This document shows positions 1 through 42,974 of a stretch of DNA of 42,974 bases, piece after piece. The stretch comes from a virus: the IMG/VR virus record IMGVR_UViG_3300005563_000050, positions 1 to 42,974 of that record; one strand, given 5' to 3'. The translations under genes were made by a program, and so were the position numbers. The notes under the pieces are model-generated. The model saw nothing but the letters and a program-made list of their open reading frames with translations. It ran no database searches and was not told where the DNA came from. Each line of letters begins with the position of its first letter. Position 1 is the stretch's first letter.

Positions 1-226
1 ACACAGTGTTGGAAATCACGAAACTGATGATTCGTGTCGCAGTGGTGGCTTTTGCTGCACCAATGAACTGAGTCCCAGATCTGCGGCACACCCCACCCTG
101 TGGACGAACAATCATGTTGCGAAGAGTTTTCGCCCCATTGACATACTTATTGATGTCCACACGACCATACATCAGCGGTGAGATCTCACCGGCTGTGAAG
201 TTAGTCTGTATGGTATTCTGCCTCAT
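1..226 (-). CDS. Tail nozzle protein (tail tubular protein B-like), N-terminal fragment
   Basis: This fragment is cut by the left window edge and is the beginning of the gene whose remainder lies at 40450-42974. Reading from 226, the protein starts MRQNTIQTNFTAGEISP and continues through GRVDINKY and RNMIVRPQGGVCRRSGT, the typical N-terminus of the nozzle protein of podovirus tails (T7 gp12 role: distal tail tube that docks on the cell). The start ATG overlaps the stop of the upstream tail tube gene in an ATGA arrangement, which fixes the start. It reads 75 codons plus one base to the window edge. Joined directly to the right end of the window the frame is kept, but a stretch of roughly 20 residues normally found at this place in the family seems to be absent, so some bases may be missing between the ends. 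Confidence 0.85.
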   Translation of the reverse strand, partial: MRQNTIQTNFTAGEISPLMYGRVDINKYVNGAKTLRNMIVRPQGGVCRRSGTQFIGAAKATTATRIISFVISNTV

Positions 227-885
227 GGAAATAGGGGTCCACCCTCAGCGAAATCTGGATCGCGATTAAGGGATGTGGCACCAACACGAGATTGCATCCA
301 AACATCAATATCAAGCTGTTCTGACGGGTCCTCCGTCGCCCCAGCGAACTTGGCCCGTTGCTTAGCTTTCCTGTATTCAGCTTCAAGAGCCTGTGCGCCA
401 CCAGGTGATCCAGTCAGTGTGTTGCACAGTTTGGCAGCAATGTAGCCGGCCAGGGACTCACAGAATAGTGGGTCAAATGCGGTGGCATCAAGCACATCAG
501 AGATATAGACAAGATTCGCATATCCCATGTTCGTGTAGATGTAACCATTCATGACTTGATATGGTGGAATGCCCCCATCAGCATTTCCCTTCAGATCATT
601 GAATGACACCAATCTCAAGAAGTCAGCAGGAAGTGGATAACGATTCGCATAGCTGAACTCAGCGGTGTAATCAGCATCAGCAGTGAGGACAACCATCTCC
701 TTGGCAAACTTCCAAAGTCCATCGCGCAGAACTGCGCGTCTGTAGGTGTCCCAATTCATCCTCATCAGGACAGCCTCCTTAGAAGTATCGTTTACAGTAG
801 AAAGTAAACGAGTGCCCACAAGAGTGAGGGCACTGTTCGCTATCGGCAAGCATGCCGCGTTGAATGTTTGTTCGCCTGCAGGCAT
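223..885 (-). CDS. Tail tubular protein A-like (head-tail adaptor/tail tube)
   Basis: A 220-residue protein in the place where T7-like phages carry gp11. In the family this forms the ring between portal and nozzle. What I see: an N-terminal helical part (NSALTLVGTRLL, then WDTYRRAVLRDGLWKFA), the segment YANRYPLPADFLRLV, which is characteristic of tail tube A proteins, and a helical C-terminal half (CESLAGYIAAKLCNTL, EAEYRKAKQRAK). Its length is close to the usual of about 200 residues. It ends in an ATGA overlap with the nozzle gene, so the two are translationally coupled. The start at 885 has no clear Shine-Dalgarno; a hairpin lies 10 bases upstream of it. Confidence 0.85.
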   Translation of the reverse strand: MPAGEQTFNAACLPIANSALTLVGTRLLSTVNDTSKEAVLMRMNWDTYRRAVLRDGLWKFAKEMVVLTADADYTAEFSYANRYPLPADFLRLVSFNDLKGNADGGIPPYQVMNGYIYTNMGYANLVYISDVLDATAFDPLFCESLAGYIAAKLCNTLTGSPGGAQALEAEYRKAKQRAKFAGATEDPSEQLDIDVWMQSRVGATSLNRDPDFAEGGPLFP

Positions 886-894
886 AAAATTAGT

Positions 895-918
895 GTGGCG
901 GAATTAAGGTGCCGCCAC
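895..918 (-). terminator. Hairpin between virion protein gene and tail tube gene
   Basis: Perfect 7-bp arms GTGGCGG (895-901) and CCGCCAC (912-918) around a 10-base loop. On the minus strand the stem is followed by ACTAATTTT, a weak U-rich tail. It sits just after the very GC-rich gene 931-1470 and directly before the tail tube start. It could be a leaky terminator or a processing site that lets the upstream gene be expressed more strongly than the tail genes. A role in translation of the next gene is also possible. Confidence 0.4.
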
Positions 919-930
919 TCACCTATCGGC

Positions 931-1470
931 TTAGTCCAACACCCAGATGCAGTGACCAGTCACCACTTCCGTGGAGACCGTGCCAGTGCCCGTGGTCAAG
1001 GTGATATACACCTCCTTGGCCGTCTCGTAGAGGTAGCCAAGAGCCTGCGTGAGGGCGAAACCCACGAACGTAGTGCTCTGAACGGCCGCCGCCTTGAGGA
1101 GTGCGGTTCCATCGGACACGGGAGTCCCAGTCGTGACCGCACTGCGATCAGTCTTGAGACCAGGTCCAGTTGCCAGGGCATCATCAATGTAACCCAGACC
1201 ATCCGCCGCAGCAAGACCCACGGAGAGCGTGGCGCTGTTGGCGAGGGTGGCACTGGCAATGATTCCGCCGCTGATGATACGAGCGCGCGCAGGCAGTTTC
1301 ATGACTGCGAAGCTCGTTCCAGAAACCTGACTCGCGAGAGTCAGGGTGAACTCACTGATACGAAGCCGACCTTGATACTGATTCGGCTTGAGCGGCTGAT
1401 ACACGTTGGGCTGTCCAGGAGGACCCTGATTCAGCTCGGCCGAGTAACCGCTAATGGTTGTAGCTGCCAT
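931..1470 (-). CDS. Abundant virion protein, possible head decoration protein
   Basis: A 179-residue protein between the capsid and tail genes. I do not recognise a named family with certainty. The sequence is beta-rich (FTLTLASQVSGTSFAVMKLPARARIISGGIIASATLANSATLSVGL), a pattern common in small phage head or decoration proteins that form beta sandwiches, with a Pro/Gln-rich N-terminus (GPPGQPNVYQPLKPNQYQ). The gene is much richer in G+C than its neighbours (about 60-68% in the lines I counted), as are the capsid gene and the gene at 11632, which suggests codon adaptation for very high expression. An AAAGGA lies about 10 bases before the start. Position and composition point to a major structural component; decoration is an inference. 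Confidence 0.6.
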   Translation of the reverse strand: MAATTISGYSAELNQGPPGQPNVYQPLKPNQYQGRLRISEFTLTLASQVSGTSFAVMKLPARARIISGGIIASATLANSATLSVGLAAADGLGYIDDALATGPGLKTDRSAVTTGTPVSDGTALLKAAAVQSTTFVGFALTQALGYLYETAKEVYITLTTGTGTVSTEVVTGHCIWVLD

Positions 1471-1498
1471 ATTGCTTGATTCCTTTCAGGTTGTGTGG

Positions 1499-1729
1499 TT
1501 AGATGATTGCAGAGATGGCGGTCTCAACTGACGAAGTGTCAGTTCCCAGGGCGCAGGCCCTGATATACTGGTGGATACCACGCAGTTGAACCTCCGTTAC
1601 CTCCGCAAGGTCAATGTTGACTTGACGACCAGCGATCGCAGCATTGACTAAGGCTTCCGTGGTCGCCGTAGCCAAGGCATTGTCCTCACGGTCTCCCGTG
1701 CTAACGAGTGCTGAGGTAAATCTGTGCAT
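1499..1729 (-). CDS. Small conserved-looking protein downstream of capsid
   Basis: A 76-residue protein directly after the capsid gene. I do not recognise it. The start at 1729 is supported by AAGGTG placed 4 bases before ATG, in sequence that also contains the capsid stop, so translation is probably coupled. The sequence is mostly alpha-helical (EALVNAAIAGRQVNIDLAEVTEVQLRGIHQYIR), Ala/Thr-rich and without cysteine-rich or membrane features. It is likely a small virion or head-completion factor because it lies between capsid and tail genes. Confidence 0.6.
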   Translation of the reverse strand: MHRFTSALVSTGDREDNALATATTEALVNAAIAGRQVNIDLAEVTEVQLRGIHQYIRACALGTDTSSVETAISAII

Positions 1730-1737
1730 AGATCACC

Positions 1738-2634
1738 TTACTTGGTTTCGTCACACAGCACCTGGTAGACTTTCGCCTCCCACATGCGGGTGGAGTTGAA
1801 CATGCCAGACACATAGACCTGGATGCTGTTACGTTTGTCGCGCCGAGGACCAACATCGACCTTGATCTCCTCACCGATGGCGAGCAACAAACCCTGGCGT
1901 TCGAACGCGATCACCTTGCGGTAACCACTGGCATCCGTCTGAAGACGGTTGCTGATAACGAACTTGAATCCCATGTAGGTGTCAATCTCCCCGGACGCCA
2001 ACGCCTTAACGGTGTTGTAATCGGAGTTCGTGACTTCCGTCTGCCGGAGCAGTGCTTGGATTTGGCTGGGGTCGACCACGATGGTCAGATCAGCCTGCAT
2101 GTCGGTGGTGGCTTCAGCCTTGCTCAGCAAGTAACGAATCTTGCGGAGCTTGCCAACCGTGAGGTTGGAGTTCGCCGCCGTGCCGGATTCCACATAGTCA
2201 ACGGCAATAACGCCAGTCGCAGGGAACGCCACAGAGGTGGAGCCAGACACACCAGAGTAGGCCGTTCCGAACGCGGCCTGAATCACAGTGTCGTCCATTG
2301 AACGACCGAGTGAGTAGACTGCGTTGGTGACATACGGAGAGGTCGGGTCAGCCAACATGCGAATGCGGTCCCAATTATCAATCAGGTCCGCCCAATCAAA
2401 GCTCCGAAGACCAACGCGCCGACGATCGTGGGGCGTTGAAACCAGAGGTGTGTCCGAGTGCCGGTTAATCACTTCAACCGCATCGACCGGGCCGATACGA
2501 TCATAGAATTCATATTCCGCGTGCTGGGATTCAACGCGAACGCGAGGGCGAAAGCGGGAACCCATCTGCTGGAACTGAATCTCAATGTTGGCGCGATAGG
2601 CATTCACCAGCGCCGTGTCAATTGAAAAACTCAT
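1738..2634 (-). CDS. Major capsid protein
   Basis: A 298-residue HK97-fold capsid protein of the podovirus type. Recognisable segments are SIDTALVNAYRANIEIQFQQMGSRFR at the N-terminus, the motif around FYDRIGPVDA, HSDTPLVSTPHDRRRVGL, FDWADLIDNWDRIRMLADPTSPY, GRSMDDTVIQAAFG and, near the C-terminus, RRDKRNSIQVYVSGMFNSTRMWEAKV. The open frame extends further upstream to 2790, but the family N-terminus matches a start at 2634, and the upstream part lies inside a terminator and promoter element. No Shine-Dalgarno precedes ATG. The leader from the promoter at 2773-2801 is about 130 bases. Codon use is GC-rich compared with most of the genome, as expected for the most abundant product. Confidence 0.92.
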   Translation of the reverse strand: MSFSIDTALVNAYRANIEIQFQQMGSRFRPRVRVESQHAEYEFYDRIGPVDAVEVINRHSDTPLVSTPHDRRRVGLRSFDWADLIDNWDRIRMLADPTSPYVTNAVYSLGRSMDDTVIQAAFGTAYSGVSGSTSVAFPATGVIAVDYVESGTAANSNLTVGKLRKIRYLLSKAEATTDMQADLTIVVDPSQIQALLRQTEVTNSDYNTVKALASGEIDTYMGFKFVISNRLQTDASGYRKVIAFERQGLLLAIGEEIKVDVGPRRDKRNSIQVYVSGMFNSTRMWEAKVYQVLCDETK

Positions 2635-2772
2635 AACAGAGAGTGTGTTAAACTGTCGGTCAGCTGAGTTGTCCCCAAGAGGATTCCGCTTAACGTTCTG
2701 CAGCACGCTTGAGCTGAGCAGGTTACTGCCATCAGATCGGCTCGGGACGTATCCCGGTTGTCCATCGAGATC

Positions 2773-2801
2773 ACTATAAACTAAAAACACTCGTATGTAA
2801 A
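2773..2801 (-). promoter_or_regulatory. Sigma70-type promoter of the capsid gene
   Basis: On the minus strand, -35 TTTACA (2801-2796), a 17-bp spacer and -10 TATAGT (2778-2773). It matches the promoter family found elsewhere in this genome (GTTTACA then TAnnnT). The -35 lies in the loop and 3' arm of the hairpin at 2787-2812. The expected transcription start is near 2766, giving a leader of about 130 bases before the capsid ATG. Confidence 0.75.
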
Positions 2802-2812
2802 CATACGAGTGT
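2787..2812 (-). terminator. Intrinsic terminator overlapping the capsid promoter
   Basis: Perfect 12-bp inverted repeat: ACACTCGTATGT (2787-2798), AA, ACATACGAGTGT (2801-2812). On the minus strand the hairpin is followed by TTTTAG, with a run of five T including the last stem base, so it has the form of a rho-independent terminator for transcripts arriving from the packaging and scaffold genes. The capsid promoter -35 is inside it, so the same palindrome could also be an operator. Confidence 0.7.
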
Positions 2813-2831
2813 CGGGATAATTTATTCCTGT

Positions 2832-3038
2832 TTAAACAATCTCCAGGAGATCCTCATCCACTGCAACCACAGGTTTGGCGTGGCACGGACTGTCTTGAGC
2901 AATGAGCGCTTTATTGCCATCAGATGAGATCACAGTCCCAGTGAATCCACCCACCACATTATCTTCCCACTTAACACGCTGGCCAGGTTTACTGGCAGTG
3001 GTTTGTGGTTCTTCTTGTTTCTTCGGTTTTTCGGCCAT
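2832..3038 (-). CDS. Small unknown protein between scaffold and capsid
   Basis: A 68-residue protein. The N-terminal third is low-complexity and charged (MAEKPKKQEEPQTTASKPGQ). The rest reads like a small beta-barrel of the KOW/SH3 type (VKWEDNVVGGFTGTVISSDGNKALIAQD, ending in DEDLLEIV). I do not recognise a family. It lies between scaffold and capsid and would be the last gene before the terminator at 2787-2812. No Shine-Dalgarno is visible before the ATG. Confidence 0.6.
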   Translation of the reverse strand: MAEKPKKQEEPQTTASKPGQRVKWEDNVVGGFTGTVISSDGNKALIAQDSPCHAKPVVAVDEDLLEIV

Positions 3039-3068
3039 ATGTTTATTTGTTTTTTGGTTTACTGCATC

Positions 3069-3944
3069 TTACGAGGGAGCGACCTCACCCTTGGGAGTCG
3101 CGACCTTGAAGAGATTCTGCCACTGTTGAACAGCGGCCTTATGACCCGGATGATCACGGTTCGTTAGAGCTGACTGGAAATCCTTGTCAGTCTTCAGACG
3201 ATTGATTTCCTGCGTTGCGCGAGTAGCATCAGTGATCTGCAATGCATCACCAGCATTACCACCACGCGACTTGTCCTCCATCATGGCCGCACCGATGCGG
3301 GCCAGGGACTTGATTAGGCGGGGATCGTTACCGCCCTGCTCCTGGATGTAAGTCATCAGAGACTCATCACCGAATTTGGTGACCACTGCCTTAGCGAGAT
3401 CGAGATTTGCATCATACTTGTCACCCCACTCGCTCTTGAGGGCGGTCTCAGCCTCGATGCGTTTCTGCTCAGCAGTTTGTTGCTGCATCTTGGCAACCTC
3501 CATCTCACCCTCGAGATAACTCTTGAGGATGGGCTCCGCCTGACGCTGGGTGAGACCCGCCTTGTGGAGGACTTCAGCAGTCTTCTTCCAGCGGGGATCA
3601 TCAGTCTTAATCTCCGGAAGTCCATCGATCTTCGGTGGGACGTATGCGTCAGGAGTCTTCGGACGGCCAGCAGCTTCATAGAAGCCATTCCACTCATTGT
3701 CACCCCACGTGGGAAGCGGTGCCTCAACGCGCTTGGCGCCAATCATCTTCTGGGCATGCACATACCCCTTGGCCAATGTCGCGGCATCAGTCATGTTGTG
3801 CAGACACTTCTCAGTCTGCAAATCAGCCGGCAACCCCTTGACGAAATCATTCAATGGCGGAGTGCCACCAGCCGGAGGTTGACCACCACCATTACCACCC
3901 TCAGGTGGTGCTGCGTCGCGTAGGATTCTGCGGTATGTGTTCAT
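3069..3944 (-). CDS. Scaffolding/capsid assembly protein
   Basis: A 291-residue acidic and helical protein directly before the capsid module, where T7-like phages encode the scaffold (gp9 role: internal template for procapsid assembly, absent from the mature virion). The N-terminal region is Gly/Pro-rich (EGGNGGGQPPAGGTPP). The middle has WGDNEWNGFYEAAGRPKTPDAY and a long helical stretch with AEPILKSYLEGEMEVAKMQQQTAEQKRIEAETALKSEWGDKY, typical of phage scaffold proteins. The C-terminus has DHPGHKAAVQQW. The start at 3944 overlaps the stop of the Bbp19-like gene by 4 bases. Confidence 0.8.
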   Translation of the reverse strand: MNTYRRILRDAAPPEGGNGGGQPPAGGTPPLNDFVKGLPADLQTEKCLHNMTDAATLAKGYVHAQKMIGAKRVEAPLPTWGDNEWNGFYEAAGRPKTPDAYVPPKIDGLPEIKTDDPRWKKTAEVLHKAGLTQRQAEPILKSYLEGEMEVAKMQQQTAEQKRIEAETALKSEWGDKYDANLDLAKAVVTKFGDESLMTYIQEQGGNDPRLIKSLARIGAAMMEDKSRGGNAGDALQITDATRATQEINRLKTDKDFQSALTNRDHPGHKAAVQQWQNLFKVATPKGEVAPS

Positions 3945-4237
3945 AATTGGATTCCTTGTTCTTGTAGTTGTTTTTCGATCTCTCTTATTCTGTCGCTATG
4001 GTTTGTTTTTGCCATCTTGAGGATTGACAGCGCCAACCGGCGACTGCCCTCATTCAAGATGGTTTGCTCGGGATCTCCCCTCACAAAAGTGGTTTCAGTG
4101 GCAAACCCATTCTTGAGGATGTCCTCAAGAACAAGTTGCCCCTCTGGTGTCCCAAATACTTGGGCATAGGACTGGTGGCGTCGACGTCTCCTCATCAGGA
4201 TGTCAACCATCTTGTCGAATTTTTCAACGATGTCCAT
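3941..4237 (-). CDS. Bbp19-like small head protein
   Basis: A 98-residue protein with YAQVFGTPEGQLVLEDIL, then TTFVRGDPEQTILNEGSRRLALSI, the signature of the small Bbp19-type proteins found between portal and scaffold genes in podoviruses. The function in the family is not firmly known. A basic run (MRRRRRHQ) precedes the conserved part and the C-terminus is a short coiled coil (DRIREIEKQLQEQ). It follows the portal stop with only 2 bases between and overlaps the scaffold start by 4. Confidence 0.7.
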   Translation of the reverse strand: MDIVEKFDKMVDILMRRRRRHQSYAQVFGTPEGQLVLEDILKNGFATETTFVRGDPEQTILNEGSRRLALSILKMAKTNHSDRIREIEKQLQEQGIQL

Positions 4238-4239
4238 GA

Positions 4240-5838
4240 TTATTGGGCTTGTGCGTCAGACACATTCTTGAGAGCCTTACTGATTGGCTCCGCAGTTTGT
4301 GCGAGTTGCTGCATCTGGGCGGCCTGTTGTTTCTGTTGGCGCAAATTCGCCAAGTCCTCAGGACTGCGAAGCATGCGCTTCGGCACTCCACGAGCGATTG
4401 CCAGCATCTGAGCGGTCGCATCCAAATCAACAGCATCCAAGACATCGGGATTGATCTGGGCGAGTGGCGCCAAATCATTGATGAACCGACTGATTGTCAC
4501 AGCCTTAGCCCCAGATTGGGCGATAGCGGCCGGACTCAGATAGCCAACCTTGAGCTTGGCATTGCTGATCTGCATTGGGGCAGGTGGAATCAGGCCATGT
4601 GAGTCAAGCAAGTGGTAACTGCGAGAGATCATTGGAGCCAGGAGCTCAGAGGCTATGCGTCCAAAGATTGGTGCCAATAGGCGCAATTTCTCATCGCGAC
4701 GATCTTGCACCTCATACGCCGTCATCTCCACGTTGTCCTTCTCCATGCGAATCCAATCGGAGTAGAAGCACTGCTTGATGAACTTGCGCTTTTGCTCGCA
4801 CTTCTCCTCAGCCCACGGTAAATTTGCGCCAGTGATGAGAGGTTCGATCTTTGCCTCCTCATTCTCGCGATAGATCAAACTGCCTGGACTCGTCTTGATG
4901 GGAAGCATGAATGACTCATGCGTGAGCACCAGAGGCGGGTCAGTGATCTTTTGCCCTGCCTTCAGGACAGTCTTCTCCATGGTGTTCAGCATCTTGATGT
5001 CAGGCAAGCACTGCTTAGCGGGACTGCGACCATACACCTCACCAGCGAGTTTAGTCCACCGGGCGACATGGTATGGAAAACTATCATACCCCGACTCAAG
5101 GAGTGTTTCATGTGTGGTAGCACACACCCAAATACTTGCGATGGGCTTATTCTTCGCATTCAACTTGCGAGGATTGCGGTCCTCACGAGGCCCAACCCAG
5201 TGAACCACATCAAATAACTTGTCTGGGTCGTCAGAATACTTCATGACGCCCGCAGGAATTTCACCAAACTCCTGTTGAATTTGGCGAAGGGTCCATGCGA
5301 AATATCTGCACACTGAGTCAATGCGCCCCTTACTGTTCTCAGTGAAGTAGCACATCTGTAGGGGGCGAGCTGCGAACACAATACTCCTGGTGTCTTGGTC
5401 CCACTCTTGATTCAGCACGCAAGTGCCAAATGAGCCAATGTCCATGTAAGCCTCATGCAGGGCGAGGTTGATCATGGACCCCTCACGCTGGTAGTGCGTG
5501 TAGATCAGATCACTCACTGTCTGCAGCCACTCAGTGACTGATGGGTCCTGAGACCACGGATTATCACCCTCGAGCTGAATGTCAAACCAACGCTCGGCCG
5601 GATTGCTCAGATATGAGTGCAGTGCGGAGGCAAGCTCACCAAGCGCACTAGGCGCCGTGCCATCATACATTGTTTCCGGCATCACAGTGTAGAACTGCAA
5701 TTGCGGGCTGAATGACGCGTATTGAGTGATTGGCCTGACGAAATACCGAACGTCCTGCCAATCTGTCTCAAATGGAGCACGAATGCTGCGCATCTTATCG
5801 AAGCGCTGCATCACGAAACTGGCAGTTGGGTCAGTCAT
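4240..5838 (-). CDS. Portal protein (head-tail connector, T7 gp8 type)
   Basis: A 532-residue portal subunit; twelve would form the ring at one vertex through which DNA is packaged and ejected. Family features are DWQDVRYFVRP near the N-terminus, DGTAPSALGELASALHSYLSNPAERWFDI, the long middle with FGTCVLNQEWD and FPYHVARWTKLAGEVYGRSPAKQCLPDIKMLNTM, and a Gln-rich helical C-terminus (QQKQQAAQMQQLAQT). The length matches podovirus portals (about 530-560). The open frame extends upstream, but the start at 5838 is one base after the stop of the preceding small gene and gives the normal N-terminus. Confidence 0.92.
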   Translation of the reverse strand: MTDPTASFVMQRFDKMRSIRAPFETDWQDVRYFVRPITQYASFSPQLQFYTVMPETMYDGTAPSALGELASALHSYLSNPAERWFDIQLEGDNPWSQDPSVTEWLQTVSDLIYTHYQREGSMINLALHEAYMDIGSFGTCVLNQEWDQDTRSIVFAARPLQMCYFTENSKGRIDSVCRYFAWTLRQIQQEFGEIPAGVMKYSDDPDKLFDVVHWVGPREDRNPRKLNAKNKPIASIWVCATTHETLLESGYDSFPYHVARWTKLAGEVYGRSPAKQCLPDIKMLNTMEKTVLKAGQKITDPPLVLTHESFMLPIKTSPGSLIYRENEEAKIEPLITGANLPWAEEKCEQKRKFIKQCFYSDWIRMEKDNVEMTAYEVQDRRDEKLRLLAPIFGRIASELLAPMISRSYHLLDSHGLIPPAPMQISNAKLKVGYLSPAAIAQSGAKAVTISRFINDLAPLAQINPDVLDAVDLDATAQMLAIARGVPKRMLRSPEDLANLRQQKQQAAQMQQLAQTAEPISKALKNVSDAQAQ

Positions 5839-5839
5839 A

Positions 5840-6058
5840 CTATTCTCCAAGTAGCGTCTTGACCTGAGTCTTTGACGAGTTGTTGTTGCCCTTGTTGGTT
5901 GAGTCGAATCCAAGGACAGGTTTCTTCGCACCCTGTGTCAACAGGTTCGTTGCCGCCACGTCCTTGGTTGGTGGAGCCGGTGGTTTCGGCGGAGCCGGAA
6001 CACTGCCACCAAATCCACCCTGCATATACTCTTTGCGATACTTCAATTTGATTTGCAT
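5840..6058 (-). CDS. Small proline-rich protein before portal
   Basis: A 72-residue protein with a basic N-terminus (MQIKLKYRKEYMQGG), a proline-rich centre (SVPAPPKPPAPPTKD) and a Ser/Asn/Lys-rich end. I chose 6058 because GAGG lies 5 bases before this ATG; an upstream ATG at 6091 would extend the protein by 11 residues. It overlaps the preceding gene by 16 bases and ends one base before the portal start. Similar short Pro-rich proteins occur between terminase and portal genes in podoviruses; the function is unknown. Confidence 0.6.
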   Translation of the reverse strand: MQIKLKYRKEYMQGGFGGSVPAPPKPPAPPTKDVAATNLLTQGAKKPVLGFDSTNKGNNNSSKTQVKTLLGE

Positions 6059-6357
6059 ATTTTCCTCACTAGTTTTTCGGTTGAATACCACTTAACTTCG
6101 CCAACTCCACTGGGGTCACGAGAAAACCCAATGTGCGGCAAATAGTATGGCATGTGATTAACAAACTCTTGCAGACCATTCTTGCCGATAGCCAGATGGA
6201 TGAACCACCCATAATCACCCACTGCGCGACCCATGAGTAGATAATGACCGCCATCAAACACGTAGCCATGCTCTTGGTAATACGCCAAGTCAGTGTCGAA
6301 ATTGCGCTCTGATCTCTCATACATCTTACGTAGTATATCCCACGTAGTTGAATTCAT
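6043..6357 (-). CDS. Unknown protein between terminase and portal
   Basis: A 104-residue protein of unknown function. The N-terminus is helical (TTWDILRKMYERSERNFDTDLAYY) followed by a mixed alpha/beta part with GWFIHLAIGKNGLQEFVNHMPYYLPHIGFSRDPSG and VKWYSTEKLVRKI. The segment GFSRDPSGVGEVKWYS looks like a conserved block found in small proteins of other podoviruses at this location. The first 32 bases overlap the terminase 3' end, so translation is probably coupled. Confidence 0.6.
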   Translation of the reverse strand: MNSTTWDILRKMYERSERNFDTDLAYYQEHGYVFDGGHYLLMGRAVGDYGWFIHLAIGKNGLQEFVNHMPYYLPHIGFSRDPSGVGEVKWYSTEKLVRKICKSN

Positions 6358-7687
6358 CGATAGCTCTCTCCTGTGGCTTCTTGTTAAACTTGGGGCGATC
6401 CTTCATTCCCATGGCACCTGTGCGAAATGCATCCGCCCCATGAGACGTCCAATCATGGAGCGGATGGTTCATGAAAACCTTATTGTTCTCATCCCACTTC
6501 TTACGATACTGGCGCAACGACTCAATGAGACGTTCGCAATGCTTCTTGCTAAAATAGCACCGGGACAACAGGGACCTGACGGCTTCTATGCCATCCTGAA
6601 CCTCATGTTGCTTCCCAACAGTAAATTTAATTCCAAGTGATTTGGCTGTTTCCCGTCGAGATTTACCACTACCAAGCTCCCGAACCTCGATATCGTGGGG
6701 TCCAAGATGACTTCCGTAAAAGTAATCTCGACGATGTTCTCCCCCATCAACTTGTCCAGCAAGGGCTCTTGCATAATGTTGTAATCCTTCTCCTGAATTT
6801 TCGTAGTAGTCAATGATGCGAATTTCCATTCCGTAGAACTGCACAAATACGACCGTGGTGCTATCATCCATTCCAAGGTCCCACCACGTGTGGACTGGGA
6901 GTTTCGGATCATAGGGAATATCTTCCAAGATTCGGCCATCCTTCTCCGCCTTGAGCATCTGCTGCCCGTAATAGGCACCCACAAAGGGAGCCTCGAAACT
7001 ACAAAAATACTCCTGTTGAATCATCTCCTCAGGCATTCCCGTATCGCGCTCCTCCTGGATCATCTCATCAGTGAAGACCGGCTTCCCGTCCTCCCTCTTT
7101 GTGCCGTTGTTCCCAGCCACCAGGATTTGAGAGAACCACTTTCTGTGCCGCTTGGCCATCTCGATAAGGTTGTAACCGTGGTTTCTCCCACGAGCGGTGT
7201 AAATGAAGAGGGCCCAACCCCCGTTTTCCAGCAGAATCGGACGGATGTAGTCCCATGCACCAGGGTCGTGGAGCGAATACTCAGAGAAGACGCACCCAAT
7301 AGGATTTGTGCCAACGAGTGAGTTGATGTCATCCGTTCCAACAACTTGATATTGGCTTCCATTCTTGAAGGTGATCCGCATTTCCGTGCTGTTCTTACTG
7401 TCCACCAGGTCCGGGTGGAAGTGGTCGAGGAAAGCACGACCATTCCTCGTCGCTCCATTCCAAACAATCGCGCGCCCCTGCTTATATGTGGGTAGCAAGT
7501 GCCAATATAATCCCACACGCTCCTGGCTCTTCACGCTGATGATGTTGATCGCCATCAAGTCCTTGCCAGCACGCCTGTGCCAAACACACGCGGCACGCTT
7601 GCCCTCCTGGTCCCCCTCCATATACTCCCAGGCCTGGTGCTGATAAGCACGAGGCTCCCACTTGTATGGCAAAACGATCTCACCCAC
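6326..7687 (-). CDS. terL: Terminase large subunit
   Basis: A 453-residue packaging motor. The ATPase domain has the Walker A-like WHRRAGKD (residues 36-43), a Walker B region GCVFSEYSL with the catalytic Glu near 136 and the coupling segment YTARGR near 163-168. The C-terminal RNase H-like nuclease domain starts with WWDLGMDD (Asp near 270), followed by GPHD and HGADAFR, which supply further metal-binding acidic residues. The start is GTG at 7687, 5 bases after a strong GGAGGT, and lies inside the end of the preceding gene. It hydrolyses ATP to drive DNA into the prohead and cuts the concatemer. Confidence 0.93.
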   Translation of the reverse strand: MGEIVLPYKWEPRAYQHQAWEYMEGDQEGKRAACVWHRRAGKDLMAINIISVKSQERVGLYWHLLPTYKQGRAIVWNGATRNGRAFLDHFHPDLVDSKNSTEMRITFKNGSQYQVVGTDDINSLVGTNPIGCVFSEYSLHDPGAWDYIRPILLENGGWALFIYTARGRNHGYNLIEMAKRHRKWFSQILVAGNNGTKREDGKPVFTDEMIQEERDTGMPEEMIQQEYFCSFEAPFVGAYYGQQMLKAEKDGRILEDIPYDPKLPVHTWWDLGMDDSTTVVFVQFYGMEIRIIDYYENSGEGLQHYARALAGQVDGGEHRRDYFYGSHLGPHDIEVRELGSGKSRRETAKSLGIKFTVGKQHEVQDGIEAVRSLLSRCYFSKKHCERLIESLRQYRKKWDENNKVFMNHPLHDWTSHGADAFRTGAMGMKDRPKFNKKPQERAIDEFNYVGYTT

Positions 7688-8174
7688 GGGATACCTCCGC
7701 GTCTATTTCCGTCATGATCTTCCGCGTGCTCGGGTCCGAGATGGGAGCCCCCGGAAGCCGCTTAACCGGCGTGTCCTCGATGCGACCATCACTTCCAAAT
7801 CGTCTAATCACCACGGTGTGCGTGTGATCTACCTGTCCTGATACCTCAACACTCTTCAACTTCGGCAGTAGGAATTCCAGCAAGAACATGTCGATCTTGG
7901 TAGACAGGGACTCATTGTCTGTCTGTTGTGAAGTTATGATGAGATTCTCGAGCGGAGAGTAGTTATACTTCTGCATCAGCAAGTCCAGCCCTTGGCGAAT
8001 TTCCGATGGAGTCATCTTCTTCGCGGCCTTGGCGGCGCGCAATTGCTCAATCTGTTTCTGGACAACATCAAGCTTTTGCCCGAGGGCAGCTGTCTCTTTG
8101 GGCGTCGGCGGCACCTTCTGTCCTCCAAGGACGGCGCGCATTTGCTCCACGGTTAGGACTTGATTTTCTAGCAT
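7680..8174 (-). CDS. Probable terminase small subunit
   Basis: A 164-residue protein immediately upstream of and overlapping terL by 8 bases. It is largely helical: EQMRAVLGGQ near the N-terminus, a coiled coil TAALGQKLDVVQKQIEQLRAAKAAKK (residues about 29-54) and TKIDMFLLEFLLPKLKSVEV in the middle, then a short beta-like segment (HTHTVVIRRFG). There is no confident family match by eye, so the call rests on position, size and the coiled-coil oligomerisation pattern expected of small terminases that bind the packaging site. It is the first gene of the late block, about 74 bases after the predicted start from the promoter at 8255-8283. Confidence 0.5.
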   Translation of the reverse strand: MLENQVLTVEQMRAVLGGQKVPPTPKETAALGQKLDVVQKQIEQLRAAKAAKKMTPSEIRQGLDLLMQKYNYSPLENLIITSQQTDNESLSTKIDMFLLEFLLPKLKSVEVSGQVDHTHTVVIRRFGSDGRIEDTPVKRLPGAPISDPSTRKIMTEIDAEVSRG

Positions 8175-8212
8175 GGGAGATTCTGTGTCGCTGGACGTGG
8201 CAGCCAGACCTG

Positions 8213-8497
8213 TTAGAAACTGACCACCACGCCCATGCGTCTCACAGAGATTACAATATAGTCCCTGATGATGTTGCTGTAAACGGGAATAATTGATAAT
8301 GATTCCCCGATGATGCTGGATTGGGCACTGGAGATTGGGGCATGGTGTCCTCGTCCGGACACGTCAAAAAGGGCCCCCTGGGCATGCTCGACAATACGAT
8401 TCTCACGGATAGTTGACTGATGCCTCACGGCACAGTGGTCCTGGATAGGGGCACTCTTGGCGTGAGCCGTGTGATGAGGGCCGTGAGTCAGGAACAT
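8213..8497 (-). CDS. Doubtful ORF, possibly a remnant of a beta-helix protein
   Basis: A 94-codon frame with an Ile/Ser/Asn-rich pattern (STIRENRIVEHAQGALFDVSG, SSIIGESLSII, YSNIIRDYIVI) that resembles coils of a right-handed beta-helix, but it is too short to fold as one. The late promoter at 8255-8283 lies within its 3' part, and its 5' part overlaps a hairpin at 8417-8491, so the segment may be purely regulatory and the frame accidental. No Shine-Dalgarno is seen. Confidence 0.2.
   Translation of the reverse strand: MFLTHGPHHTAHAKSAPIQDHCAVRHQSTIRENRIVEHAQGALFDVSGRGHHAPISSAQSSIIGESLSIIPVYSNIIRDYIVISVRRMGVVVSF
8255..8283 (-). promoter_or_regulatory. Late-block promoter
   Basis: Minus strand: -35 TTTACA (8283-8278), 17-bp spacer, -10 TATATT (8260-8255), preceded by G as in the other promoters of this genome. 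It is the only strong promoter I find pointing into the packaging and structural block from the divergent control region. Transcription should begin near 8248, 74 bases before the TerS candidate. Confidence 0.75.
8417..8491. other. Imperfect long hairpin in the divergent control region
   Basis: CTGA (8417-8420) plus CTCACGGC (8424-8431) pairs with GCCGTGAG plus TCAG (8480-8491), a 12-bp stem with a 3-base bulge and a 48-base apical part. It lies upstream of the late promoter, so it is not in that transcript. It may be an operator, a small RNA or packaging-site structure; the strand is not determined. Confidence 0.35.
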
Positions 8498-8610
8498 ACT
8501 GATCGTGCAAGATGAGTGATGAGCATTTTATCCAAACTCACGACACCCGTCCCTCATCCAACAACCTCCATTCAAAATCTTGCATCAGATTTTAACCATG
8601 GTAATCTACC

Positions 8611-8674
8611 TAATATCACTTTCGATAAATACATATGCCGCACTATGCAAGACCATCACCCGAGAGTGATATTA
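8611..8674. repeat. Imperfect inverted repeat sharing TAATATC
   Basis: TAATATCACTTTCG (8611-8624) and CGAGAGTGATATTA (8661-8674) are inverted copies matching at 13 of 14 positions, with a 36-base loop. The TAATATC core recurs in the larger 18-bp inverted repeat 100-350 bases to the right, which suggests a common protein-binding site. Confidence 0.5.
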
Positions 8675-8754
8675 AGTAGAAATGCCATTCTTTACCAATT
8701 ATGATCAAATCTTACACCGTTTTTACAGCACTTGCGGGCAGATTATACCATATT

Positions 8755-8772
8755 ATATCCCGATATTAGTGA
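8755..8772. repeat. 18-bp inverted repeat, left arm
   Basis: ATATCCCGATATTAGTGA is the perfect inverted copy of 8968-8985. The two arms are about 195 bases apart and face each other across the AT-rich core. Too far apart for a simple terminator; more like paired protein-binding sites. Confidence 0.7.
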
Positions 8773-8967
8773 AGCAATATGATTTTTATTATAATTACAA
8801 AGCAATATAAAGGCTCACTTTTATACACCATATTATTATGTTATTAACTAAAAACTCATTAAAAACTCAATATCACAACTTTTTATGTCCCTTGGTTAAT
8901 ACACCTAATAACATAATACAATCTTTTATACATATTATTCTATAGTAACAACTTAGATATAATTTTC

Positions 8968-8985
8968 TCACTAATATCGGGATAT
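8968..8985. repeat. 18-bp inverted repeat, right arm
   Basis: TCACTAATATCGGGATAT, the perfect inverted copy of 8755-8772. It ends 10 bases before the -35 of the first early promoter (8996-9025), so a protein bound here could influence that promoter. Confidence 0.7.
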
Positions 8986-8995
8986 TATTCTCCTG

Positions 8996-9025
8996 TTTAC
9001 ATACATCAGTTTTCCATGCTACAAT
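8996..9025 (+). promoter_or_regulatory. Early-block promoter 1
   Basis: TCCTG precedes -35 TTTACA (8996-9001); 18-bp spacer; -10 TACAAT (9020-9025). Expected start near 9032, giving a leader of about 180 bases that contains the structured RNA at 9066-9191. It drives the first early operon (9215-11020), which ends at the terminator near 11035. Confidence 0.7.
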
Positions 9026-9065
9026 GCTCATATTGCATTGCTATGTTTTCATGATTTCCTGCTCA

Positions 9066-9191
9066 CCAGTCCTTCATCGCTAGAAAGCAAACTATGTCGC
9101 CAGTCGGTGGCACGCGAAGGCGTGCATTTCGCCTGTCATCATAGTTTCTAGCGATGATCGCCCAAAGATTAGGGAGGGGCGACCGGACTGG
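9066..9191 (+). ncRNA. Structured leader RNA with a three-way junction
   Basis: Closing stem CCAGTCC (9066-9072) with GGACTGG (9185-9191). Inside, a long arm pairs CATCGCTAGAAA (9075-9086) with TTTCTAGCGATG (9145-9156) and, after a bulge, ACTATG (9091-9096) with CATAGT (9140-9145). Its tip carries GCACGC-GAAG-GCGTGC (9110-9125), which competes with GCGAA (9114-9118) pairing to TTCGC (9128-9132). A second arm pairs TCGCCC (9158-9163) with GGGCGA (9177-9182). All lie between the early promoter and the first early gene. I do not recognise a known riboswitch class. It could be a cis-regulatory leader or a stable small RNA. Confidence 0.65.
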
Positions 9192-9214
9192 CTCCCATTC
9201 TGTAAAAAGAAATC

Positions 9215-9502
9215 ATGAAAACAAATCAACGCAACACGATCATCATCACAGGAACACCCTATGTCGAACGCATCGCAGACACACAGTCACGTGACGACCA
9301 TGACTCGGGACTCACGTCTACTGAATACGCATTCGGCTACAAGGATCTCACAATCAACGGTAAACCACTCACCAAGGACGAAGACAAGTTTATCGTATAT
9401 GCTAACGACCTCTCAGTCGCACGCGCAGAATTCTGGGGCCGCTGGCAAATCTTCATCAAGCGAGCCTTCAATCGCAACTTTGTCCCCATCCTTAACAAAT
9501 AA
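9215..9502 (+). CDS. Unknown early protein
   Basis: A 95-residue protein, first gene after the structured leader. I do not recognise it. It has a beta-like N-terminal half (NTIIITGTPYVERIA, TEYAFGYKDLTINGKPLT) and a helical, basic and aromatic C-terminal half (ARAEFWGRWQIFIKRAFNRNF). No Shine-Dalgarno precedes the ATG, only an A-rich stretch. Its place as the first expressed gene suggests host takeover or early regulation. Confidence 0.6.
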   Translation: MKTNQRNTIIITGTPYVERIADTQSRDDHDSGLTSTEYAFGYKDLTINGKPLTKDEDKFIVYANDLSVARAEFWGRWQIFIKRAFNRNFVPILNK

Positions 9503-9528
9503 CAACGTAACATCAACTAAATAACCAT

Positions 9529-10158
9529 ATGGCAAAACAACAAAAACAAGTCAAATCCACTCCCGACATCTACCAGGGCCTGGACATCACCAAAAACCAA
9601 AACTGCTACGTCGTCGAGGACGTTCACTTCCTCTTCTACATCTTCGACAATGCACAGTCAGTCCACATCATCAAGGAAGCCATCCAAAAGCGCTTCAACG
9701 GCATCGGAGATCTCCTTGACCTTGGCATCCAAACCATGCTCGCATATCACGAGAACTTCTTCAAAGTGTCTCCTGATAAAAAGCAAGACCCCACGGTCAC
9801 TGCGCAATACGTTTGGGCGAAAATGATCTCCCTCGCAGTAGATCGCCGCTCCAATCAAGTCCCTGTCTCCGCGTCAGGTCGAAAGTCCACCATCGGCCTC
9901 TGTCAATATCGGCTCACAGGCAAGGGCAATGTCGAAAATCTCAAGACGCCTCAGGCCAAGGCGTGCCTCAAGTTGCTCAAGGACTGTCTCGCGAAGAACA
10001 TCATCCCGGATACGGAGGACCAATTCGTCACCGAAGAAGTCCTCAAACAATACGTCATCGACAACGCCGGAGAACTTCACACCAAGCAGGACCCGTGGCG
10101 CATCTTTCAATACTACCGCCCGAACTTGATCAGCGAGGGCATCATCACCAGGAACTAA
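9529..10158 (+). CDS. Unknown early protein with winged-helix-like C-terminus
   Basis: A 209-residue protein. The N-terminus is Lys/Gln-rich (MAKQQKQVKS). The middle is helical. The C-terminal part, WRIFQYYRPNLISEGIIT, resembles the recognition-helix-to-wing portion of a winged helix and shares the pattern RI-x2-YY-x2-P-x5-G-x-I with the protein at 11632-12057. That suggests both phage proteins carry the same DNA-binding module. I see no catalytic motif. The ATG has no Shine-Dalgarno (context ATAACCATATGG). Confidence 0.6.
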   Translation: MAKQQKQVKSTPDIYQGLDITKNQNCYVVEDVHFLFYIFDNAQSVHIIKEAIQKRFNGIGDLLDLGIQTMLAYHENFFKVSPDKKQDPTVTAQYVWAKMISLAVDRRSNQVPVSASGRKSTIGLCQYRLTGKGNVENLKTPQAKACLKLLKDCLAKNIIPDTEDQFVTEEVLKQYVIDNAGELHTKQDPWRIFQYYRPNLISEGIITRN

Positions 10159-10162
10159 CACT

Positions 10163-10537
10163 ATGCCACACAAATACAAAGAGCGAGATACCATCGTGCT
10201 CCCTGGAGACTTCAAGGTCGAAGTTACCAAGATTGCACCATTCTCTGGTGTTGATCACTACGGATTTGTGGGATTCTCAGGAATTCACAACACAGGGACT
10301 TGCGGATGGATTCCCTGCATCATCGCTGACAACTTCATTGAACGCAATCGCATCATAATTGATTACTACGTTCAACAGCACTACGGTGTCACTCACGAAT
10401 ACGTGAGTCAGACACCACCTGGACCATACAAGATCATCCAACAACTCACTGGTAGAACAACAATCACGCCAGCAATTCGAGAATTAATTCGCGATCTCAC
10501 TGGTGGCATGATCTCGTTCAACCTCATACACAAATAA
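10163..10537 (+). CDS. Unknown early protein
   Basis: A 124-residue protein I do not recognise. It starts with a beta-rich segment (RDTIVLPGDFKVEVTKIAPFSGVDHYGFVGFSG) that could be a small barrel, and ends with a helical part (ITPAIRELIRDLTGGMIS). The start context TAACACTATG, directly after the previous stop, recurs before other genes of this block and lacks a Shine-Dalgarno. It is part of the early operon 9215-11020. Confidence 0.55.
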   Translation: MPHKYKERDTIVLPGDFKVEVTKIAPFSGVDHYGFVGFSGIHNTGTCGWIPCIIADNFIERNRIIIDYYVQQHYGVTHEYVSQTPPGPYKIIQQLTGRTTITPAIRELIRDLTGGMISFNLIHK

Positions 10538-10541
10538 CACT

Positions 10542-10898
10542 ATGCCACCATTCACACAAATCGCATCTCCAGTCAACATCACTGAAGAATGGACATATAA
10601 ACTTGAACCATCAGGTTGCATCTGCTGGTCTTGCTCACAACATCCATTCAGCATATATGCCACACCGCTCTTCGAACGAATGCCTGAAGACCCAAAAGTC
10701 ATTCAAGTCCACATTCTAAATACCGACGGTGATGGCATTCTCACATCTGAAATCCCATGGGACAAAGCAGACGAAAAATTCTGGGATTCAGGATACTTAC
10801 AAACTAATCAAGGACAATGGCACCAATACAGAGCCATCATGATAGCAAATTTACCCTTGATCTTATTACAAGCCACAATGAAAGCATACAATCCATGA
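10542..10898 (+). CDS. Unknown early protein
   Basis: A 118-residue protein I do not recognise. It has a CICWSCSQH cluster (residues about 27-35) that could bind a metal, though only three cysteines and one histidine are close together, and a mixed alpha/beta body (KVIQVHILNTDGDGILTSEIPWDKADEKFW). It starts 4 bases after the previous stop in the TAACACTATG context and overlaps the next gene by 4 bases. Confidence 0.55.
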   Translation: MPPFTQIASPVNITEEWTYKLEPSGCICWSCSQHPFSIYATPLFERMPEDPKVIQVHILNTDGDGILTSEIPWDKADEKFWDSGYLQTNQGQWHQYRAIMIANLPLILLQATMKAYNP

Positions 10899-11020
10899 AC
10901 GATCCAATCAAGGAACGCGACAGAATCAGGCGCATCTGCTTTTGGAAGCTCATGGCAATCTGGGGAGGACTCTGGATTCTAATCATTATCATGCTTCTCA
11001 CCAAACGCAGCTTATTCTAA
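10895..11020 (+). CDS. Small single-pass membrane protein
   Basis: A 41-residue protein that starts in an ATGA overlap with the previous gene. A charged N-terminus (MNDPIKERDRIRRICFWK) is followed by one hydrophobic helix (LMAIWGGLWILIIIMLL) and a short basic tail (TKRSLF). By the positive-inside rule the orientation is ambiguous. It is the last gene before a terminator. Small early membrane proteins in phages often disturb host envelope functions or block superinfection; whether this one does is unknown. Confidence 0.55.
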   Translation: MNDPIKERDRIRRICFWKLMAIWGGLWILIIIMLLTKRSLF

Positions 11021-11034
11021 TCTCATAGCCTCGG

Positions 11035-11066
11035 GAGCAATCTCGAGGCTATTTTAGTTCACATAA
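11035..11066 (+). terminator. Terminator of the first early operon
   Basis: Perfect 9-bp stem ATAGCCTCG (11035-11043) and CGAGGCTAT (11054-11062), loop of 10 bases, followed by TTTAG. It is placed 15 bases after the stop of the last gene of the operon. The T run is short, so termination may be partial. Confidence 0.7.
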
Positions 11067-11279
11067 TCCCGAATTAGTTGCTCGCTTCGCTCGCGTGATG
11101 CATATCTGACATTTGTTGTCCGCACAGACGCGGACAAGAAACTTAAATTGACCGCCAGGTCGGGCGATGGCCCGTGTCCGCCGCCAGGTCGGTCCGCACC
11201 CACCAGGATATTTTGAGATGAGTGTAATTATGTCTTATTACACCCCGTTTAACACCTAGGCACGCTAGACATATTATCG
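11067..11279. other. Non-coding spacer with hairpins and a direct repeat
   Basis: No gene is visible. Contents: an 8-bp hairpin TTGTCCGC (11116-11123) with GCGGACAA (11130-11137); a 12-bp direct repeat CCGCCAGGTCGG at 11152-11163 and 11181-11192; between the copies a hairpin CGGGC-GATG-GCCCG (11161-11174); and a 7-bp hairpin GTGTAAT (11222-11228) with ATTACAC (11237-11243). The part around 11150-11200 is far more GC-rich than its surroundings. It may be a small RNA or a regulator-binding array. Confidence 0.45.
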
Positions 11280-11308
11280 TTTACTTGGTGATGACATTGT
11301 GATATGAT
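11280..11308 (+). promoter_or_regulatory. Promoter 2, predicted to give a leaderless mRNA
   Basis: -35 TTTACT (11280-11285), 17-bp spacer, -10 TATGAT (11303-11308) with an upstream TG (TGA before the -10). Transcription would begin about 7 bases later, at or next to the ATG at 11315. Confidence 0.7.
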
Positions 11309-11314
11309 AATTCC

Positions 11315-11521
11315 ATGATAACAATATCTGATATTAAGAAACATTGTAAGATACTTGGTGTTCCATGTAAATGGCACCCTGAAACTAAAGAATTCGAGAT
11401 CAGTGGTTACTTCACTGATGATCGCCAGGATGCGATAGACACAGCCCGGCATATCGCAAAGCATAAAGCGGGACAATCATTTCCAAGTTTACAACAATCT
11501 AAACCCGCGCATATCGGATAA
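11315..11521 (+). CDS. Small unknown protein, probably leaderless
   Basis: A 68-residue protein with helical ends and a central strand pair (ITISDIKKHCKILG, KEFEISGYFTDDRQDAIDTARHIAKHK). I do not recognise a family. Its ATG coincides with the predicted transcription start of the promoter at 11280-11308, so the transcript would have no leader. The size and basic, His/Lys-rich C-terminal half would fit a small nucleic-acid-binding or regulatory protein, but there is no decisive motif. Confidence 0.55.
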   Translation: MITISDIKKHCKILGVPCKWHPETKEFEISGYFTDDRQDAIDTARHIAKHKAGQSFPSLQQSKPAHIG

Positions 11522-11541
11522 GATTATGCATAATTTCCCTG

Positions 11542-11570
11542 TATACATGCAGTCAATGACATGATACAGT
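11542..11570 (+). promoter_or_regulatory. Promoter 3, upstream of the GC-rich winged-helix gene
   Basis: -35 TATACA (11542-11547), 17-bp spacer, -10 TACAGT (11565-11570) with TGA directly before it (extended -10). Start of transcription expected near 11577, 55 bases before the ATG at 11632. Confidence 0.6.
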
Positions 11571-11631
11571 GGTCTCAATGACGGTGACAAACGTCAGTAA
11601 CAAACAAGAACAAATCGAAAGAACAAATCAT

Positions 11632-12057
11632 ATGGCAAAAGTAACCAAATCCGCTGTGGCGCCCTCTCCGGCCGCCGAAACCACTGGCACGACCGCCCCG
11701 GCCGTTGCTCCCAAGAGCAAGGGTCCGAAGGAACCGAACGGCGCTGACATCTTCAAGCGCGTGTTTGTCGATGGCAAGGCGTCCCCGCTGACCCACAAGA
11801 ATGCCAAGGGTGAGATCGTCCCCTGCAACACCCCGCAGGTCAAGGTGATCGCGAACCTCCTGGAAGCGATCGGCCCGGATGGCTGCACGCGCAAGGAGCT
11901 CTGTGAGAAGCTCCCGGCCGCTGGCCTCGTGACCCGCCAGCCGGTTGGTCGTATCGTGAGCTACTACCAGAAGCCCATGGTTGACGCCGGCATGATCGTG
12001 ATCGTCAAGGGCGCGGCTCCGGTCGCCCCGGCTGATGAAGCTCCCGCGGCTCAGTAA
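11632..12057 (+). CDS. GC-rich winged-helix-like DNA-binding protein, probably very abundant
   Basis: A 141-residue protein with an Ala/Pro/Thr-rich N-terminal linker (residues 1-35), a folded core and an Ala/Pro tail. The core contains VKVIANLLEAIGPDGCTRKELCEKLPAAGLVTRQPVGRIVSYYQKPMVDAGMIVIVK read in order over residues about 66-125: helix, helix, recognition helix, wing, as in winged-helix domains. The gene is about 62-72% G+C in the lines counted, against about 45% next to it, and uses a narrow codon set, the sign of heavy expression. I chose 11632 because an upstream ATG at 11569 overlaps the promoter -10. A nucleoid-like or regulatory role is an inference. Confidence 0.6.
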   Translation: MAKVTKSAVAPSPAAETTGTTAPAVAPKSKGPKEPNGADIFKRVFVDGKASPLTHKNAKGEIVPCNTPQVKVIANLLEAIGPDGCTRKELCEKLPAAGLVTRQPVGRIVSYYQKPMVDAGMIVIVKGAAPVAPADEAPAAQ

Positions 12058-12061
12058 GTTG

Positions 12062-12118
12062 CTGGATTCCACACCTGCCCTCACTACGTCATTGTGGTGA
12101 GGGTAGACTAGAATCCAG
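12062..12118 (+). terminator. Nested long-range hairpin between GC-rich gene and ligase
   Basis: Outer arms CTGGATTC (12062-12069) and GAATCCAG (12111-12118) enclose inner arms CCCTCAC (12078-12084) and GTGAGGG (12097-12103). The following bases are AATTTATG, where ATG is the ligase start, so there is no proper T run. It could attenuate transcription, protect the 3' end of the abundant upstream mRNA, or be an RNase III site; it also hides the region just before the ligase start. Confidence 0.4.
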
Positions 12119-12123
12119 AATTT

Positions 12124-13173
12124 ATGTATAGCCGAGACTTCAAACCAATGTTAGCTGCATCCCTAGTCAGTCCTAGGGACAGCGATGAAATGCTTCATAA
12201 GCAACTACGCTCCCTAAGATACCCTGTTCTCGCGACGCCGAAGCTGGACGGTATCAGGTGTGTGACTACGCCAGGCGCTGAGGTCCTATCTCCCATCGAG
12301 TTCCACCACTTTATTGCCTACAATCAGATTCCTCATAATCAGGCAGCAATCGCCCAGCCGACATCCATGCCACTGTGTCGGTCATTGAAGCGTGTGCCTA
12401 ATGATTACATCCGCCATCGCATCAGCACCTGCATCCCATACATCGATGGTGAGATCATGACGTATAGCGAGAGGGACCTCCTAGACAACATCTGTCGGCC
12501 CAGGGACTTTCATGCCATACAATCAGATGTTATGGCCCACGCCGGACGTCCCAACTTCAAGTTCCATGTATTTGATTGCAATATCGACCGAGACAGTAGT
12601 CCACTGTTACTGCAATACACGGAGCGAGTGAAGATGTTGGAGCAGCTTGAGTTGCCTTCATTCTGTGTCAAGGTCTTGCCAACCCGGTGTGACAGCCCTG
12701 AGGAGTTGCAGGCATTCATGGCCAAGTGCATCGCTGATGGTCACGAGGGCATATGCTTTAGGGATATGCTCCACTCGCCATACAAGTATGGCAGATCGAC
12801 ATTCAGGCAGGGGTGGCTCATCAAGTGGAAGTTATTCGCCACATCAGAGGCAGTGGTTGTGGCCTTCGAGGAGGAGATGCAGAACAATAACGTCCCTGTC
12901 ATCGGCTTGCTTGGCCAACAGGAGCGGAGCAGCCACCAGGAGAATATGGTTGGTAAGAATAGATTAGGTGCGTTCGTGGTTGAGCTGATGATTGATCGAG
13001 AGATCAAGTTCAAGATTGGCACTGGGTTCACCGATCAGATGCGTGAGGAGTTCTGGCTCAACAGGGACGCTATGGTGGGCAAGATCGTTACTTTCAAGCA
13101 CCAGGCGTATGGGGAGAAGGAGGCGCCTCGCATACCAGTCTTTGCGGGAATCAGGTCGCCAATCGATATGTGA
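12124..13173 (+). CDS. ATP-dependent DNA ligase
   Basis: A 349-residue ligase of the short T7 type that seals nicks during replication. Nucleotidyltransferase motifs in order are KLDGIR with the AMP-accepting Lys near residue 40 (motif I), YIDGEIM (motif III), HEGICFR (motif IV) and LIKWKLF (motif V). The C-terminal OB-fold part includes VELMIDREIKFKIGTGFTD and GKIVTFKHQAYGEKEAPRIPVFAGIR, the usual ligase ending. Length agrees with T7 ligase (about 360). The ATG follows a structured intergenic hairpin with no Shine-Dalgarno. Confidence 0.92.
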   Translation: MYSRDFKPMLAASLVSPRDSDEMLHKQLRSLRYPVLATPKLDGIRCVTTPGAEVLSPIEFHHFIAYNQIPHNQAAIAQPTSMPLCRSLKRVPNDYIRHRISTCIPYIDGEIMTYSERDLLDNICRPRDFHAIQSDVMAHAGRPNFKFHVFDCNIDRDSSPLLLQYTERVKMLEQLELPSFCVKVLPTRCDSPEELQAFMAKCIADGHEGICFRDMLHSPYKYGRSTFRQGWLIKWKLFATSEAVVVAFEEEMQNNNVPVIGLLGQQERSSHQENMVGKNRLGAFVVELMIDREIKFKIGTGFTDQMREEFWLNRDAMVGKIVTFKHQAYGEKEAPRIPVFAGIRSPIDM

Positions 13174-13181
13174 TTTTCCTG

Positions 13182-13209
13182 TTTACAATTGGTTTATTCG
13201 CTGTAAAAT
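13182..13209 (+). promoter_or_regulatory. Promoter 4, predicted to give a leaderless mRNA
   Basis: TTTCCTG then -35 TTTACA (13182-13187), 16-bp spacer, -10 TAAAAT (13204-13209). Transcription should start around 13216, at the ATG of the next gene (13215). Confidence 0.7.
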
Positions 13210-13214
13210 GAGAT

Positions 13215-13769
13215 ATGGTTTCTTCAAGATCGACACAAGCAATCATCCTGCCTGATGGGGTGAGGTTACAACTCGCCAATATCGTGAGTTACTCCCTCGC
13301 TACCGAGACGATCACATTCAATATGGTTGGTGGTGGAACTGTCACATATGTTGACCCAAATGGATTGGCTGTGCGGGCACAGACGGTGCTCGCGGCGATC
13401 GATAGTGCGCTCGCTGGAGAACTTGCAGCTGGAGTAATTAGCATTCCCGTATCGCCCTTGGTGATTACGTCAATTACTCCCACATCATTTGATATTGCCA
13501 CTGACACCCTGACCATCATTGGTAGTGGTTTCGATCAAGCAACACTTGGTAAGTTGCATATCGAGGATGTGGCTGGTGGATTCGACTTCAATGGCTATTA
13601 CATGAATCTGACCTTCGTGAGTAGCACACAGTTGACCGCAGTATTCGGTTCCGCTGGTGACGGAGTTCTGAGTGGCGGGGTGTATATCATGTATAAGGAC
13701 ACCAATGGATTGATATCGAATGTGATCAACGGCACCAACACGAGTGGATCGAATATCACGATTCCGTGA
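13215..13769 (+). CDS. Ig-like (IPT/TIG-type) domain protein
   Basis: A 184-residue beta-rich protein. The C-terminal half matches an IPT/TIG immunoglobulin-like fold: ITSITPTSFDIATDTLTIIGSGFDQATLG, then VSSTQLTAVFGSAGDGVLSGGVYIMYKDTNG. The N-terminal half (residues 1-75) has short strands (VRLQLANIVSYSLATETITFNMVGGGTVTYVD) and an Ala-rich helix. In phages such domains usually sit on capsid or tail proteins and bind carbohydrate weakly. It is unusual to find one alone among replication genes with its own promoter. The transcript is predicted to be leaderless. No signal peptide is visible. Confidence 0.65.
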   Translation: MVSSRSTQAIILPDGVRLQLANIVSYSLATETITFNMVGGGTVTYVDPNGLAVRAQTVLAAIDSALAGELAAGVISIPVSPLVITSITPTSFDIATDTLTIIGSGFDQATLGKLHIEDVAGGFDFNGYYMNLTFVSSTQLTAVFGSAGDGVLSGGVYIMYKDTNGLISNVINGTNTSGSNITIP

Positions 13770-13781
13770 ATAAATTTGTGG

Positions 13782-13810
13782 TTTACATCCGATCAAACGG
13801 GTGATATAGT
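13782..13810 (+). promoter_or_regulatory. Promoter 5
   Basis: -35 TTTACA (13782-13787), 17-bp spacer, -10 TATAGT (13805-13810) with TGA directly before it. Expected start near 13817, a leader of about 17 bases to the KTSC gene at 13834. Confidence 0.75.
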
Positions 13811-13833
13811 TAGTCAGAATAAAGAATACAACT

Positions 13834-14037
13834 ATGACACGACAACCTGTTAAATCTTCTGCTATCGCGTCCATCGTATATGACCCGGAGACCCTCAAGA
13901 TGGAGGTCAAATTCCATCAAGGTAGCGTATACACCTTCCTGAACGTTCCTAAGGAAGTTCATGCCGATCTCATCTCCTCACCATCGATTGGCCGTCACTT
14001 CAACAACCACATACAAGGACAATATGAGCGTGAATAA
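13834..14037 (+). CDS. KTSC domain protein
   Basis: A 67-residue protein that matches the small KTSC domain almost over its whole length: SSAIASIVYDPETLKMEVKF, GSVYTFLNVPKEVHADLISSPSIGRHFNNHIQGQY. The domain is found alone in many phages and bacteria and fused to lysyl-tRNA synthetase in some; its function is unclear. The gene follows its own promoter by a short leader and overlaps the next gene by 14 bases. Confidence 0.75.
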   Translation: MTRQPVKSSAIASIVYDPETLKMEVKFHQGSVYTFLNVPKEVHADLISSPSIGRHFNNHIQGQYERE

Positions 14038-14299
14038 GCCACTAATCCAGCCGCTTTTCGACGAATGGTGGCGCAAGGGCTCGATTGTCGCCGCGTCTGA
14101 GCAGCACCGCAAGGACATTGAGCAGGCGTTCTATTGTGGTGTGCTCGTCGCGATGGGATTGATTGCTCGTGCGAACAAGTGCACTGAGCAACTCGCCAAG
14201 GAGATGGTCCACTCCATGAATGACGAGTGCCACGCGAAGCTGAAGCCCATGCAGCTCGGACCGAAGGTTACCGCCACCATTAACGGCGAGAGAATTTAA
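14024..14299 (+). CDS. Unknown helical protein
   Basis: A 91-residue protein starting inside the KTSC gene. Mostly helical (LFDEWWRKGSIVAASEQHRKDIEQAFYCGVLVAMG, CTEQLAKEMVHSMNDECHAKL) with a short strand at the end (KVTATINGERI). I do not recognise a family. No catalytic or membrane feature is seen. The base composition is somewhat more GC-rich than the KTSC gene. Confidence 0.5.
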   Translation: MSVNKPLIQPLFDEWWRKGSIVAASEQHRKDIEQAFYCGVLVAMGLIARANKCTEQLAKEMVHSMNDECHAKLKPMQLGPKVTATINGERI

Positions 14300-14307
14300 T
14301 GATGTTC

Positions 14308-14409
14308 TGAGATGTAGCTTAACTGATAAAGCCTCCAAGCATGTCTTGGCTGCGACCCGTGAATAATTACCACGGCAATCGAATGACCGTTTAAGTCGGT
14401 CCGCCTCAA
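14308..14409 (+). tRNA. tRNA-like element, degenerate or with an enlarged variable region
   Basis: Cloverleaf parts in order: acceptor TGAGATG (14308-14314) against CGCCTCA (14402-14408) with one A-C mismatch and one G-T pair; TA linker; D arm GCTT and AAGC (14317-14320, 14329-14332) with an 8-base loop; an anticodon-like arm CCAA and TTGG (14335-14338, 14346-14349) with a 7-base loop lacking T33; a hairpin CCGTG and CACGG (14358-14362, 14371-14375) in a very long variable region; and a T arm GACCG-TTTAAGT-CGGTC (14385-14401). No CCA is encoded. The anticodon cannot be assigned. It may be a decayed tRNA or a tRNA mimic. Confidence 0.35.
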
Positions 14410-14517
14410 TAATTTGCACTCCGCGAAACGTGGCAAACGCGAAGAGTCCGGCGACACTGGACAGCACTGCGCCGCAAGAAGTCTTGCGGAAGATGACTTG
14501 CGGCGCTAAACTTTATT
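14410..14517 (+). promoter_or_regulatory. Mutually exclusive hairpins before the methyltransferase gene
   Basis: GCGCCGCAAG (14469-14478) can pair perfectly with CTTGCGGCGC (14497-14506), a 10-bp stem. Its 3' part CCGCAAG can instead pair with the nearer CTTGCGG (14483-14489), a 7-bp stem. The two folds exclude each other and lie just 11 bases before the ATG at 14518. There is no T run, so control of translation is more likely than termination. A further hairpin-like pair sits at about 14420-14447 (ACTCCGCG against CGCGAAGAGT). No gene is seen in this stretch. Confidence 0.5.
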
Positions 14518-15492
14518 ATGAACGCAAATGGCAAATCAGTCGACAAGACATATCTCAGCATCGATAACGCTGAAGATCGTGGCTTCATTCATCGTGATTA
14601 CATCGCTCATTGCTTGCGGTGGACGCACGTTATCAAGCGCCTGTATGAGCGAAAGCTATACCAGACGGCGCGGATTCTTGACATTGGGTGTGGGCGAGAA
14701 CTTCCTTTCGCAAAGACCCTATATTCCTCCAAGCTCGCCCCGGCGATCTACCTCGGAGTTGATGTCGGACCTATCCTCGATGAGGAAGTTGCCAAGATCG
14801 CCAAGACCCAGAAGTTCCCACACAAGTTGTGGGAGAATACGAACTTCCTGGAACTGACTCAGGAGGATGTAGCAGTTCTTCGCGAAATGGGAACATCAGA
14901 ACCTGGTAAATCTCACATGGAAGCTGGTGCTTTTGATCTACCCAACCTCATCACCTGCTTCGAGGTCCTCGAGCACGTCGAGCCCAAGATGATGTTCGCC
15001 ATGCTTGAGCATATGAAGCACTTGACCTCTGACGATGCACGCTTCTTCATCTCCACGCCGTGCTGGAACCGTGTCGACTGCGCGGCCAATCATGTTAACG
15101 AGATGCTCTACGAGTCCCTGGGTGCCGCATTTGAGCGCCATGGATTCATCGTGGAGAATGTCTATGGGACATTCGCATCGATCAGGGACTATGAGCATCA
15201 CCTTAAAGGAGCACATGGAATGTGGCCATCAGGTGAAGATGGTAGAGGAACACCAGATATTCGTGAAGTGTTTAACCAGCTTCGTGAATACTATGATACG
15301 AACTTTCTGTCATGCATCTTCGCACCACTGTTCCCAGCACAATCGCGCAACTGCCTATGGGAGTTGAGGAAAGACCCATCTCATCACCAATTGGTTGATA
15401 AAGCACAACCACACCACCGTAAATTTGCTCCCATTGAAACCATCCAACAACCCTGGTCCAGCAGCCAACTCTGGAATGACATGGCACTTTAA
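14518..15492 (+). CDS. Class I SAM-dependent methyltransferase-like protein
   Basis: A 324-residue protein with the Rossmann methyltransferase signature: motif I ILDIGCGRE (residues 53-61), an acidic residue after the second strand in YLGVDVGP, and the motif IV/post region LITCFEVLEHVEPKMMFAMLEH followed by FFISTPCWN. This resembles small-molecule or sugar/protein methyltransferases of type 11/12 more than DNA methyltransferases, because no DPPY or PC catalytic motif of DNA enzymes is visible. The substrate is unknown. It is first in a tight cluster with nucleotide-pool enzymes. Expression may be controlled by the alternative hairpins directly upstream. Confidence 0.7.
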   Translation: MNANGKSVDKTYLSIDNAEDRGFIHRDYIAHCLRWTHVIKRLYERKLYQTARILDIGCGRELPFAKTLYSSKLAPAIYLGVDVGPILDEEVAKIAKTQKFPHKLWENTNFLELTQEDVAVLREMGTSEPGKSHMEAGAFDLPNLITCFEVLEHVEPKMMFAMLEHMKHLTSDDARFFISTPCWNRVDCAANHVNEMLYESLGAAFERHGFIVENVYGTFASIRDYEHHLKGAHGMWPSGEDGRGTPDIREVFNQLREYYDTNFLSCIFAPLFPAQSRNCLWELRKDPSHHQLVDKAQPHHRKFAPIETIQQPWSSSQLWNDMAL

Positions 15493-15496
15493 TACT

Positions 15497-15892
15497 ATGA
15501 GAGGAATCGCCGAAGACGTCGTTGACTTCCACAAGAAGTTCAATATTCACTATGATGGACCTCCCCGCCTTCTCCCACCAAATGAGAAGTATTTCCGCCA
15601 TCAGCGGAATGAGGAGGAATCCAAGGAACTGTATCATGCCACCACCCGTGAGGAGGCAATCGATGCAATCGTGGATCAGATCTACATTCTGCTCGGCACT
15701 GCCCACCTCCATGGGTTCACGCCGGCCATGCTCCAAGAGGCGTGGGCGAGAGTTCACAAGGCTAACATGACCAAGATGCTCAGCACTCCTGAGTTTCCTG
15801 GTAAGTATGGTCAGGTGGGTATCGACATCGTGAAGCCCAAGGGGTGGGTCGCACCGGATCACTCCGATCTGTTTGGAGGTCACCATGCCTAA
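15497..15892 (+). CDS. MazG/HisE-like nucleoside triphosphate pyrophosphohydrolase
   Basis: A 131-residue all-alpha protein with the metal-binding pattern of this superfamily: EEESKEL, then EEAIDAIVDQIYILLGTAHLHGF (E-x2-E and D-x3-D equivalents), then AWARVHKANMTKM. Relatives split (d)NTPs into NMP and pyrophosphate. It starts 4 bases after the methyltransferase stop and overlaps the kinase start by 8 bases. In its context, upstream of a kinase and a thymidylate-synthase-family enzyme, a dCTPase- or dUTPase-like role that supplies the dNMP substrate is plausible. I chose 15497, not an upstream ATG at 15395 that lies inside the methyltransferase. Confidence 0.7.
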   Translation: MRGIAEDVVDFHKKFNIHYDGPPRLLPPNEKYFRHQRNEEESKELYHATTREEAIDAIVDQIYILLGTAHLHGFTPAMLQEAWARVHKANMTKMLSTPEFPGKYGQVGIDIVKPKGWVAPDHSDLFGGHHA

Positions 15893-16412
15893 GATCATTG
15901 TCCTCGAGGGAGTTGACTCCACAGGAAAGTCATCCTTGGCCAAGCTATTCGCCAAGGAGCTGAATGCCTGCTACTTTCACGCGTCTGGCCACAAGACCAT
16001 GCACTTCGCCATGACTGCTCATCACATGTCCATGCTCCACGACATCGAGGTGAACCTCGAACAGGGGCGTGATGTGGTCTGTGATCGTCACTGGATGAGC
16101 GAGATCGCATATGCCAGTGTTCTGCGCCCTGAGCAGTTCGCTTGGTATAAGAAGAGTGAGATCTTCAACCGCATCAGCAAGCTATCTCCTCGATACGTGC
16201 ACTGCTGTGGTGACATCCACACGTGCTTCGAGCGGTATGAGCGGACTCACGCTGATCACGACAGGTCCCTGTTCCACCACCTCACATTTGATCAGTATAA
16301 GGACATTGCCATGAACTACCTGCACCTGTTCATGGATATTCCGCACCATGTCTACTCCATCGAGGAGAACGGTATGCGGCAACTTGAACTACTTGAGAAA
16401 GTGATCGCATGA
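15885..16412 (+). CDS. Deoxynucleoside monophosphate kinase (thymidylate kinase-like)
   Basis: A 175-residue P-loop kinase. Motifs: GVDSTGKS (residues 9-16) for the phosphate loop, CDRHWMSEIAYA with the DR pair typical of the thymidylate kinase family, and a lid-like segment with HADHDRSLFHH. It phosphorylates a dNMP to the dNDP with ATP; the base preference cannot be read from the sequence. The start has a strong GGAGGT 4 bases upstream and overlaps the preceding gene. It shares an ATGA overlap with the thymidylate-synthase-family gene, which suggests it acts on that enzyme's product. Confidence 0.8.
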   Translation: MPKIIVLEGVDSTGKSSLAKLFAKELNACYFHASGHKTMHFAMTAHHMSMLHDIEVNLEQGRDVVCDRHWMSEIAYASVLRPEQFAWYKKSEIFNRISKLSPRYVHCCGDIHTCFERYERTHADHDRSLFHHLTFDQYKDIAMNYLHLFMDIPHHVYSIEENGMRQLELLEKVIA

Positions 16413-17218
16413 ACACAAATGAGATTTACATGGGCCTGATCAGGGACTGCATTAGCTGTGGCGATGAGGTTAGTCCTCGTGGGCAGCTGAGTCATGAGCT
16501 CATTCAGAACAACGAGGCCTTCAACATGGAGAGTCCGATCATTACCATTGAGGAGCGTGGTCTGGATTACCAGTTTATGGCCGCTGAGGCGTATTGGATT
16601 CTCACTGGCCAGCGACATCTCGACGAGTTTGTCAAGAAGAATCTGATCAAATACTCGGACGATGGCGAGACAATGTATGGCGCGTATGGCCCGCCGTTTG
16701 TGGCTCAGGTAGATGGCGTGGTGTCTAAGCTGTTGGCAGACCCAGACACCCGTCAGGCGGTCATCAGCATCTGGCGCCCCAATCCTGATAACAGCAAGGA
16801 TATCCCATGCACGGTGGGCATGCAATTCCTATTGCGCAATGGCCGCATCCACACCAATGTCTGGATGCGAAGCCAGGACGTGTGGCTGGGATTGCCTTAT
16901 GATCTGTTTACCTTCACGATGATGACCGCAATGATTCGTGCCAGAATAAACAGTCACCTTGAGGAGATGCATCCAAAATACACGCTTGGCTTCATCAACA
17001 TCACTGCTGGCTCAAGACACCTCTACAATCGCCACGTGGAGGTCTCTCAAGATCTGAGCGCAACTTGGCACCACTCCAGTGACCACGGGGAAAAATTAGT
17101 CTTAGACTATACTAAGATAAATAATCCTGATTCACTCCTACTTGCGCTAGACATATCTAGGAGAGCCCTAGCACATAACTATGTTGACACCTTAAGGTCA
17201 CAACTATGCCTTCAATAA
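16409..17218 (+). CDS. Thymidylate synthase-family enzyme, candidate dCMP hydroxymethylase
   Basis: A 269-residue member of the ThyA / pyrimidine hydroxymethylase family. The catalytic cysteine is Cys134 in IPCTVGMQF, the phosphate-binding Arg is in MRSQDVW (154-157), and HLY (204-206) is present in GSRHLYNRH. Two points favour cytosine: the residue that is Asn in thymidylate synthases (LGLPFN) is Asp165 here (LGLPYD), the known dCMP-specific substitution of T4 gp42, and the motifs PCT, MRSxDV and GSxHxYxRH resemble T4 gp42 more than ThyA (PCH, QRSCD, GDTHLY). In the family the enzyme uses methylene-tetrahydrofolate to add hydroxymethyl (or methyl) at C5. It overlaps the kinase gene and sits just before DNA polymerase. 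Confidence 0.8.
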   Translation: MNTNEIYMGLIRDCISCGDEVSPRGQLSHELIQNNEAFNMESPIITIEERGLDYQFMAAEAYWILTGQRHLDEFVKKNLIKYSDDGETMYGAYGPPFVAQVDGVVSKLLADPDTRQAVISIWRPNPDNSKDIPCTVGMQFLLRNGRIHTNVWMRSQDVWLGLPYDLFTFTMMTAMIRARINSHLEEMHPKYTLGFINITAGSRHLYNRHVEVSQDLSATWHHSSDHGEKLVLDYTKINNPDSLLLALDISRRALAHNYVDTLRSQLCLQ

Positions 17219-17421
17219 CCAATCCAGCGCACGTGTGTCGCGCGTGCCATAATCAATATCTCCCACATGAGTTGGTTGATGGAAATCGCCTCAAGCGGGG
17301 TATTTGTTTTGCCTGTCTACTGAATGAAAATCGCAGTTTACAGCGTGAACTTCGCAAACTAAAATCTTCCATAAGAATTAAGAATCATGGCAAGAAAACG
17401 CATAGACTTCGCAAAAGCTGA
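17206..17421 (+). CDS. Small zinc-finger-like protein
   Basis: A 71-residue basic protein with two CxxC pairs (VCRACHNQYLP and GICFACLLNE, residues about 10-37) that could form a zinc ribbon, followed by a Lys/Arg-rich helix (RSLQRELRKLKSS) and a basic tail. It overlaps the preceding gene by 13 bases and the DNA polymerase gene by 35 bases, and it contains the polymerase promoter. The overlaps lower confidence, but the cysteine pattern supports a real gene. Confidence 0.55.
   Translation: MPSITNPAHVCRACHNQYLPHELVDGNRLKRGICFACLLNENRSLQRELRKLKSSIRIKNHGKKTHRLRKS
17337..17365 (+). promoter_or_regulatory. Promoter 6, upstream of DNA polymerase
   Basis: -35 TTTACA (17337-17342), 17-bp spacer, -10 TAAAAT (17360-17365). 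Expected start near 17372, a leader of about 15 bases before the polymerase ATG at 17387. It lies inside the small zinc-finger gene. Confidence 0.65.
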
Positions 17422-19330
17422 TGGACTCCAAGGAGGATTGTTCATGCCAGCCTCAGACTGGCGACCACCCACGAGCTTTCCTGACCTTAGTGGTGAGAAG
17501 ATCATCGGCTTGGACATCGAATCAAGGGATCCTAATCTCATCACGAAAGGACCTGGTTTTATACGCGGAGATGCTAATGTTGTTGGAGTCTCACTGGCGA
17601 CAACTGATGCTGCTTGGTATTTCCCCATTGGGCATCTGGGAGGAGGAAACATGGACCGTGGAGCAGTGTGTCGATTCCTTGAAGATGTGTTATCGGTGCA
17701 AGATCGAGCTGTTTGCGGGGCAAACCTTCAATACGAGCTTGAGGGCCTCGACTCTATCAAAATTGCGATCAAGAGTAAGTTACTTGATGTCCAAATCGCT
17801 GAAGCCCTCATCGACGAGGAGTCCGAATCCACTCGGCTAGAGGCACTCTGCCAGAAATACCTGAAGGGCGGCAAGGATGAGTCCCTGATGAACAATGCCG
17901 CTGAGGCACATGGCTTTGGCAAAGATGTGAAAGGAAACTTATGGAAGCTACACTCGAAATACGTGGGGCCTTATGCGGAATACGACGCCCAGGCTCCTTT
18001 ACTCATCTTCAAGGCACAATTAGAGACACTGCGGGCAGAAGGGTTAGAGTCCATATTCACATTGGAGAGCAAGTTACTTCCGTTACTCTTTCAGATGCGC
18101 CGCCGGGGTATAAGGATGGACCTGGAGCGCGCAAAAAGTTTATCCAAAAAGTTAGCTCTAGAAGAGAATACGCTGCGCTCGGAGATGAACTCTAAGTATG
18201 GTTGCAAGATTGACGAGTGGTCTGGCGGACAACTCGCCATGCAATGCGATAAGTTGGGTATTCGCTATCCGCGGACTGAGGCGGGGAATCCCAGCTTCAC
18301 TGCTGACTTCATCGAGGGAACTATTCACCCATTCCTGGATGATGTGTCAGATCTTCGTGAGTTGAGTAAGCTTCGCAAGACTTTCGTTGATGGCTGGATT
18401 CTTGACAATGCTGTTGGTGATTACATCCACCCACAGTGGAGGCAGATTGCCACTGATGAGGGTGGGACGCGAACTGGTCGCATGGCTGCGGCGAATCCCA
18501 ACCCACAGCAGATACCAGCTGGTAAGTATCGTAAGACTGGCAAGCCAAATAGCATTGGAGCTGAGATCAGGGCATGCTTCATTCCACATGACAAGAATAT
18601 GCGGTGGATGAAGGCTGACTACTCTGAGCAGGAGCCTCGCATTCTCACGCACTTTGCCGCGCTGTGCGGCTTCGATGGTGCTGCTGAAGTCCAACGCAAG
18701 TATCAGGAATCCAGAGACTTTAAGATTTACCCGTTCATGATGGAGATCAGCGGACTGGACAAGCGCCCAGCAAAGGACTGCTACCTCGGGCGATGCTACG
18801 GAATGGGAATCAATAAGCTCGCCTACAAGTTCAACAAGTCCAAGGAGGAGGCGCAGGAAATCCTCAATAAGTTTGACGCGGGCGTCCCATTCGTGAAGCA
18901 AATCGCCGACTCTGCCATGGCAACAGCCCAACGACGAGGTTACGTCAAGACCCTGTTGGGCCGACGTCGACACTTTGAGTTGTGGGAGCCAGTTCTGAGC
19001 TTCAAGTTACGCCAGCAGGGAATTGATTGCACACCTGTCAGGCTGAAGGATGCCGCCGATAAGTGGCATGGGCTAAAGTTGCAGCGTGCCAATACTCACA
19101 AGGCGCTCAACTCGATAATTCAGGGCTCAGGGGCTGACATGGCTAAGGCTGCCATGGTTGCGAATTGGGAGCAGCACAGTGAACTCCCATACATGCAGGT
19201 TCATGATGAGTTGAATCATGGTGTGTATGATCAGGAGCACGCTAATAAACTACACAAAGTGATTGAGACGTGTGTCGATATGAATGTTCCCATCCTGTCG
19301 AACATGACGATAAAGGACCATTGGACTTAA
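17387..19330 (+). CDS. Family A DNA polymerase with 3'-5' exonuclease
   Basis: A 647-residue replicative polymerase. The exonuclease domain has the Exo I DIE (43-45), an Exo II-like region GANLQYELEGL (111-121), and Exo III YAEYD (196-200). Polymerase motifs: RTGRMAAANPNPQQIP (362-377), motif A DYSEQEPR (411-418), O-helix KDCYLGRCYGMG (463-474) with the essential Lys, and motif C VHDE (605-608). The position equal to E. coli Pol I Phe762 is Leu467 here, and Arg754 of Pol I is replaced by Lys459. Viral Pol I with Leu at this site has been linked in the viral ecology literature to slower or temperate lifestyles. There is no 5'-3' exonuclease domain, as in T7 polymerase. Confidence 0.95.
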   Translation: MARKRIDFAKADGLQGGLFMPASDWRPPTSFPDLSGEKIIGLDIESRDPNLITKGPGFIRGDANVVGVSLATTDAAWYFPIGHLGGGNMDRGAVCRFLEDVLSVQDRAVCGANLQYELEGLDSIKIAIKSKLLDVQIAEALIDEESESTRLEALCQKYLKGGKDESLMNNAAEAHGFGKDVKGNLWKLHSKYVGPYAEYDAQAPLLIFKAQLETLRAEGLESIFTLESKLLPLLFQMRRRGIRMDLERAKSLSKKLALEENTLRSEMNSKYGCKIDEWSGGQLAMQCDKLGIRYPRTEAGNPSFTADFIEGTIHPFLDDVSDLRELSKLRKTFVDGWILDNAVGDYIHPQWRQIATDEGGTRTGRMAAANPNPQQIPAGKYRKTGKPNSIGAEIRACFIPHDKNMRWMKADYSEQEPRILTHFAALCGFDGAAEVQRKYQESRDFKIYPFMMEISGLDKRPAKDCYLGRCYGMGINKLAYKFNKSKEEAQEILNKFDAGVPFVKQIADSAMATAQRRGYVKTLLGRRRHFELWEPVLSFKLRQQGIDCTPVRLKDAADKWHGLKLQRANTHKALNSIIQGSGADMAKAAMVANWEQHSELPYMQVHDELNHGVYDQEHANKLHKVIETCVDMNVPILSNMTIKDHWT

Positions 19331-19331
19331 T

Positions 19332-19706
19332 ATGAAAATTCGAACCATTCAAGAGGCTGATCGCTCATTGCGCGAGGCCCGACTAGACCTCCAACGTTGC
19401 CAATGGGCACAAAATCTGCGTGACAACATGACCACGATGCAGAGTCTCGCTGACTGTCAGCCGCTGCTCAAGTTCTACATGTCCCAGTGGCCACAGTTCG
19501 CCAAGGACAAGAACTATCGCCAATTGTGGAGTGATCAGCTCGATATCGCAGCCGAGAACATCGTCGAGTATATCAAGAATGTCGAGGCATGGAAAGCCAA
19601 GAGGATTGGCACTCCGCGATGTGTGTTGCCCAAGAAGAAGCAACGAGAGCTGGGCCTACTCCCGTCAGTCGAGCAGGAAATTGCCATCAGGGAGGGAAGA
19701 CTGTGA
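19332..19706 (+). CDS. Unknown helical protein after DNA polymerase
   Basis: A 124-residue protein one base after the polymerase stop. It is almost entirely helical (EADRSLREARLDLQRCQWAQNLRDN, QLDIAAENIVEYIKNVEAWKAKR) with a basic segment near the end (LPKKKQRELGL). I do not recognise a family. The gene ends in a GTGA overlap with the next gene. It could be a small accessory factor of replication, but this rests on position only. Confidence 0.55.
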   Translation: MKIRTIQEADRSLREARLDLQRCQWAQNLRDNMTTMQSLADCQPLLKFYMSQWPQFAKDKNYRQLWSDQLDIAAENIVEYIKNVEAWKAKRIGTPRCVLPKKKQRELGLLPSVEQEIAIREGRL

Positions 19707-20416
19707 AAACACCACACGAACAATGCGCGGAGGAGATTGGAAACGGATTTACCGAATACGTTCGCCATGATAAAGATTTTACTGATGAGGACATTGTAAA
19801 AATCCTCTCTAAACACTTCCCGCAACCACCCACCTCAACCCCTTCGCTGGATGAGGTGATTGACAAGCATCGCGGGGCTTATGGGTTGCTTGATACGCAT
19901 GAAGCAAAAGCTGCCATCCTCGAATACAACGCCTCGCTCGTCGCAGAGGTTGAGAGGTTGGAGAATGACCGCACTAAGTATTTCGTGATACTTTCTGGGT
20001 TGATGCAACGCACAAGCAAAGAAAAGTTTCCTGCTGACTGTGTCGAACATGTTGCAGTGACTATTGACTTGGCGTTGCAAGAACGCGACCAACTCCGCAC
20101 CCAACTCGCCACCGCCGAGGCTAAAGTGGATGATGAGTGGCTAGACTCAATCGCGCAGCATTGGAAGAAAATGTTTGGTGAGAATTACGAAATTCTGGAT
20201 GGCGAATCGCGCGAAGAAGGATTGAATAACAATATCTCGAAGCTGTTTGAGAGACTCTCCACCGCAGAACAAACCGGCTACGAACGCGGGGTGAGGGAGG
20301 CGGCGGAAGTGCCAAAGAGTTGTATTGCAAAATATGGCAAATGCACCTGTGAAAGATGTGACCAAAATTTGTTCATCCATAATATCATCCTCAACCTCCT
20401 CAACAAAAAGGACTGA
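19703..20416 (+). CDS. Unknown coiled-coil protein with a C-terminal cysteine cluster
   Basis: A 237-residue protein starting with GTG that overlaps the previous stop (GTGA). It has a long charged helical region with coiled-coil character (ILEYNASLVAEVERLENDR, LALQERDQLRTQLATAEAKVDDEW) and near the end CIAKYGKCTCERCDQN, a four-cysteine cluster that may bind zinc. It belongs to a group of loosely conserved phage accessory proteins with small coiled coils; the function is unknown. An upstream ATG at 19589 would overlap the preceding gene by 118 bases and is unlikely. Confidence 0.5.
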   Translation: MKTPHEQCAEEIGNGFTEYVRHDKDFTDEDIVKILSKHFPQPPTSTPSLDEVIDKHRGAYGLLDTHEAKAAILEYNASLVAEVERLENDRTKYFVILSGLMQRTSKEKFPADCVEHVAVTIDLALQERDQLRTQLATAEAKVDDEWLDSIAQHWKKMFGENYEILDGESREEGLNNNISKLFERLSTAEQTGYERGVREAAEVPKSCIAKYGKCTCERCDQNLFIHNIILNLLNKKD

Positions 20417-20417
20417 T

Positions 20418-20564
20418 GTGAAAATCTCAATTAAGCAATCCGTTTATCAAATCTGTCCAATCTGTGCTTGGCGTTGCCGTAGCAGTAAACTTGCAATGCG
20501 ACAGCACATGAAAGACCAGCACTATAAGTCCGGCAATCAACTTAAATTTCTAAAACCAAGATAA
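20418..20564 (+). CDS. Small C2H2-type zinc-finger protein
   Basis: A 48-residue basic protein. It contains CPICAWRCRSSKLAMRQHMKDQH, read as Cys-x2-Cys-x13-His-x4-His, close to a classic C2H2 finger, followed by a basic tail. The start is GTG at 20418, one base after the previous stop; an upstream ATG in the same frame lies inside the previous gene. A nucleic-acid-binding role is likely in general terms, the target is unknown. Confidence 0.55.
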   Translation: MKISIKQSVYQICPICAWRCRSSKLAMRQHMKDQHYKSGNQLKFLKPR

Positions 20565-20565
20565 T

Positions 20566-20913
20566 ATGACCACCCCACCCGAATCAAAGACGCCGTTGAC
20601 GGATACTCCAATGGTGATAGACCAATCTAAAATTCTTTCTATCAGTAAAGAAACGGACATAAAACGCTTACGCCAATTGGCAACTGACTATAAGGAAAAT
20701 AGTCAGTTCTACTTTGAAAAGTCCAACTCCCTCGAAATCCGCCTCAACGAAGCCTTGGCGAAACTAGCCGAAGCGACGAAGGATAAGGAGAGGCTGGATT
20801 GGTTAAGCAGTAAACCGCATTACGAAGAGTTTGTTAAACGTATTCCAGCCATTGCATTTTGGCATTTACAACTCCGCACCGCCATTGACGCCGCCATGAA
20901 AAGAGACAAGTGA
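20566..20913 (+). CDS. Small coiled-coil protein
   Basis: A 115-residue protein with a disordered N-terminus (MTTPPESKTPLTDTP) and a coiled coil (SNSLEIRLNEALAKLAEATKDKERLDWL), ending in LRTAIDAAM. Short phage proteins of the form coiled coil, RLDWL, AIDAAM are frequent in accessory regions and have no assigned function. It starts 1 base after the previous stop and its TGA stop lies 2 bases before the next ATG. Confidence 0.55.
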   Translation: MTTPPESKTPLTDTPMVIDQSKILSISKETDIKRLRQLATDYKENSQFYFEKSNSLEIRLNEALAKLAEATKDKERLDWLSSKPHYEEFVKRIPAIAFWHLQLRTAIDAAMKRDK

Positions 20914-20915
20914 TT

Positions 20916-21296
20916 ATGACACCAGAGCAAAAATTCTATCAGTGGTTTCGCAAGCAATTGCCCGCTGGTGCGGACTGTGTGCGCATCGAGACCTCAACCA
21001 TGGGCGGAATGCCAGACATCAACGTGTGTTACTTAGGCACTGACACATGGCTTGAATTAAAAGTAGCTGTAGGAGAATATGTCTTAATTCGCCCCGATCA
21101 ATATGCTTGGATAAATCGGCGTGCTAGAGCCGGTGGCCGATGCTTTATTCTTGCTCAATGCGGTAATAACTATCTAGTGTGGAAATTTCCATGCTACTCA
21201 GTAACGCCAAGAGGTAAGTATCTTGCCATGGATATATTTTCTGAATCGTTTAGAACCACTGATGGCAAACAATTAGTTAATTTCCTGTTTACTTGA
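20916..21296 (+). CDS. PD-(D/E)XK nuclease, VRR-NUC/resolvase-like
   Basis: A 126-residue nuclease. The core is IETSTMGGMPDINVCYLG, then TWLELKVA, giving the PD and E-x-K pattern with the GG-P-D loop typical of VRR-NUC and related enzymes; RPDQYAWINRRARAGGRCFILAQCGNNYLVW completes the conserved fold. In phages such small enzymes resolve branched DNA or nick during replication and recombination. I chose ATG 20916 over a GTG at 20910 that overlaps the preceding stop; both are possible. The late end overlaps the next promoter's -35. Confidence 0.8.
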   Translation: MTPEQKFYQWFRKQLPAGADCVRIETSTMGGMPDINVCYLGTDTWLELKVAVGEYVLIRPDQYAWINRRARAGGRCFILAQCGNNYLVWKFPCYSVTPRGKYLAMDIFSESFRTTDGKQLVNFLFT

Positions 21297-21316
21297 CAGA
21301 CTTTCTGCCCTATAAT
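21288..21316 (+). promoter_or_regulatory. Promoter 7, within the 3' end of the nuclease gene
   Basis: TTCCTG then -35 TTTACT (21288-21293), 17-bp spacer, -10 TATAAT (21311-21316), the best -10 in the genome. Expected start near 21323, a leader of about 11 bases to the ATG at 21334. It drives the unknown gene, the coiled-coil gene, the SSB and probably the primase and helicase genes. Confidence 0.8.
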
Positions 21317-21333
21317 TATACAGAATTTAGAAT

Positions 21334-21636
21334 ATGAAATCACGTGTGTATGTAATTCAAGACTCCCCAGGCAAGAACTTGGAACCCGCCAAGGCGTATG
21401 GTGATCTCACCATCATGCTCACCGGTAAGGAAACCAACGGTGAGGGTGCAGAGAAACTTCAAGCCCATCTTGGTGAGTTCACCAGCAAGGACTACATCTT
21501 GCTGATTGGCAAACCCACTTTCATTGCGATGGCATGCATCTATGCCGCACTCATGCTCGACGATGGTGATGTCTTGCAGGTCCTCGTGTGGGATCGCGAT
21601 CACTACGTCTACAACGTGGAGAAAATCTTATGCTAA
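21334..21636 (+). CDS. Unknown alpha/beta protein
   Basis: A 100-residue protein that starts an operon with the strongest promoter. The order of strands and helices (RVYVIQDS, DLTIMLTGKE, DYILLIGKPTFIAMACIYAALML, DVLQVLVWDRDHYVYNVEKI) suggests a compact alpha/beta domain. I do not recognise a named family, but similar small proteins are common next to ssDNA-binding genes in podoviruses. It overlaps the next start by 7 bases. Confidence 0.6.
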   Translation: MKSRVYVIQDSPGKNLEPAKAYGDLTIMLTGKETNGEGAEKLQAHLGEFTSKDYILLIGKPTFIAMACIYAALMLDDGDVLQVLVWDRDHYVYNVEKILC

Positions 21637-22172
21637 CAAACGTGCTCACAGGCGAGGAGATAACCCTCGAACAGTTGAACCCAATCTCCCAGATGGTGGC
21701 GAATCAAGCAAAACTAGAGCGAGAAATCGCCCTCAAGCAGGAGGAACTTCAGACGATGTCAGATCGCTTGAAGACCCTGTCTGAGCAACTCATCCCTGAG
21801 GCCATGCTTGCCATCGGCTTGAGTGAGTTGAAACTCGCATCTGGTGAATCTGTAACCATCAAGAAGTATTACTCTGCCAGCATCCCAGCTGATAAGTTGT
21901 TTGAAGCTATCGCATGGCTTCGTAAGACTGGCAACGATGACATCATCAAGAATACCGTGAGCCTACAGTTTGGCAAGGGCGAGGACGAGCGGGCGAATAA
22001 GCTCGCTGAGGACCTGCGTAAACAGGGGCTCACACCTGAGCAGAAAATTTTCGTGCATCCCATGACTCTGAAGTCCTTCGTGAAGGAGCGCATCGAGTCA
22101 GCACAAGAGCTTCCACTAGACATGTTTGGTGTCTATGTGGGGAACAAGACAGTAATCAAGCAGCCGAAATAA
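21630..22172 (+). CDS. Unknown protein with N-terminal coiled coil, paired with SSB
   Basis: A 180-residue protein. It begins with a coiled coil (ANQAKLEREIALKQEELQTMSDRLKTLSEQL, residues about 23-53), followed by an alpha/beta part (ELKLASGESVTIKKYYSASIP, KLFEAIAWLRKTGNDDIIKNTVSLQFG) and a helical C-terminus. It directly precedes the ssDNA-binding gene with 4 bases between. Proteins of this build often accompany the SSB in podoviruses; a role in replication or recombination is inferred from context. The start at 21630 overlaps the previous stop. Confidence 0.6.
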   Translation: MLTNVLTGEEITLEQLNPISQMVANQAKLEREIALKQEELQTMSDRLKTLSEQLIPEAMLAIGLSELKLASGESVTIKKYYSASIPADKLFEAIAWLRKTGNDDIIKNTVSLQFGKGEDERANKLAEDLRKQGLTPEQKIFVHPMTLKSFVKERIESAQELPLDMFGVYVGNKTVIKQPK

Positions 22173-22176
22173 CACT

Positions 22177-22965
22177 ATGGCAAAAGAAACAAAAACACCA
22201 GGAGCACCTGCAGTGGTGCCCAAGCAAGAACTCACAACGTTCGATTACTCCTCCACTGGAGTGACCGGATTTGAAGCAACCCAACAGGCGGATTTGGGGA
22301 TTCCATTCCTCAGCATCCTCCAGTCTGGGTCTCCGCAGATCAAGAAGACTGACCCCAACTATGCGCTCAAGAAGATCGAGGGCGCCGGTGAGGGCGACAT
22401 CATCAACACGCTGTCGAACTCAGTCATCTACACGCAGGGTCGTGACCCCATCAAGGTGATTCCGTGCTATCACGAGCGCCGGTTCGTTGAGTGGAAACCT
22501 CGCAACTCTGGTGGCGGCATCGTGAAGATGCACACCAATGCGGCGATCATCAATGAGTGCAAGCGCAATGAGAAGAATCAGGACGTTCTTCCCAATGGCA
22601 ACATCATCGTCACGACCGCTTACTTCTATGTGATCGTCCTCGGCGGTGACGAGCCGCGTCCCGCAATCATCGGGCTGTCCTCAACGCAGTTGAAGAAGGC
22701 CCGCGGTTGGTTGAACATGATGATGGCTATCAAGCTCACTGGGCCTGGTGGTCAATTCACTCCTCCCATGTTCTCCCACATCTACAACATCAGCACTGTC
22801 GCCGAGAGCAATCAGGACGGCAGCTGGTTTGGTTGGAAGGTGGAACTCGCCGGTCAGCTGAATGATAAGACGCTGATCGAGAAAGCTATCCAGATGGCTA
22901 AGGACTCCGCTGCTGCGGCTCGCACTGTCCTGCCCACTGACTCGGCTGACGACCATCTCGCCTAG
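22177..22965 (+). CDS. ssDNA-binding protein (podovirus type)
   Basis: A 262-residue protein with family traits: a short disordered N-terminus, TGFEATQQADLGIPFLSILQSGSPQIKKTDPNY, then VIPCYHERRFVEWKPRNSGGGIV, and YNISTVAESNQDGSWFGWKVEL, ending in an Ala-rich segment with an acidic tip (DSADDHLA). An acidic C-terminus is typical of SSBs, where it contacts polymerase and helicase. It coats single-stranded DNA during replication. It starts in the recurring TAACACTATG context without a Shine-Dalgarno. Confidence 0.75.
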   Translation: MAKETKTPGAPAVVPKQELTTFDYSSTGVTGFEATQQADLGIPFLSILQSGSPQIKKTDPNYALKKIEGAGEGDIINTLSNSVIYTQGRDPIKVIPCYHERRFVEWKPRNSGGGIVKMHTNAAIINECKRNEKNQDVLPNGNIIVTTAYFYVIVLGGDEPRPAIIGLSSTQLKKARGWLNMMMAIKLTGPGGQFTPPMFSHIYNISTVAESNQDGSWFGWKVELAGQLNDKTLIEKAIQMAKDSAAAARTVLPTDSADDHLA

Positions 22966-23052
22966 TTGCACCAAGAGCGACACCTGCTTCGAGTGGTGTG
23001 ACTTCCGAGAGAGATCGGCCAACCGCAACTTTCCCGATATGAGAGGATATTC

Positions 23053-24579
23053 GTGAGAGAGCTTGTTCCTGATTTAATGTTATTGTTCGATGGTTACCGT
23101 TCCACTTACGGAACCTACAGCACAGATCTGGTAGATCAAGGTGGAGGAAAGATGAAGGGCATTGCGTCAACGGTTAAGGGCGAGGTCACAGTTGAGCTGT
23201 GGACCAAGCACCTTGTTGGTAAGCAAGCCCTCGGGATTATACCGATCGATGAGACATCTAGAGTGAAGTTTGCAGCCATAGACATCGATGAATATCCACT
23301 TGATCTGCAGAAGCTGAATGCTGATATCCAACGTCTGAAGTTACCACTAGTCCTATGCAGGACTAAGTCTGGTGGTGCACACCTGTATGTGTTTCTTGAG
23401 ACGTTTCACGATGCTGCAGTTGTAACCAAGAAGATGCGCGACATAGCCGCGACACTTGGTTATGGCAATGCTGAGATCTTCCCAAAGCAGACCAAGTTGA
23501 TAGCTGAGCGGGGCGATGTGGGGTCTTGGATTAACATGCCATATTTTAACTCAGCTAATACAGACCGGTATGCCTTGGATGATACTGGAAAGCCCCTTAA
23601 TTTCACTGAGTTCATGGTGTATGCGAGATCTAAGATATGCACACCTAATGAGCTTGCAAACAACAAGGCTTCCACAGCTGAGTTACTACCAGGTGGGCCA
23701 CCATGCCTGAATCATCTGTGCTCGATGGGATTTCCAGCTGGCACACGCAATAACGGGTTATTCAATATCGGGGTATACGCCCAGAAGGTGCATGCTGAAC
23801 ATTGGGAGCAGTATCTTCACAAGTATAACCTCGAGTTCATGAATCCTCCGCTCGATACCAGCGAGGTCATGGGCGTCATCAAGTCACTGAAGAAGAAGGA
23901 GTTCAGCTACACTTGCAAGCAAGTCCCTGTCTCCAACTACTGTAACATGCCGAAGTGCCGCCAATGCAAGCACGGTATTGGTGGCAGTGACATGGGCATG
24001 CCTAAGTTCGGCAGCCTCACGAAGATCTTATCAGACCCACCAGTGTGGTTCCTGGAGGTCGAGAGTGGTGGTCGATTGGAGTTGTCTACCGATGACTTGC
24101 AATCAGCGAGAAACTTTCAGAATCGTTGCATGGCCCTACTGAATGTGATGCCAATCATTCCCAAGCCACAGGACTGGCAGGAGATTATTCACAACCTGCT
24201 TAAGGAAGTGACAGAAGTTCCAATACCGTTTGAAGCCACTGTCAAGGGCCAAGTGTGGCACAATCTGGAAGATTTCCTGACTGGTCGAGTCCAAGCCAAG
24301 GTCGTCGATGACTTAGCCTTCGGTAAGCCATACTACCATAATGGGTTCTATTACTTTCGGCACAGGGACTTCCTGGACTATCTTGATCGTAAGAAGTGGC
24401 GTGGTTGTCCACCACACTCGATTGCTGTATACTTCAATGAGTGGGGATTTGAGAAGAAGTTCTGGAATGTTAAGGGCAAGGGAATTAACACCTATGTCGT
24501 GGGCGATGATAAGTTCAATAAGATCGCAGGTAAGATGGATGTTCCCGCAATACCATCCCCTGAGAAGGCACTGTCATGA
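23053..24579 (+). CDS. Archaeo-eukaryotic-type primase (AEP)
   Basis: A 508-residue primase, which makes the RNA or DNA primers for replication. Catalytic motifs of the AEP fold are FAAIDIDEY (Asp77 and Asp79, DhD), KSGGAHLYVF (His110) and NAEIFPKQTKL. The middle region matches the accessory domain of phage AEPs: GGPPCLNHLCSMGFPAGTRNNGLFNIGVYAQ, PPLDTSEVMGVIKSLKKKEFSYTC and CNMPKCRQCKHGIG, with six cysteines (about 218, 223, 288, 297, 302, 305) that may bind zinc or an Fe-S cluster. The start is GTG at 23053 with GAGAGG 6 bases upstream. No TOPRIM primase or DnaB-type helicase domain is present. Confidence 0.85.
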   Translation: MRELVPDLMLLFDGYRSTYGTYSTDLVDQGGGKMKGIASTVKGEVTVELWTKHLVGKQALGIIPIDETSRVKFAAIDIDEYPLDLQKLNADIQRLKLPLVLCRTKSGGAHLYVFLETFHDAAVVTKKMRDIAATLGYGNAEIFPKQTKLIAERGDVGSWINMPYFNSANTDRYALDDTGKPLNFTEFMVYARSKICTPNELANNKASTAELLPGGPPCLNHLCSMGFPAGTRNNGLFNIGVYAQKVHAEHWEQYLHKYNLEFMNPPLDTSEVMGVIKSLKKKEFSYTCKQVPVSNYCNMPKCRQCKHGIGGSDMGMPKFGSLTKILSDPPVWFLEVESGGRLELSTDDLQSARNFQNRCMALLNVMPIIPKPQDWQEIIHNLLKEVTEVPIPFEATVKGQVWHNLEDFLTGRVQAKVVDDLAFGKPYYHNGFYYFRHRDFLDYLDRKKWRGCPPHSIAVYFNEWGFEKKFWNVKGKGINTYVVGDDKFNKIAGKMDVPAIPSPEKALS

Positions 24580-25031
24580 AACAGCCAAGAATACTAGCAT
24601 TCATGCAGAACCCATGGTTTGAGCCTGGCACTCGCCCGGAGATCATTGACCGCTATAAGACAGATCAGGAATTCCACAGGCGACTACTCGCGAGAACAAT
24701 GAGCGGTCAACGACTATTAACTGCGTTCGGACCCACGATGTTCATGGAGATCTGGTGGGATAATGTCGCCCCCAAGGCGGCAGTTGAGGCAGCTGGAGTG
24801 ACTGACATCGACATGCAGCATGTGGACAAGTTGATTTGCGACTATAAGCCAGACATCATATTGGCTTTTGGAAAGCTCGCAGAAAAAGCATTGGATAATT
24901 CATTTTATGCGGAACTAATACCTTACTTTTGTTGCCACCATCCCAACGCTCGTGGTTACACGATGCTTGATTTGGCAGCATTCGCAGTGCAGATAACTGA
25001 CTGGATCAATGAATGGAGATTACAACAATGA
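24576..25031 (+). CDS. Uracil-DNA glycosylase-fold protein (tentative)
   Basis: A 151-residue protein overlapping the primase by 4 bases and the helicase start by 4 bases. Segments resembling the UDG superfamily are FMQNPWFEPGT near the N-terminus (first substrate loop), PDIILAFGKLAEKAL (strand before the central helix) and CCHHPNARG (final His-Pro loop). The conserved catalytic residues of any one UDG family are not all obvious, so it could be an inactive or divergent relative. It lies between primase and helicase, so it probably acts on phage DNA. Confidence 0.4.
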   Translation: MKQPRILAFMQNPWFEPGTRPEIIDRYKTDQEFHRRLLARTMSGQRLLTAFGPTMFMEIWWDNVAPKAAVEAAGVTDIDMQHVDKLICDYKPDIILAFGKLAEKALDNSFYAELIPYFCCHHPNARGYTMLDLAAFAVQITDWINEWRLQQ

Positions 25032-26536
25032 ACGAAGCTAACATACTATTTGGGCCACCTGGAACGGGGAAGACGACCACCCTCCTGTCCGTGGTGAACA
25101 TGAAGATCAAGGACGGTATTCCACCAGATCAGATCTGCTTCATCTCATTCACTCGCAAGGCAGCCAATGAGGCGAAGTGGCGCGCCATGGAGCGGTTCAA
25201 GCTCACAGATGAGCAGCTCCCATGGTTCAGGACTCTGCACAGCTTGGCATTCCAACAAATGGGAATGAACAAGAATAGCGTGATGGGTCTGGGCGACTGG
25301 ATTAAGTTGTCGCAAATTTTGAATCTCACGATCACATACAAGACGCTGTCAGATGATGGAACATTCGCTGGGCAGACGTTGGGTGATCGACTATTCTTCG
25401 CTGAGAACATGGCACGTGCGCGCATGATTCCACTGAAGGAGTATTGGGAATCATTACCAAATGAGGACATACTGTGGCATGAACTTGAGCGTCTTGCGGC
25501 TGCCCTTGAGCAGTATAAGATCGCTCATAATAAGGTGGATTTCACGGACATCATCCACATGTTCATCGAGTCTGGCCAAGCACCTGGATGCCAAGTCCTG
25601 ATCGTGGATGAAGCACAAGATCTCAGCCCACTACAATGGAGGATGGTCGAGCGGTTACGTGAACTCATACCAGAGTCATATGTCGCAGGTGATGATGATC
25701 AGGCAATCTTTCGTTGGGCTGGTGCTGATGTGGACCATCTCATTAAGCTCCCTGGCCAGCAGACAGTCCTAGGCAAGAGCTTCCGAGTTCCCAAGAAGGT
25801 GCAGGAGGTTGCCAACACCATCACTAAGCGCATCAAGTATCGCGTTGAGAAGGAGTGGGATGCCAGGGACGAGGATGGGGTGGTTGAGCGTGTCACAGAT
25901 GTTAGTCAGATCGACATGAGCCATGGAACGTGGCTGTTACTTGGCAGGAATAACTTCCTATTGGATAAGTATATCGACCATTGCATGCGCAGTGGTTACG
26001 TGTTTGATTGCCCACGAGACACCACGGTGAAGCGTGAGTCGTTCATTGCGATTCGTGATTGGGAAAAGTTGCGCAATGGTCAGGAGATCTTCGCCTCATC
26101 CGTGAAGTTGATATATGATCTGATCTCTGTTCGTGTCGGTATCACGTATGGATTCAAGGGCAAGGTGGACACCTTGCCAGATCGTCGTCTAATGACCATG
26201 ACTGAGTTGCGTGAGCAGTTCGGACTCTGCACCACGAAGCCATGGAATGAGGCGCTCGATAAGATGCCTGACATGGAGCGGGCATACTTCGTTGAGGCGA
26301 TCCGCAAGGGCGAGAAGTTTGACGCTGAACCTCGCATTAAGATTTCCACCATACATGGTGCCAAGGGTGGTGAGGCACAGAACGTCGTAATCCAGACTGA
26401 CATGGCGTATCGCACCTACAAGGAGATGGAGTTATCTCCTGATGATGAGCATCGGGTGTGGTATGTGGCCGTAACCCGAGCTAAGCATAGGTTGGTGATT
26501 GTATCACCACAGACTAATCTGAGTTATGACATTTAG
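25028..26536 (+). CDS. UvrD/Rep-type SF1A DNA helicase
   Basis: A 502-residue helicase that starts in an ATGA overlap with the previous gene. Motifs in order: GPPGTGKTTT (motif I, residues about 9-18), SFTRKAANE (Ia), VDEAQDLSPLQW (II), AGDDDQAIFRWAGAD (III), SFRVPKKV (IV), ISTIHGAKGGEAQNVV (V) and WYVAVTRAKHRLV (VI). It unwinds DNA 3' to 5' with ATP. It is shorter than bacterial UvrD (about 720). In a genome without a replicative DnaB-type helicase it may be the main fork helicase or a recombination helicase. Confidence 0.92.
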   Translation: MNEANILFGPPGTGKTTTLLSVVNMKIKDGIPPDQICFISFTRKAANEAKWRAMERFKLTDEQLPWFRTLHSLAFQQMGMNKNSVMGLGDWIKLSQILNLTITYKTLSDDGTFAGQTLGDRLFFAENMARARMIPLKEYWESLPNEDILWHELERLAAALEQYKIAHNKVDFTDIIHMFIESGQAPGCQVLIVDEAQDLSPLQWRMVERLRELIPESYVAGDDDQAIFRWAGADVDHLIKLPGQQTVLGKSFRVPKKVQEVANTITKRIKYRVEKEWDARDEDGVVERVTDVSQIDMSHGTWLLLGRNNFLLDKYIDHCMRSGYVFDCPRDTTVKRESFIAIRDWEKLRNGQEIFASSVKLIYDLISVRVGITYGFKGKVDTLPDRRLMTMTELREQFGLCTTKPWNEALDKMPDMERAYFVEAIRKGEKFDAEPRIKISTIHGAKGGEAQNVVIQTDMAYRTYKEMELSPDDEHRVWYVAVTRAKHRLVIVSPQTNLSYDI

Positions 26537-26601
26537 AGGCAATCCACGTTTAATTTTAGGCAATTCTGTAATAAACAGGATTAAATAACTAATATAAACA
26601 C

Positions 26602-28032
26602 ATGATTAAAAATATCCCGTTATCAACGGCTGATCACAAGCATGTGATGGAGCCGATGCATCACCAGAAGTCAACACTGGAAGTGAGTAAGGATATGCCT
26701 TACTATGCGATATGGTGGGAGATGGGAACTGGCAAATCTAAGACCCTGATTGACACCTACTCATGGCTATTCCTGAAGCGGGAAATTGATGGTGTGATTA
26801 TCATCTCAGACAAGGGAGCTTACCTCAACTGGCCCATCACTGAGATTCCAGCCCATCAAATGAAGGAAATCCCTCATAGAATATCAGTGTGGAACTCTGG
26901 CAAGAAGTGCCCAGATCTCATTGGTCAGGACGACATGCTAGACATCCTAGTCATGAATGTCGAGGCCTTCAGTAGTGAGCGTGCACTTGAGCATGCCATC
27001 AGATTCACTGAGTCGCACTACTGCCTGATCGCTGTTGATGAGGCGACAAGCATCAAGAACATCAAATCCGAGCGAACTAAGAACCTAATCAGTCTCGGAA
27101 GACTGTGTGACTATCGTCGCATCTTGACTGGCACTCCCATCACTCTGAGTCCCCTGGACCTATTCAGCCAATGCGAATTCCTCCAGCCAGGATTGCTGGG
27201 GCACAGGACCTTTGTGGGATTCCGTAATGAGTATGCTGAGATGAGAACCATGTGCTTTGGTAGTCGAAGCTTTCAGCAGATTGTTGGTTATCGTAATCTT
27301 GATAAGCTCACCAAGAAGATTGAGCCGTTCAGCTCTCGAGTCCTCAAGAAGGATTGCTTGGACTTGCCAGATAAGGTGTATGAGACTGTGTATGTGGAGC
27401 AGACCGCAGAGCAGCGTAAGCTGTATGATGATCTGAAGACTTATGCGATGAGTCAGTTTGAGCAGGGGTTGCTGACATCCACCTCTGCAATCACCACGAT
27501 CAATAAGCTTCACCAGATAAACTGCGGTCATGTTAAGTTGGATGATGGGACATGCATCGATATTCCAAATAATCGCATACCAATGCTGTTGGAACTCATC
27601 GAGAAGATTCCCGGGAAGGTATTGATCTGGTGCGCTTTTCAGCGGGACGTTCAGTTAATTGTTGAGGCACTAACTAAAGTAAAAAGAAAACCAGTTCACT
27701 ATTATGGCGACACGTCGACAGAGGATAGGGCAGAAGCGTTGCAACGATTCTGTCACGGAGATGCTACGGACTTTGTTGGCACTTCGGCAACAGGTGGAAA
27801 AGGTCTTACCCTCATACAAGCAACTACGACTATTTACTACAGCAACTCGGACTCGGCTGAAGACAGATGGCAATCCGAGGATCGTAACCATCGTAAGGGA
27901 CAAACGAACCAAGTGACTTACTTCGACATGGTGGTCCCCAACACCGTTGATTCCAAGATCTTGAAGGCCTTGAAACGAAAAGAGGACCTGGCGTTCCAGG
28001 TCCTCGATAAGTTCCGCGACTACCTAGGGTGA
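26602..28032 (+). CDS. SNF2-family SF2 DNA-dependent ATPase/helicase
   Basis: A 476-residue ATPase of the SNF2 group. Motifs: WWEMGTGKSKT (Walker A, residues 38-48), VDEATSIKN (II, near 145-153), ILTGTPI (III), GKVLIWCAFQRDV (IV), SATGGKGLTLIQATTTIYY (V) and EDRNHRKGQ (VI, near 424). In phages such enzymes translocate on duplex DNA and act in replication, recombination or restart. The last gene of the plus block, it ends tail to tail with the exported-protein gene, the two stops overlapping in a 9-base stretch. A 65-base gap before it shows no clear promoter. Confidence 0.92.
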   Translation: MIKNIPLSTADHKHVMEPMHHQKSTLEVSKDMPYYAIWWEMGTGKSKTLIDTYSWLFLKREIDGVIIISDKGAYLNWPITEIPAHQMKEIPHRISVWNSGKKCPDLIGQDDMLDILVMNVEAFSSERALEHAIRFTESHYCLIAVDEATSIKNIKSERTKNLISLGRLCDYRRILTGTPITLSPLDLFSQCEFLQPGLLGHRTFVGFRNEYAEMRTMCFGSRSFQQIVGYRNLDKLTKKIEPFSSRVLKKDCLDLPDKVYETVYVEQTAEQRKLYDDLKTYAMSQFEQGLLTSTSAITTINKLHQINCGHVKLDDGTCIDIPNNRIPMLLELIEKIPGKVLIWCAFQRDVQLIVEALTKVKRKPVHYYGDTSTEDRAEALQRFCHGDATDFVGTSATGGKGLTLIQATTTIYYSNSDSAEDRWQSEDRNHRKGQTNQVTYFDMVVPNTVDSKILKALKRKEDLAFQVLDKFRDYLG

Positions 28033-28659
28033 TGTTGGCTGATTGGTGATGGTGATACCAGACCAATTAGTGAATTGCTTTGGAGTGATAGGGATGGTCT
28101 TTAGGCCACCAGGGACTGTGATGACATAGGTTATCCAGCTAGTGAATGCCACGTTAGTTCCAATGAATCCATTGGTGGTGGAGCTGTTCACATCGATGAA
28201 TGATTGCCAGTTGGTAGATTGCCAATTGTTGGTGTAGGTGGCAGTGACAGCTGGTGTTCCAAGATCATCACCAAGGTGAGTCCAATTAGTGGCAAGGTTT
28301 GGCAGTGGAACATCCCCATACCCAGCATATCCTCTAGGGAATAGAGATGGGTAGTCGATCACCCAACTCGCAGGGTTTGTTTGCCAATAGACTATCTGAG
28401 AGCCCGTGGTATAGAATGCCTTGCCATTGGTTGTTCCAGCTGGGGAGTATGTTCCATCACCAGCAGTTCCACCAGATACCACGATGTTGCTGACATATGA
28501 TGGAATCCAAAATAGGGTGTATCGTAAGGCATTACCATTGGTCCAAGCATTCCACCGTATTGGTATGTGATTGGTTGATGGGTTTCCCCAATCAAGTTGA
28601 ACTGAGCACCCCACGAATGGAGTGCCCAGTAACAACGCTATGAATAGCGATTTGAACAT
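28024..28659 (-). CDS. Exported lipoprotein, unknown function
   Basis: A 211-residue protein with a lipoprotein-type signal (MFKSLFIALLLGTPFVGCSV; Cys near residue 18). The mature part is Asn/Thr/Trp-rich (NALRYTLFWIPSYVSNIVVSGGTAG, YPSLFPRGYAGYGD, ATNWTHLGDD, TNNWQSTNWQSF), a style common in surface proteins of Verrucomicrobiota. The N-terminal start at 28659 is one base after the previous stop; an upstream extension in the same frame lies in the previous gene. It closes the late block. Confidence 0.65.
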   Translation of the reverse strand: MFKSLFIALLLGTPFVGCSVQLDWGNPSTNHIPIRWNAWTNGNALRYTLFWIPSYVSNIVVSGGTAGDGTYSPAGTTNGKAFYTTGSQIVYWQTNPASWVIDYPSLFPRGYAGYGDVPLPNLATNWTHLGDDLGTPAVTATYTNNWQSTNWQSFIDVNSSTTNGFIGTNVAFTSWITYVITVPGGLKTIPITPKQFTNWSGITITNQPTSP

Positions 28660-28660
28660 A

Positions 28661-29122
28661 TCAGCTCTTCGGCGTGGTGGGAGTAACTGACGAGGAGACC
28701 TTCTGGACAATGCTGTCCAACTTGGCTCCAAGTCCTGTGGCCGCCGCAATGTTGCTGATGGCAGTCTTCGTGGCATCATTGTTACCGGCCTCGACACCGG
28801 CAATCACTGAGTTCAGCATAGTTTGATGATCACGCAATTTACTGTTTTGATATGTTGCGATTGCTCCAGCTCCGGTGGTAACTAGCACTCCAATGGCTGA
28901 CAGGATCATCCCCCACGGAGGTGGCAGAAAAGGGGCAACCACCGTTGTTCCTTGACCAATTTGATTTGCGATAGAATTGGGCACGTAATTGGTAACTGCT
29001 GGAACCATCTGACCAGTTCCAGGGTCTTGATGAGTAGGCGTGACGTTTTGACCAGCACAGCCGATCATGAATACACTAACGACCAACATGGCCGCGAGAA
29101 CGATTGTTGATTTGAATTTCAT
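28661..29122 (-). CDS. Lipoprotein with second hydrophobic segment, possible lysis/envelope protein
   Basis: A 153-residue protein. Residues 1-22 form a lipoprotein signal (IVLAAMLVVSVFMIGCAG, lipobox IGC). A Pro/Thr/Gln-rich stretch follows and then a second hydrophobic helix (WGMILSAIGVLVTTGAGAIATY, residues about 70-91), then an amphipathic helix region (KTAISNIAAATGLGAKLDSIVQKV). It overlaps the preceding gene in ATGA style. Together with that gene it could form an inner/outer membrane pair like spanins, but the second helix argues against a classic o-spanin. Confidence 0.55.
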   Translation of the reverse strand: MKFKSTIVLAAMLVVSVFMIGCAGQNVTPTHQDPGTGQMVPAVTNYVPNSIANQIGQGTTVVAPFLPPPWGMILSAIGVLVTTGAGAIATYQNSKLRDHQTMLNSVIAGVEAGNNDATKTAISNIAAATGLGAKLDSIVQKVSSSVTPTTPKS

Positions 29123-29454
29123 ATAGGTGGTATTTGTTTACTTTGGTTTATTTGTTTGCAGGAACTACTCATGTCCTTTATGGCCAAGAGCAGAGTGTCG
29201 TGGCGCTCCTTGTTTAAGCGGTCAGTGGCTTCAAGAGCAGCTTTAACTTGTGTTTGTGCAACAACGGATTGTTCGTTTGATTCAGCAATTCTTTGCAAGT
29301 AGTTTTGTTTTTGTTGTTCAAGTAATAAGTCACGCTTATCCTTACGGGCGTCAGAAAGTAACTTACCGATAATGGTAAGAAACACACCAAATGCCCCAAG
29401 AGCAGTTGGGTCTAGTCCAGTAACTTCAGCAAATGTTTGTGCAAGCATAATCAT
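29119..29454 (-). CDS. Small membrane coiled-coil protein, spanin- or holin-like
   Basis: A 111-residue protein with one N-terminal hydrophobic segment (ALGAFGVFLTIIGKLL, residues about 18-33) followed by a basic stretch (SDARKDKRDLL) and a coiled coil (QQKQNYLQRIAESNEQSVVAQTQVKAALEATDRLNKERHD). An N-terminal anchor plus periplasmic coiled coil is the layout of inner-membrane spanins; a small holin-like role is also possible. ATGA overlaps on both sides tie it to the two lipoprotein genes. Confidence 0.5.
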   Translation of the reverse strand: MIMLAQTFAEVTGLDPTALGAFGVFLTIIGKLLSDARKDKRDLLLEQQKQNYLQRIAESNEQSVVAQTQVKAALEATDRLNKERHDTLLLAIKDMSSSCKQINQSKQIPPI

Positions 29455-29993
29455 CTCGTAATCGTCAACACCGGCTGCGGCGTCGTAAACGCAACCTCGT
29501 TGCTGAAATCGGATTCAATGCCGCTGGCGTCCACGGAAGTTGCGGCGAAATAAACCACGAGCGACGGTTCGGTGACGATGACCGGCGCGGTGGTGACGTT
29601 GCCGACTTCAACCGAGTTGGCGTAATTGTGACTGGCCGCTCCCCAGTAAATCTTGTAGCCGGTCACGCCCGGACTAGCGTCCCAAGCGAGAACGAAGGTC
29701 GGTTGCGCTTCGGCGCGGTAAAAGCAAATTCCCGTCGCCAGCACGTCAAGGTTGGAAATCACGCCGATGTTTTGCCATGTCAGCAGGTCGGTCGAATCTT
29801 GAACCATCGCAGCGGGCGTGCAGGTGATGTGCAACGTCGGAGCGGATGGCGAAACCGAGACCATCGTCGCACTCACCATCGCCTTGCGCTGAACCGAGGC
29901 AACCGGCACGGGCGGACCTTGGCTGACAACCGGCTTGTTCACGGTGCAGCCGCAGAGCAGAATCAGCAATAGCGTTGGAAGGTGGCGGGTCAT
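29451..29993 (-). CDS. Fibronectin type III lipoprotein
   Basis: A 180-residue protein with a lipoprotein signal (MTRHLPTLLLILLCGCTVN, lipobox LCGC). Residues about 60-95 include STDLLTWQNIG and CFYRAEAQP, a module frequent in Verrucomicrobiota surface proteins, and the rest is a fibronectin III domain (LAWDASPGVTGYKIYWGAASHNYANSVEVGN, VYFAATSVDASGIESDFSNEV). The gene is about 53-63% G+C in the lines counted against about 43-47% around it, which suggests recent transfer from a host. The start at 29993 is one base after the glycosidase stop. Confidence 0.75.
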   Translation of the reverse strand: MTRHLPTLLLILLCGCTVNKPVVSQGPPVPVASVQRKAMVSATMVSVSPSAPTLHITCTPAAMVQDSTDLLTWQNIGVISNLDVLATGICFYRAEAQPTFVLAWDASPGVTGYKIYWGAASHNYANSVEVGNVTTAPVIVTEPSLVVYFAATSVDASGIESDFSNEVAFTTPQPVLTITR

Positions 29994-29994
29994 T

Positions 29995-32694
29995 CTAGTA
30001 GTTCGTTCCCCGGTTCGGTCCAGTCGCAGTAATGTTCCACTTTTCCAAATAGGCAAAAGTTCCATTGGAAGCACCGATGCAGTAGAAGTTCACCGACTTG
30101 ATTAGATTGGTATCCGGCCAGTTGTTGGTAAATGAAAACGTGTTCATGTAATTCCCGGACGATGGAAGGACCGTCACGCTGTTGAACGTATCCACACTCG
30201 ATGATCCGTTTGGATAGTAACTACGATAAGAACGATTTGTAATTTGACCGACCGCACCAACATAGAAAACCGTAACGGTGCTTACCGCTTGAGTAATAAA
30301 ATTAGGAACTTCGGTTTGAACTGAGTAAGCAGTCACATCGTTCTGACCTAGTTTTGGAGCGCCCCAAAAATTGTTATTGGCCTGTGACGTGCTGACGCTT
30401 TGCCCGCCGATGGCATGAAGATTCACAGACCATGTTACCGTGTTGGTGTCAATAGCTGGTTGAGAAACCGGCAACACTTGATGAACGCGCACGCACAGCG
30501 TTCCACCAACATTCATATACATCGGAATGACGCCAATGTTGGTTTTTGGCCAAGTCGAAAACTCTTGATATGAAACGACATTGTTCAGCTCATAGGTTTG
30601 ATTGGGGTCGAGGCCAAAGTTTGTCACTGAAACGCTGGGCTGGTAGGCATTCGTCGCGCCGCGATATTCAAACATCGCGAGTAAATCCCCGTTATCCAGA
30701 TTCCGCCTCAGGGCGTAAAGCTGATTGTCGCTACTCGAAAAAGCAAATTGCGGGCACTCTTGCACGTCATCTTTCAGCGTCGTCAGCAGAACCAAGTTGG
30801 TCAACGTGGGCATAGTTTGATCCATACGAGTGCTTCCCCCATAGGTATCTGACACAATCACAGAAGACATGATGGCGTCGAGCGCATAGGTTCCCGAATT
30901 TTCGGCAATCTGACTTAATGCACGACCGCCATACTGTGGCGACATTTTGCTGGGATAGTCAGAAAGATAGTTGGTCAGAAACTGATTTATATTGAGCGGT
31001 GCCGCCCAATTCTCATAGTTCACGCCGGTCTTGAACGTGCGCAGTTCGTCACCGAAAACTCTGGTGTCGCTATTGGCTCTGCGAGTGTATGGCAAATAAG
31101 CGAATCGGTTTGTAAAGAAGCTGGTTTGGTCAACCATTGTCCTGGCTTGATGCAACCAGCAATTCGTAGCCGTCCAACTGTTGGTTTGAGTCCAGTCAAT
31201 CGCGCCAAAGTTTGCAGTGAAATAAGTCGCACCAGCAGGCTGCTGAAAGCCTTTAATCATCGTGAAATTCTGAATTTCGGAAGCAACCGCTTGGTCGCGA
31301 CGGAGAAAGTTGTCAAAGAATCCCGCATCAGCACTCAGGTCATTGATAATGAGTCCGCGCACGCCCCACCAGCGCATTGTCGAAACATCGGCACTGAAAA
31401 ATTCAGGGCTGGTGACTTCCACTGCTTTGAAGCTGCTTAGATTGGTATAGACATAGCCAGTTCCGGTTCCATCCACCCCGTTGGTATAATAATAAATAGT
31501 TCCCCCACCAGAAACCGGACAACATTGTCCTGACACACCATTCGGCATCGAGCCAAGTGCCGCACTGCCATAAATGCCAAGAATGACACCAATGCCATTC
31601 GTTGCGCATTTCTGCACCAGCCACGGCATCCCGTTGGGAAAATAGTTAGTGTCCCACATCAGAGTCCCGCCGTTGGTCATCACGAAGGATGAATTGAAAT
31701 TGCGGCGAGCATCCCAGCCAACATCAATGACAAAATCCACTTCCTGTCCCTGAGCTTTCCAGACAGCGGTATAGCCGTTCGTCACTAAATAGTCTAAGGC
31801 TGAAAGCACGTTGCTTTGCTTGTCGTCGGGAACGCCTGTGGTGTGGCGGGGGTATGGTGCGAAATAGAGTCCGATGGCCGGATATTTCATCGAACCGACC
31901 ATCGCGCCAAAACTGCTGGCACGTTGCGAATCGGAATAGGTGTTCAGCGAAAGCGGATAGAAAACTTTGTTGGTCGTCACCACCCCCGCGCTTGAGAGTT
32001 GGGGGGAAATATTCAAGTTAGGTATCGAAACGCTCGGCGCCGTGATCGTCAGCGCTCCCAAGTTAGAAACGGTAGTAGATGGATAGCCATAACCAAGCAA
32101 GTTAACTGCAGAGATACCAGCAGTGATAGGAGTAGAGTCTGGCCATGATAACCGGAAATATGTTCCAGTGCCGGCACTCTGCGACGCCATTGGCAGACCG
32201 TTATTGTTGTTATTGGTAAGCGTAATCGTGGTCCACGTCGAGCCGTCACTGGAAACTTCCAGCTTGTTGGTCGTTGTCCCGCTGGTGGTCATCACGTAAC
32301 CCGTGACTGTTACAAGATTCGGAAACTGATATTCCAAATATGGTGTCAACTCGGCATCGCTGGTCCATGTCCCGTTGGTGAACGCCTGATACGCCGTGGC
32401 ACTTTGCGAACTAGAAGTAACAACACCAGATGGAGTTGTAGCACTTGTCATGTTCGGAATCAACAATCCATTCAATGTGCTTCCTGATGCGCTGACTGAC
32501 ATGTTTGATGCCACTAAGAAAGTGGTTCCAAAAAATGAAGTATTTGTTCCCTTACCACCAAGCAAAGCAATGGCATTTGTGGCAGATCCACCTGTGGTTC
32601 CACCAGTGCTACCTCCACCACCAGAACTCGGTGCTGGAGACTTGATAATTGACAATGCCAATAAGATTGGCACCAGTATAAGTAGTTTTTTCAT
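29995..32694 (-). CDS. Exported glycosidase, GH27/clan-D alpha-galactosidase-like
   Basis: An 899-residue secreted protein. Signal peptide MKKLLILVPILLALSI, then a Gly/Ser/Thr linker (24-37), a discoidin-like (F5/8 type C) domain at about 90-205, a TIM-barrel region at about 255-640, a beta-sandwich at about 650-740 and a C-terminal module at about 745-899. Clan-D hallmarks are FVIDVGWD (321-328), a TNYFPNGMPWLV stretch (349-360), GIGVILGIYG (367-376) and WWGVRGLIIND (442-452), which aligns with the WGVDYLKYDNC strand that carries the nucleophile. Here the key Asp is shifted by one (Asn451-Asp452), so activity is uncertain. The gene may act on surface glycans of the host or biofilm. Confidence 0.65.
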   Translation of the reverse strand: MKKLLILVPILLALSIIKSPAPSSGGGGSTGGTTGGSATNAIALLGGKGTNTSFFGTTFLVASNMSVSASGSTLNGLLIPNMTSATTPSGVVTSSSQSATAYQAFTNGTWTSDAELTPYLEYQFPNLVTVTGYVMTTSGTTTNKLEVSSDGSTWTTITLTNNNNNGLPMASQSAGTGTYFRLSWPDSTPITAGISAVNLLGYGYPSTTVSNLGALTITAPSVSIPNLNISPQLSSAGVVTTNKVFYPLSLNTYSDSQRASSFGAMVGSMKYPAIGLYFAPYPRHTTGVPDDKQSNVLSALDYLVTNGYTAVWKAQGQEVDFVIDVGWDARRNFNSSFVMTNGGTLMWDTNYFPNGMPWLVQKCATNGIGVILGIYGSAALGSMPNGVSGQCCPVSGGGTIYYYTNGVDGTGTGYVYTNLSSFKAVEVTSPEFFSADVSTMRWWGVRGLIINDLSADAGFFDNFLRRDQAVASEIQNFTMIKGFQQPAGATYFTANFGAIDWTQTNSWTATNCWLHQARTMVDQTSFFTNRFAYLPYTRRANSDTRVFGDELRTFKTGVNYENWAAPLNINQFLTNYLSDYPSKMSPQYGGRALSQIAENSGTYALDAIMSSVIVSDTYGGSTRMDQTMPTLTNLVLLTTLKDDVQECPQFAFSSSDNQLYALRRNLDNGDLLAMFEYRGATNAYQPSVSVTNFGLDPNQTYELNNVVSYQEFSTWPKTNIGVIPMYMNVGGTLCVRVHQVLPVSQPAIDTNTVTWSVNLHAIGGQSVSTSQANNNFWGAPKLGQNDVTAYSVQTEVPNFITQAVSTVTVFYVGAVGQITNRSYRSYYPNGSSSVDTFNSVTVLPSSGNYMNTFSFTNNWPDTNLIKSVNFYCIGASNGTFAYLEKWNITATGPNRGTNY

Positions 32695-32700
32695 AATAGG

Positions 32701-33006
32701 TTAAGCTTCATCGGCAAGATCAGACCCCTGGACACGCACTGTTCCAGCAGCACCAGCAACCGAATACAACCAGACCTCATTGGTGTAAACGTTACGATTA
32801 CCATCATTGGAGATGAACAGTGTCCCACCATTTGCTGGAATTACCCAACCAGTAGTATCATCCAAATTCACGCCAGCATCACCTTGTCCACCATCGTAGC
32901 AGGCATACACGTCTGCTGCATCGTTGTTTTGGATGTTAATGAAGTTACGATTCCCAGCATTGGAAATCTTTTTTGGTGTTGCCGCAGCAAGAGTTATAGC
33001 TTTCAT
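32701..33006 (-). CDS. Small beta-rich virion-like protein
   Basis: A 101-residue protein following the last internal virion protein gene with one base between. It consists of short strands (KKISNAGNRNFINIQNN, ADVYACYDGG, WVIPANGGTLFISNDG, GTVRVQGSDL), suggesting a small beta sandwich as in head fibre or decoration proteins. T7 carries its tail fibre at this place, but this protein is too short and shows no fibre features. Function unknown. Confidence 0.55.
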   Translation of the reverse strand: MKAITLAAATPKKISNAGNRNFINIQNNDAADVYACYDGGQGDAGVNLDDTTGWVIPANGGTLFISNDGNRNVYTNEVWLYSVAGAAGTVRVQGSDLADEA

Positions 33007-33007
33007 A

Positions 33008-35542
33008 CTATTTGGTTACGTGGTCACTTGGCTTAACCAAGTATTGTTGGTGGTTCTGAGTCTCAGTCCTGGATTCACTGCGTTCAAGCGATCCTGGACT
33101 CATCATCGCTTGTAAATTCCATAAGACAAAATAATCTAAAACAGGACGTAAGTAAAATAAATTAGCAAACGGTGCATTATTCAGGAGTAATTTTGTCGCT
33201 GGCCATTCAACGTTTTTACCTTGTTGAGCTTGCTGCTTAATATCAAATAAGGTGTCCAGTTGCCCAAATACTGGACCAGCCGCATACTGTAGATATGTGC
33301 GGTAATTCTTACCAAAGTCACCCATCAGGGTGTCGCCAACGAGACCCAGGGACCCACCTTGGACGGCTGAATCTCTCACGACATCCCAGTTCACCTTACC
33401 ATCAGACACGATGTCCCTCGGTGTCTTTCCATGGGCAAGATCATGTAGAGTTTGAGCAACATATCCTGCCGCAGTCATCATTGCGATAGTCATTGCTACA
33501 TTGAACATGCCGCGCTTATCATTCATAATCCACTGCTTCACAGTGTCAGAACCATGGCCATACACGTCACGACCGATCACCTTGCGCATCGTGGTGATTG
33601 GAAAGCTCTTGAACATCATCATGAGTCGCAACGCCTCACCATGTGGTGTTCCCGCCTGAGTGTTCCATGTCGCATATTTGCGTTCTGCAGCTCCAGGCGT
33701 GGGAACAGCGATATCAGCACGATCATGGAAATAAGTTCCCAGACTCGTCTCAAGACGATCACGCATGCGAGCAATGTTAGTGGCAGTAGGTGTCTTACCT
33801 GATTTGGACACCATATCAGCTATGATATATTCTGGAATATCAGCAACCTTGTCTGGGCTGATGAATTTAGAGCCATTATGGTCATACGCCGTGCCACGCA
33901 ATGCATCCCACTGTGACGGGCCAATGTCATACATAGTCAATACATTCCTGATATTTTCCGGTAATTCACCATGAGGTAAGTGACTGTGCTCACCAAGTTC
34001 ATTGGCCATTGTGACTGCAGCAGATGACTTCACAGCGTCATTCCACCGTGGAAGCAGTGATAAATCATAGAAAAACTTCTGTGCAGTATGCGACCAACCA
34101 TACACAGATGAGTGCTCCTGAAAACGAGACAGAGCATTACCAATCAATGCTTCCATTCCCACACCAAGTTTACGAGCAAACGCAGCATCATCTCCAGAGG
34201 TGTGAACCATTCGCTTGATTCCACCAGTGACGGCATGCAGTGCGCTCATACCTTGAAAAGACATCTCACTGGCAGTTGATGCTAGATCAGTGACAGATGA
34301 TAGGACCACAGCACCCATCTTACTGAGCTGGGTATTCACCTTCACAAATCCAGAATACTTCGAAAGAGTTGGATTGGCGGAAAATTCGTTCTTGCCAGTC
34401 ACTTCATTGAGCTCAGCACGAATGCGCCAGTCATCCAGGGACTTAAGGTGCTTGACCGCATCATCGTGAGTGCGAGCTTCCTCTTTCAGTTCGTTTAGGA
34501 CCTCCTCGAGATTGCGCTCAAAGTGAGGTCCAAGATTCTCCAACAAGGTGATCTGACGTGCGCGAGAATGGACGTCAGATAGTATCGCCTCCTTGAAATT
34601 CTTGATTCCAAACGCTTGATTATACTTGAATGCTGAATCAGCATCCTTGAAGTGCAGGATACGACTGCGAGAGATCTTAGCCCCAAGATCTGAGAATTTG
34701 CCAAGGTAACCAGTGTCGTCTTCACCATGAGATGGACCATGTTTACCAGTATAAAGACCCTCATGTATGTTACGGAGCATCTTCTCGGGGTCAGTCCCCT
34801 GAAAAGTCTTCTCATAGTCAAGCAGTGGTTTCACGAACTCTGACCAATTCTTATATGATTCACGCATTGAGTCAGCATTATTACCGAGACTTCCAACTGC
34901 TCGAATTGCCGCCATGTCGTGGGTTTGGCGAATAATGTAACCAGGCATACGAGTGATGAATGCCCCTGCACGATTTTGCCGGGCGATCATCTCAGCATAG
35001 ATGCCATCAATCACCTTGGCAGTCTTGAACGCAGCCTCATTCTTGGTGATCTGCTTAGCGGGTTGTCCTGGGTGCATGCCTCCCATCTCGCGATAAACAT
35101 CTTGGACAAACTCTGGAGTGGACTTCTTAAAGTCTCGTAAAACTCCCTCAGATTCCAGACCAGAAATCAATTTGTCGAAATACTTACCATTCAGAAATTT
35201 TGACTGGTAGTCAACAGACAATCGACCTCCTTGCTTGAGCTTGTTGCTACCAGACAGGAATGCCCGAAGACCCTCTCCGAAGGTGGTAAATCGACGTGCC
35301 ACATCTTTGATGCCGTTCTTTGCTTGTGTATCCAATAGTCGATTACGTTCCCAGATCTTACCCATGGTCTCCTGAGTTGCTTTGATTTCCCCAGCAATCT
35401 CTTTTAGCGATTCCTGAATTGATTTGCCAGTTTGCTCTGATCGTAATTTGGCACGATTAGATAACTGTTGTAGCAGTGCCTCAGCATCTTGCTCAGACAA
35501 TTGCCCGGCATTCCTGACAGCTGGATTACAAGGTGAACTCAT
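33008..35542 (-). CDS. Internal virion (ejection) protein, large
   Basis: An 844-residue, mainly helical protein at the position of T7 gp16, which is ejected with the DNA to build a channel across the envelope. Visible features: N-terminal coiled coil (EQDAEALLQQLSNRAKLRSEQTGKSIQESLKEI), a helical body with YIIRQTHDMAAIR, FVKVNTQLSKMGAVVLSSVTDLAS, MFKSFPITTMRK, hydrophobic helices near the C-terminus (GMFNVAMTIAMMTAAGYVAQTLHDLAHG) and a final TQNHQQYLVKPSDHVTK. I see no lytic transglycosylase motif. The 3-base overlap with the previous gene indicates coupling. Confidence 0.75.
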   Translation of the reverse strand: MSSPCNPAVRNAGQLSEQDAEALLQQLSNRAKLRSEQTGKSIQESLKEIAGEIKATQETMGKIWERNRLLDTQAKNGIKDVARRFTTFGEGLRAFLSGSNKLKQGGRLSVDYQSKFLNGKYFDKLISGLESEGVLRDFKKSTPEFVQDVYREMGGMHPGQPAKQITKNEAAFKTAKVIDGIYAEMIARQNRAGAFITRMPGYIIRQTHDMAAIRAVGSLGNNADSMRESYKNWSEFVKPLLDYEKTFQGTDPEKMLRNIHEGLYTGKHGPSHGEDDTGYLGKFSDLGAKISRSRILHFKDADSAFKYNQAFGIKNFKEAILSDVHSRARQITLLENLGPHFERNLEEVLNELKEEARTHDDAVKHLKSLDDWRIRAELNEVTGKNEFSANPTLSKYSGFVKVNTQLSKMGAVVLSSVTDLASTASEMSFQGMSALHAVTGGIKRMVHTSGDDAAFARKLGVGMEALIGNALSRFQEHSSVYGWSHTAQKFFYDLSLLPRWNDAVKSSAAVTMANELGEHSHLPHGELPENIRNVLTMYDIGPSQWDALRGTAYDHNGSKFISPDKVADIPEYIIADMVSKSGKTPTATNIARMRDRLETSLGTYFHDRADIAVPTPGAAERKYATWNTQAGTPHGEALRLMMMFKSFPITTMRKVIGRDVYGHGSDTVKQWIMNDKRGMFNVAMTIAMMTAAGYVAQTLHDLAHGKTPRDIVSDGKVNWDVVRDSAVQGGSLGLVGDTLMGDFGKNYRTYLQYAAGPVFGQLDTLFDIKQQAQQGKNVEWPATKLLLNNAPFANLFYLRPVLDYFVLWNLQAMMSPGSLERSESRTETQNHQQYLVKPSDHVTK

Positions 35543-37230
35543 AGTAGTTTCTTGAGTATGCAGTCAATTGCCGTGTTAATGGCGTTTACCACTGGTAGTT
35601 TTTCTGGTGGAACCATTCCACCGTATTTATTTTTAAGTTTTTCGATCTGTCCAGCAATTGCAAACTTGTCATCTGCAGTCTTCATACTATCCACAAGTTT
35701 CTGATATTCCTCGTGGTCAGGATTTGGCTTATCAAGATCTAAGCCACTTGGTTCACCAGTCATACTTTGGATGTCGTCATCCAGGGACTTGTTGATGTGT
35801 GCTTCATCGCCGTTGTATTTCTCAACATGTTCCTGCTCAACCAATGGTGTTGTTGCAGTTTGACGAACTTCCTTGGGAACTGGGTCAGCAAGTTCGGCCT
35901 TACGTGCCTCAACGAATTTATCAATCGCTTCCTTACGAAGTCTCTCAATGTCGGCCTTGACTTCAGGTTTGGAGAAGAAATTGTTTTCCATCCGCTCTTT
36001 CTGCTGTGAGCGGACAGTGTTTAAGGCCTCGCGATCAGTGAATCCACGTTCCAACATATCCGCATATACATTTCGTTCTGCTGGACTCATCTCATCTGGG
36101 GTCTCGGCACCATATAAGATATGCTCAGATGTTGGATAATCTGATTCAGGAAGACCGTGTAGCTTTTGCGCTTCTTCCATGCTAACAAATCTACCCTTAT
36201 TGGTCCACATTCCACGCTCAGTTCCTTCTGGCATTTTCTCAGCTCCTGGTATCGACCAGTGAGTTGGGCCAGTGTGAATTGGTTGCTGACCCTCAGCATT
36301 TATTGGTTCACGAAGGGCTGCTGCTACGGAGTATTCAAGATTCTTATCCTTATATTCTTCTGCGATCTTGCTCAGGCTGATAGTCTGTTCGCCCTCGTGC
36401 CTGAGTTGAATCTCACGTTCCATTGCTTGGAATGCAATAACATGCTCATCCAGTGGAATATATTCATGTGCCGTGAAATCCTTATCCTGTAAAAAATCAT
36501 TCATTGCCTGCTTACTCATGGCTTCATGCGTCTTGGCACCAAGGTAACGTAATCCAACACCAACACCGTGAAACATGGCAGCAAGAGCAGCTTGACCAAT
36601 AAGATCAGATCCAATACTTGGTAATGGTTGATTCTCCATTCTTGACTCAATTACCTTTGGAACTTCTGCCATACCCATCCAAGCAGTTCCCTGTGCCATG
36701 GAAGCAATTAACTTTGGTGCTGGAATTCCAGTCTTTTCAATGGCTTCAAATGGAATCAATCCACGCTCAAGTATCTTGGCCACTCTTCCAGCTTGTGCGA
36801 CTTTCTCACCAGCACCAACAAATGGTATGAACATCGAACCAAAGTCCAGTGGATTAGCAGAAGCACCCAATATACTTGCTGCCATTCCCGGCAAGAACCG
36901 AGCCTTAGTTGCACCTGAATATAGATACATCTCTCTGTCCATGCGATCTTGCTCACGTGAATGCATCATGGACGCCAGGGACTCATTGACTGGCTCAGTG
37001 AATTTTAAGTTCCCAATACCGTATTTTTGGTTAGCATCATCAGCAGAAAGTGTTGGACTGTTGGCAGGATGTCCATTGATCTTGTCCTCAGTGATGTTAC
37101 TCACTGCACGAAACATCGATTCATCTTGTCCGGCCTTGAATGATTCAGACAAATACTTGGCGATTGGCACGTCGAGCTTAGTTACTCGACCGCTTGTCTC
37201 TGGTTCGATTTGTGGGAGCACGTCACTCAT
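35539..37230 (-). CDS. Internal virion protein
   Basis: A 563-residue helical protein, one of four consecutive candidate internal proteins. It contains a hydrophobic stretch (FLPGMAASILGASANPLDFGSMFIPFVGAGE, residues about 112-142) and another (LIGQAALAAMFHGVGVGLRYLG), typical of ejected proteins that insert into membranes, followed by a charged C-terminal half (FSKPEVKADIERLRKEAIDKFVEARKAEL). I cannot assign a T7 homologue; it may correspond to part of a gp15/gp16-type protein. ATGA-style overlaps on both sides. Confidence 0.65.
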   Translation of the reverse strand: MSDVLPQIEPETSGRVTKLDVPIAKYLSESFKAGQDESMFRAVSNITEDKINGHPANSPTLSADDANQKYGIGNLKFTEPVNESLASMMHSREQDRMDREMYLYSGATKARFLPGMAASILGASANPLDFGSMFIPFVGAGEKVAQAGRVAKILERGLIPFEAIEKTGIPAPKLIASMAQGTAWMGMAEVPKVIESRMENQPLPSIGSDLIGQAALAAMFHGVGVGLRYLGAKTHEAMSKQAMNDFLQDKDFTAHEYIPLDEHVIAFQAMEREIQLRHEGEQTISLSKIAEEYKDKNLEYSVAAALREPINAEGQQPIHTGPTHWSIPGAEKMPEGTERGMWTNKGRFVSMEEAQKLHGLPESDYPTSEHILYGAETPDEMSPAERNVYADMLERGFTDREALNTVRSQQKERMENNFFSKPEVKADIERLRKEAIDKFVEARKAELADPVPKEVRQTATTPLVEQEHVEKYNGDEAHINKSLDDDIQSMTGEPSGLDLDKPNPDHEEYQKLVDSMKTADDKFAIAGQIEKLKNKYGGMVPPEKLPVVNAINTAIDCILKKLL

Positions 37231-39500
37231 TTGATTCCCTCCCGATCACGATCATCCTGTGTTTGTCCATGAACTGGCCAGTGCGTTCCATTCAAGTCAA
37301 CTGGCCACGGTAAGTTATCCTCAACAAGGTTACCTTTCCACGTCTTGCTTCCAGAGTTCCAGTGGTATGTGGGCAAATCACTGATCTGCATGTTGAACGG
37401 CTTATTGTCACGATCACGCAACTGAAAGTGGTTACCTGAATCCTCGTAATATAGTGAGAAACTCTTTCCATCAGGATTGATGTTTGGAACAACCCTGTGT
37501 TGGATCTGATAGCGCAGTGCTGCATCAGCGGTCTCAGCATGGCCAGCCATTGATAAAACGGGGAAAATTGGTCTATGTGAATCATCAGTTAATTTTATCC
37601 TGTTTATATCCAATTGCCCCAAAGCGTGCTTAACCGCCTCCGTGAACATCTCTGGGTCTCCCTTGTATGTCCCAGTGGTGAATTGAACTGACCTGCCATT
37701 CACATTGGCAGTGGTGTGTCCCCACTGTGTGAGATCACTAATGGCAGACTTGACCGCCTCAGCGGCTGGTTTACCATCCTGAATCATCCCCAATGCGTAT
37801 GTTTGGATGGCCTCACGAAAGCCAGATACCACGTCCTGACGCTGAAAATTATCAGATGCTGTGACCTTACTCCACTGCAACCACTCATTGTTGGAATCCA
37901 TCAACTTGTTTAGGTCCTCTGGGCGTGAACCAGCCACTCTGCCAATCGTCTCATGCAGAGACTTGCTCTTCATGATGGCGCCAGTGAGCTTACTATTGAA
38001 TGGAGCACCATAGGTCCTCTCCATTGCATAGACCTCAATAGGTAATTTACCGTGATTCACTAGGTCACTCAGGACAATCCCTTGATTATCGGGATTGTAT
38101 TGTTGAAGGGTATTATGCAAAATTTTCCCCGCTTCACTCGGTCCTGAACCAAGGATTTGCTGGGCTAGATCTTGGGCTTGCTGCTTATCAAGCAGGTGCA
38201 TCTCGTGCATGGCCAGGTTAAGATACTTGCCAGACGTGTCACCAACAGGCGCGGCTCCCTGATACTTCAAGATGTTACCTGCCAATGTGTTGAAGCGCTC
38301 AGGTGATGGGTCATCACGATACGCCTGTGTGGCGGACGTGATCTCCTTGTTATAGTTTGACAGATACTTAACCGGGTCCTCATGCATGACCTGGGTTGAT
38401 TCACTCACAAACTTCTGAACGCGTTGCAGAACCTGTGCATCATGGTTGAACTTGTCAGAGTTCGCATCCAGGGACTTTAAGTTGTTGTAGAGTTCGTTTT
38501 GCTTCTTGACAAGAGTTCCCTCATCAGAGCCAGTGATTTGATCACGAATGGTGGCAAAGTCCTTATTGACATCGAGTTGATATTGCAGCTTAGTTGCCAT
38601 CTCAGCTGCTTGCTTGGGCTTATACCCATGGGCCTCAAAGTATTCTGCTGGAAATCCCCTCTGAACTTGGTCAGGAAACATCTCCGCTTTTGTGAGTAGT
38701 CCCTTGACTGCGTCAGCGGCCTCTTGCTTGAATCCCATGGTTTGGGCTTCACGCGCATTCGAGATGGTGTTCTCCAGAGTGTGCCGAGTTCTGCCCTCAA
38801 CCGTTCCACGATCAAGTAATTTCTCAGCTAGATCTGGGTTGGTGTTAACAGTGCCATACACCATGTCAGTGGTGATGCGATCCTTCAGCTCACGTGCCAT
38901 GGTGGGTGCAATCACCCCAAATGTTTGATCGATGCGCTTGAGTAACTTGTCAGTTTGCTGGAACGTATCAGCGCTGGCATCAACGTTAGGATTCTTAAGA
39001 TTAGTGCGATAGTTGTCCAACATGGTGTCAGGCATGTTCGCATAGTCGTTAAATCCTTTCTGCATCATGACATCTGACTGAGTCTTGTATGCCGCTGACG
39101 TGCGAGATGCGGTGAACTGATTATACTCATTGCGAAGAGCATTTCGTGCGAGAGCAGATGGTGCGTCCTTCTCCAACTTAGGCAGTGAGTCAGCCTGCAA
39201 TTTCTGCACATTCTCAGCGAACTTGGGGTCCGAATAATTATTCGGATCAGACATATACTTGTCAACTTCCACACGATGGTCAGCCATGGTCTTGGACACC
39301 CACTGCTGGGCCTCAATGTGTGAGTGCATCTCGGCGATATCTGCGGCAGTGGCAGAGGCTTGAGACAGCCTGCTCCCAAGCTGCTCCAGTCTCGCACCAA
39401 CTTGGGCGCCAAAATCCTCGCCACTCGCATGTCCGCCAGTATCAGCTGTTACTGGCAGTATCGCGGTTGACGGATAACTACCTATTACTTCTTTTCCCAT
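37227..39500 (-). CDS. Internal virion protein, gp15-like
   Basis: A 757-residue, highly helical and polar protein with long runs such as ARLEQLGSRLSQASATAADIAEMHSHIEAQQWVSKTMADH and HDAQVLQRVQKFVSESTQ. Position and build fit T7 gp15, a component of the internal core that is ejected before the DNA and forms the periplasmic tunnel. No enzymatic motif is visible. A beta-rich end (YYEDSGNHFQLRDRDNKPFNMQISD, then TWKGNLVEDNLPW) is notable. Confidence 0.7.
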   Translation of the reverse strand: MGKEVIGSYPSTAILPVTADTGGHASGEDFGAQVGARLEQLGSRLSQASATAADIAEMHSHIEAQQWVSKTMADHRVEVDKYMSDPNNYSDPKFAENVQKLQADSLPKLEKDAPSALARNALRNEYNQFTASRTSAAYKTQSDVMMQKGFNDYANMPDTMLDNYRTNLKNPNVDASADTFQQTDKLLKRIDQTFGVIAPTMARELKDRITTDMVYGTVNTNPDLAEKLLDRGTVEGRTRHTLENTISNAREAQTMGFKQEAADAVKGLLTKAEMFPDQVQRGFPAEYFEAHGYKPKQAAEMATKLQYQLDVNKDFATIRDQITGSDEGTLVKKQNELYNNLKSLDANSDKFNHDAQVLQRVQKFVSESTQVMHEDPVKYLSNYNKEITSATQAYRDDPSPERFNTLAGNILKYQGAAPVGDTSGKYLNLAMHEMHLLDKQQAQDLAQQILGSGPSEAGKILHNTLQQYNPDNQGIVLSDLVNHGKLPIEVYAMERTYGAPFNSKLTGAIMKSKSLHETIGRVAGSRPEDLNKLMDSNNEWLQWSKVTASDNFQRQDVVSGFREAIQTYALGMIQDGKPAAEAVKSAISDLTQWGHTTANVNGRSVQFTTGTYKGDPEMFTEAVKHALGQLDINRIKLTDDSHRPIFPVLSMAGHAETADAALRYQIQHRVVPNINPDGKSFSLYYEDSGNHFQLRDRDNKPFNMQISDLPTYHWNSGSKTWKGNLVEDNLPWPVDLNGTHWPVHGQTQDDRDREGIK

Positions 39501-39501
39501 A

Positions 39502-39978
39502 TTATGATTGGAATGAGGGGTTTGATGCTAGCGATGCGGCACCAGACACTCCACCGAGGATGGAGGATGTGGCGCCAACATACCCGGCTTTTGAGGCGTA
39601 TCCAGACTCAGCTGAATACAACTGAGACTGTGATCGCTGTTGATTGATGCCAAGCCTCCCCATATAGATTCTGGCTAAGCGATTCAACTCGCCAGATCGC
39701 TTGGTGTTGGTTGTGACATCCGTAAATGTCCCTGAGTTCGCGTCAAATCCTGAGGCGGCCATCGCAGCGCGTTGCATTGCGACATTCCTCTTGGTCTCAT
39801 CAGAGATTTGATTCGCATCGAATTTGGCCTGTTGTGCAGCTGCCCCAGCATTATTCGCAGCAACCTTCGCATTGAAGTTAGCTGCGTCTGACTGGGCTTG
39901 TCCAGATGAGTAAGCACCATAAGCGCTCACCCCAGCAGAAGCAACTAAGGCGACAGCAGCAATGGCTAAGAGTGGCAT
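39502..39978 (-). CDS. Internal virion protein B-like (gp14-type)
   Basis: A 158-residue Ala-rich protein. It begins with a hydrophobic helix (LLAIAAVALVASAGVSAYGAYSSGQAQSDAANF) and continues with amphipathic helices (AKVAANNAGAAAQQAKFDANQ) and SGELNRLARIYMGRLGINQQRSQSQL. It matches the gp14-type core proteins of podoviruses, which insert into the outer membrane during ejection. It overlaps the preceding GNAT-fold gene by 13 bases. Confidence 0.75.
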   Translation of the reverse strand: MPLLAIAAVALVASAGVSAYGAYSSGQAQSDAANFNAKVAANNAGAAAQQAKFDANQISDETKRNVAMQRAAMAASGFDANSGTFTDVTTNTKRSGELNRLARIYMGRLGINQQRSQSQLYSAESGYASKAGYVGATSSILGGVSGAASLASNPSFQS

Positions 39979-40457
39979 AATTCCTCCCAGTGGTTACGGG
40001 TTATTTCATAATAAGTGCTCATGTAAGTAAATCCGCGCTTCACCCAATCTTGAGCAGTCTTAACATGCTTAAATCCAAGGTGGGCAGCAAATACAATTGA
40101 TGGTAAATTCGTGTGTGGGCATCGGCCAGTGATGTTCACCGCATTATAGGTAGTAAACATCATCGCAATAGCAGTTCTTCCAGCAATCAGTGCACTCTTA
40201 CCACGGCACTTCTCTGTCATCAACGTGTGCATGTCCCACACTCCAGGAGTAACTGGATAGAAGTAAAACATACCAACTTGCTCCTGGTCAATAGTCACCA
40301 TGAATAGGTGAGCCCCAACAACATCAAAGATGTGGATGTCAAATGTTCCAGGCTTTGGTGATGCGTCATCAGACACAGCATCAGCGATCTTCTTATCACT
40401 CAACAGCGTATTGAGATACTCGAAGTCGCGACTCTCCATGACGATTGGATTACTCAT
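39966..40457 (-). CDS. GNAT-fold internal virion protein (gp13-like)
   Basis: A 163-residue protein with an acetyltransferase-like (GNAT) pattern: MVTIDQEQVGMFYFYPV, HTLMTEKCRGKSALIAGRTAIAMMF and ITGRCPHTNLPSIVFAAHLGFKHV (the PxxN and LGF hallmarks). T7 gp13 and its relatives, encoded at the same place, share this fold. Whether it binds acetyl-CoA is not clear, as the Q/RxxGxG/A loop is only partly kept (EKCRGKSA). It lies between the nozzle gene and the gp14-like gene. Confidence 0.65.
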   Translation of the reverse strand: MSNPIVMESRDFEYLNTLLSDKKIADAVSDDASPKPGTFDIHIFDVVGAHLFMVTIDQEQVGMFYFYPVTPGVWDMHTLMTEKCRGKSALIAGRTAIAMMFTTYNAVNITGRCPHTNLPSIVFAAHLGFKHVKTAQDWVKRGFTYMSTYYEITRNHWEELCHS

Positions 40458-42974
40458 TTGAGATAAGTGTTGGCATCAATGCCTCGATGGTCATTGGATA
40501 CGGTTGATCTTGAACAATGCAATACGTGGCCTGTTGGTCCCAGGCCAAATTAGGACTGAACCGAACATCACCACTAGTCAGCAAATTCTGGCTGGCTACT
40601 GGCAATAGATCTGCGCCAAAGTTAGCCGAATCAATTAACGTTAGATTCGTTAAATCTGGACCATGCTTGAATGGCAGGGTGTCCTTAACTCTGGCAGTAA
40701 TCTCCTTGACAGTCTTGCGCTTACCTTGTGACGTCCCCATCTGTGACGCTCCGTCAGGACTGAGCGTTTCAATAGTTGAGGTGTAAGATAATCCAACAGT
40801 CACGTATGTGGCTGAAACTGGCAGGGTGATTGAGCCACTTGTGACAGTGAATGGACCACGTAGCACACCATCAGCAATCGCATATACTGTTTGCCCCTCA
40901 AGGTATGACAGGCCAGATATGACTGTGGCAGCTGATCCTGAGTATGTGTCACTGCTATCAAGGAAATTCATCGTGGCTTTTGTGTCACCAGAATCTGTGT
41001 CAAACAGTGATGATAGCATCTCAATGTATCGAACAGTGCCACCAGAGATTGTGCGATTCACAACCAAGTATACATCGTCCCGATCAGTGTTTGGGACCAC
41101 AGCTACTGATTCCACAGTGCCCCCAGCAATTGTGTGGGGTGCGAAAGCAATGATGTCCTGATCACGATCATACGTGCAGCTCACCAAGTCACCATTGTTG
41201 CAAACAATCCAGAATAGCGAGACAGGGTCTACCTGGTATGCCATGACCTTGGCACCATCCCTGTTTCTTAAGATGTGCTCACTCACGATCGTGATGTCCT
41301 TCGAATTGAATGAGTTGAACTGGAATTGGTAGAGCATCTCACGAACCTTGCTACCACCGCGCTGTAGGAACATGGTGGCAACACCAATGCGGAACGCAGA
41401 AGTCTGGGTCAATGATCCATACGAGCTCTGCTGCTCAATTGAGATATTGGTTGGGGCGATAGCACCAGGCCCAGGTTGATTGATCTGATACTCACCACTG
41501 AGTGTGCCAATGAGTAGAACTTGACCTGAGCGAATCCACGTGATGGGGTCAACATTACCAGATGCAATCGTAGCATAGATCGCATTTGATGCTGTGACTT
41601 CACCATCAAGGGATGTTGGAGCCATGTTATAGAAATCAGCTGGTTGGGTAAACCACAGCGTGGATGGCTGAAGTGGGGTATTTGCCCAAATTAGCCGCTG
41701 ATCATGGAATGCTACGATCGATGGATATCCATTAGTATCTGACCATGAGCCCAATCTGAAATTGTCAGCATATCCGTTATTATACAGATTCTGAGGACTG
41801 ATGGTATCATACGGCATGTAGTCATTCAATGTCGCAGTTGCTTGTGATGGTGAGATCACAGCTGTGATGGTGGCAGAACGCCACTGACTTCCAAATGCCA
41901 ACCGAACATGACTGCCAACATCTGTTAATTGCAGAGTGGCAGTATTAAACTGCAATGTGCCTGTGATCACGCGATCATCAGCCAGGGTCATCGTGGTAGC
42001 TGGGTATGCGTAAGGTATCACATCAAGCAGAGTTCCCTGCATCTTACTTGAGTTGACAAAGGATGTGGCAAGAACCCACTTCTGGGCATTGGTGTCACGA
42101 ATATACTTGCCGATGTCATTTTGAACGAATACAGACGTGAAACTTGACGTAGCCACAGTGGGAGAAGTTCCAGTGATGTTAATGTCCACAGTCCCGTCAT
42201 TTAGAAAGATTTGTGGTAACACCTTGACAGTTACTTGCTGCTCAGACACAACTGTGAGAATTTTTGCCAAATAATATACACCACCTTGAACATACTCGAC
42301 ATAACGATCAACATCAGTTGAGACAAACGTTCCAACAGATGATCCCGAATACGTGAGATTGCTATAGTAGTTTGTGGTTAATAGCGTGGCAGTCGCATGG
42401 GTAGAATTCACATAAGCTGTGACAATATACCAGGATGTCGTCAGTGGAATGTATACATACTTACCAACACTAGACGCGGTAAACGTAGCATAACTCGACG
42501 TTAATGTGGATGTTGCAAAAGTCATGGTGCCAGAATACTTAATGATCTGACTACTAGCTATCCACTCCCCACTCACCACAGTCGTTGACGAGTAAGCTTC
42601 GATCTTAAACAAGTTGCCATGACTGGAATTGGTCAAGTATTGGCCAACACTACCGGATGTGAATCGAGCCGTGGTGGCTGTGACGGTGATTGTTCCAGCC
42701 CCCGCTGTGATATTGGAATTTAGGGTGGTGATGTCAGACGTGAGAGTGAATTGAGCCTTATTCCCAGTGGTATCAATGTCCAAGTATGGACCATCGTCAG
42801 TGACATATGTGTCCAGGGACCAAGTGGTATTATCTGTCCTCGTTAATACGCGAGGAGCATAGTCAGGATGGGCAATGAATAGCTGATCAACAGATTGAGC
42901 CACATACAGTAAGTCAAGGTCAGCTGCTAGATATGGTGTTACCACCTCAACTGGAGTCCCACCACCAACAATAC
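40450..42974 (-). CDS. Tail nozzle protein (tail tubular protein B-like), main part
   Basis: The bulk of the nozzle gene, cut by the right window edge; the N-terminus is at 1-226. The start of this part (TPVEVVTPYLAADLDLLYVAQSVDQLFIAHPDYAPRVLTR) and the middle (FHDQRLIWANTPLQPSTLWFTQPADFYNM, SGEYQINQ) are conserved in the family. Between them, about residues 90-385 of the visible part, are five degenerate copies of a module of about 60 residues (VGQYLTN, VGKYVYI, VDRYVEY, IGKYIRD, VGSHVRL, each followed by a W/Y-rich strand and ATLL-like end). No ATG is needed inside the window, since the frame runs through to 42974 and joins the left fragment in frame. Confidence 0.88.
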   Translation of the reverse strand, partial: IVGGGTPVEVVTPYLAADLDLLYVAQSVDQLFIAHPDYAPRVLTRTDNTTWSLDTYVTDDGPYLDIDTTGNKAQFTLTSDITTLNSNITAGAGTITVTATTARFTSGSVGQYLTNSSHGNLFKIEAYSSTTVVSGEWIASSQIIKYSGTMTFATSTLTSSYATFTASSVGKYVYIPLTTSWYIVTAYVNSTHATATLLTTNYYSNLTYSGSSVGTFVSTDVDRYVEYVQGGVYYLAKILTVVSEQQVTVKVLPQIFLNDGTVDINITGTSPTVATSSFTSVFVQNDIGKYIRDTNAQKWVLATSFVNSSKMQGTLLDVIPYAYPATTMTLADDRVITGTLQFNTATLQLTDVGSHVRLAFGSQWRSATITAVISPSQATATLNDYMPYDTISPQNLYNNGYADNFRLGSWSDTNGYPSIVAFHDQRLIWANTPLQPSTLWFTQPADFYNMAPTSLDGEVTASNAIYATIASGNVDPITWIRSGQVLLIGTLSGEYQINQPGPGAIAPTNISIEQQSSYGSLTQTSAFRIGVATMFLQRGGSKVREMLYQFQFNSFNSKDITIVSEHILRNRDGAKVMAYQVDPVSLFWIVCNNGDLVSCTYDRDQDIIAFAPHTIAGGTVESVAVVPNTDRDDVYLVVNRTISGGTVRYIEMLSSLFDTDSGDTKATMNFLDSSDTYSGSAATVISGLSYLEGQTVYAIADGVLRGPFTVTSGSITLPVSATYVTVGLSYTSTIETLSPDGASQMGTSQGKRKTVKEITARVKDTLPFKHGPDLTNLTLIDSANFGADLLPVASQNLLTSGDVRFSPNLAWDQQATYCIVQDQPYPMTIEALMPTLISNE

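Follow-up and report, generated by a model that had tools for sequence, protein, structure and literature searches.

In plasmids, the countertranscribed RNAs CopA and CopT fold as mirror images from both strands at a gene start. The pRNA of phage phi29 (Rfam Phage_pRNA), a phage-encoded RNA shorter than 200 nt, combines paired ends with a three-way junction and lies near a packaging gene, while the N4 early promoters, the Frpo single-strand promoter, and the IncQ ssi sites are DNA hairpin elements. For the rmf candidate motif, it has been proposed that a protein binds its own leader (PMC2864571). Replication template switching has been proposed to create and maintain RNA hairpins, and compensating changes can arise by this route without selection on pairing (PMC8794818). 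The elements reported here apparently form a family of structured phage leader elements undescribed so far; a literature search of open-licence papers found no description of the element.

The element was found in a 42,974-base record of virus DNA (the window). It lies roughly 1.36 kb away from the terminase start, where it occupies the right end of a noncoding, AT-rich stretch. This stretch separates two divergent operons, with the terminase and portal genes leftward and an early region rightward that encodes DNA ligase, DNA polymerase, primase, helicases, and thymidylate synthase. The polymerase belongs to family A, and the early-region primase carries archaeo-eukaryotic primase (AEP) and PriCT_1 domains. 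Located at 23053 to 24579, this primase is related to the AEP domain of TOTE conflict systems. The AT-rich neighboring stretch holds further nested inverted repeats besides the element. They are flanked by an 18-bp perfect inverted repeat, ATATCCCGATATTAGTGA (about 8756 to 8773 and 8969 to 8986), which is origin- or operator-like.

The original prediction described a multi-stem structured RNA at 9066 to 9191, and its closing stem, bulged arm, apical hairpin, and second arm were all found in the computed fold (Table 1). The minimum free energy (MFE) of this segment is -61.3 kcal/mol, compared with a mean of -36.95 kcal/mol for shuffled sequences (z = -6.4; 0 of 200 shuffles as good). Its boundaries were not supported, because the outer stem that pairs the start codon had been missed. 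This stem, P1, is a perfect 15-bp helix (9044-9058/9209-9223) that encloses 9066 to 9191 and includes the ATG of gene 1 at 9215, and the predicted segment is the inner part of the element, comprising P2, the three-way junction, the long arm, and the second arm. Including P1 (9040 to 9225) lowers the MFE to -78.2 kcal/mol (z = -6.8). In transcripts of up to 721 nt with several hundred flanking bases, P1 retains a mean pair probability of about 0.98, and the ATG within it is unpaired with a probability of 0.001 or less.

Table 1. Features of the element and its surroundings (window coordinates)
Feature	Position	Strand	Remarks
Sigma-70-like site TTTACA-18-TACAAT	8996-9025	+	upstream of the element
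P1, 5' arm TGTTTTCATGATTTC	9044-9058	+	perfect complement of 9209-9223; covaries, 100% paired in seven members
Internal loop, 5' side CTGCTCA	9059-9065	+	mostly conserved in alignments
P2, 5' arm CCAGTCC	9066-9072	+	closing stem of the original prediction; pairs with 9185-9191; covaries
P3 lower stem, 5' arm TCATCGCTAGAA	9074-9085	+	pairs with 9146-9157
P3 bulge AGCAA	9086-9090	+	directly 3' of the lower-stem 5' arm
P3 middle stem, 5' arm ACTATG	9091-9096	+	pairs with 9140-9145
Internal-loop motif, 5' half CGCCA	9098-9102	+	in 7 of 7 members; invariant C.A opposition
Apical hairpin GCACGC-GAAG-GCGTGC	9110-9125	+	pair probability 0.98-1.0; sequence varies in relatives
Internal-loop motif, 3' half TGTCA	9134-9138	+	invariant in 7 of 7 members
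P3, 3' arms CATAGT, TTCTAGCGATGA	9140-9157	+	pair with the P3 5' arms
P4 (second arm), loop AAAGATTAGGGAG	9158-9182	+	stem 9158-9163/9177-9182
P2, 3' arm GGACTGG	9185-9191	+	covaries with 9066-9072
Internal loop, 3' side CTCCCATTCTGTAAAAA	9192-9208	+	largely unpaired (computed probabilities)
P1, 3' arm GAAATCATGAAAACA	9209-9223	+	contains start codon 9215-9217
Gene 1	9215-9502	+	95 amino acids; conserved unknown protein

Within the long arm, 12 bp are followed by a 5-nt bulge and then 6 bp (11 plus 6 bp in the original prediction). At the tip, the pairing of GCGAA with TTCGC, which had suggested a switch, did not qualify as a conserved, mutually exclusive alternative: its probability is 0.0, against that of the main hairpin in Table 1, and the tips of the homologues do not have it. 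The P4 loop GGGAG could by eye pair with CTCCC at 9192 to 9196 in the window, but this pairing is not kept in the closest relative, L001, and the P4 loops of the other members are unrelated. The P4 loop sequence GATTARGRAGGG is common to the window and L001 only and was rejected as a conserved feature.

The element is real, conserved, and without a match in Rfam. The original prediction had seen no fit to familiar riboswitch classes, and no Rfam 15 family (riboswitches, Phage_pRNA, c4 antisense, and others) matched the window at or above its gathering threshold; the best permissive match, on the opposite strand, reached 17.7 bits against a threshold of 35. A search of six loci covering five family members likewise gave no Rfam match.

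Including that of the window, seven members were found, all in uncultured phages, and in each of the six other contigs the homologous element lies immediately ahead of where the first early gene starts. The leader of L001 (64% identity in the second gene and 79% in the terminase) has the same place and architecture, with much of the stem sequence changed. Three members (L027, L028, and L029) were found by an inverted-repeat scan upstream of related terminases, and L161 was found by a DNA pattern. A covariance model (R1) built from these four and the window scores the window, itself a training sequence, at 165.5 bits (E = 7e-39). Outside the training set, it recovers L001 at 95.4 bits and finds a seventh, distant member, L415 (record G005), at 50.2 bits (E = 2.3e-11). 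In L415, P1 has a different and shifted sequence, TGATTTGTGGATTCA/TGAATCCACAAATCA, which is again perfect and lies over the start of the gene 1 homologue. Across the family, the element is about 180 to 220 nt long with a perfect P1 of 13 to 17 bp, and the most distant member has an extra hairpin. The unpaired bases around P2, the CGCCA/TGTCA motif, and an ACC junction are conserved across members, as are TCC and an A-run in the loop at 9192 to 9208, where an A-rich stretch precedes the start codon. The P4 stem covaries; its loop and length are variable, and it is much larger in L001. Looser pattern scans of viral and genome collections gave no new member among the matches listed, and a stricter scan of the viral collection gave none beyond the six already known. 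Two further observations concern the relatives. A small early gene of L001 (2580 to 2690) has a long GCT-rich codon run (an alanine-rich repeat), and the corresponding noncoding region of L032 (2316 to 2700), a relative without the element, contains a symmetric array of 16- to 17-bp repeats in both orientations (CCGTAATACACCTTAA and GTGAGATGTGGTCATGT).

Homologous leaders without compensating changes in the stems had been named as the main refutation of the original prediction. Strong two-sided changes occur in 32 of 49 pairs (79 cells) of the seven-sequence alignment, and this refutation therefore fails. The alignment was made with the covariance model, to which it is fitted and towards which it leans; 90.9% of its cells are paired, and its covariation score of 0.635 exceeds all controls (0.166 shuffled and at most 0.117 slid). 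A MAFFT alignment of five sequences, not fitted to the model but with a structure string derived from the same five, has 93.1% of cells paired (72.2% shuffled), with both sides changed in 26 pairs and 52 cells.

The pairing itself is peculiar. Among the cells of the seven members, 308 are Watson-Crick, 1 is G-U, 13 are A.C, and 18 are other, and neither alignment contains a single one-sided change. By comparison, random sets of five from 44 tRNAs of the same contigs show one-sided changes in 8.9% of the changed cells, and G-U makes up 6.5% of pairs in 50 tRNAs of these contigs. By this tRNA yardstick, the chance of 79 cells without a one-sided change is about 6e-4, which is a rough guide only, because the cells are not independent events. 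A complete lack of one-sided changes suggests either that template switching has repaired the arms or that both DNA strands are under constraint, and the pattern as a whole fits three readings, namely, template-switch repair, a function as DNA, and a need for both strands to fold. A pure Watson-Crick pattern would suit a DNA hairpin or cruciform, but template-switch repair yields the same pattern (PMC8794818). The scarcity of wobble is also what constraint or repair acting on DNA would give, and an RNA nature and the plus strand are therefore presumed here.

A possible trace of such repair was found in L161, where 34 bp of gene 1 coding sequence recur as a perfect inverted copy just upstream of P1 (minus strand, about 5874 to 5840 and about 5615 to 5580; score of 68, compared with at most 44 in shuffled sequence). 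This copy is either a footprint of fold-back template switching or an assembly artifact. An outer inverted repeat reaching into gene 1 was rejected as a general feature, as it occurs in L161 only. As a caveat to the main argument, the covariation may be partly mutational. The conserved unpaired bases, the invariant C.A in CGCCA/TGTCA, and the kept architecture argue for selection too, and template-switch repair in the course of replication, added to selection for the fold, best explains why Watson-Crick pairing in the arms is near-perfect.

Gene 1 was seen only in element-bearing records. A profile search for it was positive in five long element-bearing records and in 0 of 11 records without the element; a sixth long element-bearing record (G003) ends inside gene 1, and the 4-kb contig L027 has both. 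The element was not found in MW202510, whose terminase is 66% identical, or in 10 further records without gene 1. The overlap of P1 with the gene 1 start is found in 7 of 7 members: P1 is predicted to cover the whole start codon in six and, in L415, its TG and the following codons, and in each member it runs at least 7 bases from the start codon into the coding sequence. The L415 homologue has 126 amino acids and starts ATGAATCCACAAATCA. The structure, conservation, covariation, start-codon overlap, and co-occurrence with gene 1 are what the analysis shows. Shine-Dalgarno-like sequences were found at 7 of 36 gene starts examined in the window, and gene 1 is without one. The predicted fold of its product (pLDDT of 80) has three strands and a helix. 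Fold matches are weak and nonsignificant (best Z of 5.5; Foldseek E above 0.1), and many are to double-stranded RNA-binding domains and ribosome hibernation factors. Such matches suggest that the gene 1 product may autoregulate its own expression via the element.

Our leading explanation, to which we give about an even chance, is a leader RNA acting in cis, in which the gene 1 start is occluded and which a putative factor, possibly the gene 1 product, opens or holds. The early mRNA (plus strand) would fold over about 180 to 220 nt into P1, an asymmetric internal loop, P2, and the three-way junction. Through P1, a segment about 150 to 200 nt upstream would pair with the gene 1 start codon and the codons after it, and gene 1 translation would therefore be closed by default. 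The A-rich region just 5' of the start would stay single-stranded in the loop, and a factor holding or opening the structure would probably bind at the conserved loop and junction bases; the gene 1 product is a candidate for it. We infer that the element is transcribed, that it controls translation, and that a factor takes part. Of the original prediction, a multi-stem element that precedes the first early gene, lacks an Rfam match, and covaries is supported, and a new phage cis-regulatory element fits, presumably as RNA. Against a leader RNA, the near absence of wobble and of one-sided changes would be unusual under selection solely as RNA, a perfect stem of 13 to 17 bp is very stable for a regulatory switch, template switching can produce compensating changes without selection on pairing (PMC8794818), and the resemblance of gene 1 to RNA-binding domains is below significance. 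The sigma-70-like site upstream of the element was rejected as a conserved promoter at 9025, as relatives lack such a site at the corresponding place; in four members a TATAAT is located 219 to 258 nt 5' of P1, but the DNA there is AT-rich, and such matches commonly arise by chance.

The opposite strand also speaks against a leader RNA, as it folds more stably in 7 of 7 members. This favors a countertranscript, a leftward minus-strand RNA over the gene 1 start in the manner of CopA/CopT, in which both RNAs must fold and G-U would therefore be forbidden on both strands, in agreement with the scarcity of wobble on either. The A.C mismatches of the sense strand become G-U on the opposite strand (13 versus 1), but these represent few independent events, as 7 of the 13 cells are one invariant position and 4 are one column. 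Moreover, no conserved leftward promoter from gene 1 was found among the members, and the tips are not conserved, unlike kissing loops. We regard a countertranscript as quite improbable. The start-codon overlap in all seven members and two C(GNRA)G tetraloop tips on the sense strand (GAAA in L161 and GGGA in L001) favor the sense strand.

Folding of both strands also bears on the possibility that the element acts as DNA, as a hairpin or cruciform between the divergent operons, e.g., a replication origin, a priming site, or a structured promoter. With DNA parameters, z is -8.0 for the plus strand and -10.0 for the minus strand, and G-U is nearly lacking on either strand except where A.C occurs at the P2 ends and at one motif position. 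The nested inverted repeats of the adjoining region, the fold-back footprint at the L161 site, and the combination of primase and polymerase types in this phage are also in keeping with it. A stem on the gene 1 start in every member, including one with a shifted and different P1, would be an odd constraint for a DNA site, however; relatives without gene 1 lack the element too, yet must replicate, and the two GNRA tips lie on the sense strand. A role as DNA in this general sense appears possible but rather unlikely, and we consider a more specific version likewise unlikely. In it, a branched inverted repeat of 180 to 220 nt at the head of the early operon of a dsDNA phage would function as folded DNA, or in both strands simultaneously, would be kept in perfect Watson-Crick pairing by template switching, and would be coupled to a small gene that starts within its outer stem.

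The original prediction also allowed for a stable small RNA acting on the host. The fold of 180 to 220 nt is compact and closed by its own paired ends, as would suit a small RNA acting in trans, or a structure that protects the early mRNA or serves in its processing without directly controlling the start of gene 1. The entry of the outer stem into the coding sequence in 7 of 7 members makes a free-standing small RNA less likely, as does the finding that the element occurs only with gene 1, whose presence it follows; nor was any terminator-like site found 3' of the element. We therefore consider such a role very improbable.

The leader-element family combines strong comparative support with a clear target gene. 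It also offers a compact natural case in which to ask whether perfect compensatory pairing comes from RNA selection or from replication template-switch repair, and because the fold-back footprint of L161 adjoins the element, both ideas are testable at one site.

Among described systems, the DNA hairpin elements (N4, Frpo, and IncQ ssi) likewise consist of Watson-Crick inverted repeats that precede early genes or lie in an origin region. The present element is much larger and branched, its position is tied to the gene 1 start, and the window contains no open reading frame as large as that of the giant N4 virion RNA polymerase. With CopA/CopT it shares mirror-image folding at a gene start, while neither an antisense promoter nor a conserved loop was found here. 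Paired ends, a three-way junction, and a genome-packaging gene not far away are common to the element and phi29 pRNA; unlike that RNA, the element has no Rfam match, overlaps a start codon, and follows gene 1 rather than the packaging genes, which are present in element-less relatives too. In autoregulated bacterial and phage mRNA leaders that sequester a start codon, such as those of ribosomal-protein genes and the rmf motif (PMC2864571), a structured 5' leader likewise adjoins the gene it would control. The fold and genes differ, most genes of this phage are without a Shine-Dalgarno sequence, and here the start codon lies inside a perfect stem of 13 to 17 bp over a multi-helix junction.

Follow-up and report, generated by a model that had tools for sequence, protein, structure and literature searches.

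Bacteriophage T4 makes hydroxymethylcytosine (hmC) by a route that involves gp42, gp56 and gp1, and the hmC is decorated by a further enzyme, a glucosyltransferase. In the hydroxymethylase gp42, Asp145 and Asp179 are the water-activating and cytosine-recognising residues, respectively (PMC6400193). For hydroxymethylpyrimidines of phage DNA, a recent paper lists three known decorations: glycosylation, amination and carbamoylation (PMC12783734). The cytosine-modified phage contigs of the MetaGPA study encode a ThyA-family enzyme with Asp at thymidylate synthase (TS) position 177 (hereafter Asp177 ThyA), together with PF01503, PF00383, ligase and carbamoyltransferase (PMC8670742). An Asp177 ThyA and a pyrophosphatase are likewise found in XP12-type dCMP methylation, for which the close relatives DLP4 and AXL1 stood in for XP12 in our comparisons.

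We analysed the 42,974-nt viral record IMGVR_UViG_3300005563_000050 (this whole stretch is termed the window), in which a four-gene run at 14518-17218 on the plus strand encodes a methyltransferase (MT), a PRA-PH/MazG-type pyrophosphatase, a kinase and a ThyA-family enzyme. The run, its ORF positions rechecked, and its neighbors are:

12124..13173, plus strand: ATP-dependent DNA ligase (PF14743 and PF01068)
14518..15492, plus strand: SAM-dependent methyltransferase (MT), 324 aa (PF13489, 2.6e-12), with a Hen1/UbiG-like O-methyltransferase fold; candidate hydroxymethylcytosine modifier
15497..15892, plus strand: PRA-PH/MazG-type all-alpha NTP pyrophosphohydrolase, 131 aa (PF01503, 4.5e-7; phrog_671 nucleotide pyrophosphohydrolase, 5.2e-18); candidate dCTPase yielding dCMP
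15885..16412, plus strand: thymidylate-kinase-like P-loop kinase, 175 aa (PF02223, 8.4e-11); candidate hmdCMP kinase
16409..17218, plus strand: ThyA-family enzyme, 269 aa (PF00303, 8.9e-20); predicted dCMP hydroxymethylase
17206..17421, plus strand: 71-aa CxxC...CxxC protein between ThyA and PolA (ORF call; weak Pfam matches only)
17387..19330, plus strand: DNA polymerase family A, PolA (PF00476, 1.3e-48)

The MT and pyrophosphatase genes are separated by a 4-bp gap, the pyrophosphatase gene (ATG start at 15497, read from the sequence) overlaps the kinase gene by 8 bp, and the kinase and ThyA genes overlap at ATGA. The first-pass annotation described one overlapping run directly upstream of the polymerase; the tight run is real, but the 71-aa ORF intervenes before PolA, so that "directly" is nearly exact. 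The kinase carries the P-loop GVDSTGKSS and a DRH motif, and its match to TIGR00041 (2.2e-12) lies under the cut-off of that model. MW202510, Stenotrophomonas phage AXL3, Pseudoxanthomonas phage PW916 and many IMG/VR contigs show this gene order as well, which excludes chance as the origin of the cassette. The ligase gene also lies 5' of the cassette in loci L001 and L006.

AXL3 and PW916 share with the window, in matching order, the MT, the pyrophosphatase, the kinase (AXL3) and a ThyA that carries KDVPCT and WLGVPYD, but differ from it in an added dCMP deaminase, a kinase with an extra C-terminal domain, another genome type and an MT only about 30% identical to that of the window. A small window protein (24576-25031) was considered as the counterpart of this kinase extension and rejected at a profile comparison probability of 3.9%; its AlphaFold model is poor (pLDDT 50).

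With the MetaGPA contigs the window shares the Asp177 ThyA, PF01503 and the ligase domains PF14743/PF01068 (PMC8670742), whereas no carbamoyltransferase was found among the window ORFs scanned. A MazG-type enzyme in place of T4 gp56 had been put forward as a novelty, and we do not retain this view, since the pairing of PF01503 with an Asp177 ThyA is published for those contigs (PMC8670742) and gp56 also belongs to NTP-pyrophosphohydrolase families. The replacement is unremarkable; the new element is the MT, which has never been characterised and which the main text of the MetaGPA paper does not mention (PMC8670742). The Manatee Spring "pyrimidine hmase" records were left out as evidence of modified DNA, because MetaGPA sampled sewage and coastal material and the records could not be taken as derived from it.

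Hydroxymethylase signature of the ThyA-family enzyme

The motifs PCT, MRSQDV and GSRHLYNRH, recognised at first pass, are all present in the window ThyA, and its Asp165 aligns with Asn177 of E. coli TS (EcTS) and Asp179 of T4 gp42. A residue table was compiled for the window enzyme (key residues E60, Y93, R115, D131, C134, R154, S155, D165, H204 and Y206), T4 gp42, EcTS, SP8, DLP4/AXL1 and 86 family members. At TS positions 143/147/177, the window enzyme and T4 gp42 both have D/T/D, as opposed to L/H/N in EcTS, D/N/N in the SP8 dUMP hydroxymethylase and N/P/D in the XP12-type enzymes of DLP4/AXL1; Leu143 and Asn177 of true TS are thus both Asp in the window. The Asp at position 177 is found in 86/86 family members, and the Asp three residues ahead of the catalytic Cys (window Asp131, T4 Asp145) in 85/86. 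Additionally, Cys148, Glu60, Tyr96, Arg123 and Ser169 of T4 are matched by Cys134, Glu60, Tyr93, Arg115 and Ser155, respectively, the catalytic Cys is followed by Thr (Thr135) as in gp42, and a pyrophosphatase and a monophosphate kinase stand alongside in both systems.

In contrast, sequence identity to gp42 is low, the window enzyme lies on a separate branch, T4 Arg124 is replaced by Gln, and the PRA-PH/MazG-type enzyme and the thymidylate-kinase-like kinase take the places of gp56 and gp1; for the further enzyme, the window has the MT where T4 has a glucosyltransferase. T4 Ser94, a proposed hydroxymethylase-signature residue (Ser or Thr), is not matched either, being Gly91 in the window and Gly in 86/86 members; the T4 S94A variant keeps ~25% activity (PMC6400193), so that a T4-like working of the window enzyme survives Gly91. 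From the Arg and Ser that it has at its ribose/phosphate sites, the window enzyme is predicted to prefer deoxynucleotides (PMC5175136).

The closest solved-structure match of the window ThyA is the CMP hydroxymethylase MilA (1.2e-18), and its score against the ThyA equivalog TIGR03284 (54.4 bits) does not reach the cut-off of 108.35. In a phylogenetic tree, the XP12-type enzymes fall with true TS, and the window clade stands apart from both (support 99/91). The residue pattern, the tree position, the missed TS cut-offs and a restriction-resistant relative (see below) all support the dCMP hydroxymethylase assignment, and it is very probable from these residues that the enzyme would transfer a one-carbon unit to C5 of dCMP with addition of water, giving hmdCMP.

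Fold and genomic linkage of the methyltransferase

The AlphaFold model of the MT (pLDDT 89) matches CmoM best (Z 18.0) and HEN1 at Z 16.4, although the nearest folds span N- and O-methyltransferases with Z values close together. CmoM is a tRNA methyltransferase that methylates an oxygen on the C5 side chain of a nucleic-acid pyrimidine; its target is a carboxylate in tRNA as opposed to the hydroxymethyl group in DNA considered here, its identity to the MT is 13%, and other families score within about 1 Z unit. Profile matches to Hen1 chains range from 8e-8 to 3e-5, UbiG and one lysine methyltransferase score about as well, and the score against the UbiG model TIGR01983 (24.4 bits) does not reach its cut-off of 102.95. 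A search of a viral structure library returned no named function, matching one uncultured-phage MT of the same family.

The metal ligands of Hen1 are Glu, Glu, His and His (PMC10781085). In a HMMER alignment to Hen1, the MT's ExxEH motif and a His further along its chain (Glu149, Glu152, His153 and His192) fall on these four positions, and all four are invariant across about 150 MTs. Many distant, functionally uncharacterised Methyltransf_23 proteins share the ExxEH...HxxE residues, so the signature fits O-methylation but is not diagnostic of it; these distant relatives were rejected as a negative control, since the search pattern itself had picked ExxEH and most keep the distal His too. As modelled, the fold and the four invariant residues match the Hen1-type metal-dependent O-methyltransferases, with which the MT shares the class I fold. 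Hen1 enzymes are small-RNA 2'-O-methyltransferases that transfer a methyl group to a nucleic-acid hydroxyl, whereas the expected substrate of the MT is a base side chain. The MT further differs in its N-terminal HRDYxAHxxRW and C-terminal RNxLW motifs and in its genomic partner, the predicted dCMP hydroxymethylase.

Confirmed related stretches in IMG/VR number 333 for the MT and 464 for the ThyA. An Asp177 ThyA is encoded on the same strand at 69/69 MT loci with enough downstream sequence (viral contigs), and the MT at 56/67 ThyA loci with full flanks, counts that overstate independence in that many loci are close relatives. The Asp177 ThyA is also present in 5/5 MT-bearing phage records, and in the viral sequences examined the MT was found only beside an Asp177 ThyA. 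In two sister phages (L066 and L078) with flanking genes 55-70% identical to those of L081, no MT gene occupies the expected slot, and the next gene is followed by one for a DNA alpha-glucosyltransferase (phrog_2888, 2e-27). Glucosyltransferase or PLP-enzyme sets were found at 0/56 loci with the MT versus 5/11 loci without it (Fisher 5e-5).

These observations weigh on the possibility that the DNA holds plain 5-hydroxymethylcytosine and that the MT, a passenger of the operon, works on something else, for example RNA ends, a protein or a small molecule. RNA 3' ends are indeed the target of Hen1, which lies nearest to the MT among nucleic-acid families that have the four metal ligands, the chemistry of the MT on hmC is a prediction, and 11/67 Asp177 ThyA loci have no MT. 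However, a general RNA or protein methyltransferase need not track a hydroxymethylase, and here the linkage is kept while the surrounding gene order varies, with the MT absent where an hmC glucosyltransferase or a PLP-enzyme set is encoded. We regard a substrate other than hmC as unlikely, and action of the MT on hmC in some form as likely. The suggestion at first pass that the MT may act on the modified base is thereby strengthened, with the linkage and the Hen1-like O-methyltransferase signature added here.

Methylation of hmC at another position, e.g., at N4 to give N4-methyl-5-hydroxymethylcytosine, would suit the linkage equally well, as it suits any methylation of hmC, and many structural neighbors of the MT are N-methyltransferases. 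Yet the MT lacks the DPPY/PC motif IV of N4/N6 or C5 DNA methylases, having FEVLEH at strand 4, a Pfam scan gave PF13489 and a weak PF08242 match with no DNA-methylase domain, and the metal-ligand set is O-methyltransferase-like. This outcome appears less likely still, and O-methylation of the 5-hydroxymethyl group, at somewhat under even chances, is the reading that we favour.

AXL3 DNA and other roles for the ThyA-family enzyme

Of 37 restriction enzymes used on AXL3 DNA, 35 fail to cut, every one of them with G/C in its site, and the two that succeed recognise A/T alone, a result left unexplained in its paper (PMC7504290). The resistance pattern is G/C-specific; the modified base is not named by the restriction data. 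KpnI and Eam1105I are among the enzymes that fail (PMC7504290), whereas XP12 DNA, which contains 5-methylcytosine, is cut by KpnI and AhdI (PMC7653180) and AXL1 DNA by KpnI and Eam1105I (PMC9206674). The failure on AXL3 DNA of two enzymes that cut 5-methylcytosine phage DNA argues against 5-methylcytosine alone.

An XP12-like dCMP methylase, giving DNA with 5-methylcytosine, is already disfavoured and very improbable. Asp177 by itself turns TS to dCMP methylation according to literature cited in PMC8670742, and a neighbourhood of pyrophosphatase, deaminase and ThyA is common to XP12 relatives. Against this stand the AXL3 digests, the tree, and position 143, at which the window enzyme and both hydroxymethylases have Asp but DLP4/AXL1 have Asn; DLP4/AXL1 also have Pro147 and no MT, in contrast to Asp131, Thr135 and the MT of the window. 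Moreover, a methylase would need DHFR, which was matched only in DLP4/AXL1 and not in the window or related loci. An ordinary TS in a thymidylate-supply operon, as the ThyA-family gene of AXL3 is annotated (PMC7504290), would explain the ThyA fold, the thymidylate-kinase-like neighbor and the dCMP deaminase that adjoins ThyA in many relatives, but is the least probable reading, given that practically every one of the 86 members has Asp at both 177 and 143, and given the equivalog score, the G/C-specific resistance of AXL3 DNA and the separate thymidylate synthase complementing protein that AXL3 encodes (PMC7504290).

Proposed pathway and its significance

The T4-like route proposed at first pass is supported, and the cassette probably supplies the phage genome with cytosine that is hydroxymethylated and, in all likelihood, then methylated as well. 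The pyrophosphatase would hydrolyse dCTP to dCMP, and the ThyA-family enzyme, as its residues strongly support, would use the one-carbon unit of methylene-THF to form hmdCMP. By analogy with T4, the kinase would phosphorylate hmdCMP, a host NDK would yield hmdCTP, and the phage polymerase would incorporate it; PolA would need to accept the modified dCTP. The MT, with SAM and probably bound Mg2+ or Mn2+, may then O-methylate the hydroxymethyl group, at the DNA or nucleotide level, to give 5-methoxymethylcytosine. The methyl cap would play the role of glucose in T4, shielding the DNA from restriction and from hmC-specific nucleases.

A search of the open-licence literature on methoxymethylcytosine returned nothing relevant. 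We tentatively propose that this base occurs in the genomes of the window phage and of a large, mostly uncultured group including AXL3, in which a dedicated metal-dependent O-methyltransferase replaces the glucosyltransferases of related phages. The MT-ThyA module is widespread and includes already cultured phages, and the MT could become a tool to mark or protect hmC in DNA sequencing. If the proposal is true, O-methylation would be a further type of decoration, the smallest possible cap and one needing SAM alone, that blocks glucosylation and probably also hmC-directed nucleases.

The cassette and its predicted hydroxymethylase

The window is a virus record 42,974 bases long. The first-pass annotation had claimed a run of four open reading frames here, and the run is present, on the plus strand throughout, with each frame backed by Pfam and PHROG.

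Cassette genes of the window
14518-15492, plus strand, SAM-dependent methyltransferase (Pfam and PHROG support)
15497-15892, plus strand, pyrophosphatase (Pfam and PHROG support)
15885-16412, plus strand, kinase (Pfam and PHROG support)
16409-17218, plus strand, ThyA-family enzyme (Pfam and PHROG support)

Two positions tell the known chemistries of the ThyA family apart. Residue 177 (numbered as in E. coli thymidylate synthase, TS) reads the base, with Asn for uracil and Asp for cytosine. Residue 143 lies three ahead of the catalytic Cys; enzymes that add water have Asp there, and the TS that form a methyl group have Leu (PMC6400193). We aligned the window enzyme with four reference types at positions 143/147/177: E. 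coli TS has L/H/N, the SP8 dUMP hydroxymethylase D/N/N, the XP12 relatives DLP4 and AXL1 N/P/D, and T4 gp42 D/T/D. The window enzyme carries D/T/D, as do 85 of 86 family members, which by residue pattern is the dCMP-hydroxymethylase combination. This pattern, together with a score far below the TS equivalog cut-offs, upholds the earlier proposal of a candidate dCMP hydroxymethylase. In contrast to T4 gp42, whose Ser94 is a proposed signature, the family has Gly there throughout. Arg115 and Ser155 occupy the sites that discriminate MilA (PMC5175136), predicting a deoxy substrate. In the tree, DLP4 and AXL1 group with E. coli TS (99/91), and the window enzyme joins those of the related viral loci L006 and L017 (100/97), deeper joins being unsure because the reference branches are long. 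A folate-oxidising methylase requires DHFR, which was seen only in DLP4 and AXL1 among the window and related loci scanned.

Downstream of the ThyA-family gene lie a 71-aa frame (17206-17421; two CxxC pairs), whose place is taken by a dCMP deaminase in the related locus L001, and then PolA. Upstream of the cassette is a gene for a DNA ligase that has the Pfam domains PF14743 and PF01068; no recognisable dCMP deaminase, DHFR or glucosyltransferase gene was found in the window. The TMPK-like kinase of most relatives has an extra C-terminal domain of ~120 aa (e.g., L084 5625-5993, L003 5019-6002), absent from the window kinase and with no match in Pfam, PHROG or PDB. Further on are homologues of Pam3 phage gp33 and gp34 (21588-22172 and 22177-22965; PF23984, PF23977) and three replication genes, for an AEP/TOTE-type primase with PriCT (23053-24579), a UvrD-like helicase (25013-26536) and an SNF2-like helicase (26602-28032); the last is similar to the helicase portions of Zorya ZorD and Dpd DpdE, a likeness that probably reflects no more than the common helicase fold.

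The methyltransferase METHYLTRANSFERASE is tied to the predicted hydroxymethylase

We surveyed the linkage from both sides, taking 80 IMG/VR loci for each. Among ThyA loci with enough flanking sequence, counting the phage records and the window, 56 of 67 encode the methyltransferase. Conversely, an Asp177 ThyA-family enzyme is encoded in 69/80 methyltransferase loci, always on the same strand, and in all five methyltransferase records of the phage collection; the other 11 loci have at most 1,577 bases downstream of the methyltransferase. In most loci the methyltransferase precedes the pyrophosphatase, and in others it comes right behind ThyA; the linkage thus outlasts rearrangement. Within the window clade the methyltransferase is 75-80% identical to its counterparts in L006 and L017, and ThyA identity is lower, about 50%.

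L066 and L078, which lack the methyltransferase, are syntenic with the methyltransferase-bearing L081 (ThyA flank 55-56% identical, next gene 68-70%); the methyltransferase and a small frame are absent from between ThyA and the next gene, which is followed by a gene matching DNA alpha-glucosyltransferase over its full length (phrog_2888, 2e-27). Among other loci without the methyltransferase, some encode a PLP enzyme resembling threonine dehydratase together with two genes of unknown function, and some a C5-methylase-like gene. Glucosyltransferase or PLP sets occur in 0/56 loci with the methyltransferase vs. 5/11 without (Fisher p 5e-5, inflated by near relatives). In these loci glucosyltransferase and methyltransferase never occur together, and a known type of hmC decorator thus behaves like an alternative to the methyltransferase. 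The PLP set (phrog_7093 and the two genes upstream of ThyA in L020, L033, L046 and L057; L046 1736-4796) is possibly a separate hmC hypermodification pathway.

The C5-methylase-like gene alone among these is found both with and without the methyltransferase; such PF00145/phrog_116 cytosine DNA-methylase-like genes lie near Asp177 ThyA in L021, L026, L031, L047, L066, L067, L072, L077, L078 and L090, some alongside the methyltransferase. A small conserved protein (QNPWFxPxT ... GRRA/GKLA ... HPNA; window 24576-25031; L081, L083, L076, L049 at 7744-8229) directly follows the methyltransferase in L081-type phages, is missing along with it in L066/L078, and sits 9 kb from it in the window. It has no family match, and its motifs perhaps resemble those of uracil-DNA-glycosylase.

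Fold and predicted metal site of the methyltransferase

The predicted structure is good (pLDDT 89). Its top match is CmoM at Z 18.0, and several more structures score to within about 1 of it. CmoM O-methylates the C5 side chain of a uridine in tRNA (PMC12783734). Plant HEN1 scores Z 16.4 with 20% identity, the highest among the matches listed, and profile searches match UbiG and Hen1. An ExxEH motif and a later His align with bacterial Hen1 (HMMER); in HEN1 the same four side chains coordinate the Mg2+ bound to the hydroxyl to be methylated (PMC10781085). These residues (Glu149, Glu152, His153, His192) are invariant across about 150 phage methyltransferases. Since distant bacterial relatives often share them, they fit a putative metal-dependent O-methylation without proving it. 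Strand 4 reads FEVLEH, with no DNA-methylase motif.

A proposed route to a modified cytosine

The hydroxymethylase residue pattern, gene order, linkage and fold form the basis in sequence for the proposal. The pyrophosphatase would convert dCTP to dCMP, the kinase would take hmdCMP to hmdCDP, and PolA would incorporate the modified nucleotide; the methyltransferase would methylate hmC, most simply at the hydroxyl, on DNA or nucleotides.

The cultured Stenotrophomonas phage AXL3 has the order methyltransferase, pyrophosphatase, kinase, ThyA, dCMP deaminase. Its DNA can be compared with XP12-type DNA through KpnI and the isoschizomers AhdI and Eam1105I. Only 2 of 37 enzymes digest AXL3 DNA, both at A/T-only sites, and KpnI and Eam1105I do not; its authors named no modification (PMC7504290). 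KpnI and Eam1105I cut DNA of the XP12 relative AXL1 at least partly (PMC9206674), and KpnI and AhdI fully cut the 5mC DNA of XP12 (PMC7653180). The AXL3 modification is therefore not simply 5mC, and we consider these data independent, though indirect, support for the predicted hydroxymethylase.

The hydroxymethylase cassette itself is of a known kind: MetaGPA links Asp177 ThyA, PF01503 and the ligase domains PF14743/PF01068 to modified cytosine, its main text making no mention of the methyltransferase (PMC8670742). No description of methoxymethylcytosine in DNA was found in the literature searched, and a late-2025 paper lists no decoration of hydroxymethylpyrimidines other than glycosylation, amination and carbamoylation (PMC12783734). 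The system potentially holds one new base.
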